This document shows, one piece after another, positions 1 to 59,331 of a DNA stretch of 59,331 bases. Source of the stretch: Nitrospirota bacterium (GTDB lineage Bacteria > Nitrospirota > Nitrospiria > JACQBW01); assembly GCA_016178585.1 (NCBI GenBank), contig JACOTA010000040.1:1-59331 (forward strand), given 5' to 3'. How positions within the stretch are numbered: the first letter of the stretch is position 1; every line of letters begins with the position of its first letter. The position numbers were made by a program, and so were the translations under genes. Below the pieces are notes generated by a model, which did no database searches, had not been told where the DNA came from, and worked only from the letters and a program-made list of their open reading frames with translations.

Positions 1-1
1 A

Positions 2-109
2 CAATCTGGTATGGAGTGGACCGTGCGGGGCGCCAATGCAATCATCGCCCTCCGGTGCGGCTATCTCTCCAACCAAATAGAGGAGTTCTGGGAACAACGC
101 ACAGCCTAG
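2..109 (+). CDS. ISKra4-type transposase, C-terminal fragment (cut by window edge)
   Basis: The frame opening at base 2 reads 35 residues to a TAG stop. It contains GMEWTVRGANAIIALRC and ends EEFWEQR, which resembles the C-terminal end of ISKra4-family DDE transposases as I remember them. Only this tail lies in the window, so I cannot say whether the rest is intact. It marks the left boundary of the accessory island. Bases 110-391 downstream show no convincing gene; any IS right end would lie there, but I could not define a terminal repeat. Confidence 0.6.
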   Translation, partial: QSGMEWTVRGANAIIALRCGYLSNQIEEFWEQRTA

Positions 110-391
110 CTGAATTTCCCTACTTCTATGTCGCAGGCCCTCGTTAAATCTCCACATCTGAGCGAGCAGGACAGGAAGAAATAATGATACGAGCGAATTG
201 ATTTAAATAAAGCCTGGCATTTCCAGGAACAGTGTCATTTCACAATTATTGATTTCCGGATGATAGCGCAAGAACCGTTTTCAATTATTTTGTCGTTATT
301 TAGTTCCATGCAAATTCCCCTTATTGCATCCATTCCATTCATCATTTATGGACCCCAAAGTTTTCAGCCAAAACCTGACCTGCTTGCCGTT

Positions 392-757
392 TTAAATAGC
401 CACCTCAAAAGCTATTTTTTCGTAGTCAACGCGCGGCGTTTTCTTATCTTTTGTCTCGGTTATTTCAACAAGCCCAAGTTCGTGAAGATAGGCCAAATCC
501 TCAAGAACATTATTAATATTCCTTTTAACGATTTTCGACAAGGCATATACGGATGCGGGCTTTTTATCCTTAATAATTTTTAACAACTCCAAGCGCTTTT
601 CCGTAAGAACTCTTCGCATTTCTTTCAGGTTGCTGAAATAAATTGCACTCTTTTTTTTGACGACTTCGCCTTTTGACAGTTTCTCAAAAACTTCTCCAGC
701 TTCTTTTAATGCTTCATCAAGCCCCTTTATTTCTATTTTGACTCTTTTAATCTTCAT
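392..757 (-). CDS. TumA-like antitoxin / HTH transcriptional regulator (COG4190-like)
   Basis: A 121-residue basic protein. Residues about 45-110 look like a winged helix-turn-helix: a run on ELLKIIKDKKPASVYALSK, then NINNVLEDLAYLHELGLVEI. This matches the MarR-like regulators that partner TumE/DUF6516 toxins. Its ATG overlaps by 11 bp the end of the upstream toxin remnant on the same strand, the usual toxin-then-antitoxin order of that family. The protein looks full length although the toxin is broken. It probably binds its own promoter; the target is not visible here. Confidence 0.7.
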   Translation of the reverse strand: MKIKRVKIEIKGLDEALKEAGEVFEKLSKGEVVKKKSAIYFSNLKEMRRVLTEKRLELLKIIKDKKPASVYALSKIVKRNINNVLEDLAYLHELGLVEITETKDKKTPRVDYEKIAFEVAI

Positions 758-958
758 CCCAGTCTCTCCCTCTGATTTTTTTAATATCTCTCTTAAAATC
801 CTTAATTAAATTCGCAATTCTGGTAAAATGATAAGGCTCTTCTTTGTCTCCATAATGCCGTAGGTTTTATCAGCGGAATTTGGAACCTGCCATATTTTGA
901 TCTCCACAATCTCATCACCCTTAACTTCTTTAGTGTGAAGTATTCCTTTAGCCTTCAT
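747..958 (-). pseudogene. Decayed TumE-family (DUF6516) toxin
   Basis: From an ATG at 958 the frame reads MKAKGILHTKEVKGDEIVEI and then IWQVP, a TumE-like start. It then runs out of frame. About 40 codons in, the next frame resumes the family C-terminus (HYGDKEEPYHF, then LIKDFKRDIKKIRG) and stops at 747-749. One extra base would restore reading (RHYGD). The central segment of the family (roughly 25 residues around a YDN motif) also seems missing. So there is a one-base frameshift plus an internal deletion. The family assignment is from memory of conserved motifs. Confidence 0.65.
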
Positions 959-1079
959 AGTTGGTATGATATACCTACTAAGCCATTAATGCAAATATTA
1001 AATAGCTGAAAATGGTAAAAAGATTAGGATAATCTGGAAAAGAGCATCCCGTGTAAACCTTCTGCCAAATTCGAGTGGC

Positions 1080-1114
1080 AATTGTTGCGACAATGTCGCC
1101 ACAATTTTTTTGTG
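1080..1114 (+). terminator. Hairpin followed by a T-run (possible terminator or operator)
   Basis: An imperfect palindrome, TTGTTGCGA / TCGCCACAA with a 5-base loop, is followed by seven T residues. It lies between the TumE relic and the RelE-type module, with no intact plus-strand gene just upstream. It could be an orphan terminator or an operator for the antitoxin downstream. The rest of 959-1241 shows no gene. Confidence 0.35.
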
Positions 1115-1241
1115 AAAAACTGCGTTTGGTTAAATTAAAAATCAGGTCTTTGGGGTCATTATTCAGGTCTTTTTTTGGACAGTAATTTTTCTGGTGTTTT
1201 ATGGTATAGTAGAAACAGTCGAGGAATTAAAGGAGAATCCG

Positions 1242-1430
1242 ATGAACATTGCAAAATCAAGATTAGAAAGCCTTCTCAAAGACCTTCCTGATGAGGTTGA
1301 TACCGAAGAAGTGATGTATCGGCTTTACCTTCTTGAAAAAATAGAAGCCGGGGAAGCAGATATAAAAGAAGGAAAAGTCCTTTCTCATAGCGAGGCCATG
1401 AATAGGCTATCAAAGAAATGGCAGCAGTAA
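1242..1430 (+). CDS. Antitoxin of a RelE/ParE-type addiction module
   Basis: A 62-residue acidic protein. I start it at the ATG at 1242 because AAAGGAGA sits 5 bases upstream; the longer frame from 1194 has no ribosome site. It has an N-terminal helix region (SRLESLLKDLPDEVDTEEV) and a KIEAGEADIKEGKVLSHSEA segment typical of small antitoxins that wrap RelE/ParE toxins. Its 3' end overlaps the toxin start by 13 bp, so the two are translationally coupled. It should neutralise the next gene and repress the pair. Confidence 0.75.
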   Translation: MNIAKSRLESLLKDLPDEVDTEEVMYRLYLLEKIEAGEADIKEGKVLSHSEAMNRLSKKWQQ

Positions 1431-1714
1431 TATGGAGCAATCGATCCCTTTCGGACTTAGAAAGTGTCTATGATTATATTGCCCGAGACTCACCTCTTTA
1501 TGCTCGGCATCAAGTAGAGAAAATTTATAACTCTGCAGATCGCTTGAGTCAATTTCCTGAATCAGGTCGGCGCCTTCCCGAATTTCCCAATCTCTCTCAC
1601 AAAGAAATTATCATTGATTCTTATCGTCTTATTTATCGTTTCAATCTCAAAAAAGACGAAGTCAAGGTGATTACGGTTGTCCATGGGAAACGCCTGTTAA
1701 AAGCCCCCGCATAA
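1418..1714 (+). CDS. RelE/ParE-superfamily toxin
   Basis: A 98-residue basic protein with the compact RelE/ParE fold signature: VIWSNRSLSDLESVYDYIA at the N-terminus, FPESGRRLPEF in the middle, and a YRLIYRF ... VVHGKRLL ending. The family includes ribosome-dependent mRNA endonucleases and gyrase poisons, and sequence alone does not separate the two here. It overlaps its antitoxin gene by 13 bp. The module looks intact. Bases 1715-2019 downstream hold no gene, only a weak hairpin near 1782-1801 without a T-run. Confidence 0.8.
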   Translation: MAAVIWSNRSLSDLESVYDYIARDSPLYARHQVEKIYNSADRLSQFPESGRRLPEFPNLSHKEIIIDSYRLIYRFNLKKDEVKVITVVHGKRLLKAPA

Positions 1715-2019
1715 AAACCAAAAAGGTTAAGGAATCGCAGTTATAATCGAGTATCTGAAAATAGCCCAGACTCGTGGACAGGAAGGAGTTTTACTCCCTT
1801 CAATGAGACGGAATACTTGGAGTGTCACCCTATTTCCTTATATTTTTGGTATCATTAACTGGTCGTTAGAACAACCGAATGATGACCAACTACATGGTTA
1901 TCCAGAGAATTATAAGTGCCCTGATTGACTTTCACCGTTTTTAACAACAGATGGAAAAAAGTGAATTTACGCTCTCAAATGTAAGGGCAGGAGGAAGGAA
2001 AAAATTCTAAATTTACTTC

Positions 2020-2376
2020 CTAATATGCTAACCCTATTCTTGAAGAAACTTCATTTAATTTTTTATCGAGTGTCCAGAGAGGAACATTTGTCAATAAAGC
2101 TGAAGCAAGCAAATGGATATCAATGTAACCTAAACCTTTTCCCATAAGGCTATAATTCTCAATGAATTGCATAACTTCTTCATGACCCGCCTGGACGGAC
2201 TTAGGAATTGCCTGAAGGAGTGAAAGAATTTCATTTCTGTTTTTGAGAATTCCACAGGCGAGTTCCCCAACGATAAAGGGATGACAAAGGACCTCACCGT
2301 TGTTTAACAACGTTTCAAGCCCGGGAGTTCCGTTTCGCAAGTGTGTTACCCACACCGAAGTATCGATAAGAACCAT
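2020..2376 (-). CDS. vapC: VapC-type PIN-domain ribonuclease toxin
   Basis: A 118-residue single PIN domain. The acidic catalytic residues are in place: D5 in LIDTSVWV, E38 in VGELACG, D86 in YIDIHLLASA and D104 in WTLDKKL. Family members cleave tRNA or rRNA with Mg2+ or Mn2+. It begins 3 bp after the antitoxin gene on the same strand, the standard vapBC arrangement. Length and motifs suggest an active toxin. Confidence 0.85.
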   Translation of the reverse strand: MVLIDTSVWVTHLRNGTPGLETLLNNGEVLCHPFIVGELACGILKNRNEILSLLQAIPKSVQAGHEEVMQFIENYSLMGKGLGYIDIHLLASALLTNVPLWTLDKKLNEVSSRIGLAY

Positions 2377-2379
2377 GGT

Positions 2380-2577
2380 CTATGTATTTACGGTTCTTCT
2401 GCGCGGTATCATTTTCAATTTCTTTTCGGTTCCCCCCAGTTCAGCAAGTCTCTTGCCGCTTTCCCGCGCAATCAATGCTTCCAGACCCAGCCTAACCAAA
2501 GAGGTTTTTTCCTTAATCCCGGTCAATTGTGATGCTTTGTCGAGTAGCTTGTTCTCTATGTTCAAAGTCGTTCTCAT
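2380..2577 (-). CDS. vapB: VapB-type ribbon-helix-helix antitoxin
   Basis: A 65-residue protein starting MRTTLNIENKLLDKASQLTG, the DNA-binding beta-strand of VapB (DUF2191-like) antitoxins. A helix pair with SLVRLGLEALIARESGKRLAELGG follows, then a basic C-terminal tail that would block the VapC active site. A strong GGGGGG ribosome site lies just upstream of the ATG. The upstream palindrome at 2622-2639 is a likely autoregulatory operator. Confidence 0.85.
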   Translation of the reverse strand: MRTTLNIENKLLDKASQLTGIKEKTSLVRLGLEALIARESGKRLAELGGTEKKLKMIPRRRTVNT

Positions 2578-2621
2578 TTTTTACCCCCCTTAAAGATAAC
2601 TATGCATATAAGTATATCTAA

Positions 2622-2639
2622 TTGATACATACATATCAA
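2622..2639 (-). promoter_or_regulatory. Palindromic operator candidate for vapBC
   Basis: TTGATA and TATCAA arms flank a 6-base centre, about 45 bp upstream of the vapB ATG in an AT-rich stretch. Ribbon-helix-helix antitoxins bind such inverted repeats. Its role is inferred from position only. Confidence 0.45.
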
Positions 2640-2640
2640 C

Positions 2641-2781
2641 CCCAAGACCAGCGATAGACTTCGCACCCACTTAATTAATCATGTCATTGCGAGCACCGAA
2701 GGGTGCGTGGCAATCTTATCGTAAAGTCTTGAGATTGCTTCGCTTCGCTCGCAATGACAACTTTCTATCGCTGTTCTAGGG
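2641..2781. repeat. 141-bp MITE-like inverted repeat element, copy 1
   Basis: The ends are imperfect inverted repeats: CCCAAGACCAGCGATAGA on the left and the complement of CCTAGAACAGCGATAGA on the right. Inside is a second inverted pair, GTCATTGCGAG ... CTCGCAATGAC, with the GATTGCTTCGCTTCGCTCGC motif. A second copy of exactly the same length is at 10225-10365. It encodes no protein. It resembles non-autonomous elements moved by a transposase in trans; the REP-associated transposase tail at the right edge of the window is a candidate. It fills most of the gap between vapB and the sigma-factor locus. Confidence 0.8.
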
Positions 2782-2882
2782 TACGGCTAATCCCTTGACA
2801 GAATAAATTCTCATGTTCTTTTCCCCCCTTTTTTTATCATTTTTTAACAGAAAGTTTCTATCGTTTACCTGGGTTAATTACC

Positions 2883-3776
2883 TTAAAATTGCCTAATCAA
2901 CTCTTTTACCCGTCTTTCAAATGAAGAAGAAACGCTGGCTCCTCCGACTCGGATGAGATGTTCTTTGAGCTGTTTTTCAAATTCATATTTTGAAAAACAG
3001 CTCCTGCAACTCGCAAAATGTTTTTCCATCTCTTCCTGTTTATCCGGTCTAATCTCCTGATCAAGGTAAGCATAAAGATGCTTGAGAGCCTCTTCACATC
3101 TGATGTTTTTTATTTTTTTCATAAGTTTCCCTTCTGATACATTAGCCTGTATTGAAACCTCTGTTTCAGGCGCCCTGGTGCCAGTTGATATGGCCTGGAC
3201 TCCAGGTTTAACCAAACCTGCCATCAAAGCATGATCCCACAGGATCTTTTGCAACAGGCCCCTCCCTCTTGCCAATCGTGAACGGATGGTTCCTACCGGC
3301 AGTTTAAGAATCCCGGCAATCTCTTTGTAGGAAAACCCTTCCATATCTGAAAGCACGACCACGATCCGAAAATTCTCCGGAAGTGAGTCAACGGCCTTTT
3401 CAAGATCCTCCCGAAGGATTTTGTTTAAAAATTCTTTTTTAGGATTGCTTCACCAGAGAAGAAATGGCTGGTGGAGTTTTTGGAAAATGGAGAAATTTTC
3501 ACTCTCTTCGGAATAAGAGTCCGTGAAGGGCTCAGTTTGCGGGCGAGTCGATTTTTTCCTGCAGTCGCTGATAAAGGTGTTACTCAAAATTCGGAATATC
3601 CATGACCGGAACCTTTGCGGGTCCTTGAGATCCAATCGGTTCAGCCAGGCTTTCGTTATGGTCTCCGCGACAAGGTCTTCCGCGTCATCCCGGTTTTTTG
3701 CCAACCGAAGAGCAACCCCAAAAAGCTCATTTAAAAGGCCAAGGACCTTTTCTTCAAATTGTGAGCGCTTCTCCAT
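2883..3776 (-). pseudogene. ECF sigma-70 factor broken by an in-frame TGA, running on into a ZAS anti-sigma domain
   Basis: The frame from 3776 encodes sigma region 2 (LFGVALRLAKNRDDAEDLV, RFRSWIFRI) and stops at TGA 3450-3452, just after PFLLW. The same frame, with no shift, continues SNPKKEFLNKILREDLEKAV and region 4 (YKEIAGILKLPVGTIRSRLARGR). Homologues I recall have a second Trp here, so TGG to TGA is the simplest change. No stop separates sigma from the anti-sigma: a zinc-binding domain with HFASCRSC (HX3CX2C) ends the frame. The anti-sigma may still start at its own ATG near 3123, preceded by AAGGG. TGA is used as an ordinary stop elsewhere (hisS, dapB, hisC), so recoding is unlikely. 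Confidence 0.75.
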
Positions 3777-3878
3777 ATCCAGGCTATTTCCTCATTCTGA
3801 TGAAAATAACTTTTCACTTACTAAGACGCTTCGGATTAAAAAAAGTTCCCGGAAGTGGTCAGTTTTATTTTTTTCTTC

Positions 3879-4085
3879 TTAAGGAAGAATAATTTCAGGT
3901 GGACCGCCCGGAACTTCGCGAACCGATTGAATGGATGAAAACCAGATAAACATATGCATCTGATCTTCGTTTCTTAATACCAGGTGGTCTTCTTCTACGC
4001 TTTCGAGCGTAAAGGTTTGATCTTTCAGAGTAATCAACCTTCCGGTATAGGTTTTTAATTTGTTATTGGCTTCTGAAATTTCCAT
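3879..4085 (-). CDS. Conserved-looking small protein of unknown function
   Basis: A 68-residue protein beginning MEISEANNKLKTYTGRLITL and ending VREVPGGPPEIILP. It alternates charged and hydrophobic residues like a small beta-rich fold (RLITLKDQTFTLESV, HLVLRNEDQMHMFIWFSSI). There is no signal peptide or membrane segment. I do not recognise a family. It lies between the sigma locus and hisS, reading away from hisS, so the two share a divergent promoter region (4086-4170). Confidence 0.5.
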   Translation of the reverse strand: MEISEANNKLKTYTGRLITLKDQTFTLESVEEDHLVLRNEDQMHMFIWFSSIQSVREVPGGPPEIILP

Positions 4086-4114
4086 GACATTGATTTTAAT
4101 GATTTAAAATAAAA

Positions 4115-4143
4115 TTTACAATGATCTATAAAATACGATATAT
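4115..4143 (+). promoter_or_regulatory. Sigma-70-like promoter for hisS
   Basis: TTTACA and ATATAT are separated by 17 bp, about 28 bp before the hisS ATG. The surrounding DNA is AT-rich. The match is good in spacing and fair in sequence. Confidence 0.5.
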
Positions 4144-4170
4144 TTAAAACCCCTATCATAGAAGGCGCAA

Positions 4171-5448
4171 ATGAACATTCAGACAATTAAAGGGTTTAAA
4201 GATATTCTTCCGGATGAAATCCCGAAGTGGGACTTTGTCGAACAGCTCCTCCGGAAACTGTTTAAAAGCTACCACTATAAAGAGATCAAGCTCCCGATTC
4301 TTGAAGAGACCACCCTGTTTGCCAGAAGCATCGGGACTGGAACCGATATTGTTGAAAAAGAGATGTACACCTTCGACGACCGTGACGGAAAGAAAATCAC
4401 CCTCCGCCCGGAAGGGACCGCTTCGGCAGTTCGGGCTTATATCGAACATAACCTCCAGGCCACCTTACCGCTCGTTAAATTATTCTATATCGGGCCGATG
4501 TTCCGGCATGAACGGCCTCAAAAGGGACGGTTCCGGCAGTTTTATCAGGCCGGGGTCGAGGCGCTCGGACAATCGGGGCCGTTCCAGGATGTGGAAATCA
4601 TCTCTCTTCTTTCTGAATTTTTTCGGGAACTGGGGTTTAAAACAGATGTTCATCAAATTGTTTCCCTTGAAATCAACTCTGTCGGGTGTCCTCAATGCCG
4701 GCCAGGTTATAAGCTGGTTCTCCAGGAATATTTAAAAAAGAAAACGTCGGAGCTTTGCGAAAATTGCCAGCGCCGGACTTTAACCAATCCGATGAGAGTT
4801 CTTGACTGTAAGAACGAAGCCTGCCAGAAAGCAATTCATGATGCCCCTGAAATGACAAAATCTCTCTGCCAGGAGTGCGATGACCATTTTAAGGAGGTTA
4901 AAAACGGACTTCATATTTTAAAAATCTGCTTTCATCTTAACCCGCGGCTGGTCAGAGGGCTCGATTACTACACGAAAACCGCTTTTGAATGGAAATCGGG
5001 GAGCCTTGGAGCCCAAAACACCATTGCGGCCGGAGGGAGATACGACGGCCTGGTCGAGGAGCTGGGTGGCGGAAGTACTCCGGGAATCGGGTTTGCCATC
5101 GGACTGGAGAGGACGATCTCCTTAATCGATCCTGGGCTCCTTCCAGCTGAAGAAATCGATCTTTTTATCGCCGCCCTCGGGAAAAAAGCCCAGAACACAG
5201 CCCTGCCGATCCTGTCCGGTTTGAGAGAAAAAGGAATGATCGCCGAGATGGATTTTCAAAACGCGAGCTTAAAGAGCCAGATGAAAAAAGCCGATAAGTA
5301 TAACGCCCGTTATGTGCTGATTATCGGCGAAGATGAACTGAAATCCGGCAGGGCGACGCTCCGCCAGATGAAAACAAAAGAGCAGGAGGAGGTCCCTCTT
5401 CAGGCGATCAGAGAGACCCTTCTTGAAAAACTGACCCCCCCTAATTGA
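4171..5448 (+). CDS. hisS: Histidyl-tRNA synthetase
   Basis: A 425-residue class II aminoacyl-tRNA synthetase that charges tRNA-His in the cytoplasm. It starts IQTIKGFKDILPDE, typical of HisRS. Motif 2 is FRHERPQKGRFRQFYQ, the histidine-binding loop is RGLDYYTKTAFEW, and motif 3 is GIGFAIGLER. GGRYDGLVEELGG precedes motif 3. The C-terminal 90 residues form the anticodon-binding domain. A four-cysteine stretch (CPQC, CENC, CQKA, CQEC) lies in the insertion domain. Length is normal. Its last 8 bp overlap the end of the convergent epimerase gene. Confidence 0.97.
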   Translation: MNIQTIKGFKDILPDEIPKWDFVEQLLRKLFKSYHYKEIKLPILEETTLFARSIGTGTDIVEKEMYTFDDRDGKKITLRPEGTASAVRAYIEHNLQATLPLVKLFYIGPMFRHERPQKGRFRQFYQAGVEALGQSGPFQDVEIISLLSEFFRELGFKTDVHQIVSLEINSVGCPQCRPGYKLVLQEYLKKKTSELCENCQRRTLTNPMRVLDCKNEACQKAIHDAPEMTKSLCQECDDHFKEVKNGLHILKICFHLNPRLVRGLDYYTKTAFEWKSGSLGAQNTIAAGGRYDGLVEELGGGSTPGIGFAIGLERTISLIDPGLLPAEEIDLFIAALGKKAQNTALPILSGLREKGMIAEMDFQNASLKSQMKKADKYNARYVLIIGEDELKSGRATLRQMKTKEQEEVPLQAIRETLLEKLTPPN

Positions 5449-6484
5449 GTTGAATCGGACGATATTGCGGGCCGAGCAGATCCGAGGGGGAGGGAGGCGG
5501 TAGAGGCTGTCCGGTCAGCCAGGCGTGCGTGATTTTCAGCCCTTCTCTGAGCGTCCGGGATTGATACCCCAGCTCTCTTTTTGCTTTTTCTGACGAATAG
5601 GCCCAGCTATGGCCATAGATTTTCGCGAAGCTCCGGGGGTATTCAGGCTGAGTCCCTTTTAACCTGGCTTTTATTTCATCAATAAAACCGAGGCCCCATA
5701 GAATAGAGAGGGGGATTTTCCAAACCTTCCTTTTTATTTTAAACGCCACGCTCATTAAGGCGATAAACTGATCCAGCGTCAGGTTTTCTCCTCCCAGGAT
5801 ATATTTTTCCCCAACCTTCCCCTTATCCATCGCTAAAAAATGGCCTGTCACAACATCTTCAATATAAACCCCGTTGCCTTTCTTCGCTCCCGCATTCGGA
5901 AGCGCTTTAAGCTTGCCTTCAATAAATTGCTTAATCAAACGGTTTGTTAAAGAACCAGGATAATTGATCGAAGGGCCGTAGATCAGTGAAGGAGATACGG
6001 CCACGCCCGGTAAACCGCGGCCCAACATTTCCCCAAATTCTATTTCCGCCTGATATTTTGTCCGTTCGTAATCGTTCACGAAGCGGCCAGACCTTTGGTG
6101 TGTTTCATCTGCAGGCGTTTCACCCGACGAACCAAGGGCCATTACCGAGGAGGTATAAACCAGTTTATCTACGTTCAGGTCGAGCGCCGCCTCAAAAACA
6201 TTGCGGCTGCCTTTGACATTGGCCAGGTCAAATTGGGCAGGGTCGGGATGCCACCGGGCCACCAAAGCGGCAATATGATAAACCCGCTGACACCCTTTCA
6301 TGGCTTCGATGATGCTGTTTTTATCTTCGAGGTTCCCATAAAAAATATGGATGTTTCTATGTGCCAGGCCGTTTAAGTTGCTGGTTTTCCGAACCAGGGT
6401 ATGCACCCGTCCGCCGGCATTCGCCAGCCTCCTGACCACCTGTTTCCCGAGATAACCGCTGGCACCGGTCACAAACGTTGGCAA
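5441..6484 (-). CDS. NAD(P)-dependent sugar epimerase/dehydratase (HpnA/DFR-like extended SDR)
   Basis: A 347-residue extended short-chain dehydrogenase. The Rossmann glycine motif is GASGYLGKQVV at residues 7-17, and the catalytic pair is in YERTK. VYHIAALVARWHPDP and LVYTSSVMALG resemble hopanoid-associated epimerases (HpnA) and dihydroflavonol reductases. No hopanoid gene is visible nearby, so the substrate is open. It is the last gene of the minus-strand block that includes the HU/IHF gene 72 bp upstream. A proline-rich tail (QPLPPPSPSD) follows the fold. Confidence 0.8.
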   Translation of the reverse strand: MPTFVTGASGYLGKQVVRRLANAGGRVHTLVRKTSNLNGLAHRNIHIFYGNLEDKNSIIEAMKGCQRVYHIAALVARWHPDPAQFDLANVKGSRNVFEAALDLNVDKLVYTSSVMALGSSGETPADETHQRSGRFVNDYERTKYQAEIEFGEMLGRGLPGVAVSPSLIYGPSINYPGSLTNRLIKQFIEGKLKALPNAGAKKGNGVYIEDVVTGHFLAMDKGKVGEKYILGGENLTLDQFIALMSVAFKIKRKVWKIPLSILWGLGFIDEIKARLKGTQPEYPRSFAKIYGHSWAYSSEKAKRELGYQSRTLREGLKITHAWLTGQPLPPPSPSDLLGPQYRPIQLN

Positions 6485-6555
6485 TTCATCCTCCTGATCC
6501 GTTAATAAGAACCCATCTGCTTCGTTCTCGATACCCGCTTCATAACGGTCAGATT

Positions 6556-6834
6556 TCAGCTATCGACGAGTTCCTTGAGCTCTTTGCCTGCCTTGAAAAA
6601 AGGGACATTTTTCGCGCTCACCGAAACCAGTTCACCTGTTTTCGGATTTCTCCCCTCCCTGTTTTTTCGTTTTCTCAGGCGGAAACTTCCAAATCCCCGG
6701 ATTTCGATCTTGTCTCCTTTGGCCAGAGAACTTTTGATACTATCAAATATCGCGTTGATGATAATTTCAGTCTGCCGTTTTGTTAACCCATTTAGCTGTT
6801 CCGAGACTTTTTCAATGAGTTGCGCTTTGGTCAT
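6556..6834 (-). CDS. HU/IHF-family DNA-bending protein (IHF-beta-like)
   Basis: A 92-residue histone-like protein. It opens MTKAQLIEKVSEQLNGLTKR and carries the beta-arm region KIEIRGFGSFRLRKRKNREG-RNPKTGE with the conserved proline of NPKTGE that intercalates DNA. It lies 15 bp downstream of sppA. The rpsA-(sppA)-ihfB order is common in proteobacteria and relatives, which favours an IHF-beta role, but HU cannot be excluded. Confidence 0.9.
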   Translation of the reverse strand: MTKAQLIEKVSEQLNGLTKRQTEIIINAIFDSIKSSLAKGDKIEIRGFGSFRLRKRKNREGRNPKTGELVSVSAKNVPFFKAGKELKELVDS

Positions 6835-6849
6835 AATTTACTCCGCCTT

Positions 6850-7740
6850 TTATTCCAACGTCCATAAATAGTTTAAACCCGGGGTCTGCGTTTTACCCAG
6901 CCCAAATAACCTGGTATTTCCAAAGAATTCGCTTTTTAACAGGTCGGACAATGAAAACTTTTTCTTTGTTTCGATAATCCTGGGTTCCCCGTGGATTCCG
7001 GCCATTTTCCCGGCAACATGAATGGCATCTTCCAAATCTCCCAGTTCATCCACTAACTTGTTTTCCATCGCCTGCCTTCCGGTGAAGACCCTGCCGTCCG
7101 CCAGGGCAACCACCTCTTCATTTTTTAATCCCCTCCCCTTGACCACGGCTTCAATGAACTGGGCATGAACGTCATCCATCACGCTCTGAAGGTAATCTTT
7201 TTCCGATTTGGTCATCGTCCTGAAAGGAGACCCGACATCTTTTCTTTCTCCGCTTTTAATGACAATGCTTTCAAGCCCGACTTTTTTGAGAAGGCCTTCC
7301 ACATTCATCAGTTCCATGATCACGCCGATGCTCCCGGTAAGGGTTCCCGGATTGGCAACAATCTTGTCAGCGGCGCTGGCAATGTAATATCCGCCCGATG
7401 CCGCCACCGTTCCCATGGAAACGATAATTTTTTTCCCCGTTTCCTGTTTTATCTTTTTTATTTCTTCATAGATCTCCTGGGAAGGGACGACCGCGCCTCC
7501 GGGACTATTGATCCGAAGAAGAATTGCTTTTACAGACGGGTTATCTTTATACCGCTTTAACTCTTCCAGAGTATCGGCTGCGTCTAAAATAACCCCTTCG
7601 ATTCTGACGATGGCAATCCGGTCTCCCAAACCCGGGCCTCCGCCTTCACTCAAACGGGAAAGCCAATAGATTCCCGTAAAAAACAGCCCCCCCAGAATCA
7701 AAAACAGGATCAGGCCCTTTAAAATCGGCCGGTCGTTCAT
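6850..7740 (-). CDS. sppA: Signal peptide peptidase SppA (short, 36-kDa type)
   Basis: A 296-residue S49-family membrane serine protease that degrades released signal peptides. It has one N-terminal membrane segment (about residues 8-27) and a single protease domain. The nucleophile is S115 in AASGGYY and the general-base lysine is K162 in VIKSGERKD. RINSPGG and TGSIGV are also conserved. It starts 8 bp after rpsA, so the two are co-transcribed. Confidence 0.93.
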   Translation of the reverse strand: MNDRPILKGLILFLILGGLFFTGIYWLSRLSEGGGPGLGDRIAIVRIEGVILDAADTLEELKRYKDNPSVKAILLRINSPGGAVVPSQEIYEEIKKIKQETGKKIIVSMGTVAASGGYYIASAADKIVANPGTLTGSIGVIMELMNVEGLLKKVGLESIVIKSGERKDVGSPFRTMTKSEKDYLQSVMDDVHAQFIEAVVKGRGLKNEEVVALADGRVFTGRQAMENKLVDELGDLEDAIHVAGKMAGIHGEPRIIETKKKFSLSDLLKSEFFGNTRLFGLGKTQTPGLNYLWTLE

Positions 7741-7748
7741 GACTCTTC

Positions 7749-9500
7749 CTATTCTTTCTCATTCATTTTTTTATTGAGTTCGCTTCCCAGGGTCCTTTTT
7801 TCCTCACTTTGGCCGCTCATATAGCTCCGGTAGTCGGCATTTTCACTATCTCGCCTTTGTTCTTTAAGGCTTAATCCGATCTTGCGTTCGCCGGTGTCAA
7901 TTTTTACGACCTTGGCAGTGATTTCACTGCCGGCTTTGTAAGTATCCTCTATTTTTTGACCGGTAGGCAATCCCAGTTCGCTGATATGAATCAGGCCCTC
8001 AACATCTTCAGCCAATTCCACAAAAACGCCGAATTCTGAAATTTTAGAAATTTTTGCCGTCACCTGAGCCCCTAATTTAAACTTTTCGGGAATTTCTTTT
8101 TCCCAGGGATCCTGAGTCAGCTGTTTAAAACCAAGAGAAAGCCGTTCCTTCTCTCTGTCAATCTTTAAAACAACGGCGTCAATTTTTTGCCCTTTCTTAA
8201 AGATTTCCGAGGGGTGCTTGATATGTTTTGTCCAGGACAAATCTGAAATATGAATCAACCCATCAATCCCGTCGCTAATACCGACAAAAACACCGAAATC
8301 TGTAATACTTCTGACCTTGCCTTCAACTTTTGTTCCAGTAGGAAACTTCTTTTCAATAACCTCCCAGGGATTATGATCCACCTGTTTCATCCCTAGTGAA
8401 ATTTTTCGCCCTTTTTTGTCGAGACTTAAGACCACGGCGTCGATCATGTCGCCGACCGCAACGAGCTTGGAAGGATGTCTGACCTCGTGGGACCAGGTCA
8501 TTTCGGAAATATGCACCAGGCCCTCAATCCCTGGCTGGAGTTCAACAAAAGCGCCGTAATCCGTTAAACTTGCGATTTTCCCGCGAATGCGGGTTCCGAC
8601 TGCGTATTTGGATTCGATATCCGCCCATGGATCGGGCGTTCTTTGTTTATAACCGAGGGAAACTCTGCCCGTTTCCCGGTCATATTTTAAAATCACGACT
8701 TCGATCTTGTCTCCCACCATAAAAAGCTCGGAAGGATGGTTGACCCGTCCCCATGACATATCGGTAATATGGAGAAGACCGTCAATTCCACCGAGGTCAA
8801 TAAAGGCTCCATATTCTGTAATGTTTTTAACAATTCCCGGAACGATTTGCCCTTCGGTTAAGTTCGAAAGGGTCGATTGGCGCTTTTTGTCCCTCGTTTC
8901 TTCCAGGAGAACCCGGCGGGAAACCACGATATTCCCTCTTTTTTGGTTCATTTTTATAATTTTCATTGGAAAAGTTTTTCCGATCAGCTGATCAAGATCC
9001 CGCACCGGACGAAGATCAATTTGCGAACCGGGAAGAAATGCCTTGATCCCGATATCCACAATCATTCCCCCTTTAATTCTGGAAAGAATTTTCCCCTCAA
9101 TAATTTCTCCGTTATCGGAAACTTTTTCCAGATCTTTCCAAACTTTCATTTTATCGGCTTTTTCTTTTGACAGGAGAATATTTCCTTCGGAATCTTCCCG
9201 CTGTTCAAGATAAACCAGAATGGGATCGCCGACTTTAAGCTTTTCTAAATCTTCTTTGGTAAACTCAGAGCGTGGAATAGACCCTTCGGATTTATATCCA
9301 ATATCGACTAACACGCCTTCCCGTTCAATGGAAAGAATGGTTCCTTCTACAATGCTCCCTTCTTCCAGGTTTTTAAACGATTCGGCGTAAAGAGCCTCCA
9401 TTTCCAAAGCCTGAGCGTCCATGACGCCTTCTTCTTCATCTTCATCATCATGAATTCTTCTTGATATTTTATTTTGAGTGAGTACTTGTTCTTTTGACAT
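7749..9500 (-). CDS. rpsA: 30S ribosomal protein S1, six S1 domains
   Basis: A 583-residue RNA-binding protein of the 30S subunit that helps recruit mRNA. Six S1 (OB-fold) repeats can be counted, starting at GSIVEGTILSIEREGVLVDI and repeating as GxVxxITxxGAFVxL, each ending in IHISDxSW-like motifs. An acidic N-terminal stretch (HDDEDEEEGVMDAQ) precedes the first repeat. Length is close to other long S1 proteins. It follows plsC by 18 bp and precedes sppA by 8 bp. Confidence 0.96.
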   Translation of the reverse strand: MSKEQVLTQNKISRRIHDDEDEEEGVMDAQALEMEALYAESFKNLEEGSIVEGTILSIEREGVLVDIGYKSEGSIPRSEFTKEDLEKLKVGDPILVYLEQREDSEGNILLSKEKADKMKVWKDLEKVSDNGEIIEGKILSRIKGGMIVDIGIKAFLPGSQIDLRPVRDLDQLIGKTFPMKIIKMNQKRGNIVVSRRVLLEETRDKKRQSTLSNLTEGQIVPGIVKNITEYGAFIDLGGIDGLLHITDMSWGRVNHPSELFMVGDKIEVVILKYDRETGRVSLGYKQRTPDPWADIESKYAVGTRIRGKIASLTDYGAFVELQPGIEGLVHISEMTWSHEVRHPSKLVAVGDMIDAVVLSLDKKGRKISLGMKQVDHNPWEVIEKKFPTGTKVEGKVRSITDFGVFVGISDGIDGLIHISDLSWTKHIKHPSEIFKKGQKIDAVVLKIDREKERLSLGFKQLTQDPWEKEIPEKFKLGAQVTAKISKISEFGVFVELAEDVEGLIHISELGLPTGQKIEDTYKAGSEITAKVVKIDTGERKIGLSLKEQRRDSENADYRSYMSGQSEEKRTLGSELNKKMNEKE

Positions 9501-9518
9501 TAAAATCCCTGCCTCCCT

Positions 9519-10184
9519 TTATTTTAAAGATATTCTTTTTAAATCTGCCACCGTTTGCAAAATCTCATCCTGTTTTTTGGTCTTAAGCTCATGGATCCTC
9601 TCCATAATCCTCAAACTAATCCTCTGGTAAAGCTCCTTCCCTTCCCATTGCCTTGACAAATCACTAAAATCAATCGGTTCACCATAGGTCACACTGACCG
9701 GATGAATTTTAATTCTTCTTGAATGTACCGGTAATACTTTTTCGCTTCCCGAAATATAGGTGGGAATCACCTTTGCGCCTGAAAGAGAAACCAGCATTCC
9801 GATTCCCATTTTTGCTTCTTTCAAATGGCCGTCGGTCGACCGCGTTCCTTCGGGAAAAATGACCACCAAATTCCCTTTTTTTTCCACCTGATCAATAATT
9901 TTTTTAAATGAATCCCGGTTTACACCCCTTCGGTTTATGGGAATGCCTCCAAGATAGGTCCAAATCCCGCGTGAAAGAAATTTTTTAAAAATTTCGGCTT
10001 TAGCCACATATCTCAGACGCCTCCAGATTCCACACCCGATCAACAAAATATCGGCGTAGCTGGCGTGATTCGAAGCCAGAATGGCCCCCCCTTTTTTGGG
10101 GATATTTTGACGTCCTTCAACCTTTAAATTAAAAAACAACTTAAAAATGATAAACGAAAATAGATGAAGAACGGCGTAAAGCAT
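9519..10184 (-). CDS. plsC: 1-acyl-sn-glycerol-3-phosphate acyltransferase
   Basis: A 221-residue membrane-associated acyltransferase that makes phosphatidic acid from lysophosphatidic acid. The catalytic HX4D motif is NHASYAD (H40, D45) and the substrate motif FPEGTRSTDG lies near residue 110. An N-terminal hydrophobic stretch (LHLFSFIIFKLFF) anchors it. It sits where relatives such as Geobacter carry ispH, between cmk and rpsA. The upstream gap to cmk holds MITE copy 2. Confidence 0.92.
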   Translation of the reverse strand: MLYAVLHLFSFIIFKLFFNLKVEGRQNIPKKGGAILASNHASYADILLIGCGIWRRLRYVAKAEIFKKFLSRGIWTYLGGIPINRRGVNRDSFKKIIDQVEKKGNLVVIFPEGTRSTDGHLKEAKMGIGMLVSLSGAKVIPTYISGSEKVLPVHSRRIKIHPVSVTYGEPIDFSDLSRQWEGKELYQRISLRIMERIHELKTKKQDEILQTVADLKRISLK

Positions 10185-10224
10185 AGTCTAATTGGATACT
10201 GGTCGTCAAGAACCCGTTTGACGC

Positions 10225-10365
10225 CCCAGGAACAGAGATAGGATTTGCAACTCCTTGTTTTTCCTGTCATCGCGAGCGCCCGCAGGGTGCGTGGCGATCT
10301 CGGTTCACGATGGCGAGATTGCTTCGCTTCGCTCGCAATGACAACTTTCTATCGCTGTTCTTGGG
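10225..10365. repeat. 141-bp MITE-like inverted repeat element, copy 2
   Basis: The ends CCCAGGAACAGAGATAGGA and the complement of CCCAAGAACAGCGATAGA form imperfect terminal inverted repeats. The core GTCATCGCGAG ... CTCGCAATGAC and the right half (GAGATTGCTTCGCTTCGCTC) match copy 1 at 2641-2781. The element ends 10 bp before the cmk stop codon and splits the cmk-plsC junction. Confidence 0.8.
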
Positions 10366-10374
10366 TTGACGGAT

Positions 10375-11082
10375 TCAGCGGGTAAACGTTTTCGTCCTCC
10401 TGTCTCCTTTATTCTTAAAAAGTTCCACCTCAAACCGCATTTTTTCAACCACCTTTTCCAGTGTCACCCGGCTCGTATCAATCAAGATAGCGTCATCTGC
10501 TTTTAGCAACGGGGCGATTTTTCTCTCGCTATCCTGCTTATCTCTCCGGATCATTTCTTGAATCGTTTGCTCCAGATTCACCTGGAACCCCTTTTGGGTT
10601 AACTCCTCGTACCGTCTTCTTCCCCTTACTTCGGTTGACGCATCCATAAAAAACTTGACCGGAGCATTCGGAAGGATTTCAGTTCCGATGTCTCTTCCCA
10701 ACAAAATGACACCCGCTTCTTTTCCAATGTCCCTCTGAAGAGTGATCAAGTTTTCTCTCACCGCTCTATATTTCGAAATAACCGAAGAGACATTGCTGAG
10801 TTGCGGCGTTTTTAACTCACCCGTGATATCACGCTGGTCTACCCAAATCGTGAAAAGAGGGCCTTTCTTTTTAAGGCTGACCAGGTTATTTCGGCAAAGC
10901 CGGCTCACCTCTGTTTCATTTTCCGGATCAATCTTTTCTTTAACCACTTTCCAGGCCACCGCCCGGTAAAGAAGGCCCGTATCAAGACAACTGTATCCAA
11001 GTTCTTTGGCCAGGAGGCGTGCCACGGTGGTCTTCCCGGAAGCTGAAGGGCCGTCAATGGCTATCGTCACTTCATTTGCCAT
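10375..11082 (-). CDS. cmk: Cytidylate kinase
   Basis: A 235-residue P-loop kinase phosphorylating CMP and dCMP. The P-loop is GPSASGKTTVARLLAKELG, followed by CLDTGLLYRAVAW. GRDIGTEILP, KFFMDAS and RRDKQDSERKIAPL complete the family. It follows aroA by 9 bp, the widespread aroA-cmk pairing. A charged tail (KNKGDRRTKTFTR) ends close to the MITE element, so its last residues may have been altered by that insertion. Confidence 0.95.
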   Translation of the reverse strand: MANEVTIAIDGPSASGKTTVARLLAKELGYSCLDTGLLYRAVAWKVVKEKIDPENETEVSRLCRNNLVSLKKKGPLFTIWVDQRDITGELKTPQLSNVSSVISKYRAVRENLITLQRDIGKEAGVILLGRDIGTEILPNAPVKFFMDASTEVRGRRRYEELTQKGFQVNLEQTIQEMIRRDKQDSERKIAPLLKADDAILIDTSRVTLEKVVEKMRFEVELFKNKGDRRTKTFTR

Positions 11083-11091
11083 CTCTTTTCC

Positions 11092-12384
11092 TCAAGAACC
11101 TGACACTTTTTTTAACAGGGATTCAAAACCGGGAAAGGAGGTGCTTACGCAATCGGCCGGGTCAATGGTGCTCTCTCCCTCTGAAGCCAGCGCCGCAATG
11201 GCCATCGACATCGCCACCCGATGGTCCCCTTCGCTGGAAAAAGCCGATCCTTTAAATTTATTTCCCCCTTTGATCCGCAAACCGTCTGGCAGTTCCTCCA
11301 CCTCAACACCCAGTTTCTTTATCTCCCGGGACATCACGCCAATTCGGTCGCTTTCCTTAACGCGAAGCTCCTTTGCGCCGGTCACCCTGGTTTCACCCTC
11401 CGCGAATGCGGCCGCTATAAAAAAAATCGGCAGTTCATCAATCATAGAAGGAATATCTTCCTCCCGGATTTCGATTCCTTTTAACCTTTCGGGCGCCTGG
11501 ACAAAAAGATCGCCCGCCGGCTCCCCTCCAAAAACTGTTTGATTTTCAATCGATATCTTCCCGCCCATTTTTTTCAAGGCGTCAAGCAGTCCGATACGGG
11601 TCGAATTAATTCCCACGTTGCGAATGATCAGGGAACTTTTTGGAATAATGGTTGCCGCGACAATAAAAAAAGCCGCGGATGAAAAATCCCCCGGAACGTT
11701 TATTTCAATCCCCCGTAATTCGGATTTTAAAATCGATGCCTTTCGGGGAGAAAACTCAATTTTAGCGCCAAACGATTGAAGCATCCTTTCAGTATGGTCC
11801 CGGGATAAAAACGGCTCCTCGATTCGGGTCGCCCCCTCAGCCGAAAGCCCCGCCAGCAGGATAGCCGATTTAATCTGGGCGCTGGCCACCGGTAAACGGT
11901 ACTCAATGCCTTTCAGGTTTTTCTTCCCGGAAATCGCGATTGGCGCGAATCGATTATTTTGTCTGCCCCGGATTTCGGCTCCCATGCGGGCTAACGGTTC
12001 AATCACACGCGCCATGGGCCTTTTTCTGAGGGAATCGTCGCCGTCCAGGACTGAAAAAAAGGGGAGGCCGGATAAAAGCCCGGTAAAGAGCCTCAGGCTG
12101 GTTCCTGAATTCCCCATGTTTAAGACTTTTTCAGGTTCTTTTAAGCTGTCAAACCCTTCTCCTTGAACGGTCAGGACCTTTTCTTGAATTTTCGTTTTCA
12201 CGCCCATTTCCTCGATCGCCCGCAAGGTGCAAATACAGTCTTCCGAAGGGAGGTACCCTTTTATCACTGTACGCCCCCTGGCAAACCCTCCAAACAAAAT
12301 AGCCCGGTGGGTAATCGATTTATCCCCCGGAACGAAAATCTCTCCCTTTATCGGAGGACTTTTTTTAACCGTAAAGGCAGACAC
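11092..12384 (-). CDS. aroA: 3-phosphoshikimate 1-carboxyvinyltransferase (EPSP synthase)
   Basis: A 430-residue enzyme of the shikimate pathway that joins phosphoenolpyruvate to shikimate-3-phosphate. PGDKSITHRAILFGGFARG lies at the N-terminus, GNSGTSLRLFTGLLSG binds phosphoenolpyruvate, and the C-terminal half has KESDRIGVM and GDHRVAMSMAIAAL. It begins 1 bp after the tyrA stop and precedes cmk, inside the pheA-hisC-aroF-tyrA-aroA-cmk operon. Confidence 0.96.
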   Translation of the reverse strand: MSAFTVKKSPPIKGEIFVPGDKSITHRAILFGGFARGRTVIKGYLPSEDCICTLRAIEEMGVKTKIQEKVLTVQGEGFDSLKEPEKVLNMGNSGTSLRLFTGLLSGLPFFSVLDGDDSLRKRPMARVIEPLARMGAEIRGRQNNRFAPIAISGKKNLKGIEYRLPVASAQIKSAILLAGLSAEGATRIEEPFLSRDHTERMLQSFGAKIEFSPRKASILKSELRGIEINVPGDFSSAAFFIVAATIIPKSSLIIRNVGINSTRIGLLDALKKMGGKISIENQTVFGGEPAGDLFVQAPERLKGIEIREEDIPSMIDELPIFFIAAAFAEGETRVTGAKELRVKESDRIGVMSREIKKLGVEVEELPDGLRIKGGNKFKGSAFSSEGDHRVAMSMAIAALASEGESTIDPADCVSTSFPGFESLLKKVSGS

Positions 12385-12385
12385 T

Positions 12386-13246
12386 TTAGTTTAACTTCTC
12401 CAGAATTTTCTTTGATTTTTCAAACTCTTTAAGCAAACCCGCACCGTCCTGATCTTCAATATATTTTTTTAACCGGCCAAGCGTCTCTTCATATTTTTTG
12501 AGGTGTCCGAGGATGGCCTCACGGTTTGAAAGACAGATATCTTTCCACATCTCCGGAGAACTGGCCCCAATCCGGGTGAAATCCCGGAATCCTCCTCCTG
12601 AATATGAAACGAGGGACTCTTTCTTTTCAGCCATCCCCAAAACCGTATTGACCAGGGCATAGGCCGCCAGATGGGGCAGATGGCTCACCATTCCCAAAAT
12701 ATCATCATGCTCAAAAGGATCCAGGCAGGAAACCACCGCACCCACCTTTTCCCACAATTTCCTGACTTTGGCCAGCGATGCGGGATCTGTCCGCGGCGTC
12801 GGCGTTAAAATGCACCTGGCCCCTTTAAACAGGTCTGGAAGGGCCGCGTCTACCCCGGACTTTTCCCGTCCGGCGATTGGATGAGCCGGCACAAACTTTC
12901 CGTTTTTGAAGAGAGGCCCCAACTCTTCCACGACTTTTCCTTTGACGCTCCCGACATCCGTCATAATGGCCTCTTTTGACAGATAAGGAAGAATTTTTTT
13001 AACAGTGGCGCCATAGCTCCCGACAGGAATGGCCAGAACGACCAGATCCGCTCCTTCGACGACCTTTTCAATTTTCAAGTCATACTGATCGATCACCCCA
13101 AGGGTGACCGCTTTTTTCAGGTTCCCTTCACTCCTGCCAAAACCTGAAATGGATCCCACCAACCCTTTTTTTTTGCAGTCAATGGCAAGCGATCCGCCGA
13201 TCAGTCCCACTCCAATCAGGGCCAGTTTGTTAAAATAAAGCTTCAT
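12386..13246 (-). CDS. tyrA: Prephenate dehydrogenase
   Basis: About 286 residues, NAD(P)-dependent, converting prephenate to 4-hydroxyphenylpyruvate for tyrosine. The nucleotide motif is IGVGLIGGSLA. HPIAGREKSGVDAA and the helical C-terminal domain (SHLPHLAAYALVN, FRDFTRIGAS) follow. I start at the ATG at 13246 (KLYFNKLALIG) because the longer frame from 13264 adds six unalignable residues. No ACT domain is present. Confidence 0.94.
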   Translation of the reverse strand: MKLYFNKLALIGVGLIGGSLAIDCKKKGLVGSISGFGRSEGNLKKAVTLGVIDQYDLKIEKVVEGADLVVLAIPVGSYGATVKKILPYLSKEAIMTDVGSVKGKVVEELGPLFKNGKFVPAHPIAGREKSGVDAALPDLFKGARCILTPTPRTDPASLAKVRKLWEKVGAVVSCLDPFEHDDILGMVSHLPHLAAYALVNTVLGMAEKKESLVSYSGGGFRDFTRIGASSPEMWKDICLSNREAILGHLKKYEETLGRLKKYIEDQDGAGLLKEFEKSKKILEKLN

Positions 13247-13270
13247 GCAAAGCCTGTTTCTCACTCTACA

Positions 13271-14287
13271 CTAAATTGTTCTGCCCACCGCAGGGGCCAA
13301 TTTTCTTAGCTCATCCATCATTTGTTTAAAACGGGGGGGCTTCAAAGATTCTTCTCCATCGGATAGCGCTTTTTCAGGATCCAAATGGACCTCGATCATT
13401 AACCCGTCAGCGCCGGCCGCAATGGCCGCCTTCGCCATGGGGATCACCAATTCCCATCTTCCCGTCCCATGAGAAGGATCGACAATAATGGGAAGATGGC
13501 TGAGCTGTTTAATCACGGGAACAGCCGATAAATCAAGGGTGTTTCGGGTCGAAGGTTCAAACGTTCGAATACCCCTTTCACACAAAATAACCTGATGGTT
13601 TCCACGGGACATAATATATTCAGCGGCCATTAAAAACTCTTTAATGGTGGCCGAAAGGCCCCGCTTGAGGAGAACCGGCTTACGGTAATTGCCGACCTCC
13701 TGCAAAAGCCTGAAATTCTGCATGTTTCGGGTCCCGATCTGAAGAATGTCCGAATGTTTTGCAACCAGTTCCACCTCTTTGGTGTCCATGACTTCAGTCA
13801 CAATTAAAAGGCCCGTCTTCATTTTTGTTTCAGAAAGGTAGTTCAACCCTTGCTCTCCTAATCCCTGAAAAGTGTAGGGTGAGGTGCGGGGCTTAAAAGC
13901 TCCCCCTCTCAGAATATGGGCGCCCGCTTCTTTAACCGCCTCGGCGACCTGCAATAAAATTTCAGCGCTTTCCACGGCACAGGGACCGGCCATCACCTCA
14001 ATCTTCTTATCGCCGATTTTTACTCCGTTCTCAAACTCAATCACAGTATTCTCTTTCTTAAACTCCCTGCTGACTAATTTATAGGGGGATAATATCGGCA
14101 TCACTTTTTCAACTCCCGGGAAAATAGACAAAGGGAGGCTTTCCAACACCCGATCATCTCCAATAGCCCCGATGATGGTCCGTTCCTTCCCCTTTGAAAC
14201 ATGGGCGGTTAATCCGAGCGCGCTCAGCCTTTCGGAAATATGATCGATCTCACTTTGCGTAGCGTTTGGTTTTAATACAATAATCAT
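13271..14287 (-). CDS. aroF: 3-deoxy-7-phosphoheptulonate (DAHP) synthase, type I-beta
   Basis: A 338-residue first enzyme of aromatic amino acid synthesis. Residues 1-70 are the ferredoxin-like regulatory domain of the I-beta type (IIVLKPNATQSEIDHISERL). The catalytic barrel has MAGPCAVES, LRGGAFKPRTSPYTFQG, LKRGLSAT and VDPSHGTGRWE. The N-terminal domain usually gives allosteric feedback control. R1 copy A lies between it and hisC upstream; its ribosome site AAGGGGAT lies just after the repeat. Confidence 0.95.
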   Translation of the reverse strand: MIIVLKPNATQSEIDHISERLSALGLTAHVSKGKERTIIGAIGDDRVLESLPLSIFPGVEKVMPILSPYKLVSREFKKENTVIEFENGVKIGDKKIEVMAGPCAVESAEILLQVAEAVKEAGAHILRGGAFKPRTSPYTFQGLGEQGLNYLSETKMKTGLLIVTEVMDTKEVELVAKHSDILQIGTRNMQNFRLLQEVGNYRKPVLLKRGLSATIKEFLMAAEYIMSRGNHQVILCERGIRTFEPSTRNTLDLSAVPVIKQLSHLPIIVDPSHGTGRWELVIPMAKAAIAAGADGLMIEVHLDPEKALSDGEESLKPPRFKQMMDELRKLAPAVGRTI

Positions 14288-14303
14288 TGATCTTTATCCC
14301 CTT

Positions 14304-14389
14304 ATTTTATTCAGGGGCCTTCGAGAAAATCATTCTCAATGCCCCCGAACCCCGCGTTCCGCACTGGCAAAGCCAGTTGCTTCACTTAA
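14304..14389 (-). repeat. R1 two-hairpin repeat, copy A
   Basis: Read on the minus strand it has a first hairpin, ACTGGC-TTT-GCCAGT, a GC-rich linker (GCGGAACGCGGGG), then a larger hairpin with GGGGGC ... GGCCCC arms around GAGAATGATTTTCTC. It ends in AATAAAAT. It fills the hisC-aroF gap in the direction of transcription, ending 16 bp before the aroF ATG. Confidence 0.8.
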
Positions 14390-14394
14390 TTCCT

Positions 14395-15471
14395 TCAAGT
14401 TTGTAATCGCAAAAATTGTTTGAGTTTGAGTGTAAATTTTTTATTTTCATCCGGCTTCCCAATGGTGACTCTCATTTGTTTTCCCTTGATATGCCGGATA
14501 ATAATCCCTTCCTTAAGCATCCAATCAAAAAGTTCCGGACCTTTTTCAACCTCAAAAAAGATAAAGTTCGTTTCCGTTGGCACATATTTAATACGCATTT
14601 CATCAAAACATGGGTAAAGATAATTTTTCCCATCAATATTATTTTGCCGGCTGGCTCTCAGGTGGAATTCATCCCCAAGCGCCGCAAGCGCCGCCTTTTG
14701 CGAAAGCAAGTTTGTATTAAACGGCTGCCTGACTTTGTTGAGCGTTTCTATCATCTTTTCAGAACCAATCCCATAGCCGATTCTCAAACCGGCCAGGCCG
14801 TAAAGCTTCGAAAAGGTCCTTAAAATGACGATATTTTCATGCCGGTTAATTTCTCCGATTAAATTAGAATAGGTCGCATCCGTAACATATTCTTCATACG
14901 CATGGTCAAAGACCAGAACGATGTCCGACGAAACCTGGTTGATAAACTCCATGATTTCATGCCTGGGGAGAAGGGTCCCCGTCGGGTTATTCGGATTACA
15001 AATAAATATCATCCGGGTTCGGTCGGTGATCTTTGCCGCCATCGTTCCTAAATCATGCCGATCCGCCTTTAAAGGAACGGTCACGACTTTGGCATGAGCC
15101 ACTTCGGTCATCATCGAGTAAAGCGAAAAAGTTAAATCCGCCATGATCACCTCATCGCCCGGAAGCAAAAATGCCCGCGTGAGCAATTCAATCAGTTCAT
15201 TGGAACCGTTTCCCAGGGCAACTTGTGAGGGGAAAACCTTTAACCGCTCTGCCAATGCCAGGACCAGATCATAGCCATTTCCATCCGGATACCGAAAAAT
15301 ACTCTTCTTAAACTGACTGATCGCCTTCAAAGCCATGGGAGAGGGACCCAGGGGGTTTTCGTTAGAGGCAAGTTTAATAATCCGGTTCAGCCCCATTTCC
15401 CTCTTTAGCTCTTCAATCGGCTTGCCCGCTTTATAAGGGATGATTTTTTGAATGTTTTCGGGAATTTTCAA
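14395..15471 (-). CDS. hisC: Histidinol-phosphate / aromatic aminotransferase
   Basis: A 358-residue pyridoxal-phosphate aminotransferase of class I/II. NPNNPTGTLLPR and the Schiff-base lysine in TFSKLYGLAGLRIGYG are present, along with GNGSNELIELL. In this operon, between pheA and aroF, it probably also transaminates aromatic keto acids. It starts 1 bp after pheA. Confidence 0.93.
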   Translation of the reverse strand: MKIPENIQKIIPYKAGKPIEELKREMGLNRIIKLASNENPLGPSPMALKAISQFKKSIFRYPDGNGYDLVLALAERLKVFPSQVALGNGSNELIELLTRAFLLPGDEVIMADLTFSLYSMMTEVAHAKVVTVPLKADRHDLGTMAAKITDRTRMIFICNPNNPTGTLLPRHEIMEFINQVSSDIVLVFDHAYEEYVTDATYSNLIGEINRHENIVILRTFSKLYGLAGLRIGYGIGSEKMIETLNKVRQPFNTNLLSQKAALAALGDEFHLRASRQNNIDGKNYLYPCFDEMRIKYVPTETNFIFFEVEKGPELFDWMLKEGIIIRHIKGKQMRVTIGKPDENKKFTLKLKQFLRLQT

Positions 15472-15472
15472 C

Positions 15473-16540
15473 TTAATTTCCCACCGGATAAGACCCGAGA
15501 ATCTTAAAAAAAACGCATTTCTCCTGAAGCGTCTCCATGGCGTTTTTCACTTTTTCATCTTCTTCGTGGCCTTCAAGGTCAAGATAAAAAAAATATTCCC
15601 ATGGTTTTTTCTTGGAGGGGCGGGATTCTATTTTTGTAAGATTGATCTTTTTTTCCGCAAAAGGCTGTAAAATTTCGTACAGCGCGCCGGTCCGGTCTTT
15701 AATGGAGAAAAGTATCGACGTCTTGTCTTTGCCGGTTTGGGAAACTGGTTTTTTCGAAATAATTAAAAAACGGGTGGTATTATGAGCATTATCCTCGATT
15801 CGTCTCGCCAGAATTTTCAAGCCGTAAAGTTTGGCCGCCAGTTCGCTCGCGATGGCCCCCGCAGTCGGGTCGGTTAAACAAATTTCCGCCGCTCTGGCCG
15901 TACTTTCCACTTCAATGATTTGAACATGGGAAAGATGTTTTTCTATCCATCGCTGGCTCTGCATAATCGGTTGAGGATGGGAATAGACCTTTTTCAGTGA
16001 ATCAATCTGAGAGGTTTCTGAAATCAGGTTGTTGTGGATTTCAAGGAAAATCTCCCCGGTAATTTTCAGGCTGGAATCGACAAACATATCGAGGGTGTGG
16101 GTCACGGTTCCATCGGTTGAATTTTCCACCGGAACCACCCCGTATTCCGCCCGCCCCTGCTCAACTTCGATAAAAACATCTTTAATATGGCCGACGGGAA
16201 CGAGTTGCGCAGAAGCGCCGTATTTTTGCAAACAGGCTAGATGAGAAAAGGTCGCTTTAGGACCAAGGTAGGCAACTTTTAACTGCCCTTCCAATGAAAG
16301 GGACGCGGAGATTATTTCCCGAAACAGGGCGCTAATCATTTCATTTGAAAAAGGACCTTTATTTTTTTGTTCAAGCCGTTGGAGAATTTCTCGTTCACGG
16401 AGGGGAGAATGGAGGTCGATCTTCTCCTTTTGCTTGATTTTTCCAACTTCTAAAACGACTTTTGCTCTTTGACTTAAGAACTCAAGCAACCGGTCGTCAA
16501 TTTCGTCGATCTTTTTTCTTAATGCGGATAAGTTCCCCAT
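15473..16540 (-). CDS. pheA: Bifunctional chorismate mutase / prephenate dehydratase (P-protein)
   Basis: About 355 residues. The N-terminal chorismate mutase helix bundle (LSALRKKIDEIDDRLLEFLS) is followed by prephenate dehydratase (AYLGPKATFSHLAC, VPVENSTDGTVTHTLD, ESTARAAEI, NTTRFLII) and a C-terminal ACT domain (GALYEILQPFAEKKINLTKI with ESRP) that senses phenylalanine. I start at the ATG at 16540 since the longer frame from 16612 runs through the promoter region. First gene of the aromatic operon. Confidence 0.95.
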   Translation of the reverse strand: MGNLSALRKKIDEIDDRLLEFLSQRAKVVLEVGKIKQKEKIDLHSPLREREILQRLEQKNKGPFSNEMISALFREIISASLSLEGQLKVAYLGPKATFSHLACLQKYGASAQLVPVGHIKDVFIEVEQGRAEYGVVPVENSTDGTVTHTLDMFVDSSLKITGEIFLEIHNNLISETSQIDSLKKVYSHPQPIMQSQRWIEKHLSHVQIIEVESTARAAEICLTDPTAGAIASELAAKLYGLKILARRIEDNAHNTTRFLIISKKPVSQTGKDKTSILFSIKDRTGALYEILQPFAEKKINLTKIESRPSKKKPWEYFFYLDLEGHEEDEKVKNAMETLQEKCVFFKILGSYPVGN

Positions 16541-16612
16541 GAGATGGAAGAACCTCTTTTTCTTTAGATTTAACCTTACGATTAGATGATCGCGGGGGTT
16601 ATGAAGTGTCAT

Positions 16613-16641
16613 AATATATGATAATTCAAAGACTTTTGCAA
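16613..16641 (-). promoter_or_regulatory. Sigma-70-like promoter for the pheA operon
   Basis: On the minus strand TTGCAA and TATATT are separated by 17 bp, about 70 bp upstream of the pheA ATG at 16540. This gap (16541-16758) is divergent between pheA and the plus-strand outer-membrane gene. I see no leader peptide. Confidence 0.55.
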
Positions 16642-16758
16642 TCCTTTTATTTTTTTATGTTTGATTATGAATCTTTATTTATGTTAAAAACGGTACAGCT
16701 TGTTTTAAACTTTAATCAATCATACCGATTTTCGGTTCTTCTGTTAAGGGAATTTTCT

Positions 16759-17463
16759 ATGAATAAAAAAATGATGTTGATTTTATTTGCCGCTATCGGG
16801 TTCTTCGTTTTTTCCGCCGAAAGTCACGCGGCTCCGATTGGGAATCCAACCGCCCAAACGCCCTCCCAAAAGCTCTCCATCGGTCCGCTTATCGATATTT
16901 ACTCGCAGGATTTTAAGGCAAACGGCTACCGAATAACCGGAAAAGGGAATCGATTGTTCTTGAATTTTAATTACGGTGTTGATCGGAACGTCAATTTTTT
17001 TGGGAATGCCGGATTTTCAAAAGAAGACCTTGAATTCGGAGGCAACACCTATTCCGGAAACTATGGGATGGGGGTTCAATTCGGAGCCAGAGCGACCCTC
17101 GGAGAACTTCGCCCGGAGCATATCAAATTTGGGGGCGGGGCAAAACTGTTGCTCGCCCGAAGTTCGGTCGATTTCTCGCCGACCCTTAAAAGTGACGTCG
17201 ATTGGACGGAATTCGGCTTATTTGGAGGAATGAGTTTTGAATCCCAATCCGATATGACGCCTTACCTGGGCCTTCAGATCGCCAAAACCGCAAGCAACAT
17301 TAAAGACCCGCCGGCAGGCATCCAGTCCAATTTCGACGAAGATGGATTGATCGGTTTATTCGGGGGGCTCGATTTGAAAATTCAAAAAGATATTTCGATT
17401 GGAATGGAATTGAGAATTTTAAATGAAATTTCGGCTGCCCTGAATTGCAACTTTTCCTTTTAG
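16759..17463 (+). CDS. Outer-membrane beta-barrel protein of unknown function
   Basis: About 234 residues from the ATG at 16759, which has AAGGGA upstream; the frame open from 16618 is not needed. A Sec signal peptide (MNKKMMLILFAAIGFFVFSA, then a SHAAP cleavage site) precedes alternating amphipathic strands rich in G, N and aromatic residues, ending LRILNEISAALNCNFSF with a terminal aromatic as in assembled barrels. It looks like an opacity-type small porin. R1 copy B follows directly after the stop. Confidence 0.7.
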   Translation: MNKKMMLILFAAIGFFVFSAESHAAPIGNPTAQTPSQKLSIGPLIDIYSQDFKANGYRITGKGNRLFLNFNYGVDRNVNFFGNAGFSKEDLEFGGNTYSGNYGMGVQFGARATLGELRPEHIKFGGGAKLLLARSSVDFSPTLKSDVDWTEFGLFGGMSFESQSDMTPYLGLQIAKTASNIKDPPAGIQSNFDEDGLIGLFGGLDLKIQKDISIGMELRILNEISAALNCNFSF

Positions 17464-17554
17464 CAAAGCAACCGGCTTCGCCGGTGCAAAGCGCGGGGCT
17501 TGGGGGCATTTGAGGATTTTGCGCAGCAAAACCGGAGAGGCCCCCAAATAATGA
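17464..17554 (+). repeat. R1 two-hairpin repeat, copy B (divergent)
   Basis: It starts right after the outer-membrane gene stop. The first hairpin is ACCGGC-TTC-GCCGGT with compensatory changes relative to other copies. The second arm pair GGGGGC ... GGCCCCC is kept, but the apical part (GAGGATTTTGCGCAGCAAAACC) is different. It sits between two convergent genes and could act as a terminator. Confidence 0.7.
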
Positions 17555-17557
17555 CAG

Positions 17558-18328
17558 CTACAACAGGAAGGAATAGAGTAAAATGTTTTTTATAATCATC
17601 CGGTCGCTTTCATCTGTGAGTCCAAACCCTATCCCTGTTTCCCATCTCCATCCTGAGCCAGAATGCCATTCAATCGTTGGAAAAATATAGTGGGCATGGG
17701 AAGGGGTGTTTTTCAGTTCTCCTAAATCTCCGAAGAACTCGACTCCGGGGACAAAATAATGAAAATTTCTCCAATAAATCCCGGCGGCATATTCAAAACC
17801 AATCCCTTCTGAAATTTGAGGACCACTCATTTTTTTCGTAAAAATAGGATTCAATCGAACCGTCCAGCGGTGAACCGCTTTTTCCAAAATTAACCGGGCT
17901 TCTATTTCTTCTGAAGGGTTATATTTTTCCCGCGGAAGCGAATATTCAATATAAATTGAAGTATTCCAGAATTTCTCGTCCTCTAAGAAAAGATGATACC
18001 GGGCGAAAACGGCTTTTGCCTGAACGTATTGAAAAGGCTCTCCTTTGGGTTGTTCAAAATCTGCATACCCTTCGACTGTAAAACGATCCGTTACGCCGTA
18101 TTCCAATTCAAGAGAATATTCCATAAGGTCGGTTTTACTTAAAGGATCCCCTTGAAAAGTGTAGGGTTGTGAATTCGAAGTCGTATAGTTATGCCATAAG
18201 GCAACCTCTACCTCTCCTTCAAATGCTGTTTGAGCGGGATAAACTTTGAATTCCCTGGCTGCGTGGGTAGTTGAGGGGGAGAAAAGAAAATAAATCCCGA
18301 CGAAGAGTATGAATAAGAGTTTTGGCAT
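17558..18328 (-). CDS. Outer-membrane beta-barrel protein of the FTR1 iron operon
   Basis: A 256-residue protein with a signal peptide (MPKLLFILFVGIYFLFSPST, cleavage after THA). The mature part alternates strands with many W, Y and F (VEVALWHNYTTSNSQPYTF, FTVEGYADFEQP, IYIEYSLPREKY) and ends ILLYSFLL, a barrel-like terminal strand. It starts at the base after the FTR1 gene stop, so they are translated together. I recognise no named family. Role in iron passage through the outer membrane is inference from operon position. Confidence 0.7.
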   Translation of the reverse strand: MPKLLFILFVGIYFLFSPSTTHAAREFKVYPAQTAFEGEVEVALWHNYTTSNSQPYTFQGDPLSKTDLMEYSLELEYGVTDRFTVEGYADFEQPKGEPFQYVQAKAVFARYHLFLEDEKFWNTSIYIEYSLPREKYNPSEEIEARLILEKAVHRWTVRLNPIFTKKMSGPQISEGIGFEYAAGIYWRNFHYFVPGVEFFGDLGELKNTPSHAHYIFPTIEWHSGSGWRWETGIGFGLTDESDRMIIKNILLYSFLL

Positions 18329-19147
18329 TTAGCGATACCTCGGATTCTGCCGGCGAAGCCATAAGAAAATTGAAAAAAAGTAAATAAGATAAGAAAGAAC
18401 CTCCATCAAGGAAGGTTTGGCCCGATACCCCAGGAAACCCGAAATAATATGCCCAAAAAGGGTTCTTTCATCCAACAGCCAGCTTGAATTCCACAGATGG
18501 CTCAGAATTGGGGAAATAATTCCCGCGGACTCTAGCTTCCCGATGGCGGCAACCAACATCCCGGCCGACATGAAAAGAAGAATGAAACCGGTGACCTTAA
18601 AAAAACTCTTCAAATCAAGGTGTCCAAATCCTCTAAAAAAAAGCCAGGCCATCAGAATTGCCAGAACGATGCCCGCGGTCCCGCTAAATAAGGCCAGGGA
18701 AATTGAAACAGACTCCCGGTTTTGAAGGAGAATCCCCCAAAGAAAAAGGACCGTCTCAATTCCTTCTCTAAACACGCCGGTAAACGCAAGAAAAGAGAGC
18801 GACCATAGCTTATTTCGTTCAAGAGCCGTGTCGACTTTCTGCTGAATTTTTCCTTTTAAATTTCTAGCGTGATCAGACATCCAGACAACCATATAAGTCA
18901 GGATGATAACGGCCAACAGCAAAATAACCGCGCTAAAAATCTCTTCGCCCGCGCCCTCAAACAAAAAACTCACTTTGTTGGAAAGATAGGCAAATAAGAG
19001 GCTCGCGAGAATTCCAGAGAAAACACCGGCATAAATATAAATAAAATTTTTATTCTGGCCGATTTTTTTTAAATAAACCATGAGGATTCCAACCAAAAGG
19101 GCGGCTTCGATCGATTCCCTCCAACTGATGATAAACGTTCCAAGCAT
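18329..19147 (-). CDS. FTR1-family high-affinity iron permease
   Basis: A 272-residue polytopic inner-membrane protein with about seven helices. Both REXXE iron-binding motifs are present: RESIE at residues 10-14 and REGIE at 127-131. The family (EfeU in bacteria, Ftr1p in yeast) moves iron, in several systems coupled to a cupredoxin or oxidase partner. It lies 35 bp after a cupredoxin gene and directly before the barrel gene, in an operon headed by fur. Confidence 0.93.
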   Translation of the reverse strand: MLGTFIISWRESIEAALLVGILMVYLKKIGQNKNFIYIYAGVFSGILASLLFAYLSNKVSFLFEGAGEEIFSAVILLLAVIILTYMVVWMSDHARNLKGKIQQKVDTALERNKLWSLSFLAFTGVFREGIETVLFLWGILLQNRESVSISLALFSGTAGIVLAILMAWLFFRGFGHLDLKSFFKVTGFILLFMSAGMLVAAIGKLESAGIISPILSHLWNSSWLLDERTLFGHIISGFLGYRAKPSLMEVLSYLIYFFSIFLWLRRQNPRYR

Positions 19148-19182
19148 TTCAGTGATTCCTTTTCGTTCTTCGTTAAAGGATT

Positions 19183-19503
19183 CTATTCGACAATGATTTT
19201 TCCCTTTAAATCTTTGGGACCGAAATCGCTAAAAAATTCATAAACTCCCGGTTTTAAGCCTTTTAAGGGAATATCGATCGTTTTCCCCGGCCATACTATT
19301 TTTTCTTTATTTAAATCGAGGCTTTCAAATTCGACGGGGACAGAATCCTCATTGGTCACCTGGAAAACAACCGGGGTATCCGATTTAATATGAATTTCAT
19401 CCGGATTAAACTTTTGACCTTTTATGGTTGACCGGATGATATTTTCACCGTGGCTGATCGATGTCCAGAACAGGAAAAAAGCAAGAAAAGCCAGTACCCG
19501 CAT
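19183..19503 (-). CDS. Periplasmic cupredoxin-domain protein (EfeO N-domain-like)
   Basis: About 106 residues. I start at the ATG at 19503, two bases after the fur stop. A signal peptide (MRVLAFLAFFLFWTSISHG) leads into a single cupredoxin-like fold: IKGQKFNPDEIHIKSDTPVV, FQVTNEDSVPVEFESLDL, then GVYEFFSDFG and LKGKIIVE. It resembles the cupredoxin domain of EfeO but lacks the peptidase M75 domain. Classical blue-copper ligands (H, C, H, M) are not evident, so it may bind Fe rather than Cu, as suggested for EfeO-type domains. Confidence 0.8.
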   Translation of the reverse strand: MRVLAFLAFFLFWTSISHGENIIRSTIKGQKFNPDEIHIKSDTPVVFQVTNEDSVPVEFESLDLNKEKIVWPGKTIDIPLKGLKPGVYEFFSDFGPKDLKGKIIVE

Positions 19504-19505
19504 TC

Positions 19506-19976
19506 TTACTTTTTCCCTTTCTTTCTTTCTGCTCGGAGTTGAGGCGCTTTTTCCTGACAATCCTGGCAATAACCATAGAGTTCCAATTTGTGGCTGTTGA
19601 TTTGAAACGAATGTTCCCTCGCCACCTGTTCCTGAAGAAATTCGATGTCCATATTTTCGAACTCGATAATTTTTCCGCATCGGGTGCAAACCAGGTGGTC
19701 GTGATGATTGTGATTATAGACAACCTCATACCGGGTCTGTCCGTCGCCAAATTCTCGCCCCTGAACCAAACCCGACTGGCACAAGAGATGAAGCGTCCGA
19801 TAAATGGTAGCGAGCCCTATGGCCGCGTTTTTTTTAACACTTGCTTCATAAAGTTCTTCGGCGGAAACATGACGGGGCATATCTAGAAACGTATCCAGAA
19901 TGATTTGACGCTGGCGGGTTAATTTAAGCTGGTGACCCTGAATATGTTTTTTAAATACTTCTGCTTCGTTTTCCAT
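19506..19976 (-). CDS. fur: Ferric uptake regulator (Fur family)
   Basis: A 156-residue repressor with an N-terminal winged helix (LTRQRQIILDTFL, GLATIYRTLHLL) and a C-terminal metal domain (HNHHDHLVCTRCGKIIEF and CQDC zinc cysteines). It heads the operon with the cupredoxin, FTR1 and barrel genes, so iron most likely is the signal. A Fur-box-like palindrome overlaps its own promoter region. The long charged tail (EKAPQLRAERKKGKK) is unremarkable. Confidence 0.93.
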   Translation of the reverse strand: MENEAEVFKKHIQGHQLKLTRQRQIILDTFLDMPRHVSAEELYEASVKKNAAIGLATIYRTLHLLCQSGLVQGREFGDGQTRYEVVYNHNHHDHLVCTRCGKIIEFENMDIEFLQEQVAREHSFQINSHKLELYGYCQDCQEKAPQLRAERKKGKK

Positions 19977-19990
19977 GGGAAAATTTCTAA

Positions 19991-20013
19991 TTGATATTGA
20001 TAACTATTCTCAA
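19991..20013. promoter_or_regulatory. Fur-box-like operator of the iron operon
   Basis: TTGATATTGATAACTATTCT runs into CAA, giving an imperfect palindrome with TTGA ... TCAA ends and GATAnnGATAA-like hexamers characteristic of Fur sites. It lies 15-37 bp upstream of the fur ATG. It implies autoregulation and iron repression of the whole operon. Confidence 0.65.
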
Positions 20014-20106
20014 TAGTAACAGATTCCCTGCCGGGACACAAGCACAATTTTTCCTTTTTAGTCATGATTCGGCTAACGAGGGGAATCAAGAAGACATGGA
20101 ACATCG

Positions 20107-20496
20107 TTAATAGAGGTGTGCTTCCCTCTGAAGCCACCGGACATAGCCGATGATCTGCCGGACCTCTTCTTCCTTGGCGTTCGGAACAGGAGGCATGTCT
20201 CCAAATGGCCAATGATGGGCCCTGACCCCGTTCCTGGCGGCCAAAACAAAGCTTTCATCTCCATGATGGTTGGGTTCATAAATCGGCGATAAAAAGGCGG
20301 GTCCTTTGTCGGTGCCGGAGGCCTTGTCTCCGTGACATCCGGCGCAATGGTTCTGATATAAAGTTTCACCCTGAATCAATTCCGCCGGGGCAGCGGTTTG
20401 AACTTTTAAAACAATTTCCTGCCTGGATTCATTTTGAGTGCATGAAAAAAGTATTCCACCCAGACCGATGATCATGAGACAAATTGCGTTGAGCAT
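20107..20496 (-). CDS. Lipoprotein monohaem cytochrome c
   Basis: A 129-residue protein with a lipoprotein signal (GLGGILFSC, C19) and one haem site, CAGCH at 51-55, with M101 (GDMPPV) as likely axial ligand. It is a class I cytochrome of the cbb3-subunit/cytochrome c6-like type. It would be anchored to a membrane facing the periplasm and depends on the ccm genes in this window. It stands upstream of fur on the same strand, 130 bp away, beyond the Fur box. Confidence 0.85.
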   Translation of the reverse strand: MLNAICLMIIGLGGILFSCTQNESRQEIVLKVQTAAPAELIQGETLYQNHCAGCHGDKASGTDKGPAFLSPIYEPNHHGDESFVLAARNGVRAHHWPFGDMPPVPNAKEEEVRQIIGYVRWLQREAHLY

Positions 20497-20646
20497 CTGA
20501 ATGTCCTCCTGTTTTGGTTAATCGTCGATTAATGGCGGGTTGATAAACCCAACAGACCTGCTATACTTTTTTAAGGACAGCCTCGCAGGGTTTGTCTTTT
20601 TATAAAAAACCCTTTTTTTATTGGACTTTTAATAAAGGTTTCACTC

Positions 20647-20871
20647 ATGCAATTAAGACCCTTTAAAGATTTTTTGTTACGTTCAGATTTAAAAGAAATA
20701 ATATCATTTAACCCGGAAAACAGGGAATTATTTTTTTTCGCCGAATTCGGAAAATACTAAGGGAATGACCCTGAAGCCGGACTAAAAGAGATTCAGATTT
20801 GTTCCGGCAGTCAATTTGATCCGGAAGTCGTGCTGGCCTTTACCCGGGTCTGCCAATCAGGCAAAATTTAA
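20647..20871 (+). pseudogene. HD-GYP domain relic
   Basis: The 404-bp stretch 20497-20900 has no intact gene. Within it one frame reads MQLRPFKDFLLRSDLKEI ... FGKY, hits TAA at 20758-20760, and continues in the same frame DPEAGLKEIQICSGSQFDPE and VVLAFTRV to a TAA at 20869-20871. The second part matches the last helix of HD-GYP cyclic-di-GMP phosphodiesterases. The HD and GYP motifs are gone. The first part is not clearly HD-GYP, so the boundary of the relic is uncertain. Confidence 0.5.
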
Positions 20872-20900
20872 AACTCCGCCGAAAGAATAAAGGGTCCCTC

Positions 20901-22742
20901 TTGGTCCGATTTGGCCTTCAAGCAAAAGTGGTCTTCATTACGGTCCTGACCGGAGTTTTAGTCGGAGGCCTCCTCGTTTCCTTTGAAATTTACGAGAATA
21001 TGCTTAAAACCGTTGAAATCGCCAAAGACCGGCTTCAGCGCGACGGAGTCATCCTTCAACAACAGATCACGGAACATGGAGAAAAGGCGTTAGAGCTGTC
21101 GAAAAATATTGCGATCTTGCTCCGCGTTTCGGAACCCCTTAATCAAGCAACGATCCAGGGAATCATTTCTTCCTTTCAAAAGAAAAACCCCGGGTTCCGA
21201 ATCAGTGTCACATCGCCCGAAGGTATTTTTTCAGCCGATTTGATTCATAAGGGGAAGAGCGCGGATATCGAAGAGCTTTCGAGTGTTTTCTCGGCGCTCA
21301 AAGGCGAAGCGGCTGTTTCTATCGAGAAAACATCCTCTGAAGAATTATCAATAGCCGCGTCCGCTCCCATGATTCTTAAAACCAGCGGGCTTTGGATTGT
21401 TCATGCTGAATGGCCCCTCTCACAGGCTTTTTCTTTCCAACTCAGGAAATTAATCGACAAGGACGTTTTCATAAGTTTTTTTCCGCTGACAAAAGGAAAA
21501 TCGATTTCAAATCTCATTCAGGAGAAAATAATCATCTCCCCCCTTGAGGCCATCTTACCTTATAAAAAATCGACGCTCCAAAACCCTTTTTTCAGTAAAG
21601 CTGAAAAAGAAACGCCTTCTTTTCTTACTTACTACATCCCGCTCATCAATTCACTCGGAATGACCCTGGGAGCCATTCAATTCCAGCTTGAGAAATCGGT
21701 CATTTTTTCAAACAAAGGGTTCTTTCAATATGGCGCCTTTATTTTATTATTTCCTTTATCGATCGGAACCCTTGTTTTTGTGCTGGTCAAATACATGATT
21801 ACGAAGCCGGTCATTCACCTTTCCAAAGTCGCCAGGACAATCGCAGAAGGAAACTTCAACGCCCCAATCCCTCTCCAGACATCCAAAGACGAAATTGGAG
21901 AGCTCTCCTCCGCCCTCAGTGAAATGAGGCGAAAAATAGAAAGAAAAACAACCGAATTAACCTCTTTAAACGATACCCTGTTCACTCAAAAAGGGGATTT
22001 AATCACACTCAATGAAGAACTTCATCGTAAAAACGACTATATCGAGTCTCTGGTCAATACGGTAAGCCATGAATTAAGAACCCCGATGGCCAGCATTATG
22101 GGTTTTTCCGAGCTTCTGCTGAATCGAAAACTGCCGGATGACAAACAAAAGAAATATCTTGAGACCATTTTCCTGGAATCCAAACGTCTTGCGTCAATCC
22201 TGACGGAGTTCCTCGACATCCAAAAAATGGAGTCTTCTGACCCTGGACTCGTTCAGGAAGTTCTGTTTTTACCGGAAATCATTGACAGGGTTTTGGAAAG
22301 GTTCTCAACCGCCATTTATTCTAAACATCAATTTGTAAAAATACTTCCTCCCTTTGTTCCACCTGTCAAAGGGGATAAAAAAAGACTTTTCCAGTGCTTT
22401 ATGAACCTCCTTTCCAACGCAGTTAAATATTCCCCTCAAGGAGGAGAAGTCAAAATTGAGATCACAACCAAAGAAAAAGAAGTCATTGCAGCCGTTCAAG
22501 ACCAGGGATTGGGCATTCCCAAAGAAATGCTCGGAAAACTTTTTACTAAATTTTTCAGGGTGGACAGTTCCGACCATCGAGATATCGGAGGAACAGGTTT
22601 AGGACTGGCGCTATGCAAAGACATTATTGAACTTCATGGCGGCCAAATCCGGGTCGAGAGCACAGAGGGAAAAGGGTCAAGATTTATCGTTTCCCTTCCT
22701 TTTCAAAAAACCGCCGTCACGGAAAATCAAGGAAAAAATTAA
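20901..22742 (+). CDS. Membrane sensor histidine kinase
   Basis: A 613-residue kinase with a TTG start preceded by AAAGGG. Order: TM1 (residues 9-28), a periplasmic sensor of about 245 residues, TM2 (about 276-298), HAMP, a short coiled coil, HisKA with H390 in VSHELRTPMASI, and HATPase_c (NLLSNAVKYSPQGG, DQGLGIPKE, GGTGLGLALC). The periplasmic part looks like a Cache-type sensor but I cannot name the ligand. It is followed 1 bp later by a CheY-like regulator. Confidence 0.92.
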   Translation: MVRFGLQAKVVFITVLTGVLVGGLLVSFEIYENMLKTVEIAKDRLQRDGVILQQQITEHGEKALELSKNIAILLRVSEPLNQATIQGIISSFQKKNPGFRISVTSPEGIFSADLIHKGKSADIEELSSVFSALKGEAAVSIEKTSSEELSIAASAPMILKTSGLWIVHAEWPLSQAFSFQLRKLIDKDVFISFFPLTKGKSISNLIQEKIIISPLEAILPYKKSTLQNPFFSKAEKETPSFLTYYIPLINSLGMTLGAIQFQLEKSVIFSNKGFFQYGAFILLFPLSIGTLVFVLVKYMITKPVIHLSKVARTIAEGNFNAPIPLQTSKDEIGELSSALSEMRRKIERKTTELTSLNDTLFTQKGDLITLNEELHRKNDYIESLVNTVSHELRTPMASIMGFSELLLNRKLPDDKQKKYLETIFLESKRLASILTEFLDIQKMESSDPGLVQEVLFLPEIIDRVLERFSTAIYSKHQFVKILPPFVPPVKGDKKRLFQCFMNLLSNAVKYSPQGGEVKIEITTKEKEVIAAVQDQGLGIPKEMLGKLFTKFFRVDSSDHRDIGGTGLGLALCKDIIELHGGQIRVESTEGKGSRFIVSLPFQKTAVTENQGKN

Positions 22743-22743
22743 A

Positions 22744-23112
22744 ATGAAAAAAATTTTGATTGCAGATGATGAAAGTTCATTAAGAATGCTGGTCAATGCG
22801 ACTTTAGAAGGAGAAAAGTTTCAAATCCTTCAAGCTAAAAACGGGCACGAAGCCGTTTTGACGGCACAATTGGAAAAACCAGATTTAATTATCATGGATT
22901 GGATGATGGCCGGTCTATCGGGCATAGAGGCTCTGGAAATTCTGAGAAAAACCGCCAGCACAACGGCCACGCCCATCATTATCTTAACGGCGAAAAACCA
23001 GTCTGCGGATAAGGAGAAAGCCTTTGGACTGGGAGCCAATTATTTTTTGGCAAAGCCCTTTAGTCCGCTTGAACTTTTAAACCTGGTCGATCGTATTCTG
23101 AGGGAAAATTAA
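22744..23112 (+). CDS. CheY-like single-domain response regulator
   Basis: A 122-residue receiver domain only. D8 and D9 form the acidic pocket, D52 (IIMDWMM) is the phosphorylation site, and the lysine in FLAKPFSP is the conserved K. I start at the ATG at 22744, right behind the kinase stop, and not at 22627 inside the kinase. With no DNA-binding domain it must act by protein contacts or as a phosphorelay step. Its last 53 bp overlap the 3' end of maf on the other strand. Confidence 0.9.
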   Translation: MKKILIADDESSLRMLVNATLEGEKFQILQAKNGHEAVLTAQLEKPDLIIMDWMMAGLSGIEALEILRKTASTTATPIIILTAKNQSADKEKAFGLGANYFLAKPFSPLELLNLVDRILREN

Positions 23113-23677
23113 AACCGGCTTTTTCCAAAAGCCTCCGAAGGCGGTTGAGAGGCAATCCTATGACATTCGTAACATCCCCTTCAATTTTTTCCACAAAGGA
23201 CGCTCCGGATCCCTGTATTCCATAGCTTCCGGCTTTATCGTAAGGCTCCGGCGTTTTCACGTAATTCTCAATCTCGGAAGGTAAAAGCTTTTTAAACCAA
23301 ACCGCCGTCCTTTCAGCTTCGACCTGTATAAACCCGGAGCCGGACCTCATGACAGCAACTCCGGTTAAAACCTCATGTCTCCGCCCGGAAAGCGATTCTA
23401 ACATTCCCCTCGCTTCTTCCTTTGAACCAGGCTTCCCCAACCTTTTGGAGCCTAAAACCACAATGGTGTCCGCGCCGATGACAAACGATGTTTTTCTTTT
23501 GTTTGCAATGTGTTCCGCCTTTAATGCGGCCAGACGCTTCACAAAGGCTTCATGCGGTTCCCCCGGGATCTCCGTTTCAGGAATATTCGAAAAAATCGTT
23601 TCAAAATCCAATCCAAATTGAGATAAAAGCTCCTTTCGCCTCGGTGACCCTGAGGCAAGAATCAAATGATGACTCAT
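23060..23677 (-). CDS. maf: Maf-like nucleoside triphosphate pyrophosphatase
   Basis: A 205-residue house-cleaning pyrophosphatase (dTTP/UTP or modified nucleotides). It starts LILASGSPRRKELLSQFG and contains GADTIVVLGSKRLGKPGS, SGRRHEVLTGVAV, YDKAGSYGIQG and VIGLPLNRL. The frame's last 18 codons (AGFNFPSEYDRPGLKVQAD) overlap the convergent response regulator. Canonical Maf ends near LLEKAG, so this tail is probably extra. Confidence 0.93.
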   Translation of the reverse strand: MSHHLILASGSPRRKELLSQFGLDFETIFSNIPETEIPGEPHEAFVKRLAALKAEHIANKRKTSFVIGADTIVVLGSKRLGKPGSKEEARGMLESLSGRRHEVLTGVAVMRSGSGFIQVEAERTAVWFKKLLPSEIENYVKTPEPYDKAGSYGIQGSGASFVEKIEGDVTNVIGLPLNRLRRLLEKAGFNFPSEYDRPGLKVQAD

Positions 23678-24727
23678 TTATCCCCCTTTATGAAGATCTA
23701 AATAAAAAAGGAAAAACCACCCTAAAAGGAGAATAAACCATCCCCCAATTAAAATAAATTCCAGCGTGGTTCTGAAAGAAATAGAAAAGTTTTCCGAAGC
23801 CATGACATAGACATCCTCAAGAGTATCCAATTTCTCATTGATGTTTTTACCCCAATCTTCAAGATGAAATTTTTTCGAAATTAACTGATAAAGCCGGGCG
23901 GAATACCAATCCCCGATCAACTTAATATTCTGTTCGATGGAGGCTGACTCCAAAATAGATTCCGTCCGGATTTGAATAATCTCTTTCAACAGTCTTTTCA
24001 ATAATTTAGATCCGAAAAAAATTCTTTTGTTTTTCCCATTTAAGAACGAGGCGGTGAGCTTCAGCCGGTTGTCGAGTTCATCGTCGAGAATACGCGATTT
24101 CAGGAGCTGATAATTCGCGATTTCAAACAGTTCGATATTCGGTTCAAAATCCTCCTTTGGGTCAATTAAAAAAGCGCCGTCCCAGTCGACAATCGACAGG
24201 TCGTCGATGCCGTATTTGATATGGGTTTCAAGCGTTTTTTTAATTTCCTCCTCATCAAGCGGCATTCTTTCATTTTTCAAAAGGCTGGCGATGGTCCCCC
24301 CATGCTCGGACATAAAGGTTTCCCGGTCTCCTGAATTTTTTGAAATACAATAGACGCTATATTCCTCATCAAAATCAGACTGGCATTTAAATTCTTCCAG
24401 CACCTTCCGACAGTCGGACAACAAGGTTCGCTTGATCTCAAACAAAACAGGAGAAAGAAAATTATCAACAAAAATAGAGGCTTCTACAATAATAATATTA
24501 GGAAGGTAGGCTTTCAAGAGAAATTGCGCTTCACGTTGATCCACTTTGGCCGCCCATACCCTGAGGATTTTCTGTTTCGGGACCACTTCAGGGTAATTTG
24601 GGGCTCTGCGAATCGATTTACTTTCGATGCTGTCTTTTGATTCGAGATCCAAATGGGTTTTCCCAACGATAAAAGTCACAATTTTGCCTGAAAAAGGAGC
24701 CTCAATCTCTTGTTTTACATTTGTCAT
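23678..24727 (-). CDS. DUF155/RMD1-like membrane protein
   Basis: About 349 residues, starting either at 24727 (TNVKQEIEA) or at an ATG six bases earlier. The last 45 residues hold a membrane segment (LEFILIGGWFILLLGWFFLF). Ahead of it, FHLEDWGKNINEKLDTLEDVY and a repeated LDDELDNRL pattern resemble the C-terminal part of the RMD1/YagE (DUF155) family, known from mitochondria and bacteria. Function is unknown. It starts 1 bp upstream of maf, so it shares its transcript. Confidence 0.55.
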   Translation of the reverse strand: MTNVKQEIEAPFSGKIVTFIVGKTHLDLESKDSIESKSIRRAPNYPEVVPKQKILRVWAAKVDQREAQFLLKAYLPNIIIVEASIFVDNFLSPVLFEIKRTLLSDCRKVLEEFKCQSDFDEEYSVYCISKNSGDRETFMSEHGGTIASLLKNERMPLDEEEIKKTLETHIKYGIDDLSIVDWDGAFLIDPKEDFEPNIELFEIANYQLLKSRILDDELDNRLKLTASFLNGKNKRIFFGSKLLKRLLKEIIQIRTESILESASIEQNIKLIGDWYSARLYQLISKKFHLEDWGKNINEKLDTLEDVYVMASENFSISFRTTLEFILIGGWFILLLGWFFLFYLDLHKGG

Positions 24728-24800
24728 TTTCATCTTTAAATCATAGACCACCCCCTTATTCCCTGTCAATCTTGGGGCGGTTTATAAAATCCTATTTAAT

Positions 24801-24829
24801 TTGACTATTGATTTAAACTCTGTTATAGT
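24801..24829 (+). promoter_or_regulatory. Strong sigma-70-like promoter
   Basis: TTGACT and TATAGT separated by 17 bp, in the divergent gap between the DUF155-like gene and the DksA-type gene. It would give a leader of about 150 bases for the latter. A further TATAAT at 24964-24969 lies too close to the gene's ribosome site to be the main promoter. Confidence 0.6.
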
Positions 24830-24983
24830 CCTTCAAATTCTTGTTGATTTTTAAAATAAAGTTTATCTGATTTTTTTAATGTTTTCAGATAGTTTAAACG
24901 AAGATTTCTTTTTATATTAAGTTAAGCTTTTGTTTCATTTGAAAGCTCAATTGAAGCAAATGATATAATGATCGAGGCTGACA

Positions 24984-25361
24984 ATGGCACAGAAACCGAA
25001 AAAAGAAAATAAATACGAAGAAATAAAAAAGGAACTTGAAAAACAAAAAAGCGCTTTACTTGCCGAGGCAGGTGTCATTATCGGAGGCGGTCTAAATCCC
25101 GGGAGCGAGAATTACTCTGATTTAGGAGACCAGGCGACAGCTGTCGCCGACCAAAACTTTCTTCTCCGGATAAAGGAAAGGGAGCAGAAACTTCTCAAAA
25201 AAATTGACGAAGCGCTCGAACGAATCGCGTCCGGCACTTTCGGGGTGTGTGAAAGCTGCGGCGAACAAATTTCAACAAAACGATTACTGGCAAGACCCGT
25301 TACCACCCTTTGCATTGATTGCAAAACCCGCCAGGAACAAGAAGAAAAAATAAGAAAATAA
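24984..25361 (+). CDS. DksA/TraR-type zinc-finger protein
   Basis: A 125-residue protein with a long coiled-coil N-terminal half (EIKKELEKQKSALLAEAG ... IKEREQKLLKKIDEALERI) and a C-terminal four-cysteine finger, GVCESCGEQI ... CIDCKTRQ. The family binds the RNA polymerase secondary channel with or without ppGpp. A DPAD/DxxDxA tip like that of true DksA is not obvious (DLGDQATAVADQ stands in its place), so I do not use the dksA symbol. GAGG precedes the ATG. Confidence 0.88.
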   Translation: MAQKPKKENKYEEIKKELEKQKSALLAEAGVIIGGGLNPGSENYSDLGDQATAVADQNFLLRIKEREQKLLKKIDEALERIASGTFGVCESCGEQISTKRLLARPVTTLCIDCKTRQEQEEKIRK

Positions 25362-25405
25362 CGCCTCGAACCTTAACGCTCCCTTCTTTCTAAAATAAAA
25401 AAGCA

Positions 25406-25432
25406 CCGCCTAAATAACTCCTGATCAGGCGG
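25406..25432 (+). terminator. Small hairpin between the DksA-type gene and a membrane protein gene
   Basis: CCGCCT and AGGCGG arms enclose a 15-base loop, without a following T-run. It could weakly attenuate or stabilise the transcript. The next gene's ribosome site (GGAAGGAG) begins inside or just after it. Confidence 0.3.
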
Positions 25433-25445
25433 AAGGAGAAGGGCC

Positions 25446-25676
25446 ATGTCCGGAGGAAAAGGTTTTTTCGGCTGCCTGTCAGCGTTAGCCGGCATGATTG
25501 GCATTTTTGTGGCAATTACCATCAGCTTCACTTTTTATCTGATCCCGGTGGCGTTCATCCTATTTATTGTTTCGTTAATCATGATTTCTCTGGCTTTAGG
25601 GCCATCGTCCCCGGCTGATTCAACCAAAAATAGATCAAAAACCGAGATTGAAAACAGGTCGAAAGAAGATAAGTAA
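25446..25676 (+). CDS. Small two-helix membrane protein, unknown function
   Basis: A 76-residue protein. Two hydrophobic helices (CLSALAGMIGIFVAITISFT and YLIPVAFILFIVSLIMISLA) precede a polar tail ending STKNRSKTEIENRSKEDK. It has a good GGAAGGAG ribosome site and ends 3 bp before gmd, so it is probably co-transcribed with it. I do not recognise the family. Confidence 0.6.
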   Translation: MSGGKGFFGCLSALAGMIGIFVAITISFTFYLIPVAFILFIVSLIMISLALGPSSPADSTKNRSKTEIENRSKEDK

Positions 25677-26645
<969 letters not shown>

Positions 26646-26667
26646 GGGAACCTTTTCCCTTTAAACC

Positions 26668-27342
26668 ATGTCGATTCGAGGAATTGAGTTAAGTAAATCC
26701 TACCACCACTACCAGGTTCTCAAACAGGTCTCTTTTGAAATTAAAGAGGGTACCTGTTTCGCTTTATTTGGACCCAACGGCGCCGGGAAAACAACCCTTC
26801 TTCGCATCCTGGCGACCCTGTCGCGACCCTCTTCGGGAGAATTCGAAATGCTGGGTTTCCATGGGATAAAAGAAAAAATGAAAATCAGGGAAAGTCTTTT
26901 TTTAGTCAGCCACGGGTCCTATCTGTACGACGACCTTAATGTCGTTGAAAATATTCATTTTTCTTTACAGATCCGGGGGATTATTCCAACCCAGCAACAC
27001 ATTAAAAGCGCCCTGGACCGGGTCGGGATTGGTCCGTTCGCAAAGTTAAAAAGCCGGTTTCTTTCTGCGGGAATGAAAAAACGCCTCTCCCTCGCCAAAG
27101 CCATTCTCGCGCGGCCAAAAATCCTTCTGCTGGATGAAGGGTATTCGTCGCTGGATGAAAGGGGTGTCGGAATCCTAAACCAATGTATTCGGGATTTTAA
27201 CAAAGAAGGAGCGACCATCTTCATGACCACGCATGAAAGGGTTAAAACCGCGGAAGTCGCCCATCAGGCGGGAGTCCTTTTAAGCGGCCGTTTAAAAGAA
27301 ATTCCGGTGAAAGTTTTACTCGGTGCCGATGCGCTTTTTTAA
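26668..27342 (+). CDS. ccmA: Haem exporter ATP-binding protein CcmA
   Basis: A 224-residue ABC ATPase. Walker A is GPNGAGKTTLLRIL, the signature region is FLSAGMKKRLSLAKAIL, and Walker B is ILLLDEGYSSLD. With CcmB and CcmC it drives release of haem-loaded CcmE in System I cytochrome c maturation. It overlaps ccmB by 14-20 bp. Confidence 0.92.
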   Translation: MSIRGIELSKSYHHYQVLKQVSFEIKEGTCFALFGPNGAGKTTLLRILATLSRPSSGEFEMLGFHGIKEKMKIRESLFLVSHGSYLYDDLNVVENIHFSLQIRGIIPTQQHIKSALDRVGIGPFAKLKSRFLSAGMKKRLSLAKAILARPKILLLDEGYSSLDERGVGILNQCIRDFNKEGATIFMTTHERVKTAEVAHQAGVLLSGRLKEIPVKVLLGADALF

Positions 27343-28006
27343 AGTGATCCAGTGGATCGTCTGGAAAGATCTCATCAGCGAGATTCGAAACAGGGAGAAT
27401 CTCTCTTCCATGCTGTTTTTTGCCCTTTCCGTCATTCTGATCTTCAGTTTTAGCTTTTCGATGGATCAGAGGTCGACGAAAGAACTGATGCCTGGAATCA
27501 TCTGGGTCGCGTTTGGTTTTACCGGAATTATCGGCCTCGGAAAGTCATTTTTACCCGAGGTGCAGAACGACTGCATCGAATATTTGCAGATCTCCCCGGT
27601 ATCCAGGGGAGCCATTTATCTCGGTAAATTTGCCGGCAATGTCCTCTTTTTATTCGCGGCGGAGATCATTTTATTTCCCCTTTTTATTTTATTCTTTAAT
27701 CTTGATATCCTTGATAAACTCCCCGTGTTTCTGTTAATATTTTTTGTAGCAACCGTGGGACTTTCCGCTCTGGGAACGCTCTTCTCCGCCTTAACCGTGC
27801 AAATCCGGGCAAGAGAAGTCATGTTTCCGATTCTCCTGCTTCCTTTAGCGGTCCCAATATTTATCGGCGCGGTAGAATCCACCCGCGGCGCGTTAAACGG
27901 AGATCCGCTGGCCCTTTATAGCCATTGGGTCAAATTATTAGGGATCTTTGACATCGTTTTTATTGTGGTTTCTTTTTGGGTTTTTGAATTTATTTTGGAT
28001 GAATAA
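27323..28006 (+). CDS. ccmB: Haem exporter membrane protein CcmB
   Basis: A 227-residue polytopic protein with about six helices. The N-terminal part (WIVWKDLISEIRNRENLSSM) is typical of CcmB, as is FTGIIGLGKSFLPEVQNDCI. The start may be the GTG at 27323 or the ATG at 27329. It forms the ABC complex with CcmA. Confidence 0.92.
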   Translation: MPMRFFKVIQWIVWKDLISEIRNRENLSSMLFFALSVILIFSFSFSMDQRSTKELMPGIIWVAFGFTGIIGLGKSFLPEVQNDCIEYLQISPVSRGAIYLGKFAGNVLFLFAAEIILFPLFILFFNLDILDKLPVFLLIFFVATVGLSALGTLFSALTVQIRAREVMFPILLLPLAVPIFIGAVESTRGALNGDPLALYSHWVKLLGIFDIVFIVVSFWVFEFILDE

Positions 28007-28026
28007 TTAGAAAGGAGGGCTCTTTT

Positions 28027-28737
28027 TTGCTAGCTTCCCGATTTATTGGAAAACTTCGGCAATTCCAGAACTGGTTTGCTCTCTTTGCCGGTCTTTTTTT
28101 AACCGCCGGACTTTATATGGGCCTCGTGGCCTCTCCTCCGGACTATTACCAGGGGGAAATCGTCAGAATCATGTATATTCATGTTCCCTTCGCCCAGGGC
28201 GCCATGGTGGCTTATACCGCTCTCTTCGGCGGAAGCCTCTGGTATCTCTGGAAACGAGACGCCGTCGTTGATAATATGTGCCAGGCTTCCGCGGGGATAG
28301 GGATTCTTTTCACAACCGTCGCCCTGATTACGGGTTCCATCTGGGCCAAACCCACCTGGAATGTCTGGTGGACATGGGATCCCCGATTGGTTTCCTTCGC
28401 GGTCCTTCTCCTGATTTTGATCGGGTATCTTATGCTCAGGTCTTTTTTGGATGATCCGGGAAAAAAAGCCCGTTATTCAGCCGTCCTCGCCATTGTCGGC
28501 TTCGTCGATCTTCCCATCGTCCATTATTCCGTTGAATGGTGGCGAACCCTTCATCAGCCGCTCTCAATCTCGACCCGGGGCATCAGTATCGCGGCCAACA
28601 TGCTTTATCCTTTAATCAGTATGTCGATCGGTCTTTATCTCCTTTTTGCCTATATGCTCATGGTGCGGACGCAAATGCTTTACTTACAGCAATTGCTGGA
28701 AGCCAAGCAGGGGCGTTTACTGAGCGACATCCATTGA
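28027..28737 (+). CDS. ccmC: Haem-handling protein CcmC
   Basis: A 236-residue inner-membrane protein of the HemeHandling family that loads haem on CcmE. The WWD signature is WNVWWTWDPRLVSFAVL, with conserved histidines in IMYIHVPFAQG and VDLPIVHYSVEWWRTLHQP. It starts at TTG (28027) with an AAAGGAGGG site. Six membrane helices are visible. Confidence 0.95.
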   Translation: MLASRFIGKLRQFQNWFALFAGLFLTAGLYMGLVASPPDYYQGEIVRIMYIHVPFAQGAMVAYTALFGGSLWYLWKRDAVVDNMCQASAGIGILFTTVALITGSIWAKPTWNVWWTWDPRLVSFAVLLLILIGYLMLRSFLDDPGKKARYSAVLAIVGFVDLPIVHYSVEWWRTLHQPLSISTRGISIAANMLYPLISMSIGLYLLFAYMLMVRTQMLYLQQLLEAKQGRLLSDIH

Positions 28738-28750
28738 TGAGACCTCGTTC

Positions 28751-29242
28751 ATGAAAACGTTTTATCTCCGCTGGGGAGGAATCCTCGCCGCAGGCTTAAT
28801 CCTCGGACTCTTGGGAGGCCAGCGCTACGACAGGGAGGTCAGCACCATCTCCCCCGATCAAGTCCTCGACCATCCGGATCAATGGATCCGGGTCCAGGGG
28901 AGGATTGAATCGGGAACCCTCATGGTCGAGCCCGTCCTTCATAAAGCAACCTTTGAACTCGCGGGCAAACCGGAGCGTCTTCCCGTCCAATATACCGGCG
29001 ATGAGCTGGAAACTCTTCGGGAACTAAAAGTCATTGTCCTGCTTGGAAAATGGAATTCGTCCAGCCGGCTGTTTGAATCTAAAAAATTAGCCTTAACGCC
29101 TAATTACGGCTTTATTACCGCCGCTTATCTGGTCGGCCTGATTCCTCTGGCCTTTTTTCTCTTTATGATGGAAAGAAAAGTCACTTTATTGTATGATTTA
29201 ATAAAACGTGAAAAAATTTATCAACCGGAAGAATCTCAATGA
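28751..29242 (+). CDS. CcmE-like OB-fold protein fused to a CcmD-like C-terminal segment
   Basis: A 163-residue protein in the place of ccmD. TM1 (residues 8-24) leads to an OB-like domain (residues 36-115): QWIRVQGRIESGTLMVE, PVQYTGDE, KVIVLLGKW, KKLALTP. This parallels CcmE strands but lacks the haem-binding histidine: CcmE has KHSEDY where this has ALTPNY. A second membrane helix (FITAAYLVGLIPLAFFLFMM) with a basic tail resembles CcmD. It overlaps ccmE by 4 bp. I infer a role in stabilising the CcmABC-CcmE complex. Confidence 0.65.
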   Translation: MKTFYLRWGGILAAGLILGLLGGQRYDREVSTISPDQVLDHPDQWIRVQGRIESGTLMVEPVLHKATFELAGKPERLPVQYTGDELETLRELKVIVLLGKWNSSSRLFESKKLALTPNYGFITAAYLVGLIPLAFFLFMMERKVTLLYDLIKREKIYQPEESQ

Positions 29243-29694
29243 AATTTACAAAGAAAACAGGCGTCATCCTGAGTGTCGGGATCATCGCCATCTGCCTTGG
29301 CTATCTGGCCTTTGGTAATTTCGGTCAAAACCTTGTCTACTTCTTTACTCCCTCTGAAGTGTCCGCTTTCACCCAGGATCATTTCGGGAAAAAGGTCCGG
29401 GTAGCGGGTTTGGTGGTTAAACAAAGCGTTAAAATTGTTCCTGAAACAAAGAATATTAATTTTGAATTGACCGACGGCAAAGTGGTGATTCCCGTTACTT
29501 TTGAGGGGATCCCTCCTGACCTTTTCAAAGAAGGGCAAGGCGCTGTGGTCGAAGGGTACTGGGATTCCGACAAAAGGCTTCACTCCCAGATGATCATGGC
29601 CAAACACTCCGAGGATTACATGCCCCCCGATATGAAAAAAGCGGGAGTCGCCCTTCCCAAAAAAGATTTTTACAAGACCCTTAAAGTCGATTAA
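29239..29694 (+). CDS. ccmE: Periplasmic haem chaperone CcmE
   Basis: A 151-residue protein with one N-terminal membrane anchor and an OB-fold (VRVAGLVVKQSVKIV, VIPVTFEGIPPDLFKEGQGA). The covalent haem ligand is H123 with Y127 in MAKHSEDYMPP. It passes haem from CcmC to CcmF. The CcmE with the usual histidine (not the cysteine variant) is used here. Confidence 0.95.
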   Translation: MKFTKKTGVILSVGIIAICLGYLAFGNFGQNLVYFFTPSEVSAFTQDHFGKKVRVAGLVVKQSVKIVPETKNINFELTDGKVVIPVTFEGIPPDLFKEGQGAVVEGYWDSDKRLHSQMIMAKHSEDYMPPDMKKAGVALPKKDFYKTLKVD

Positions 29695-29711
29695 AAGCAA
29701 GGATAAATAAG

Positions 29712-31721
29712 ATGATGATTGAAATCGGTCACCTCGCGGTGATCATGGCGCTGGTTTTATCGGCCGTAGGAATCGTTACCCCGATGATCGGGCTCAAAAG
29801 ACAAAACGGGGTCTGGATTCAGATTGGGAAACAGGCGGTCACAGCGAATTTCGTCCTTCTCTCGATCGGAATGGCGACCATGATTTATTCCTACGCCACA
29901 CAGGATTATTCCGTCAAATACATCGCCGCGACATCAAACAGCAGACTGCCGATGTTCTATAAAGTGGCCGGTCTTTGGGGCGGACATGAGGGCTCGCTTC
30001 TCCTTTGGTCATGGATTTTATCCCTCTATTGCATGATGGCGGTTTGGATTCACTGGAAAACCCAGCCTGTGGTGATGCCCTATTTAATTGCTATGGAATC
30101 TTTAATTCTCCACGGCTTTTTACTGTTAATTCTGTTTTTGTCGAACCCCTTTGAAAGAATCTTTCCAGTCCCGGTGGACGGGAGAGACTTAAATCCTCTC
30201 CTGCAGGATCCCGCCATGGTGATCCATCCTCCCATGCTTTATTTAGGGTATGTGGGCCTCTCCATTCCTTTTTGTTTTGCGATGGCGGCGCTTTTTTCCG
30301 GACGGCTGGGCGAGGAATGGATTAAAGTCACCCAGAGATGGACCCTGCTGGCCTGGATTGCCCTGACGACGGGTGTTCTTATGGGCGGTTATTGGGCCTA
30401 CTACGAACTCGGCTGGGGAGGTTACTGGGGGTGGGATCCGGTGGAAAACGCGGCCTTTATGCCGTGGCTTGTCGCAACCGCCTTTCTTCATTCCGTGATG
30501 GTGCAGGAATCGCGAAAGATGTTTAAAGTCTGGAACCTTTTTCTTATTATCCTGGCCTTCTCTCTCTCTCTCATTGGAACTTTTCTCGTCCGCAGCGGCG
30601 TTCTCTCTTCCGTCCATTCGTTTGCGACTGACCCGGGACGGGGACTTTTTATTCTTGCGTTTCTGGCCTTTATGCTCCTTCTTTCGTTTGGAACGCTGAT
30701 TTTCAGGTCAGGCAAACTCAAAAGCCAGATCGAATTAGACTCCATGATCTCCCGGGAAGCCGTCTTTCTGTTTAATAACCTCTTTTTCCTGGTTGCCATG
30801 GTAACCGTTTTTATCGGAACGCTTTACCCTCTTTTGACAGAAGCGCTTAAATTTAAAAAAGTTTCCGTCGGACCGCCTTATTACAATGCTGTTTTTATGC
30901 CTGTGGCTCTCGGGCTTATTTTCCTCATGGGGATCGGCCCGTATATTCCCTGGCGAAAAGCCTCCAGGGAAAGCTTAAAAAAACATTTTCTGATTCCGCT
31001 TTTATTTTCCGGAGCCGGGCTTGTTTTCTTTGCGATCCTCGGTGTTCACGATCTTTATGCGCTTGCCGGCCTCACCGTCGTCTGTTTTGTCCTGGCCTCT
31101 ATTGTTTCTGATTTTTCAAAAATTTCAATGTTTTGGGCTAAACAACGCCGCGTCAATCACCTGTCAGGACTTTATGTTGCTTTTCGGCAAAATCCAAGAC
31201 GTTTCGCCGGAATCATCACTCATGTCGGCGTATTGATCATGATTGTCGGAATCATTTTTTCCACCATTTATCAAACTGAAAAAGTCGTTATCCTGAAACC
31301 TGGCGAAGAGGTAACCCTCAATTCTTTTAAAATCAGACTGATAAAATTATATGAAACCACAGGCCCAAACTGGGTGGCTCAGGAAGGATTTTTTCAGGTC
31401 TACCTGGGAAATACCCTGATTGCCCAATTAACCCCCCAAAAACGGCTTTTTACTGTTTCTCAGACACCGACCACCGAAACGGCCCTTCATCAGTATGATA
31501 TGGGACATATTTTTTTGACCATTCCCGAGGTGGCCCCTGACGGTTCATGGGCAAGGGTTCGTGCTTTATACAACCCTCTTGTGCTCTGGGTGTGGTATGG
31601 AGGAGCGGTGATGGTCTTTGGAGCTTTTTTAAACATCTTTCGCCCCAAACGGAAGGAAATTTATTCCGAAGGGATCGCGACCCTGACACCATTTTCATCA
31701 AAGAAAATGGTGCAGGAATAA
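29712..31721 (+). CDS. ccmF: Cytochrome c haem lyase subunit CcmF
   Basis: A 669-residue polytopic protein with about 14-15 helices. The WWD domain is GWGGYWGWDPVENAAFMPWL, followed by LVRSGVLSSVHSFA. Upstream, GLWGGHEGSLLLWSW and the His-rich loop after it match the family. It joins reduced apocytochrome with haem from CcmE. AAGGATAAATAAG supplies the ribosome site. Confidence 0.96.
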   Translation: MMIEIGHLAVIMALVLSAVGIVTPMIGLKRQNGVWIQIGKQAVTANFVLLSIGMATMIYSYATQDYSVKYIAATSNSRLPMFYKVAGLWGGHEGSLLLWSWILSLYCMMAVWIHWKTQPVVMPYLIAMESLILHGFLLLILFLSNPFERIFPVPVDGRDLNPLLQDPAMVIHPPMLYLGYVGLSIPFCFAMAALFSGRLGEEWIKVTQRWTLLAWIALTTGVLMGGYWAYYELGWGGYWGWDPVENAAFMPWLVATAFLHSVMVQESRKMFKVWNLFLIILAFSLSLIGTFLVRSGVLSSVHSFATDPGRGLFILAFLAFMLLLSFGTLIFRSGKLKSQIELDSMISREAVFLFNNLFFLVAMVTVFIGTLYPLLTEALKFKKVSVGPPYYNAVFMPVALGLIFLMGIGPYIPWRKASRESLKKHFLIPLLFSGAGLVFFAILGVHDLYALAGLTVVCFVLASIVSDFSKISMFWAKQRRVNHLSGLYVAFRQNPRRFAGIITHVGVLIMIVGIIFSTIYQTEKVVILKPGEEVTLNSFKIRLIKLYETTGPNWVAQEGFFQVYLGNTLIAQLTPQKRLFTVSQTPTTETALHQYDMGHIFLTIPEVAPDGSWARVRALYNPLVLWVWYGGAVMVFGAFLNIFRPKRKEIYSEGIATLTPFSSKKMVQE

Positions 31722-31731
31722 GGACCGGAAG

Positions 31732-32289
31732 ATGATTCGCGTGTGGCATATTGTTCTTTTGGCCGGAGTCCTTGGCCTCCTGGGGCTTTTTTACAAAGGG
31801 CTCTGGGGGAATCCCTCCTACCTTCCTCCCGTGCTTGTGGGGACTTCCGCTCCCGATTTTTCCGGGGCGAACCTTTACACGGGAGACCGGGTATCCCTGG
31901 ATCAGTTCAAGGGAAAAGTGGTTGTTCTTAATTTTTGGGCGTCATGGTGCCAGGAGTGTAAATTGGAACACTCTTCTCTCCTTTCTATTAACAAACAATA
32001 TGGTCAAAATCCCAATTTCGTTCTGCTTGGGATTGATTATCAGGATAAGATAGACCTTGCCCACGAGTACCTTGGCCAGCTTGGAAATAATTTCCAACAC
32101 ATCTCGGACCCAAAGGGAAGAATCTCCATTGATTACGGCGTCTACGGCGTTCCCGAAACTTTTGTGATTGACCAAAAAGGCGTTATTCGCCACAAAGAAA
32201 TCGGACCCATTATCGGAGAGTCCTACATCAATTTTACCCAGAATGTTTTAGAACCCTTATTAAACGGTAAATCGGTCCCGGCTTCATAA
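31732..32289 (+). CDS. ccmG: Thiol-disulfide oxidoreductase CcmG/DsbE
   Basis: A 185-residue membrane-tethered thioredoxin-like protein. The N-terminal anchor is VLLAGVLGLLGLFYKGLW and the active site is WASWCQECK (C73, C76). GVYGVPETFVID holds the cis-proline. The CXXC filling QE replaces the more usual PT/PS. It keeps apocytochrome CXXCH thiols reduced, fed by CcdA. Confidence 0.92.
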   Translation: MIRVWHIVLLAGVLGLLGLFYKGLWGNPSYLPPVLVGTSAPDFSGANLYTGDRVSLDQFKGKVVVLNFWASWCQECKLEHSSLLSINKQYGQNPNFVLLGIDYQDKIDLAHEYLGQLGNNFQHISDPKGRISIDYGVYGVPETFVIDQKGVIRHKEIGPIIGESYINFTQNVLEPLLNGKSVPAS

Positions 32290-32313
32290 AATGGCCCGGT
32301 TGAAAAGAAAACC

Positions 32314-32817
32314 ATGATTAAAACCCTGCCAGGCTTTAGAAACAAAATGAGTTCGATTTTATTTTTTACCTGTGCCCTCATTCTCGCATCCGCGGCATTT
32401 GGCGCAGAATCCTTAAACGAAGATGCCCTCCAGGCTCAAACCAAAAAAATCGCTAAAACACTCCGGTGCATGGTTTGTCAATCGGAATCGGTCTGGGAGT
32501 CGAACGCCGAGCTGGCCATCCAAATGAGAGAAATCATCCGGGAACGCCTGATGGAAGGGCAAACACCTGACCAAATCCGGAGTTATTTTGTGGGCCGGTA
32601 TGGAGATCCCATTTTATTGAAACCGAGAACCTTCGGATTAAACTGGCTTCTCTGGGGAGGACCTTTTCTCCTGCTCTTTATCGGGGGCGTTTTTCTGTAC
32701 CGAAACATCAGAAAGTGGGTCAGTCAAACGGCTTTATCCCCGCCCGAAGAATCTCCCGCCATGAGTGAACAGGAGCGCCAGCGGATTCAACAGGAATTAA
32801 ACTCTTTTAAGAATTAA
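32314..32817 (+). CDS. ccmH: Cytochrome c maturation protein CcmH (CcmL-type)
   Basis: A 167-residue protein with a signal/anchor sequence, then the thioredoxin-like three-helix domain with LRCMVCQ (C52, C55) and a C-terminal membrane helix (WLLWGGPFLLLFIGGVFLY). Together with CcmI it presents apocytochromes to CcmF. A second possible ATG lies at residue 12. Confidence 0.93.
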   Translation: MIKTLPGFRNKMSSILFFTCALILASAAFGAESLNEDALQAQTKKIAKTLRCMVCQSESVWESNAELAIQMREIIRERLMEGQTPDQIRSYFVGRYGDPILLKPRTFGLNWLLWGGPFLLLFIGGVFLYRNIRKWVSQTALSPPEESPAMSEQERQRIQQELNSFKN

Positions 32818-32832
32818 ATCAGGATATCACCC

Positions 32833-33765
32833 ATGTTTTTAGTTTATTCGGCAATCCTTTTAGTTTTGGTCACCGGTTACCTGCTCTATCCAGTCTGGGT
32901 AAAAAATCAAAGGTATCTCATGACCGGTAACGAAGCCGCGCTCGATGAGGAGCAAACGAATCTGAAAATCGAAAAACAATCTCTTTTGACTTCGCTGTCC
33001 GAACTTGATCTTGATTACGCGCAGGGGAGATTTTCGGATCATGACTTCCGCCAGTTGAAAACTGGCTATGAACAGCGTCTGATCAAAGTCCTGGCAAAGC
33101 TGGAGACGATTGAACAAAAAATCCATGAGCCAAAATCGCCGACGAACCCATTCCCCTCTTCAAGGCTTTCGGGGTCGCAGTGGGCAATCTCAACGCTCCT
33201 TGCCCTGTTAATCGTTTCAGGAACAGCCGGCGTTTACAAACTGGTTTATGGAAAATTTGAGCGGGCTCAACAAAGCGCGAACGAAGACGGCGTCCCGCAG
33301 GGAACGCCTCCCGTCAATCCCCTGGAAATGGTCGCACGACTCGAAAAACGGTTAAAAGAAAATCCTAATGATCTGCAAGGACAAATGATGGCCGGGCGTT
33401 CCTACATGACCCTGCAACGCTGGACGGACGCTGAGAAAGCCTGGCGGAAAGCCGTTGAACTGGACGAAAGAAATGAGGTCGCCCAATTTAACCTGGCCGA
33501 TGTCCTGATCCGAACGGCGACTCCCGGCAACAAAGCCGTTTATGAAGAGGCGCTTGACCACGTTGAAAAGGCCTTGATTAATGTTCCTCGTGAACCCGTC
33601 GTTCTTTGGACAAAGGGACTGGCCCTGCTTCATCTCGGCAGAACTCAGGAAACCGATCAAGCCTGGACGGCGGCACTCCAAAATCTACCCCTCGGATCAG
33701 AGGATGCCGAATTTATAAAAAAAGCCTTGCAGGATTTACGAGCCGGAAAAGCGCCATCAGAGTAG
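32833..33765 (+). CDS. ccmI: CcmI-like TPR protein of cytochrome c maturation
   Basis: A 310-residue protein. TM1 (LVYSAILLVLVTGYLLYPVW), a coiled-coil cytosolic loop (LLTSLSELDLDYAQGRFSDHDF), TM2 (ISTLLALLIVSGTAGVY) and about three TPR repeats (MVARLEKRLKENPNDLQG, WTDAEKAWRKAVELDERN) match CcmI/CycH. It binds the C-terminus of apocytochromes. It follows ccmH by 15 bp. Confidence 0.9.
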   Translation: MFLVYSAILLVLVTGYLLYPVWVKNQRYLMTGNEAALDEEQTNLKIEKQSLLTSLSELDLDYAQGRFSDHDFRQLKTGYEQRLIKVLAKLETIEQKIHEPKSPTNPFPSSRLSGSQWAISTLLALLIVSGTAGVYKLVYGKFERAQQSANEDGVPQGTPPVNPLEMVARLEKRLKENPNDLQGQMMAGRSYMTLQRWTDAEKAWRKAVELDERNEVAQFNLADVLIRTATPGNKAVYEEALDHVEKALINVPREPVVLWTKGLALLHLGRTQETDQAWTAALQNLPLGSEDAEFIKKALQDLRAGKAPSE

Positions 33766-33822
33766 TTGGACCGATTTCTTCAGGCATGTTAAAATTTAAA
33801 AACATTAAGGTTCTTTAAAATT

Positions 33823-34098
33823 TTGGAACCCTTATCAACAAATCTGGTGGAAATTTATACCACCTATGATCTTCTGGAAGCAGAGCAAATCAGAGGTTTT
33901 TTAGAGGAAACAGGGATCCTGGCGAAAATCAGAGACCTCGGCATCACTCCCTATCCCCTCAACATCGGCGGGTTTAACGAAAAAAGAATTATCGTTCTTT
34001 CTTCTTACAAAAAAGAAGCTTTAAAGTTAATAGCCAATGCCATTGAAGATCAGGTTATATCTTCAAACGGAATTTTTATCGATAAAGAAGTATCTTAG
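33823..34098 (+). CDS. DUF2007-family putative signal-transducing protein
   Basis: A 91-residue protein of the DUF2007 type: LVEIYTTYDLLEAEQIRGFL, ILAKI, then IGGFNEKRIIVLSSYKKEA. The start is a TTG at 33823; the AAGG upstream is 14 bases away, so the true start is not secure. The family binds or senses small ligands in other proteins, but the role here is unknown. R1 copy C follows. Confidence 0.7.
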   Translation: MEPLSTNLVEIYTTYDLLEAEQIRGFLEETGILAKIRDLGITPYPLNIGGFNEKRIIVLSSYKKEALKLIANAIEDQVISSNGIFIDKEVS

Positions 34099-34104
34099 GA
34101 AAAT

Positions 34105-34221
34105 GAGTGAAGCATCTGGCTCCGCCAGTGACGGATTTGGAAATGGTCGTAGTTAGACCGAGCGAAACCCGGGGGTTCGGGGGCATTGAGAGTGATTTTC
34201 TCGAAGGCCCCTGATTATAAT
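34105..34221 (+). repeat. R1 two-hairpin repeat, copy C (with insert)
   Basis: The first hairpin is TCTGGC-TCC-GCCAGT. About 38 extra bases follow, then the shared CCCGGGGGTTCGGGGGCATTG with hairpin GAGAGTGATTTTCTC, GGCCCC and a terminal TATAAT at 34216-34221. It ends 2 bp before the tlpA ATG, leaving no room for a normal ribosome site after the repeat. Confidence 0.75.
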
Positions 34222-34223
34222 GA

Positions 34224-34781
34224 ATGCCGTATCGATTGATTAAACTATTCTCGTTTTTGATTTTAATGACCTTTTCACCGCTTTCGGGTTGCACAAAGGC
34301 CCCGGGTTCAAATGCCAAAACGGAGGAAGCTTCCCCGAAAATGGCCAAAGTAGGGTTTACCGCCCCCGATTTTCGGCTTAAGAACATAAAAGGAGAATTC
34401 ATTTCTCTCGAATCTTTTCGAAGTAAAGTCGTTTTGGTGAACTTTTGGGCAACGTGGTGTGCTCCCTGCCGGGCCGAAATGCCGTCCATGGAAGAGCTGT
34501 ACCGCCATTTTAACCGGAAGGACTTCGAAATCCTGGCCGTTTCCAGCGATGAAGACGGGCTCAGGAGCGTCAAGCCTTTTCAGGAGGAATATCAGTTTAC
34601 TTTTCCCATCCTTATCGATGAAACGCTTCAAATCAACGACCTCTACGGGGTAAGTTCAATTCCAACCAGTATTATTGTCGATCGGAATGGAATCATTACA
34701 AACCGTTTCTTCGGGGCAGTGGATTGGAATGACCCGAGACAAAGAGACCTTGTTGACCAAATGATTAAGTCTCCGTCATAG
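34224..34781 (+). CDS. TlpA/ResA-type thiol-disulfide oxidoreductase, lipoprotein
   Basis: A 185-residue protein with a lipoprotein signal (SPLSGC, C23) and a thioredoxin-like domain: APDFRLKNIKGE, WATWCAPCRAEMP (C79, C82), SSIPTSIIVDRNG. It is the second periplasmic reductase of the cluster beside CcmG. It directly precedes ccdA, its likely electron source. No clear ribosome site is present because R1 abuts the ATG; the initiation site is thus a little uncertain. Confidence 0.92.
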   Translation: MPYRLIKLFSFLILMTFSPLSGCTKAPGSNAKTEEASPKMAKVGFTAPDFRLKNIKGEFISLESFRSKVVLVNFWATWCAPCRAEMPSMEELYRHFNRKDFEILAVSSDEDGLRSVKPFQEEYQFTFPILIDETLQINDLYGVSSIPTSIIVDRNGIITNRFFGAVDWNDPRQRDLVDQMIKSPS

Positions 34782-34803
34782 TTCGTTAAAAGGAAGAGCT
34801 TTT

Positions 34804-35541
34804 ATGCATTCAATTTCGTTTTTTATGGCGTTTACAGCCGGTCTTTTCTCATTTATTTCACCGTGTGTGTTGCCGGTTGTCCCGTCTTATCTCTGTTATA
34901 TTACAGGACTGTCTTTTGAAGACCTGACGGCGGGAAGCAGATCCTCCCAATCGATTAAGTGGCTCACCATTAAAAACTCCCTCATGTTCATCGCTGGATT
35001 TTCAATCATTTTTATCTTATTTGGCGCCACAGCGACCTCCCTGGGTCAGCTTCTCCATACCTATCAGGCCATGGTTCGAAAAATCGGCGGAGCCATTGTC
35101 ATTTTACTCGGGCTATACATTATGGGCATTTTAAAGTTTGGTTTTTTAATGACCGACAAAAGAACCCATATCCAGAACAAACCGGCTGGCCTGATCGGAT
35201 CTTTTCTCGTGGGGATCGCTTTTGCCTCAGGGTGGACTCCTTGCGTAGGTCCCATCCTGGGATCCATCCTTCTATACGCCAGTACGGAAGATTCCGTCCT
35301 GAACGGGGTTACTCTTCTTTCTGCTTACTCCCTGGGGATTGGGCTCCCCTTATTTATCCTTTCTTTAGGATTCAACTCTTTTCTTTCCACTTACAAAAAA
35401 ATAATTCCCTACATGAAATATATTAATGTCGCCAGCGGTCTCTTTATTATCTTTATAGGAATCCTCATCTTCACCAATTCACTCACGATACTGACTTCTA
35501 TGCTGACGAAATATCATATTGGCTGGACTCCCGGCACATAA
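34804..35541 (+). CDS. ccdA: Cytochrome c biogenesis protein CcdA (DsbD-like transmembrane)
   Basis: A 245-residue inner-membrane protein with six helices and the two redox-active cysteines in FSFISPCVLPVVPSY and ASGWTPCVGPILG. It carries electrons from thioredoxin across the membrane to CcmG and the TlpA-like protein. AAAGGAAGAG precedes the ATG by a short gap. Confidence 0.95.
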   Translation: MHSISFFMAFTAGLFSFISPCVLPVVPSYLCYITGLSFEDLTAGSRSSQSIKWLTIKNSLMFIAGFSIIFILFGATATSLGQLLHTYQAMVRKIGGAIVILLGLYIMGILKFGFLMTDKRTHIQNKPAGLIGSFLVGIAFASGWTPCVGPILGSILLYASTEDSVLNGVTLLSAYSLGIGLPLFILSLGFNSFLSTYKKIIPYMKYINVASGLFIIFIGILIFTNSLTILTSMLTKYHIGWTPGT

Positions 35542-35574
35542 TAGAATTGTTGAATTGGGAAAATAACGCAGAGC

Positions 35575-36759
35575 ATGATATACGATGTCATTATCATCGG
35601 CATGGGCCCCGCCGGTTCCACCGCCGCATATGAGGCGGCTTCGCGCGGCCTTTCCGTGCTGGCCCTGGATCAATCCGCTTTCCCCCGGTATAAAGCCTGC
35701 GGAGGGGGGCTGACCACAAAAATTCATCAACTTGTAGACCTTGAAAACCTTTCCTGTATTGAAAATCGGATCTCTTCGTTCCGGTTAAGTTATCGATCAC
35801 ATCAAAAAACCTTCCATCAGGATAAGCCCTTTGCTTATCTCGTCATGAGGGACCAGTTTGACCAGATGCTGGTTGAGCGGGCGGTCAAAGCCGGCGTCGA
35901 CTTTAAAGGAGAAACCAGGGTTCAAAAAATCGATGAACAGAATGATTTAATGGAAGTTCATACCGACTGTCTGACTTTTAAAGCAAGAGTGGCTGTCGGA
36001 GCAGACGGCGCTCTGGGATTCACCACCCGATGGCTGAATCCCTGTTTAAAGTCAAAAAACGCACCGGCCCTGGAAGGAGAGTTTAAACGAAATCACGACC
36101 CGGTGGATTCTTCGAGTATTGAAATTGAGGTGGGCGCCGTTGAGTCGGGATATGGCTGGATATTTCCGAAAAGGGAATGCCTTTCCATCGGGGCCGCAAG
36201 TTTTTCCGGAAACCAGAAGATTAAAAAATCCTATCAATCCTATATGACTGAAGTGTTTTCAAAAACAAACCCTTCACTTTTGCTTCCCGATCCTCCTCCA
36301 AAGCCGGCCGTCTGTTTAAAAGAAACCGGACACCCTATTCCGATCTTCACAAGCCCAGGGTTAAAACTGGTCTCCAAAAGATTGATGTTGGCCGGCGATG
36401 CCGGACATCTCGTTGACCCGTTTTTCGGAGAAGGAATTTATTATGCCATGCGAAGCGGGCAAATTGCGGGCAGGGCTTCCGAAACTTTCATCAAAAAAGG
36501 CGCCTCCCTTAAAGGATATGCCAAAAAAATTGAAAAAGAATTTTACCCTGAATTCAGGGGAGCAAAAAGGATGGCCTGGCTGATTTACCGTTTTCCCGGG
36601 CTATGGTTCGACCTGACCCTGAAACATCCAGGGGTGATTCAACTTTACACCGAAGTCCTGGCCGGAAAACGGGAATATCGAAACTTTTTGTCAACGGTGC
36701 TAAAAACCGCATTTAAAAAAATTCTGCTCCCGAATTCATTCATTAAACGTTTAGTTTGA
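35575..36759 (+). CDS. Geranylgeranyl-reductase-family FAD-dependent oxidoreductase
   Basis: A 394-residue flavoprotein. The FAD motif is VIIIGMGPAGSTAAYEAASRG and the second FAD motif is LAGDAGHLVDPFFGEGIYYA. PRYKACGGGLTTK is characteristic of the geranylgeranyl reductase family, which saturates isoprenoid chains. In a bacterium it could reduce quinone side chains or other prenyl groups. It overlaps the convergent panC by 17 bp. Confidence 0.85.
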   Translation: MIYDVIIIGMGPAGSTAAYEAASRGLSVLALDQSAFPRYKACGGGLTTKIHQLVDLENLSCIENRISSFRLSYRSHQKTFHQDKPFAYLVMRDQFDQMLVERAVKAGVDFKGETRVQKIDEQNDLMEVHTDCLTFKARVAVGADGALGFTTRWLNPCLKSKNAPALEGEFKRNHDPVDSSSIEIEVGAVESGYGWIFPKRECLSIGAASFSGNQKIKKSYQSYMTEVFSKTNPSLLLPDPPPKPAVCLKETGHPIPIFTSPGLKLVSKRLMLAGDAGHLVDPFFGEGIYYAMRSGQIAGRASETFIKKGASLKGYAKKIEKEFYPEFRGAKRMAWLIYRFPGLWFDLTLKHPGVIQLYTEVLAGKREYRNFLSTVLKTAFKKILLPNSFIKRLV

Positions 36760-37588
36760 CGTTGTCGATCAGGCGGGTTTTTCCGATCCAGACCGCGAGC
36801 AGAATGACCGCTTCCCGGGCGACCACCTCGATCTCATCGAGATTTTCCGGATGGACAATCCGGACATAATCAATTTTTGACAACGGTTCGTTTTTGATTT
36901 CATTCTCAATAACCGCTCTTAAAACAGAAACCCGCTGTTCTCCCTTGCGGAAAGTTTCCTCTCCCTTTTTCATGGCCCTATATAAGACCCTGGCCGCTTT
37001 CCGTTCCCCGGGCTTTAAATAACAGTTTCGGGAACTCATCGCAAGACCATCCGGTTCTCTGACCGTCGGCATCACCTCTAATTTAACGGGAATAAAAAAA
37101 TCATGAATCATTTTCCTGACAATAACGGTTTGCTGAAAATCCTTTGCTCCCATAAAGAGCCAATCCGGCTGAACAATATTCAAGAGTTTCAAAACAATGG
37201 TCGCGACACCCTGAAAATGCCCGGGCCGGCTCGCGCCGCATAATCGTTCCGACAATTTCTCAATCTTCACCATCGCCAGGGGATTTTTTCCGATTATTTC
37301 ATCCGCTTCCGGAAGAAAAAGGTGATGGGCTCCTGCGTCACGGCATTTTTGAGCATCTCCCATGGGGTCTCGAGGGTACTTTTCAAGATCTTCGTCGGGA
37401 CCAAATTGCAATGGATTGACAAAAACAGAAACCACGACCTGAGGACATCTTCGAACCGCCTCTTTGATGAGCGAAGTATGCCCTTCATGAAGGAACCCCA
37501 GGGTTGGAACAAACCCGATAGGTTGATTGTTTTTACGCAAAGAAGCGGAAATGGCCTGCATTTCTTCGAGGCTGACGATCTCTTTCAT
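36743..37588 (-). CDS. panC: Pantothenate synthetase
   Basis: A 281-residue ligase joining pantoate and beta-alanine. The HIGH-type motif is PTLGFLHEGHTSLI (H34, H37). FVNPLQFGPDEDLEKYPRD, FMGAKDFQQTVIVRKM and MSSRNCYL are diagnostic. It is the last gene of the long argD-led block; R1 copy D lies upstream. Confidence 0.95.
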   Translation of the reverse strand: MKEIVSLEEMQAISASLRKNNQPIGFVPTLGFLHEGHTSLIKEAVRRCPQVVVSVFVNPLQFGPDEDLEKYPRDPMGDAQKCRDAGAHHLFLPEADEIIGKNPLAMVKIEKLSERLCGASRPGHFQGVATIVLKLLNIVQPDWLFMGAKDFQQTVIVRKMIHDFFIPVKLEVMPTVREPDGLAMSSRNCYLKPGERKAARVLYRAMKKGEETFRKGEQRVSVLRAVIENEIKNEPLSKIDYVRIVHPENLDEIEVVAREAVILLAVWIGKTRLIDNVKLNV

Positions 37589-37604
37589 CGGAAAGGTACT
37601 CTTC

Positions 37605-37684
37605 TATATTCAGGGGCCTTCGAGAAATTCACTCTCAATGCCCCCAAACCCCAAGTTCCGCGCTGGCAGAGCAGTCGCTTCACT
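37605..37684 (-). repeat. R1 two-hairpin repeat, copy D
   Basis: Minus-strand reading gives a decayed first hairpin (CTCTGCCAGCG), GGAACTTGGGGTTTGGGGGC, the GAGAGTGAATTTCTCG hairpin and GGCCCCTGAATATAG. It touches the dgk stop codon and ends 16 bp before the panC ATG, in the direction of transcription. Confidence 0.75.
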
Positions 37685-38337
37685 TATTTAATTTTCATCG
37701 GATTGTAATATTGTATTCCGGTTTTCATTAGACGGATTTGCTTAAGAAGGTCTTCGAGCTCTTCACGGGATTTAACAAAATCAATATCATTCGTCTGAAT
37801 CACCAGAAGAGGAGATTCACTATAATTGAAAAAGAACTGATTGTAATTTTCAATGAGAACCTGAAGATATTCTTCTTCAATTTCTTTCTCAAAATCACGG
37901 CCTCGTTTTTTAATGCGCTGAAAAAGCGTTTTAGGTTCCGCTTGAAGATAGATCACCAGATCCGGTTTTGGAATTTGAGCGGTTAATAACTGCTGAATCT
38001 GCTGGTAAAGATTAAACTCTTCATCATTTAAATTAATAGAAGCAAAGATTTTGTCTTTCGCGTATAAATAATCCAAAATGGTGCTTTTTGAAAAGAGATC
38101 GAGTTGAAAGAGCTCTTGCTGCTGGCGGTATCGCGAAAAAAGAAAGAAAAGCTGGGTCTGAAAAGCATATTGTTCAGGCTGGTGATAAAATTTAGCTAAA
38201 AAAGGATTTTCCTCCGCTTTTTCCAAAAGAACCCGCCCCTTTAACTCCTTCGCTAAAATTTGAGCAAAAATGGTCTTTCCAACGCCAATCGGCCCTTCAA
38301 TCGCAATATAACGGTGGTCCTTTCCCTGTTCTTTCAT
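37684..38337 (-). CDS. Deoxynucleoside kinase (dGK/dCK family)
   Basis: A 217-residue kinase of the deoxyribonucleoside salvage family. The P-loop is IEGPIGVGKTIFAQILAKEL. FLFSRYRQQQELFQ, a DYLYAKDKIFA segment, and the lid RIKKRGRDFEKEI follow. Substrate (dG, dA or dC) cannot be read from sequence. It overlaps the end of folK by 4 bp. Confidence 0.88.
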   Translation of the reverse strand: MKEQGKDHRYIAIEGPIGVGKTIFAQILAKELKGRVLLEKAEENPFLAKFYHQPEQYAFQTQLFFLFSRYRQQQELFQLDLFSKSTILDYLYAKDKIFASINLNDEEFNLYQQIQQLLTAQIPKPDLVIYLQAEPKTLFQRIKKRGRDFEKEIEEEYLQVLIENYNQFFFNYSESPLLVIQTNDIDFVKSREELEDLLKQIRLMKTGIQYYNPMKIK

Positions 38338-38846
38338 TTCACGGCCCGTGTTGGATCAAACCGGCCAGGCAATCTTTTAACCTGTCCCGTTGAAGGATTC
38401 TCTTTTAAAAGTTCCTGAACGCTCTTTTTAAAAACCGGATGGTTCCATTGAGGGGCAATTTCAGCCAATGGAATGAGGACAAAATTTCTTAAATGGAGGC
38501 GGGGATGAGGAACTTTTAAACCAGGATCCTGAATGATTTGATCGCCGTAAAAGAGAAGGTCGAGGTCTAATGTCCGCGGAGTTTCAAACCCTTCCCGAAC
38601 TCTCCCATAATTTTTCTCAATCCGCATCAGTTCTTTAAGCAGATCTTCTGCGGAGATTTCGGATTGGACCTGAATGACCGCGTTGATAAAGAAAGGCTGG
38701 GGTGTTTCGGAGACAGGGTCGGTTTCATATAACGAAGACCGGACAACCGCTTTTGTTGATTTTAAGCTTCCGATTTCGTCAATGGCGTTTTGAATCGTCA
38801 TTTCCCGGTCTCCGAGATTGGATCCCAATCCCACAAATACAATCAT
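38334..38846 (-). CDS. folK: 6-hydroxymethyl-7,8-dihydropterin pyrophosphokinase
   Basis: About 170 residues from the ATG at 38846; the ten residues before it in the longer frame do not fit the family. FVGLGSNLGDREMTI starts it, with ETDPVSETPQPFFINAV, and RTLDLDLLFYGD plus PHPRLHLRNFVLIPL closing the folate enzyme signature. Its ATG lies 1 bp after the dapB stop. Confidence 0.95.
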   Translation of the reverse strand: MIVFVGLGSNLGDREMTIQNAIDEIGSLKSTKAVVRSSLYETDPVSETPQPFFINAVIQVQSEISAEDLLKELMRIEKNYGRVREGFETPRTLDLDLLFYGDQIIQDPGLKVPHPRLHLRNFVLIPLAEIAPQWNHPVFKKSVQELLKENPSTGQVKRLPGRFDPTRAVK

Positions 38847-38847
38847 T

Positions 38848-39663
38848 TCAGAGGCCCAGAACGGCTTCCATGTCATACAACCCCGGATCCCGGTCTGCCA
38901 CCCACGCCGCCGCCATCAACGCTCCCTTTGCAAAATTGTCCCGGGAGGTCGCCTTATGGGTAATTTCCAAACGTTCCCCGATTCCCGCAAAATAAACCGT
39001 ATGTTCCCCGACGATATCTCCCGCTCTTACCGATTGTATTCCGATCTCCTTCTTTCTTCGCTCGCCGATAATCCCCTCCCGGTGATAAACCGCAACATTC
39101 TCTATTTTTTCATCAATGGCTTTTGCCAAAATTTCCGCCATCCTGATTGCAGTTCCGCTGGGGGCATCTTTTTTCAGATGATGATGCAATTCCACAATTT
39201 CCATATCGTAATCCCAGCCTAACTTTAAGGCCACGTCATGCAAGACCTTAAACATCATATTGATGCCAATGCTCATATTTGGAGAGTAAACGACGGGAAT
39301 ATTTTCAGAGGCCTGATTCAGCATTTTTAATTGTGCTTTTGTCAGGCCGGTCGTTCCGATGACCAGGGGAATTTTATTTTTCTCAGCCCACGGTAAAGAC
39401 GCCAGGGTTGACTCTGGAACCGTAAAGTCGATGCAAATTGTTTTTGTTTCGAGTTCCGACGGGAGCGTTGCTGAAACTTGAATTCCACTTTTTTCCAGGC
39501 CAACCGTTTCTCCTGCGTCTTTACCCACAAAGGGATGACCCGGAACTTCCACTGCGCCGGCCAGCCGAAAGTGTTTATCTTTTATCACAAGGGAGATCAA
39601 TTGGCTCCCCATTCTACCGCCAGCCCCTTTGATCAAAACATTTACAGGTGTCCCTTTTGTCAT
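38848..39663 (-). CDS. dapB: 4-hydroxy-tetrahydrodipicolinate reductase
   Basis: A 271-residue lysine/diaminopimelate enzyme. The nucleotide motif is IKGAGGRMGSQLI, and the substrate motif is ELHHHLKKDAPSGTA. VIGTTGLTKAQL and YSPNMSIGINMMF are also family features. It follows dapA by 19 bp. Confidence 0.96.
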   Translation of the reverse strand: MTKGTPVNVLIKGAGGRMGSQLISLVIKDKHFRLAGAVEVPGHPFVGKDAGETVGLEKSGIQVSATLPSELETKTICIDFTVPESTLASLPWAEKNKIPLVIGTTGLTKAQLKMLNQASENIPVVYSPNMSIGINMMFKVLHDVALKLGWDYDMEIVELHHHLKKDAPSGTAIRMAEILAKAIDEKIENVAVYHREGIIGERRKKEIGIQSVRAGDIVGEHTVYFAGIGERLEITHKATSRDNFAKGALMAAAWVADRDPGLYDMEAVLGL

Positions 39664-39682
39664 TCTCTGCGGCCTTTTCTGA

Positions 39683-40567
39683 TTAGATGAGTTTAAACTC
39701 TTTTAAAACCCTCTTTAACTTCTCCTGGTTTAAATCCGACAACGGCGTGAGAGGCAGGCGAAGATCGTTGGAACACTTTCCCATAAAATGAAGAGCCGCT
39801 TTGACGGGAATCGGATTTGTTTCAATAAACATCGCATCGTGAAGGGGAAGGTATTGATAATGAACCTCCCGGGCCTTCTCAATCTTCCCGTCATTGAACA
39901 AATGAATCATGCTCTGTAAAGCGTTTGGAAGGATATTTGCCGTAACCGAGATGACCCCCTTTCCTCCAATGGCCAGAATCGGGAGGGTTAACCCATCATC
40001 CCCTGACAGCAGCGCCAGGCGGTCTCCGCAAAGCCGGATAATTTCCATCATCTGAACCAGTGAGCCTGAAGCTTCCTTAATCGCGACAATCCTTTCAAAT
40101 CCGGCCAGTCTTGCCACTGTTTCAGGAGCCATATTGACTCCGGTCCTCCCCGGAATATTATATAGAATTAAAGGAAGGCCTGTTTGATCGTGAATTTCTT
40201 TGTAATGCCGGTATAACCCTTCCTGGGTCGGTTTATTATAATAAGGCGTCATTAGCAGAGCGCCGTCTGCCCCGGCGTTTTCCGCAAACCGGGTGAGCAT
40301 GATTGCTTCATCCGTGCTGTTTGAACCGGTACCGGCGATGACCTGAACCCTTCCCTTTACCGCTTTAATGGCAAAATCAATGACTTCCCTATGCTCCTCA
40401 TGATTTAACGTGGCCGATTCTCCCGTAGACCCGCATGGAACGATTCCATCAACACCGGCAGAAACCTGAAATTCAATTAATTCGGCCATCGTTTTTGGGT
40501 CGAATTTTCCGTTTTTAAACGGCGTAATAATGGCCGTGATCACCCCTTTAAATTGGACTTTTTTCAT
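39683..40567 (-). CDS. dapA: 4-hydroxy-tetrahydrodipicolinate synthase
   Basis: A 294-residue TIM barrel joining pyruvate and aspartate semialdehyde. The Schiff-base lysine is in IVAIKEASGSL. GVDGIVPCGSTGESATL and MTPYYNKPTQEGLYRHY are typical, with Y in YNIPGRTGVNM. It lies 40 bp after dapF. Confidence 0.97.
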   Translation of the reverse strand: MKKVQFKGVITAIITPFKNGKFDPKTMAELIEFQVSAGVDGIVPCGSTGESATLNHEEHREVIDFAIKAVKGRVQVIAGTGSNSTDEAIMLTRFAENAGADGALLMTPYYNKPTQEGLYRHYKEIHDQTGLPLILYNIPGRTGVNMAPETVARLAGFERIVAIKEASGSLVQMMEIIRLCGDRLALLSGDDGLTLPILAIGGKGVISVTANILPNALQSMIHLFNDGKIEKAREVHYQYLPLHDAMFIETNPIPVKAALHFMGKCSNDLRLPLTPLSDLNQEKLKRVLKEFKLI

Positions 40568-40607
40568 CGTTATAACCTCATTATTTTTTTCTTTATTTTA
40601 ACTGGAT

Positions 40608-41438
40608 CTAATATTGCCAGGCGTCTTCGAAAAGAAAACCTTCAAAGACCGTCCTTGCATCCCCCTCGAGAAAAATTTTAGAAAACTCTCCCTGGGCCGC
40701 TTTAAAATAGATTTTTAAAGGAATGTTCCCTTTAGGATAAACAGTCACCGGAGAAGACATTTTATACACACGATGGCCCAATAATGCGGCCGCCGCAGCA
40801 CCGGTTCCGCAGGCAAGGGTTTCAGCCTCAACTCCCCGTTCGTACGTGCGGATTCTCAGTTCATTTTCGTTTAAAATATCAACAAAATTGGCATTGGTTC
40901 CTTCAGGTAGAAAAATCGGATGGTTTCTTATCCTGGGACCGACGTCAGGAACATCGATTTGATCAATATCCTTCGCAAAGTGAATCCAGTGGGGAACACC
41001 CATGACCATGAAATGCCCTTCCCATCGTCGTTGTTTCAAAAACAAACCTTTATTCAATTCAATCTTTTGAGGATTCATCATGCTGACTTTAACGGTCTTT
41101 TTTTTAACCGTTGCTGAAACAAGCCCTCTTAGAGTTTCAAAGGTTAACTCAGGTTTCGCGATTTTCTTAAGGACCGCATAATAGGCCGCGCATCTTGCTC
41201 CGTTTCCGCAAAATGAAGCCTCTTCTCCGTCGGCATTTAAATAATGCCATTTAAAATCTGCTTTTGTCGAGTTTTCAATTAAAATCAGACCATCCGCGCC
41301 GACAGAAAGCCCTTTTTTACAGATCTTTTGAGTTAATTTCTGAATCGGAAGCCCTTTTAAAACATGATTGCGGTTATCGATCACGATAAAATCATTACCG
41401 CTCCCGCTCATTTTATGAAAATTAATTAAATTTCTCAT
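40608..41438 (-). CDS. dapF: Diaminopimelate epimerase
   Basis: A 276-residue cofactor-independent epimerase. The two catalytic cysteines are in FCGNGARCAAYY and LACGTGAAAAALLGH. FHKMSGSGNDFIVIDN opens it. It interconverts LL- and meso-diaminopimelate for peptidoglycan and lysine. Confidence 0.96.
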   Translation of the reverse strand: MRNLINFHKMSGSGNDFIVIDNRNHVLKGLPIQKLTQKICKKGLSVGADGLILIENSTKADFKWHYLNADGEEASFCGNGARCAAYYAVLKKIAKPELTFETLRGLVSATVKKKTVKVSMMNPQKIELNKGLFLKQRRWEGHFMVMGVPHWIHFAKDIDQIDVPDVGPRIRNHPIFLPEGTNANFVDILNENELRIRTYERGVEAETLACGTGAAAAALLGHRVYKMSSPVTVYPKGNIPLKIYFKAAQGEFSKIFLEGDARTVFEGFLFEDAWQY

Positions 41439-41472
41439 GGTTTAATTGGGTCTGTCTATCGGGTTTTCAGAT

Positions 41473-41841
41473 TTAATTCTTAAGAAGACTCTCCAGGGCC
41501 TGCACCTCTTCTCTTGTCATTTTCTTGTCTTCCATGATTTCACGCAGTTTGCTGCCGACCAGGGCGACTTTTTCTTTGGATTCAAAACTAGACTTTGCCG
41601 AATTGAAAAATTGATGAAGATTTAAAATGACCTCTTTTTTTTCTTCCGGATTGATTTCATCGGAGAGCTCTTTTTCAAAAATCCCCTGGTCCATAACAAA
41701 CCTTTCAATCATATACACAGTTACTTTATCACCCTCAAAAGCTAAAAACAATAACGAAAACACACAGATACCGGAAACAATGATTAGAATTAAAAAAAAG
41801 AGTTTCCCTTTTTTTTGTTTTGGCTTTAGAGGTTGATCCAT
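41473..41841 (-). CDS. Single-pass membrane protein of unknown function
   Basis: A 122-residue protein. A basic cytosolic start (DQPLKPKQKKGK) precedes one membrane helix (LFFLILIIVSGICVFSLLFL), then a charged, helix-rich domain (EKKEVILNLHQFFNSAKSSF, LVGSKLREIMEDKKMTREEV). It sits between lysA and dapF. I do not recognise the family; its location suggests it is co-transcribed. Confidence 0.6.
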   Translation of the reverse strand: MDQPLKPKQKKGKLFFLILIIVSGICVFSLLFLAFEGDKVTVYMIERFVMDQGIFEKELSDEINPEEKKEVILNLHQFFNSAKSSFESKEKVALVGSKLREIMEDKKMTREEVQALESLLKN

Positions 41842-41891
41842 AAAGGTTATTTCTCATGTTAAAGGAGAAAACTCATGGGAAAAACAAGGAA

Positions 41892-42000
41892 AAGTGAAGC
41901 AACTGGCTTCGCCAGTGCGAAACCTAGCGAGCAAAGCGAGTGAGAGGGGGAAGCTTCATCCGGCTTTGCCGGTGAAGGGGGCGACGCGAGCCCCTATATT
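41892..42000 (+). repeat. R1/R2 composite repeat, site F
   Basis: It begins with the R1 left arm (GTGAAGCAACTGGC-TTC-GCCAGT) and continues with R2: CGAGCAAAGCGAG, then CCGGCTTTGCCGG, and GGGGGCGACGCGAGCCCC followed by TATATT. Its reading direction is opposite to the flanking minus-strand genes. It covers the end of lysA by two bases. Confidence 0.75.
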
Positions 42001-43255
42001 AGAGGAGACCGGGCGGAATTTTTTCGCGCCGGATTAAATCCTCATAATCTTCCCGCTCCCGGATGATCATATATTTGTCTCCCCGGACCAGCACCTCAGG
42101 AATATTAGGCCTTGAATTATAATGGGACGCCATTGAAAAGCCGTAGGCCCCTGCACCCATCACGGCCAGTAAATCACCGGCGACAAGTTCAATAATTTCA
42201 CGGTCTTTCGCGAAAAAATCACCCGATTCGCAAACGGGACCCACAACATCCACTTTTCTTAAAGGCCTGTCTGTTTGAACAACCGGTTTAATCTCATGAT
42301 AAGCCTGATATAAAGCCGGCCGGATTAAATCAGACATCCCCGCATCAACGACTAAAAAATTTTTTTCGGAGGACGCTTTCGTAAACAGCACCTGAGAAAC
42401 GAGCGCCCCGGCATTCCCAACCAACGATCTTCCCGGCTCCAAAATGACCGTACAGCCAATTTCCCGGAGCAAAGGAGAAAGGGCTTCCGCCATCTGACCG
42501 GGAAGGGGAGGCGACTCGTGATCATAAGTAATTCCCAGACCACCTCCGATATCGAGAATGGAGATTTCAATTCCGTTGGCCCTGAGTTTGCGAATAAACT
42601 CCGCGATTTTGGTCAGAGCGTCCACAAAAGGCTTTAAATCGGTCAATTGAGAACCGATATGTTGATGAATTCCAACCACCTTAATGTGAGATAACGCGCG
42701 GGCCTCCAGATATCCATTCATCGCAAGGTCAATATCAATTCCAAACTTGCTTTGTTTCATTCCTGTAGAAATATAAGGATGGGTGAGGGGATCGATATTA
42801 GGATTAACTCTCAAAGCCACCGGCGCAATTTGACCTTCAGATTTTGCTACCTCATTGATCAGGGCAAGTTCCTGCGAAGACTCGACGTTAAACATTAAAA
42901 TATTTGCCCGAAGGGCGGAGGCAATTTCTCCCCGCATTTTCCCGACACCGGCAAACACAATTTTTTCAGGGGGGATCCCGGCGCGAAGCGCTCTGAAAAG
43001 TTCCCCTCCCGAAACAATATCCGCCCCGCCGCCCAGATTGCCGAAGATTTTCAAAATGGACAGGTTGGAGTTGGCTTTTGCTGCATAGCAAATTAAATGA
43101 GGGAGTTCCTTAAAGGCGGTCTCAAAGGCCTTAAAATGGCGAACGAGGGTCTCATGACTGTACAAATAAAATGGCGTCCCGACGTCTGAAGCGATTTTGG
43201 AAATGGAAACGCCCTCGCAATACATTTCATTTTTTATATAATGAAAGTCATTCAT
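41999..43255 (-). CDS. lysA: Diaminopimelate decarboxylase
   Basis: A 418-residue pyridoxal-phosphate enzyme making lysine. The cofactor lysine is K60 in CYAAKANSN, with GVHQHIGSQL-like IHQHIGSQLTDL and GGGLGITYD binding phosphate. GPVCESGDFFAKDR and YGFSMASHYNSRP complete the site. Its stop codon touches repeat site F. It follows the LptM-like gene by about 10 bp. Confidence 0.96.
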   Translation of the reverse strand: MNDFHYIKNEMYCEGVSISKIASDVGTPFYLYSHETLVRHFKAFETAFKELPHLICYAAKANSNLSILKIFGNLGGGADIVSGGELFRALRAGIPPEKIVFAGVGKMRGEIASALRANILMFNVESSQELALINEVAKSEGQIAPVALRVNPNIDPLTHPYISTGMKQSKFGIDIDLAMNGYLEARALSHIKVVGIHQHIGSQLTDLKPFVDALTKIAEFIRKLRANGIEISILDIGGGLGITYDHESPPLPGQMAEALSPLLREIGCTVILEPGRSLVGNAGALVSQVLFTKASSEKNFLVVDAGMSDLIRPALYQAYHEIKPVVQTDRPLRKVDVVGPVCESGDFFAKDREIIELVAGDLLAVMGAGAYGFSMASHYNSRPNIPEVLVRGDKYMIIREREDYEDLIRREKIPPGLL

Positions 43256-43264
43256 ATCACGAAT

Positions 43265-43444
43265 TTAACACAAACGGATAACAAGGTGGCGGATTTCCTC
43301 AAGGGACGGGCTTCCGTGCCAGTTCAGGGCGTTCGCTTCGGGGGGAATAGGATCCCCCTTCCGCCCGCATCCCGCCAACAAAAATAAAATGACCAGAAAC
43401 GCCGCCGTTTTTCCTAATTTTTTTTCTTTTAAAGAGTGTCTCAA
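43265..43444 (-). CDS. LptM/YifL-like small lipoprotein
   Basis: A 59-residue protein from a TTG start. A basic N-terminus (RHSLKEKKLGKT) and hydrophobic stretch lead to a lipobox LAGC (C26), then GRKGDPIPPEANAL. The GCGxKGxPxPP motif is that of LptM/YifL lipoproteins, which help LptD assembly and often sit beside dapF or lysA. It lies between argH and lysA with a few bases either side. The start codon and lack of a strong ribosome site keep some doubt. Confidence 0.7.
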   Translation of the reverse strand: MRHSLKEKKLGKTAAFLVILFLLAGCGRKGDPIPPEANALNWHGSPSLEEIRHLVIRLC

Positions 43445-43462
43445 AGAAAGTCTGCAGGTTGT

Positions 43463-44854
43463 TTAACGTCTTTTTCCCAGTTTTTCCAGCCTTTTGATCA
43501 CCTGTGAGGTGGCCGTCCCTCCAATGACATTCCGTTTATTAATGGAAGAAGAAAGGCTGAGGTTCAAAATGTCTTTCTGAAAGAATTTAGAGAACGAGCG
43601 GTACTCTTTTAACGAAAGATCTTCAAGGTATTTCTCGTGTTCCATACAATAACGAACCAGTTTTCCAACCAATTCATGCGCTTTTCTAAAGGTCATTCCC
43701 TTCTCAACAAGGTAATCTGCGATATCGGTTGAAAGAAGATATCCTTTCTGCAACCCCTGAAGCATCCTTGGACGATTGACCTTTAGTTTTGATAAAAGTT
43801 CGGCATAAATCGATAAAACGTTCTTAACCAGGTCAATGGTTTCGAACAAGGGCTCTTTATCCTCCTGGAGGTCCCGATTATAAGCCAATGGAAGCCCCTT
43901 CATCATCGTCAGGGCGGAAAAAAGATTTCCATAGACCCGTCCGGTTTTTCCCCGAACCAGCTCCGGAATATCAGGATTTTTCTTTTGGGGCATCATACTG
44001 CTTCCCGTGCAAAACTCATCCGGAAGGTCGACAAATCCAAATTCCGTTGAGGACCATAAAATCAATTCCTCGCTTAAACGGGACAGATGCATCATCAGAA
44101 CGGAGGCAAAGGAATGAAACTCAATCACGAAATCGCGATCGCTCACGGCGTCGAGGCTGTTCTGGCTGATTTCGGGAAAATCAAGGAGCCGGGCGGTATA
44201 TTCCCGATCGAGGGGAAACCCGGGACCGGCAAGGGCTCCCGAACCCAGGGGCATGACATCGATCCGTTTTAATAAATCGATGAGCCTCTCTTGATCCCGC
44301 TCAACCATTTCATAATAGGCCAGAATATAGTGGGAAAAAAGGATCGGCTGAGCTTTTTGAAGATGGGTGTACCCGGGCATGATCACCTCTAAATGATCTT
44401 TGGCCAGATGAAAAAAAACTTCCTGCAGTCGGCCTAGCAGACCTGCGATTTCAAAGACTTCGTGCTTTAAATAAAGCCGCAAGTCCAAAACAACCTGATC
44501 ATTCCGGCTTCGGCCCGTATGGAGTTTTTCTCCTGCCGGGCCTATTTTTTCGATTAACCGTTTTTCGATGCTCATGTGGATATCTTCAGACGCCTCCGAG
44601 AACTTAAATTTACCGGTTTCAATCTCTTTTAAAATCCCTTCCAGTCCCATGATAATTTTATTCCGTTCATTTGGAGTCATGATATTCGCCCGGCAGAGCG
44701 TTTTACAATGGGCAATACTTCCCTGAATATCTTGACGGTAAAGCCGCCGGTCAAAATGAATCGATGCCGTGAATTTTTCAACGCTGGAAAGGGTGGCTTC
44801 CTGAAAACGTCCGCCCCATAATTTTTTGTTCGCTCTGTTTTTCGGTTGGGTCAT
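43463..44854 (-). CDS. argH: Argininosuccinate lyase
   Basis: A 463-residue lyase giving arginine and fumarate. LWGGRFQEATLSSVEKFT opens the protein and the fumarase-family signature is TGSSMMPQKKNPDIPE. HTGRSRNDQVV and GYTHLQKAQPI are also present. Its start touches the end of argG, so they are translated in sequence. Confidence 0.97.
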   Translation of the reverse strand: MTQPKNRANKKLWGGRFQEATLSSVEKFTASIHFDRRLYRQDIQGSIAHCKTLCRANIMTPNERNKIIMGLEGILKEIETGKFKFSEASEDIHMSIEKRLIEKIGPAGEKLHTGRSRNDQVVLDLRLYLKHEVFEIAGLLGRLQEVFFHLAKDHLEVIMPGYTHLQKAQPILFSHYILAYYEMVERDQERLIDLLKRIDVMPLGSGALAGPGFPLDREYTARLLDFPEISQNSLDAVSDRDFVIEFHSFASVLMMHLSRLSEELILWSSTEFGFVDLPDEFCTGSSMMPQKKNPDIPELVRGKTGRVYGNLFSALTMMKGLPLAYNRDLQEDKEPLFETIDLVKNVLSIYAELLSKLKVNRPRMLQGLQKGYLLSTDIADYLVEKGMTFRKAHELVGKLVRYCMEHEKYLEDLSLKEYRSFSKFFQKDILNLSLSSSINKRNVIGGTATSQVIKRLEKLGKRR

Positions 44855-46057
44855 TTAAAAATCTTTAGATTGAAGTTTAAGGCGAAGTGCGTTGAGTTTA
44901 ATAAACCCTTCAGCGTCTTTCTGATGGTAGACCTCTTCTTCATCAAAGGTTGCAAGGGTCTGATGGTAAAGGGACAGATCCGACTTTCGTCCGACCAGGT
45001 AACAATTCCCTTTATAGAGTTTGAGCCGCACCACTCCCGTGACCCGTTCCTGGCTTTGGTCTATCGCGGTTTGAAGCATCGTCCGCTCGGGAGAAAACCA
45101 ATAGCCGTAATAGACCAGCTCTGCGTACCTTGAAATCCAGGAATCGCGCAAATGAAGGGTTTCCCGATCCATGGTCAGCGATTCAACGGCCCGGTGGGCT
45201 TTATGGAGGATGGTGCCTCCGGGTGTTTCATAAACTCCCCGCGACTTCATTCCGACGTAACGGTTTTCAACGAGGTCTACCCGGCCGATGCCATGTTTTC
45301 CGCCAAAACGGTTTAAAAGGCCGAGCGTTTCCGCGGGGGAATATTTTTTGCCGTTTACGGCCACAGGATTGCCCCGGTTAAATTCAATCTCGACGAATTG
45401 CGGTTTTTGGGGGGCCTTCTCCGGAGCAACCGTCATTTGAAACATCCCTGCCGGCGGTTCCATCCACGGGTCTTCCAGGATTCCCCCTTCGTAACTGGTG
45501 TGGAATAAATTACGATCAATACTGTAGGGTTTTGACCGGGTCGCCGAAATGGGGATTTTACGCGCTTTCGCGTAATCAATCAGGTCTCCTCTTGAACGGA
45601 ACTCCCATTCCCGCCAGGGCGCGATAATTTTAACCGACGGCATGAGGGATAAATAGGTTAACTCAAACCGGACCTGGTCATTTCCCTTCCCGGTTGCCCC
45701 GTGGGCAACGGCGTCTGCTTTCTCTTTCCGGGCGATTTCAATCTGTTTCTTGGCAATGAGAGGACGGGCGATTGAGGTGCCCAACAGATATTCCCCTTCA
45801 TAAATGGCCTCGGCTCTCAGCATGGGAAACACAAAATCTTTAACAAACTCCTCCCGCAGGTCTTCCATATAAACTTTATCCGCGCCGGTTTTCAGGGCCT
45901 TTTCCTTCACGCCTTGCAAATCCTCTTCCTGGCCCAAATTGGCGCAAAAGGCGATGACCTGACAGCGGTAATTTTCTTTTAACCAGGTAATGATGACTGA
46001 CGTATCGAGCCCGCCTGAGTAAGCCAGGACGACTTTCTTAACTTTAGGTTGGGTCAT
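44855..46057 (-). CDS. argG: Argininosuccinate synthase
   Basis: A 400-residue ATP-dependent ligase. The P-loop is [49 protein letters not shown] and [18 protein letters not shown] are typical. It lies 19 bp after argF. Confidence 0.97.
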
Positions 46058-46076
46058 AAGAACATTTTCCTGGTCG

Positions 46077-47027
46077 TTATCGGGCGCTTGACGGAGTTTT
46101 TTTCGGCGATTTAAGGAACATTTCCAATAGAGCTTTCTGGAGATGGAGCCGGTTTTCAGCCTGTTCGAAAATCACGGATCTGGAACTTTCCATCACCTCT
46201 TCTGTTATTTCCTCCCCGCGGTGGGCGGGTAAACAGTGCATCACCAGAACTTGAGGGTCAGCCAGTTTCAAAAAGGACGCATTAACCTGATAGGGTCTAA
46301 AAACATCCTTCATTTTATTTTTTTCCATTTCCTGGCCCATACTCACCCAGACATCGGTATAGAGAATATTGGCGTTCCGGGCGGCGGCCTTCGGATCGGT
46401 TGTGACTTCGACACGGGATCCATGCTTTTCCGCTTCAACTTGCGCCGCCTTAACAATCTCTTCCCTGGGTTGAAAACCCTTTGGAGAGGCAATGATGACA
46501 TTCATTCCGACCTTCGAGGCCCCTTCTAAAATAGAATGAGCCACATTATTTCCGTCCCCAAAATAAGCCAGGGTCAACCCTTTCAAATTCCCTTTTTTTT
46601 CGCGTATCGTCATCAGATCGGATAAAATCTGGCAGGGATGATGAAGGTCGGTTAACCCGTTAATCACCGGGATCGTCGCATAACGAGCCCATTCTTCGAC
46701 AACCTCCTGGGCAAACGTTCGAATCACGAGACCATCGATATAAGAAGAAAGAACCCGTGCGGTGTCTTTAATGGTCTCTCCCCTTTGGAGCTGGATATCG
46801 TAAGTTGATAGAAAAATCGAATGCCCCCCGAGCTGGGCCATCGCCACCTCGAAAGAAACCCGCGTTCGAGTCGAAGCTTTTTCAAACAGCAAACCGAGGG
46901 TTTTCCCTTTTAGGTGGGGGTGAAGAATATCCTTTTTAAGCTCTTCTTTTAAATCCTGCGCCCGTAAAAGGAGAATTTCAATTTCGTCGAGCGTCAGGTT
47001 GTTTAAGGACAGGAGGTCTCGTTTCAT
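46077..47027 (-). CDS. argF: Ornithine carbamoyltransferase
   Basis: A 316-residue enzyme making citrulline. The carbamoyl-phosphate motif is [14 protein letters not shown], the HPCQ motif is in [13 protein letters not shown], and [10 protein letters not shown] binds ornithine. It overlaps argD by 4 bp. Confidence 0.97.
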
Positions 47028-48226
47028 TTCACTTCGATCTTTTCAAAAACAGATTCCAATATTTCAATAAATTCCTCCGCGTTTTCCTCGGTTGAATTTA
47101 AAGGTGGAGCGAAACGAAGAATGCGTTCAGCGGTGCAATTAATCAATAAACCTGCGTCCAGGCAGCTTAAAACAATCGGGCGCCCTTCAATGAGAAGCTC
47201 CATTCCGATTAATAGACCTTTTCCCCTGACCTCTTTAATAAACGAATAACGGGACTGTAATTTCATTAATTTTTCCAGAATAAACGCCCCCAGACGCCGG
47301 CAATTCTCCAGAATAAAATGGTCGGCGGTCAGCGTTTCAACCACGACCAATCCCGCGCTGCAGGCCAGAGGATTTCCTCCAAAGGTCGAGCCATGGGAGC
47401 CATGGGAGAAAACTTTATTGATAGGGTTTTTCGCGATCATTGCCCCGATCGGGACCCCTCCGCCTAAACCTTTGGCAAGGGTCAAAATGTCCGGAGTTAT
47501 TCCGGAATATTCATAGGCAAAAAGGGAGCCCGTCCGCCCCAGGCCGGTTTGAATTTCATCAAAAATCAGGAGCAGACCATGGCGGTCTGCCAGTTCACGC
47601 AACCCTCTTAAATAACGGGAGGAAGGGACAATAATCCCCCGCTCCCCTTGAATCGGCTCCACCAGAATAGCCGCGGTTTTCGCGGAAATCGCTTTTTCTA
47701 CCGCATCAAGATCATCATAATTCACATAAACGAAGCCAGGGAGAAGAGGTTCGTACCCGTGATGAAGTTTTTCCTGACCCGAAGCGCTTAACCCTCCGTA
47801 GGTCCTTCCGTGAAAAGAACCGTTCATCGTAATAAATTCGTAGCGGTCGGTTTTCCCTTCGGCTTTAAAATACTTTCGGACAAGTTTTAGCGCCGCTTCA
47901 TTGGCCTCCGTCCCGCTGTTGCAGAAAAAGACCTTTCCCTCAAAGGTCATTTCGACCAGTTTTTTGGCTAAAAAGATCTGAGGCTCGCTATAATAGAGAT
48001 TAGACGCATGGATCAAACGCTGAGCTTGCTTTTGTAATGCGACTGTAATGGGAGGAAAACAATGACCCAGGCTGTTGACGGCGATCCCGCTGATAAAATC
48101 CAGATACTCCTTGCCCTCCGGATCATAAACTTTATTACCTCTCCCTTTCTTGATAACCAGAGGAGAACGGTTGTAGGTTCCCATAATATATTGATTGGAA
48201 AGACGGATCAACTCTTCCGATGACAT
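47024..48226 (-). CDS. argD: Acetylornithine aminotransferase
   Basis: A 400-residue class III aminotransferase. The cofactor lysine is in TLAKGLGGGVPIGAMIA, with FCNSGTEANEAALKL and GSFHGRTYGGLSA. It heads the argD-argF-argG-argH block, and in lysine synthesis may also act as succinyl-DAP aminotransferase. It is divergent from rpsB. Confidence 0.95.
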   Translation of the reverse strand: MSSEELIRLSNQYIMGTYNRSPLVIKKGRGNKVYDPEGKEYLDFISGIAVNSLGHCFPPITVALQKQAQRLIHASNLYYSEPQIFLAKKLVEMTFEGKVFFCNSGTEANEAALKLVRKYFKAEGKTDRYEFITMNGSFHGRTYGGLSASGQEKLHHGYEPLLPGFVYVNYDDLDAVEKAISAKTAAILVEPIQGERGIIVPSSRYLRGLRELADRHGLLLIFDEIQTGLGRTGSLFAYEYSGITPDILTLAKGLGGGVPIGAMIAKNPINKVFSHGSHGSTFGGNPLACSAGLVVVETLTADHFILENCRRLGAFILEKLMKLQSRYSFIKEVRGKGLLIGMELLIEGRPIVLSCLDAGLLINCTAERILRFAPPLNSTEENAEEFIEILESVFEKIEVK

Positions 48227-48323
48227 GGCTTTTCTTACCTTTTCCCCTGTGCTTTTAAACTTTAAAAAATTTCAACATACCACTATTGACCCGGGAAAAA
48301 CAATCCTAAATTTATTATTTAAC

Positions 48324-48351
48324 TTGAAAAAGGTGGAGTTTTGTGTTAATT
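48324..48351 (+). promoter_or_regulatory. Candidate promoter for the rpsB operon
   Basis: TTGAAA with TTAATT 16 bp later (or TAATTT 17 bp later) lies in the AT-rich gap between argD and rpsB, about 150 bp upstream of the rpsB ATG. The long leader could carry the S2-binding autoregulatory structure found in other bacteria, but I could not fold it. The rest of 48227-48501 has no gene. Confidence 0.4.
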
Positions 48352-48501
48352 TCCTAAGGCTTATAAATTTCTCACGCACCTTTTTCTTTATCCGGGTCTC
48401 TTTTGAGAAGGATAAAGCAGCCCGGCAGATTAAACGTTTGTTTTTTCAGCGCCCGAGGCGCAAGGATGCGGCGGTCTAACCCTATTTAAGGAGTGTTTAC
48501 A

Positions 48502-49278
48502 ATGTCTCAACTGGCAATGAAGGATCTTTTAGAAGCGGGCGTCCATTTTGGTCATCAGACCAAGCGGTGGAACCCGAAAATGAAAAAATTTATCTATGGC
48601 GAACGAAATCAAATCTATATCATTGATCTGCAGCAAACGGTTAAACTCTTTGATCAGGCCTATCAATTTGTCAAAAATACCGTGGCCAACGGAGAGTCGG
48701 TTCTCTTCGTGGGGACGAAGCGGCAGGCCGAGAGTATTATTCAGGAAGAGGCCAAACGCTGTGAAATGTTTTTTGTCAGCCACCGGTGGCTTGGAGGCAT
48801 GCTGACCAATTTTCAAACCATCAGAAAGAGCATCGACAAATTAAAAAAACTGGAAGCGACAAAGGCAGACGGAACGTTTGAAAAATTGACGAAAAAAGAG
48901 GTCTCTCATCTGGAAAAAGAAATGGCCTCTCTCGAGAGAGCCCTGGGAGGAATTAAAGACATGAAACGTCTTCCCGGAGCTATTTTCATCATCGATACTA
49001 AAAAAGAGAGCATCGCCGTCATGGAAGCCAACCGCCTGGGGATCCCCACGGTCGCAATTATCGACACGAATTGCAATCCCGATGAGATTGACTATGTCAT
49101 CCCCGGAAACGACGATGCCATCCGTTCCATCAAGTTAATCACTTCTCGCATTGCGGACGCCATCATTGAGGGGAAACAACTCCGGGCGGCCAAGTCTCAC
49201 AAGGAAGAAGTTAAACCGGCTCCCCTTTCTCAATCTGAAATCAGCATTGAAGAGGAAAAGAAAGAAGCGCCCGTTTAA
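48502..49278 (+). CDS. rpsB: 30S ribosomal protein S2
   Basis: About 258 residues from the ATG at 48502, which has AAGGAG upstream; the frame open from 48493 adds three residues before it. [37 protein letters not shown] and [20 protein letters not shown] are diagnostic. A charged tail (EEEKKEAPV) ends it. First gene of rpsB-tsf-pyrH-frr. Confidence 0.97.
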
Positions 49279-49345
49279 AGACACCGGGTTGAATGGGTTT
49301 GACTGAAAAAAATTAAAACGAAAACAAGGATTTAAGGGCATCCCT

Positions 49346-49948
49346 ATGGCAGTGATCGACGCAAATATTGTAAAAGAGCTTCGCGAAAAAACCGGCGCTG
49401 GAATCATGGATTGCAAGACCGCACTTTCCCAGACAGGCGGAGACGTTGAAAAGGCCATTGTCTATCTAAGAGAAAAAGGGACTTTACAGGCTGCCAAAAA
49501 ATCAGAAAGACAAACAACCGAGGGGATTATCGGCTCTTACGTTCATTCCGGCGGAAAAATCGCTGTTTTAGTCGAAGTCAATTGTGAAACTGATTTTGTG
49601 GCAAGGAATGAAGAGTTTCAGGAGTTGGTCAAGGACCTTGCGATGCAGGTGGCGGGAAGCTTTCCCGAGCCTCTTTACGTTTCAAAAGAAGAAGTCCCTT
49701 CAGAAATTTTAGAAAAAGAAAAACAAATTTATATCAAACAGGCTGAAGGATCAGGGAAGCCTCCGGCTGTTATTGAAAAAATAGCTTCAGGAAAACTCGA
49801 CAAGTATCTTTCAGAAATCTGCCTTTCTGAACAGTCCTTCATCAAAAATCCGGACATTAAAATCAAAGACCTGCTAAACCAGAAAATCGCAAAAATAGGT
49901 GAAAACATCCAGATCAAGAGATTCGTTAAATATAAAGTCGGAAATTAA
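49346..49948 (+). CDS. tsf: Elongation factor Ts (short form)
   Basis: A 200-residue nucleotide exchange factor for EF-Tu. The UBA-like N-terminus (VKELREKTGAGIMDCKTALS) and core (EVNCETDFVARNEEFQELV) are present. At 200 residues it has one core subdomain plus a short C-terminal element, as in several non-proteobacterial lineages, not the ~283 of E. coli. Confidence 0.96.
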   Translation: MAVIDANIVKELREKTGAGIMDCKTALSQTGGDVEKAIVYLREKGTLQAAKKSERQTTEGIIGSYVHSGGKIAVLVEVNCETDFVARNEEFQELVKDLAMQVAGSFPEPLYVSKEEVPSEILEKEKQIYIKQAEGSGKPPAVIEKIASGKLDKYLSEICLSEQSFIKNPDIKIKDLLNQKIAKIGENIQIKRFVKYKVGN

Positions 49949-49981
49949 GCGAAAAGCCCATTTTATTCTGCGGACGGTTGA

Positions 49982-50692
49982 GTGTATAAAAGGATCCTGT
50001 TAAAGATTAGCGGCGAAGCCCTGGCGGGAGAACAGGGGTACGGAATAGACCCCAAGATTCTGGAACTCATTGGTGAAGAAATAAAAGAGATTGTTCAACT
50101 CGGAACTGAAATCGCGATCGTCATCGGCGGCGGGAACATCTTTCGAGGCATTGCGGCCAGCGCTCAAGGCATGGAGCGGACCTCGGCAGATTATATGGGA
50201 ATGCTCGCCACCGTACTCAATGCCCTGGCTCTTCAAAATATCCTCGAAAAAAAACAGGTTTATACCCGCGTCCAATCGGCGATTGAAATGAGACAGCTTG
50301 CGGAACCTTACATTCGACGGCGGGCGATAAGACACCTGGAAAAAAAAAGAGTCGTCATTTTTGCCGGCGGAACAGGAAACCCCTATTTTTCAACTGACAC
50401 GGCGGCGGTTTTGCGCGCCATGGAAATCGGAGCCAATGTCATTTTAAAAGGGACAAAGGTCGACGGCATCTACGACCAGGATCCGATGAAATATCACGAA
50501 GCCAAACAATTCCAGAGCCTTACCTTTTCAGATGTCCTAAAAAAGGAGCTGAAAGTTATGGATACGACGGCCATTACTTTATGTATGGACAACAACCTTC
50601 CCATTATTGTATTTAACATTAAAATCAACGGAAATATTAAAAAAGTGGTTTCAGGGGGGAAAATCGGGACCCTTGTGCATATGAACGGATGA
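49982..50692 (+). CDS. pyrH: Uridylate kinase
   Basis: A 236-residue amino-acid-kinase-family UMP kinase with a GTG start. [56 protein letters not shown] and [10 protein letters not shown] are typical. It precedes frr by 7 bp. Confidence 0.96.
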
Positions 50693-50699
50693 CAAAAAA

Positions 50700-51257
50700 A
50701 TGAATCCTGAAATTAAAAAAAATTTGCAGGAAAAAACCAACGCCGCCATGGAACATTTTCGAAAAGAAGTGGCCGGAGTTCGCACGGGCCGCACCTCTTT
50801 AGCTTTTCTTGACGGAGTAAAAGTCAACTTCTATGGAACCCTGACCCCGGTAAAACAGGTCGGAACCCTGAATATATCCGACAGCCGGACCATCATTATT
50901 TCTCCATGGGATACCACCCTTATTCCTGAAATTGAAAAAGGAATCCAGCAGTCTGATCTGGGAATAACCCCTTCTAACGACGGAAAGGTCATCCGGCTCA
51001 GTTTCCCCCCGCTCACTGAAGAGCGCCGGAAAGAACTTGTTAAACATATCAAGAAGATCGGGGAAGAAAATAAGGTCCATATTCGGAATATCCGGCGGGA
51101 TACCAACGACGAGCTCAAAAAACAACAAAAAGAAGGAAAAATCTCCGAAGATGAATTAAGAAAAAATCAGGACGAAGTCCAGAAACTGATTGACCAAAAT
51201 ATATTAAAACTGGACGAACTCATTCAGAAAAAAGAACATGAAATCCTGGAGGTTTAG
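50700..51257 (+). CDS. frr: Ribosome recycling factor
   Basis: A 185-residue factor that splits post-termination ribosomes with EF-G. FRKEVAGVRTGRTSLAFLD opens it, IIISPWD and GKVIRLSFPPLTEERRKELV follow, and the long helical hairpin ends LIQKKEHEILEV. Length is normal. Confidence 0.97.
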   Translation: MNPEIKKNLQEKTNAAMEHFRKEVAGVRTGRTSLAFLDGVKVNFYGTLTPVKQVGTLNISDSRTIIISPWDTTLIPEIEKGIQQSDLGITPSNDGKVIRLSFPPLTEERRKELVKHIKKIGEENKVHIRNIRRDTNDELKKQQKEGKISEDELRKNQDEVQKLIDQNILKLDELIQKKEHEILEV

Positions 51258-51329
51258 TAGAAAAAAATTCAATGACCTGGCTTCGCTGCGGAATCGCTCG
51301 CGAGCAAGCTTTGTGGGAGGCTTAACCTA

Positions 51330-51764
51330 ATGAAATCTTCTTTCAAAAATTCTTTTTTAAATAAAACGGTTGTCCTTTATTTATGTATGGCTATTTTGTT
51401 GATCGGCGCGTTTCCCGCCGATTTATTTGCGATGTTCCTTTCATCTTCGTCCCCTGCGGAGGCTAATCCATTCAGCATGTTCTCTGCCAACAGAGAACAT
51501 GATATCAAAAATGTTCAGAAAATCCTTGAAACAAAACTCCTTCAGCAGAGACTAAAAGACCTGGGTTTGACTGCGGAACAGATTTCCAGCCGAATCAGCC
51601 AGTTAACCGATGCGCAACTGCACCAAATCTCGTCAAAAATCGATTCAATGCAAACCGGAGGAGGGGGTGATGGTTTAGGCGTCATTATCGCTCTCCTGGT
51701 CATTGCCATCCTGGTTGTTGTTCTTTTACAGGTATCCGGCCATAAGGTCATTATTACCCGATAA
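51330..51764 (+). CDS. PA2779-family protein
   Basis: A 144-residue protein with an N-terminal membrane segment/signal (VVLYLCMAILLIGAF), an alpha-helical middle (LQQRLKDLGLTAEQISSRIS-QLTDAQLHQISSKID), a glycine-rich hinge (GGGGDGLG) and a C-terminal helix (IIALLVIAILVVVLLQVSG). This layout is that of PA2779-like proteins, which occur beside PA2778 peptidases. Function is unknown. The upstream gap 51258-51329 contains decayed repeat sequence. Confidence 0.75.
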   Translation: MKSSFKNSFLNKTVVLYLCMAILLIGAFPADLFAMFLSSSSPAEANPFSMFSANREHDIKNVQKILETKLLQQRLKDLGLTAEQISSRISQLTDAQLHQISSKIDSMQTGGGGDGLGVIIALLVIAILVVVLLQVSGHKVIITR

Positions 51765-51788
51765 ATCACCGCATCAGAAACGGTTTAT

Positions 51789-52364
51789 TTGAAAAAAACT
51801 GGTTTTCTCATTCCTTTTCTCGTTTATTCAATTCTGCTCACTTTTATTTTCGTCCTTATTGGCTGTACGCATAACGAAAGACCTGACATCACCAACCAGT
51901 TTCCTGACAAGGCCTTTTTAATCCCGGGGGTGCCTTTTTTCCCCCAAAAGGACCAGTTCTGCGGGCCTGCGTCTCTGCAATCTGTTTTTGCCTACTGGGG
52001 CCGATCTTTTAATCAAGAAGAAATTTCCAAAGAAATCTTTATCCCTCAATTAAAAGGCACGTTGAACTTTGATCTCGTCAATTTTGCCGCGGTCCACGGT
52101 TTCCTGGCAGAAACACCTGCGGGAACCCGGGAAGAATTAGAAGGGCAGATCAGACAAAAACATCCTGTCATTGCGTTCCTGAACCTGGGGAACAATTTAT
52201 TTCCTCTGGGTCATTATATTGTGATCATCGGTTATGACCTTTCAAAAAAAGAAATTATTTTTCATTCAGGCCAAAATGAATTTAAACGAATGTCATATCC
52301 TGCTTTTTTAAACCAATGGAAGAGCACCGATGACTGGATGCTCGTTGTATTGCCAGGGGTTTAG
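51789..52364 (+). CDS. PA2778-type C39-like cysteine peptidase, lipoprotein
   Basis: A 191-residue protein with a TTG start, a lipobox (FVLIGC, C26) and a papain-like C39 domain. The catalytic cysteine is C58 in KDQFCGPASLQSVFAYWG and the histidine is H141 in PLGHYIVIIGYD. In Pseudomonas PA2778 the peptidase is fused to TPR repeats; here the TPR part is the next gene. The substrate is unknown. Confidence 0.78.
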   Translation: MKKTGFLIPFLVYSILLTFIFVLIGCTHNERPDITNQFPDKAFLIPGVPFFPQKDQFCGPASLQSVFAYWGRSFNQEEISKEIFIPQLKGTLNFDLVNFAAVHGFLAETPAGTREELEGQIRQKHPVIAFLNLGNNLFPLGHYIVIIGYDLSKKEIIFHSGQNEFKRMSYPAFLNQWKSTDDWMLVVLPGV

Positions 52365-52380
52365 ACGGAACGAAAGACCC

Positions 52381-53052
52381 ATGTTTTTATTTTTCTCCTT
52401 TTTCCAATATGTTATGATTGGACTAGTTGTTACGATGACAAGCGGATGCGGCCATTTGCCAAAAATCGTCGTGTTACATGATCCTCTATCCGCGGAGGAA
52501 CATTTTCAACTGGCTTTGACCTATGAAAGGAAAAAAGAGTACGACCTTGCGCTGAAGGAATACGAGGAGGTCCTTAAGAAAAAACAGTTCCGCGAAGAGT
52601 CCTACACGAATATGGCGAATATTTACCTGGCTCAGGGAAAAGCCGGTCTTGCGGAAGAGTTTTATCAAAAATCAATCCGGATAAATCCTTCTTATGGCAA
52701 GGCTTATAATAATCTCGCCTGGCTCTATTTGACCCAAAACGAGAAATTAGATCAGGCCGAACAGCTTCTCCTCGATGCCATTAACAGAGACCCTCGGTTA
52801 TCCCCTGATTTTCTCGACACGCTCAGTTTCGTTTACGAAAAAGAAGGCCGATGGGACAAAGCCTTGGAAACTTTAAAAAAAGCCGAATCGGCTGGATTTG
52901 ACGACCGCCCTGAGGAAGCCATTCAATTTTATCAACATCTGGAAAAAGTTCTGACCTTTTTAGGCCAGTTAACCGACGCCGCCCAGGCTCATCAAAAAAT
53001 GACGACCTTGCAAAACCAAATGAATCAGGAAATTTCAGCGCATGGCCATTAA
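52381..53052 (+). CDS. TPR-repeat lipoprotein of the PA2778 trio
   Basis: About 223 residues from the ATG at 52381. The signal ends with a lipobox (MTSGC), then four or so TPR repeats: HFQLALTYERKKEYDLALKE, SYTNMANIYLAQGKAGLAEE, AYNNLAWLYLTQNEKLDQAE. It overlaps alr by 11 bp. It likely holds or presents substrate to the C39-like partner. Confidence 0.75.
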   Translation: MFLFFSFFQYVMIGLVVTMTSGCGHLPKIVVLHDPLSAEEHFQLALTYERKKEYDLALKEYEEVLKKKQFREESYTNMANIYLAQGKAGLAEEFYQKSIRINPSYGKAYNNLAWLYLTQNEKLDQAEQLLLDAINRDPRLSPDFLDTLSFVYEKEGRWDKALETLKKAESAGFDDRPEEAIQFYQHLEKVLTFLGQLTDAAQAHQKMTTLQNQMNQEISAHGH

Positions 53053-54328
53053 AACCTCCAAAATTTCTTCAATAGAAAAAAAAGGCTTTTCCCCAACCAT
53101 TGCGGAAATTGACTTAAACGCCCTTCTTCATAACCTGGAACAGGTTCAAAAAGTATCCGGCCCGAATCGCTCGATTATTGCCGTTGTTAAGGCAGATGCC
53201 TACGGACATGGGGCAATCAAGGTTTCACAGACTCTGGAAGCCGCAGGGGTTAAAACCCTCGGCGTCGCCCTGGTCCAGGAAGGAATCGAACTTCGACAGG
53301 CGGGCATTCGCGTTCCGATTTTGATTATGGGAAGCATTTTAAAGGAACAAATTCAATCTCTATTTGAGTTTCAACTCACTCCGGTTCTGTTTCAAACGCC
53401 TTTGATTCCCCTTCTTGAAAAAGAGGCCGAGAACCGCGGAATGACCCTCCCCGTCCACCTTAAGATCGATACGGGAATGGGTCGTTTAGGAATTCAACCT
53501 CTTGAAATTCGGCCTTTTCTCAAAGAAATCCTGGCAAATAAGAGAATACGAATTGAAGGGATCATGACGCATTTTGCGGACGCCGACCAAACCAGGCCGG
53601 AAAATACAAAAAAACAATTGCTGCTCTGGAATAAAATCATGGAAGAACTGCGGGAATTCAACGTCAACCCTCCTGATATCCATCTATCCAACAGCGCGGC
53701 CATTTTGTCCCTCCCCGGCGTTTACTCCAATCCAGTCCGGCCCGGCCTGATGCTTTATGGCTACTCCTCTCTCAAAGACCCCCCTCTTTTTTTAGAACCC
53801 GTATTGAGTTTTAAAACCCGCGTCGTACACCTGAAAACGGTTCCACCGGACACACCGATCAGTTACGGCGGAACGTTTGTTACGTCCCGCCAAAGCGTCA
53901 TAGCAACGATTGCGGTCGGATACGCAGACGGGTATTGGAGAGCCCTATCGAACTCCGGAAAGGTCTTGATTCATGGAACCCGCGCGCCTGTCGTCGGGAG
54001 GGTCTGCATGGATATGACCATGATTGACGTCACGGGGATCCCAAACATCCATATGGGAGATGAAGTCGTCCTGATTGGGAAACAGGGAGAAGATTTTATC
54101 TCCGCCGAAGAAGTCGCTGAATGGGTTGGAACCATTTCCTATGAGATCCTTTGCGGAATCGGGAAAAGAGTCCCGCGGGTGTATCAAGGGGCTCACGTCG
54201 CCCCCTCAACCGGCAAAGCCGGATTGAGCCTCCCCCTCTCGCTCGCTTTGCTCGCTGGGTATATTTTAAAAGGGGCTCACGTTACCTTTTCATGGAGTTT
54301 CCTCGCTTTGCTTGCTGGGTATCTATGA
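53042..54328 (+). CDS. alr: Alanine racemase with a repeat-derived C-terminal tail
   Basis: A 428-residue enzyme supplying D-alanine for peptidoglycan. The cofactor lysine is K50 in AVVKADAYGHGA, the second catalytic tyrosine is in ISYGGTF, and HLKIDTGMGRLG and GRVCMDMTMIDVT are present. The family ends near VPRVY; here that is residue 381. The remaining 46 residues (from GAHVAPSTGKAGLSLPLSLA) are translated from R2 repeat DNA and read LALLAGY twice. The stop codon overlaps the mlaE start as ATGA. Confidence 0.93.
   Translation: MAIKTSKISSIEKKGFSPTIAEIDLNALLHNLEQVQKVSGPNRSIIAVVKADAYGHGAIKVSQTLEAAGVKTLGVALVQEGIELRQAGIRVPILIMGSILKEQIQSLFEFQLTPVLFQTPLIPLLEKEAENRGMTLPVHLKIDTGMGRLGIQPLEIRPFLKEILANKRIRIEGIMTHFADADQTRPENTKKQLLLWNKIMEELREFNVNPPDIHLSNSAAILSLPGVYSNPVRPGLMLYGYSSLKDPPLFLEPVLSFKTRVVHLKTVPPDTPISYGGTFVTSRQSVIATIAVGYADGYWRALSNSGKVLIHGTRAPVVGRVCMDMTMIDVTGIPNIHMGDEVVLIGKQGEDFISAEEVAEWVGTISYEILCGIGKRVPRVYQGAHVAPSTGKAGLSLPLSLALLAGYILKGAHVTFSWSFLALLAGYL
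54188..54322 (-). repeat. R2 repeat, site G, tandem and translated
   Basis: The first copy (54188-54262) has GGGGCTCACGTCGCCCCC, CCGGCAAAGCCGG and CTCGCTCGCTTTGCTCGC, the reverse complement of site F. A shortened second copy (about 54274-54322) repeats GGGGCTCACGT ... CCTCGCTTTGCTTGCTGGG with the middle deleted. It forms the last codons of alr and lies against the mlaE start. Confidence 0.75.
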
Positions 54329-55098
54329 AAAGCCAGCTCGAAAAAATAGGCCGGCCAACACTCGATTTTTTAAAAAAAGTCGGGGCCGCCTTTACGATGT
54401 TTTTTCAGGCCCTCAGATGGACCTTTACACCTCCCATTTATTTCAGAAATATCCTTCAGCAAATGGAAGTCATCGGGGTTCAATCGATTCCCGTTGTATT
54501 AATCACTGCCCTCTCAACAGGAATGGTGCTGGCCCTTCAAAGTCATACCGGATTTAAGCGGTTTCACGCGGAGAACCTGGTGGGAACGGTTGTCGCCCTC
54601 TCCCTCACGCGTGAACTGGGACCTGTGTTAACCGGTCTCATCGTTGCAGGCCGTGCGGGCGCAGCCATGGCGGCAGAACTGGGAACGATGAGGGTCACCG
54701 AACAAATCGACGCCCTGAGCACTCTTGCCGTAAATCCGGTTAAATATCTGATCATCCCCCGCCTCATCGCGGGGTTTATCATGCTGCCTATTTTAACCAT
54801 TTTTGCCGATATGATCGGAATTATCGGCGGGTATTTTGTTTCTGTAGAAACTCTGTCGGCAAATCCGGTCATCTATCTTCGTCGTACAACCGAATTTCTT
54901 GAAGGAAATGATATTTTTGGGGGCTTGCTTAAAGCCTGTGTGTTTGGTATCTTGATTTCCATCATTTGTTCATACAAAGGATTTACGACAGAAGGGGGAG
55001 CGGTGGGAGTTGGAAAAGCGACCACCGGCGCAGTGGTGCTCTCTATGATTTTGATCATCGTTTCTGACTACTTTTTAACAAACCTTTTGTTTAAATAA
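54325..55098 (+). CDS. mlaE: Mla lipid ABC transporter permease (MlaE family)
   Basis: About 257 residues from the ATG at 54325, overlapping the alr stop; the frame open from 54151 is repeat DNA. Five or so helices; SIPVVLITALSTGMVLALQS, ELGPVLTGLIVAGRAGAAMA and EQIDALSTLAVNPVKYL are MlaE signatures. It pairs with MlaF to move phospholipid between membranes. R1 copy E separates it from mlaF. Confidence 0.94.
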   Translation: MKSQLEKIGRPTLDFLKKVGAAFTMFFQALRWTFTPPIYFRNILQQMEVIGVQSIPVVLITALSTGMVLALQSHTGFKRFHAENLVGTVVALSLTRELGPVLTGLIVAGRAGAAMAAELGTMRVTEQIDALSTLAVNPVKYLIIPRLIAGFIMLPILTIFADMIGIIGGYFVSVETLSANPVIYLRRTTEFLEGNDIFGGLLKACVFGILISIICSYKGFTTEGGAVGVGKATTGAVVLSMILIIVSDYFLTNLLFK

Positions 55099-55179
55099 GC
55101 AAGGATCAGGCTTTGCCAGTCCGAGCGCGGGGTTCGGGGGCATTGAGAGTGATTCTCTCGAAGGCCCCCGAATATAATA
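55099..55179 (+). repeat. R1 two-hairpin repeat, copy E
   Basis: TCAGGC-TTT-GCCAGT is a weak first hairpin; GCGCGGGGTTCGGGGGCATT, hairpin GAGAGTGATTCTCTC, then GGCCCCC and TATAAT at 55173-55178. The probable mlaF TTG start is 3 bp further on. It is co-oriented with the mla genes. Confidence 0.8.
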
Positions 55180-55181
55180 GA

Positions 55182-55931
55182 TTGATAGAGATTTTAGATA
55201 TCCACAAATCCTTTAACAGCCACCACGTCCTTTCCGGCGTTAATCTGAAAATCGAAACGGGCGAGAGCATGGTCGTTCTGGGGGGAAGTGGAACCGGTAA
55301 GAGCGTCTTATTAAAAATCATCATGGGTCTCTTAAAACCCGACCAGGGACAAGTCTTCATTGACGGACAGGACATCATTCCCCTTAAGGAAGAAGGATTA
55401 GGGGAAATCCGTAAAAAATTTGGAATGCTCTTCCAGGGAGCCGCTTTATTTGATTCTTTGTCCGTGTGGAAAAATGTTGGGTTTGGCCTCATGGAACATA
55501 CCTCTCTGAGCAAGAAAGAGATTAGAGACATTGCGACTCAGAAGCTGGCAATGGTCGGCTTGAAAGATATTGAGGATAAAATGCCTGCGGAACTCTCCGG
55601 TGGAATGAAAAAAAGGGTTGGATTGGCAAGAGCCATAGCAATGAACCCTGAAATCATCCTGTACGACGAACCGACAACGGGATTAGATCCGATTATGGCA
55701 GACGTGATCAATGAACTCATTATCAAGCTGAAACATGAAATTAACGCCACCTCGGTGGCCATCACCCATGACATGACCAGCGCGTATAAAATCGGAGACC
55801 GGCTCGCGCTTTTGTATCAAGGAAAAATCCACCGGACAGGAACGTCTGATGAATTTAAATCCAGCGAAGATCCGGTGGTCCATCAATTCGTAACGGGGTC
55901 TTCCGTTGGCCCGATAGAAGTGACTTTCTGA
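55182..55931 (+). CDS. mlaF: Mla lipid ABC transporter ATPase (MlaF family)
   Basis: About 249 residues. I start at the TTG at 55182 (IEILDIHKSF) since the frame open from 55113 is R1 repeat DNA. Walker A is LGGSGTGKSVLLKIIMG, the signature LSGGMKKRVGLARAI, and Walker B ILYDEPTTGLDPI. There is no evident ribosome site, because the repeat abuts the start. It drives MlaE. Confidence 0.93.
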   Translation: MIEILDIHKSFNSHHVLSGVNLKIETGESMVVLGGSGTGKSVLLKIIMGLLKPDQGQVFIDGQDIIPLKEEGLGEIRKKFGMLFQGAALFDSLSVWKNVGFGLMEHTSLSKKEIRDIATQKLAMVGLKDIEDKMPAELSGGMKKRVGLARAIAMNPEIILYDEPTTGLDPIMADVINELIIKLKHEINATSVAITHDMTSAYKIGDRLALLYQGKIHRTGTSDEFKSSEDPVVHQFVTGSSVGPIEVTF

Positions 55932-55944
55932 GAGATAAAAACCA

Positions 55945-57384
55945 ATGAAGGGATTCACCACAGAGGCAAAGGTAGGATTGGTCGTTATTGTCGGCGCCAT
56001 TTTATTGGCCTATATGTCGGTGAAAATTGGCCTCTACCGGATCGGAAAAGAATCAGGGTATCGAATTTTTGTTCATTTTGACTCGGCGGCGGGACTGGAT
56101 AGGAAAACGCCGATTCGGTTGGCCGGTGTTGAAATAGGAAAAGTGGAAACGCTCGAGCTGGTTGACAGTAAAGCGAGAGTTACCTTTTTAATCCAGCCGG
56201 AAGTTAAGGTTCATAAGGGAGGCGCCGCCGTCATCAGGGCTTCAGGATTACTGGGGGAAAAATACGTCGATTTAATCCCTGGAAAAGAAAAAGGTTACCT
56301 TTCAGAGGGCGACACGATCCAACAGAGCGAAGCCCTGGGCGACCTGGAAACCCTGATCGCAAAGTTTTCGGATATCGGGACCGACATTAAAGCGGTGACC
56401 CGAACCCTCCGGGAGGTTGTCGGCTCGACCAAAGGGGAGGAGGATCTTAAAGCCATCCTCGCAAATTTTAAAAGTTTCACCGAACATATCGATCAACTCA
56501 TCACTGACAATCAGGAAGCGGTCGGAGAAACGGTTGAAAATTTTAAAGATTTTTCCGAGGTCATCAATAAAGACATCCCGGGTCTGGTCAACAGCTTAAA
56601 GACGGTCGCCAACGACCTGGAATCAGGCAAGGGCACATTCGGAAAACTCCTGCACGACGACCAGCTTTATGAAAAATTAAATTCCGCGATGAGTAACATT
56701 CAAAAAATTACCGAAAAAATAGGAAACGGCGAAGGAACCATCGGGAAATTAGTCACTGATGAAAAAGCCTATGAAAAGTTAAATAGTGCCCTGGAGGGAT
56801 TAAACAACACGCTGGGGCGGATAGAACGATTTAAAACAACCGTTGGAATTCGAAACGAATATCAAATGGATACCACACGAAAAAATAAGGGTTATTTTTT
56901 CGTTAAGCTGGCGCCCAGGGTGGACAAATATTATCTGTTAGAAGTCGTTGACGATCCGAGGGGAAGCGTCAACACCGTGACCCGCGACCAAACCGTCGCC
57001 GGAACAACCGTCACGACCACAGATGTAACGACTGAAAGAAAATTAAAACTCACCCTGGAAATGGGAAGACGATACAGCGGCCTTGACCTTCATCTCGGAC
57101 TCATTGAAAACAGTTTTGGAGCGGGAGCAGACTATTTATTTTTTAATGATCAGCTGAAACTGGGCGTTTCCGCGTGGGATTTTAACAGCGCCGACACTCA
57201 AAGTTCAAAACCTCATTTAAAGGCAGTGGCTTCTTATACCTTCCTCAAACATATTTTCCTGCAAACAGGATATGACCAAATACTGAATTCAGACTTAAAA
57301 ACGGCGTTTATCGGCGCCGGATTGACCCTTGAAGATGACGATATCAAATATTTATTAGGCAGTGTGGCCGGATCCATTAAATAA
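55945..57384 (+). CDS. mlaD: MlaD-type MCE protein with a C-terminal beta-rich domain
   Basis: A 479-residue protein. An N-terminal membrane helix (AKVGLVVIVGAILLAYMSVK) precedes one MCE domain (residues about 38-118: YRIFVHFDSAAGLDRKTPIR, ASGLLGEKYVDLIPG). A long helical region follows with two GxGTxGKL repeats (GKGTFGKLL, GEGTIGKLV). The last ~170 residues alternate strands (YFFVKLAPRVDKYYLLEV, GLDLHLGLIENSFGAGADYL), like a half-barrel. No mlaC or mlaB is nearby. Confidence 0.88.
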   Translation: MKGFTTEAKVGLVVIVGAILLAYMSVKIGLYRIGKESGYRIFVHFDSAAGLDRKTPIRLAGVEIGKVETLELVDSKARVTFLIQPEVKVHKGGAAVIRASGLLGEKYVDLIPGKEKGYLSEGDTIQQSEALGDLETLIAKFSDIGTDIKAVTRTLREVVGSTKGEEDLKAILANFKSFTEHIDQLITDNQEAVGETVENFKDFSEVINKDIPGLVNSLKTVANDLESGKGTFGKLLHDDQLYEKLNSAMSNIQKITEKIGNGEGTIGKLVTDEKAYEKLNSALEGLNNTLGRIERFKTTVGIRNEYQMDTTRKNKGYFFVKLAPRVDKYYLLEVVDDPRGSVNTVTRDQTVAGTTVTTTDVTTERKLKLTLEMGRRYSGLDLHLGLIENSFGAGADYLFFNDQLKLGVSAWDFNSADTQSSKPHLKAVASYTFLKHIFLQTGYDQILNSDLKTAFIGAGLTLEDDDIKYLLGSVAGSIK

Positions 57385-57418
57385 AGAAATCAAACCTCAC
57401 AAAACCAGGGGGACGGAT

Positions 57419-57757
57419 ATGATTAAAAAGATAATTCTGAGCGTTTGTATTTCTTTAACCGGTTTTTTCTTTTTGACCGGAGAGACCGGATCACCCGGGG
57501 ATCCCAAGCCTGGCAAGGCCATTTTTGAAAAAAACTGCACCTCATGCCATGGAAAAAAAGGAGAAGGCCTTGGCCCTGTCGCGCGAATGCCGAATTTCTC
57601 AGATAAGGCTTATCAGGAGAGCCGGACGAACCAGCAGTTATTTGAAAAAATTAGCAACGGCGGACAGGGAAGCGGCATGCCGGCCTGGGAAAAAACATTA
57701 ACCATTCAAGATCGGTGGAACGCTGTGGCCTATATTCGAACCCTGGCCACCCATTAA
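57419..57757 (+). CDS. Periplasmic monohaem cytochrome c
   Basis: About 112 residues from the ATG at 57419 (AGGGGGACGG upstream). A signal peptide leads to one haem site, CTSCH at 40-44, with M87 (GSGMPAW) as axial ligand. It is a class I cytochrome c similar to cytochrome c6/c551 types. It lies after mlaD and depends on the ccm genes. Confidence 0.88.
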   Translation: MIKKIILSVCISLTGFFFLTGETGSPGDPKPGKAIFEKNCTSCHGKKGEGLGPVARMPNFSDKAYQESRTNQQLFEKISNGGQGSGMPAWEKTLTIQDRWNAVAYIRTLATH

Positions 57758-57807
57758 GTCAGGCAGCTGAAATAATCCAATTGCGGCGTTTTTGAAAGGG
57801 GTGCAAA

Positions 57808-58587
57808 ATTAAATTACGGGTTTGTGTTTTGGGAAGCGGAAGTCATGGCAATTCCGTTTACGTGGAAAGCCCTCATACCCGGATTTTAATCGATGCCGGA
57901 TTCAATGCTTCTCAGACCGCCCAACGGCTTTCCGCTTTAGGTGTCTCACTCGAGCAACTGGATGCGGTTTTATTAACGCATGAGCATGCAGATCATGCTC
58001 AGGGGATAAAATCGATTACCCACCGGGTTTCTGTCCCCTGTTATACCAATGAAAAAACCCGAACGGCCTGTAAACCGTTGGAAAAGGTTGCCTCTTTAGC
58101 GGAGTTTCACACAAACGAACCATTTCAAATTAAAGACTTTTTGATTTATCCCTTTTCAGTGCCTCACGATGCCTCAGATACGGTCTGTTTTACGATTCAA
58201 TACGAAGAGTGGAAGGTTGGAATTGCAACCGACTTTGGCATGATCAACCCCTTCGTGGTTAATGCTCTTCAAAAAACCGATATTCTGGTTTTAGAATTTA
58301 ACCACGACCTTGAATTATTAGAAAAAGGACCTTATCACCTTTCTTTAAAAGAAAGAATTCGGGGCGATTACGGGCATCTCTGCAACGAAGACTCTGCTTC
58401 ATTACTCAGGCAACTTCTCCATCCCTCTTTGCGCCATGTTTACCTGGCTCACTTAAGTAAGGCGAATAACACTCATGAAGTCGCCTATTTAACGGCATCC
58501 AAAGTCATTCAGGAATCGGCGATGGAAACGACGGCGCTTCATTTAACCTGGCAGGACTTCATCAGCCCTGTTGCTTCTTTACAATGA
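57808..58587 (+). CDS. MBL-fold metallohydrolase, YycJ/WalJ family, probable ATT start
   Basis: About 259 residues if started at the ATT at 57808, which gives the family N-terminus KLRVCVLGSGSHGNS; a TTG at 57829 would cut off the first beta-strand. AAAGGGG lies 6 bases before the ATT. The metal motif is LLTHEHADHAQG, with LEFNHDLELL and LAHLSKANNT further on. The family has exonuclease-like activity linked to cell-wall and DNA processes. Confidence 0.85.
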   Translation: MKLRVCVLGSGSHGNSVYVESPHTRILIDAGFNASQTAQRLSALGVSLEQLDAVLLTHEHADHAQGIKSITHRVSVPCYTNEKTRTACKPLEKVASLAEFHTNEPFQIKDFLIYPFSVPHDASDTVCFTIQYEEWKVGIATDFGMINPFVVNALQKTDILVLEFNHDLELLEKGPYHLSLKERIRGDYGHLCNEDSASLLRQLLHPSLRHVYLAHLSKANNTHEVAYLTASKVIQESAMETTALHLTWQDFISPVASLQ

Positions 58588-58617
58588 TGGCGGAAATAAA
58601 AAGAGGAGCGCCCTTCC

Positions 58618-58899
58618 TTGCGTTTAACTAAAAATCAAATCTCAATGATGGCAAAAAATATGGTGGAACATCTTTTGCACCAAAAGATGATAAAACCATT
58701 GGTTGAAAAAGAAAAACTGATTGCATTAATTGAAAACACCATCACTGGCGATTTTATGGTAGAGGAACAGCTGAACCAGGAAGTTCGCGAGCTGATGAAA
58801 AACTATTCAGAGCAGATTGAAAAAGGTGAAGTCGATTATAACCGGTTGTTCCAGATGATTAAGCAGAAACTTGCCAAAGAACGCGGCCTGGTTCTTTAA
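58618..58899 (+). CDS. DUF507-family protein
   Basis: A 93-residue protein with a TTG start behind GAGGAG. It matches DUF507: RLTKNQISMMAKNMVEHLL, ALIENTITGDFMVEEQLNQE, VDYNRLFQMIKQKLAKERGL. The function is not known. It follows the WalJ-type gene by 30 bp. Confidence 0.85.
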   Translation: MRLTKNQISMMAKNMVEHLLHQKMIKPLVEKEKLIALIENTITGDFMVEEQLNQEVRELMKNYSEQIEKGEVDYNRLFQMIKQKLAKERGLVL

Positions 58900-58947
58900 A
58901 AATCTTGACAGACTGCCAAAGAAAGTTCTAAATTAGTCTTTTTAAAT

Positions 58948-59036
58948 GCCGGAGTGGTGGAATTGGTAGACACAAGGGACTTAAAATCCCTCGCCTGGCG
59001 ACGGGCGTGCCGGTTCGAGTCCGGCCTTCGGCACCA
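58948..59036 (+). tRNA. tRNA-Leu (UAA)
   Basis: Acceptor GCCGGAG pairs with CTTCGGC, followed by ACCA (the CCA is encoded). The D-arm has GGTAGACAC and the T-arm CGGTTCGAGTCCG. Anticodon stem AGGGA/TCCCT encloses CTTAAAA, giving anticodon TAA. The long variable arm (CGCCTGGCGACGGGCG) is that of a class II tRNA. It reads UUA codons. Confidence 0.97.
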
Positions 59037-59096
59037 TACATTTCCCCTATAAAATCAATCATTATTGGCACAGAGGGCTCTTATTCCACAAAGGGG

Positions 59097-59190
59097 CAGC
59101 GTTCGTCACGTTTGAACCTGCAATACAAGGTAATTTATCTTGTTGAGAAAGAAAATGTGACAGTTCTTGTTTTTGAGATCACACCCCACA
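59097..59190 (+). pseudogene. Possible RelE-superfamily toxin C-terminal relic
   Basis: One frame reads RSSRLNLQYKVIYLVEKENV and VTVLVFEITPHR, the pattern of the last strands of RelE/HigB-type toxins (RLNxQYRVIY...xITPH). There is no start or upstream half; the tRNA lies directly before it, and the frame runs on without a stop into the transposase tail. Assignment is weak. Confidence 0.35.
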
Positions 59191-59200
59191 GGGTAGAGGG

Positions 59201-59329
59201 TCAGGTCTTTATTATTGAATTTTCCATCTTATTCCCATTGACAATCCGGCTAACGGAAGAGTAATGCATCTCCAAATAATCTGCAACCTCCCTCTGACTG
59301 TATCCATACTCTTCCACCGCTTTCCGGAT
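59201..59329 (-). CDS. REP-associated (IS200-like) transposase, C-terminal fragment
   Basis: The minus-strand frame entering from the window edge reads IRKAVEEYGYSQREVADYLE then MHYSSVSRIV and stops SIIKT at 59201-59203. This C-terminal helix-turn-helix (GYSQxEIADYLGxHYSTVSR) is typical of the tyrosine transposases that accompany REP and related palindromic repeats (RAYT). The catalytic part lies outside the window. It may be the mobiliser of the 141-bp element. Confidence 0.65.
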   Translation of the reverse strand: MRKAVEEYGYSQREVADYLEMHYSSVSRIVNGNKMENSIIKT

Positions 59330-59331
59330 GA

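Follow-up and report, generated by a model that had tools for sequence, protein, structure and literature searches.

A modular two-hairpin repeat dispersed in Nitrospiria, with a strong sense bias between co-directional genes

Small dispersed repeats of bacteria usually lie at gene ends and show little orientation preference. The repeat described here, R1, shares traits with several of their families. The BOX element of Streptococcus pneumoniae (boxA-boxB(n)-boxC) has fixed 5' and 3' parts and a variable number of tandem inner modules, as R1 does. Both are dispersed, both fold if transcribed, and copies of both nest with other repeats. BOX is over-represented between convergent genes (PMC3049150), whereas R1 lies mainly between co-directional genes, in sense. 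R1, unlike BOX, also exchanges the apex of its second hairpin. Modular architecture alone is common to BOX and R1, the host is a group of Nitrospiria and not Streptococcus, and no common sequence was seen, short of a base-by-base comparison with boxA and boxC. ERIC/IRU of the enterobacteria resembles R1 in being an insertion of about 100 nt in operons. ERIC insertions in Yersinia have a processing or stability effect on RNA that depends on orientation and is exerted in one orientation (PMC2229807). However, ERIC is a single long palindrome-like unit of 127 bp, whereas R1 consists of two separate hairpins.

The Beta-proteobacterial repeat element (BRE) of Bordetella is similar in length (about 75-91 bp), is GC-rich and intergenic, and differs in tandem number between species. 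It reaches up to 29 copies and belongs to another phylum, and no orientation rule with respect to genes was seen for it (PMC3110155). REP, BIME and REPIN sequences are, like R1, intergenic hairpin repeats with more than 100 copies, and R1 has a short unpaired tag (GAAG/GCGAG) before hairpin 1. REP is defined by a GTAG/CGTC tag, inverted dimers and a RAYT (PMC3733652). R1 has no GTAG/CGTC tag and has two hairpins instead of a single short one, no R1-flanked RAYT was found, and its arrays are head-to-tail with one inverted neighbour pair only. An assignment to the RAYT-associated REP was therefore rejected. Palindrome-associated elements derived from IS200/IS605 share with R1 the absence of terminal inverted repeats, the subterminal hairpins at both ends, and a constant AT-rich flank. 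In contrast to these, no autonomous element with R1-like ends was found, and the orientation of R1 follows transcription. Within this known class of small bacterial repeats, R1 is unusually one-directional.

R1 was recognized in a stretch of 59,331 nucleotides (the window), positions 1 to 59,331 of contig JACOTA010000040.1 from a Nitrospirota bacterium (assembly GCA_016178585.1). An earlier note on this DNA had listed five copies. All five were found where it had put them, and a sixth, partial copy at 41893-41923 had been overlooked. The copies in the window are:

R1 copy A, 14304..14389, minus strand: between an aminotransferase gene (14395-15471, hisC-like) and aroF (13271-14287).
R1 copy B, 17462..17552, plus strand: with the CGG/CCG form of the stem; it lies in a convergent gap, 3' of the weakly supported ORF 16618-17463.
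R1 copy C, 34105..34221, plus strand: with one extra 32-nt module GACGGA..GGTCGTAGTTAGACCGA, between a DUF2007-like ORF and a tlpA-like gene (ATG 34224).
R1 copy D, 37605..37684, minus strand: between a deoxynucleoside kinase gene (37684-38337) and panC (36743-37588).
R1 copy E, 55097..55179, plus strand: between mlaE (stop ends 55098) and mlaF (TTG 55182).
Hybrid copy, 41893..41990, plus strand: R1 hairpin 1 (41893-41923) fused to R2, another structured repeat that reaches about 41990; the copy is antisense to the gene on either side.

The four copies in operons end 17 bp (aroF), 16 bp (panC), 2 bp (tlpA) and 2 bp (mlaF) before the next start. The earlier description of R1 as abutting starts holds as a strong bias and not as a rule; copy B lies in a convergent gap. 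The first base of copy D is overlapped by the kinase stop codon. The ORF 5' of copy B (16618-17463) scores weakly as coding sequence and matches nothing in Pfam; it may be no gene. At 41893-41990, R2 (GAGAGGGGGAAGCTTCATCCGGCTTTGCCGGTGAAGGGGGCGACGCGAGCCCCTA) comes after hairpin 1 of R1, and R1 is nested within R2 in other families (L118, L119, L207).

One 86-nt query gave 54 matches in the 2.45-Mb genome (E <= 0.001), and a covariance model made from 45 copies gave at least 146 (E < 0.01), so the likeness among the window copies is not due to chance. The nearest named relatives of a protein encoded in the window come from Nitrospirae/Nitrospiria MAGs. R1 is present in 17 genomes of the relatives search, from several families of the class Nitrospiria. 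Two genomes of the same family as this one carry 72 (G001) and 18 copies (G002), several genomes from other Nitrospiria families carry 20-30 apiece, and two genomes reached via named Manganitrophus/Manganitrophaceae records carry 17 and 18. Copies elsewhere in the class (several Nitrospiria families, including Candidatus Manganitrophus) are diverged. Family f2 had no R1 in any of its ten genomes in the relatives search, and a wider draw from the phylum, under stricter filters, matched one further genome. No R1 was found by an exact 20-mer scan of named genomes or in eighty named loci (Nitrospirota and others) around one gene. The phage, plasmid and viral-contig collections gave no match, and Rfam gave none at the gathering threshold or at E <= 1; carriage by phage or plasmid and membership of a known structured RNA family were rejected on these grounds. 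R1 appears to be undescribed, as far as the limited evidence of the literature searched goes.

On the sense strand the unit reads AGTGAAGC-A-ACYGGC-TTN-GCCRGT-GC, followed by the linker GGAACGCGGGGTTC, the base of hairpin 2 (TTCGGGGGC...GGCCCCTGAA) with its variable apex, and the end AATATA. The 5' start is AGTGAAGC or AAGCGAG, and the consensus of hairpin 1 is R-CYGGC-TTN-GCCRG. R1 is about 80-145 bp long and modular. A hairpin at the 5' side is followed by a 32-nt hairpin module, which is optional and may be tandem, and then by a G-rich linker and hairpin 2. The 32-nt unit (GACGGACTTGGGAATGGTCGTAGTTAGACCGA) is present in 0 to 4 head-to-tail copies between hairpin 1 and the linker and is absent from most R1 copies. 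The base of hairpin 2 is GC and fixed, and the cassette at its apex can be exchanged. Its apex types are GAGAG..CTC, GAGCG..GCG and CGGAGG..CCGCACG, besides long cassettes (the automatic sorting of these is crude and was used qualitatively only). At the orthologous junction L032 (this genome) and L232 (G001), the flanks, hairpin 1 and the base of hairpin 2 agree, and the apical cassette differs. Eight arrays of R1 are head-to-tail, and the one inverted neighbour pair flanks a tRNA. The sense strand is 36% G and 23% C. AATA precedes the repeat, and the sequence after it is A-W-W-R-rich.

The compensating change that had been reported for a stem of copy B was borne out, and such changes were found throughout the family, in both hairpins. 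Within the genome, 5 of 18 pairs have changed on both sides. In a class-wide alignment of 43 copies, 96.4% of the pair cells hold standard pairs, and changes on both sides are seen in 85 cells, compared with 25.6 in shuffles and 5-14 in slid controls. Covariation is strong in both stems; the score (0.336, against 0.131 shuffled) was reached by none of 500 shuffles and lies above every slid control. Relatedness is lost in the shuffles but kept in the slid controls, which also fall far short. On the sense strand, G-U wobbles outnumber those of the A-C type. The ratio is 97:3 within the genome, or about 16:3 when two fixed G-U columns are set aside, and 31:10 for the class-wide copies with the outermost pair left out. 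The sense fold is more stable than the antisense fold in 122 of 123 copies, with mean energies of -40.2 and -30.6 kcal/mol, respectively. Selection on structure, which the earlier note had suggested, is thus supported for the sense strand. Covariation, wobble bias and better folding in sense fit a structure that acts either in the sense RNA or in one given strand of the DNA. A switch in which the linker CGGGG competes with hairpin 2 for the 3' arm was dropped, since the extra pair is not kept in the Manganitrophus copies.

Orientation was counted in stretches around detected copies (loci chosen around R1), with a home-made codon-usage gene caller and tRNA calls. Among 90 co-directional gaps with R1, 83 hold sense copies only, 6 hold antisense copies only and 1 is mixed. 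The sense to antisense ratio falls with residual spacer, from 63:0 (<60 bp) to 18:3 (60-150 bp) and 13:4 (>=150 bp). The claim that R1 always faces with transcription therefore stands as a strong bias (83:6) and fails as an absolute. Antisense copies occupy large gaps and tRNA 3' ends, one is in the window (41893), and relatives have them more often. Relatives show a weaker bias: G001 has 26 sense and 7 antisense copies relative to both neighbours, Manganitrophus-type loci give 15:2, and three copies in G005 are all antisense. That antisense copies are missing precisely where spacer is not spare points to selection and not to a rule of insertion.

The next start lies 0-30 nt 3' of R1 in 70 of 96 gaps. 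In about 22 copies the upstream stop codon overlaps the first five bases of R1 (9 TGA, 11 TAA, 2 TAG), and R1 bases make up part or all of these stop codons. Beside tRNA and tmRNA genes, the 3' end of R1 points at the gene, from either side and within 2-20 nt in most cases. This placement accounts for three antisense exceptions and hints at target specificity. Several copies lie 2-15 nt ahead of tmRNA or tRNA genes (L120 2448-2891; L035 2781-2959; L205 1425-1593; L246 about 4995-5080), and would thus belong to 5' leaders processed by RNase P. Antisense copies with the 3' end 2-13 nt from a tRNA 3' end are seen in this genome and in G001 (L031 988-1143; L078 462-622; L036 2968-3157; L219; L222; L228).

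The junction of copy A (hisC-aroF) is empty in G001 (L256) and G002 (L257), as is that of copy D (dNK-panC) in both genomes. The junction of copy C (DUF2007-tlpA) is without R1 in G002 (L260), and no R1 lies ahead of tlpA in G001 (L261). No R1 is present at the junction of copy E (mlaE-mlaF) in G001, where the genes overlap by ATGA. All four operon junctions of the window are therefore R1-free in genomes of the same family, and the window copies look like insertions. With 4 of the 4 operon junctions tested empty, R1 is read here as a dispersing insertion and not as a fixed regulator of the window operons. The reverse case was also found, two G001 copies being empty in this genome (L216 vs L016). 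With its full and empty orthologous sites, R1 qualifies as a MITE or non-autonomous mobile element in the broad sense. On these comparisons, R1 copies come or go at gene junctions at the genus level, and loss in relatives could explain single empty sites. Some sites are apparently common to genera (L232/L032, L243/L020, next to tRNA-Trp, tRNA-Val and tmRNA). These suggest retention and perhaps function, or may instead reflect repeated insertion at one place.

We consider it fairly probable that R1 is a non-autonomous, modular, BOX- or ERIC-like dispersed repeat that spreads in certain Nitrospiria, its sense copies being tolerated in operons and its antisense copies removed by selection. Copies would disperse within these genomes and enter gene junctions. 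There, after the upstream stop codon and before the downstream Shine-Dalgarno (SD) sequence or start, the sense transcript is predicted to fold into a pair of compact hairpins, and the stop codon would often be supplied by the first bases of R1 itself, AATAAGTGA. Such a compact fold at the stop/start junction would allow R1 to be tolerated inside operons. In antisense, the transcript would have less structure and be rich in C, and might thereby act as a Rho-dependent polar signal; antisense insertions in tight operons would be removed by selection. Copies may secondarily protect or process polycistronic RNA. The placement in divergent gaps, where R1 is often 12-22 nt ahead of the start of the sense gene despite much free spacer, is not well predicted by plain tolerance and counts against it.

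A role of R1 in RNA processing or stability is possible. In the main rival explanation, to which we give a rather low probability, R1 would be a domesticated module for this purpose. Its GC-rich hairpins end in AU-rich, single-stranded AATATAAATA, and an endonuclease of the RNase E/Y or III type would cut there between cistrons. The upstream mRNA would then keep a hairpin that protects its 3' end, and the downstream mRNA would begin with a short leader. The strict sense orientation at tight junctions, the conserved sense-strand structure, and the AT-rich 3' edge that adjoins SDs and the 5' ends of tRNA and tmRNA are all consistent with such cleavage. Sites probably retained between genera would agree with it, as would, by analogy, the one-orientation action of ERIC in Yersinia (PMC2229807). 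However, most of the window junctions tested work without R1 in relatives, and a sense-only function does not accommodate the antisense copies that relatives carry or that lie at tRNA 3' ends. A rather low probability likewise goes to a reading of R1 as a portable module of intercistronic RNA. In it, a pair of mobile hairpins would take up places at stop/start junctions, provide the stop codon of the upstream gene, and persist in sense as an RNA-level separator of cistrons (a cleavage or stability boundary). If this is true, a selfish repeat rewires operons by moving.

It is improbable, in our judgement, that the mechanism of insertion itself sets orientation and place, with R1 entering, in single-stranded form in the manner of IS200/IS605 or REP or by another route, beside the A/AATA-rich purine tracts that precede start codons on the sense strand. 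The AATA and A-W-W-R-rich flanks without a target-duplication signal (79 solitary copies), the head-to-tail arrays, and the two hairpins without terminal inverted repeats are in line with such an entry; so are the 3' ends that face tRNA edges on both sides and the orientation that matches the sense gene in divergent gaps too. The ends of R1 (AGTGAAGC and CCTGAATATA) are not inverted repeats, and this, together with the missing target duplication, rules out a classic MITE. Y1 transposase genes are present in this genome. No R1 was found within the scanned flanks of 26 Y1 transposase loci from this and other R1-bearing genomes, and the R1-bearing genomes G002, G036, G040 and G041 gave no Y1_Tnp match, so mobilization by RAYT/Y1 was rejected as a general mechanism. 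Antisense copies do exist, but only where the spacer is large, as selection predicts. With no transposase linked to R1, no terminal inverted repeat and no target duplication, mobility is read from empty versus full sites only. As a separate observation, the RAYT-like Y1 transposase gene at L012 1100-1790 (G000:C18 about 43100-43800) has a GTAGGGGCAGGTCCCCGTGCCTGCCC REP on its flanks and is also interrupted by it in frame; gene and repeat form a classic GTAG-tagged REP/RAYT pair distinct from R1. From reading the sequence, L011 1-900 holds a putative group II intron-like RNA and a truncated reverse transcriptase beside a Y1 transposase gene.

An intrinsic attenuator or translation-control switch for the host operons is highly improbable: stable hairpins do lie right before start codons, and the computed mean unpaired probability of the SD region is 0.55 with R1 vs 0.64 without, but the longest T runs 3' of the hairpins are 1-3 nt with no U-tract, scans of copies A and E gave no terminator-like site (an intrinsic terminator was rejected on these grounds), the frequency of SDs downstream of R1 is about equal to that of all genes (67% vs 58%), and the carriers are unrelated genes, tRNAs and tmRNA, with orthologous operons empty. 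The attenuation proposed in the earlier note is thus unlikely as far as intrinsic attenuation is concerned, and a specific role in translation control is not indicated.

R1, a family found across the class, enters translationally tight and even overlapping junctions at a sense to antisense ratio of 63:0, with stop codons at its 5' edge and an apical cassette that is swapped at a fixed site. It thus amounts to a natural experiment that asks what operons will tolerate between neighbouring genes, and whether RNA processing sites arise from mobile hairpins.
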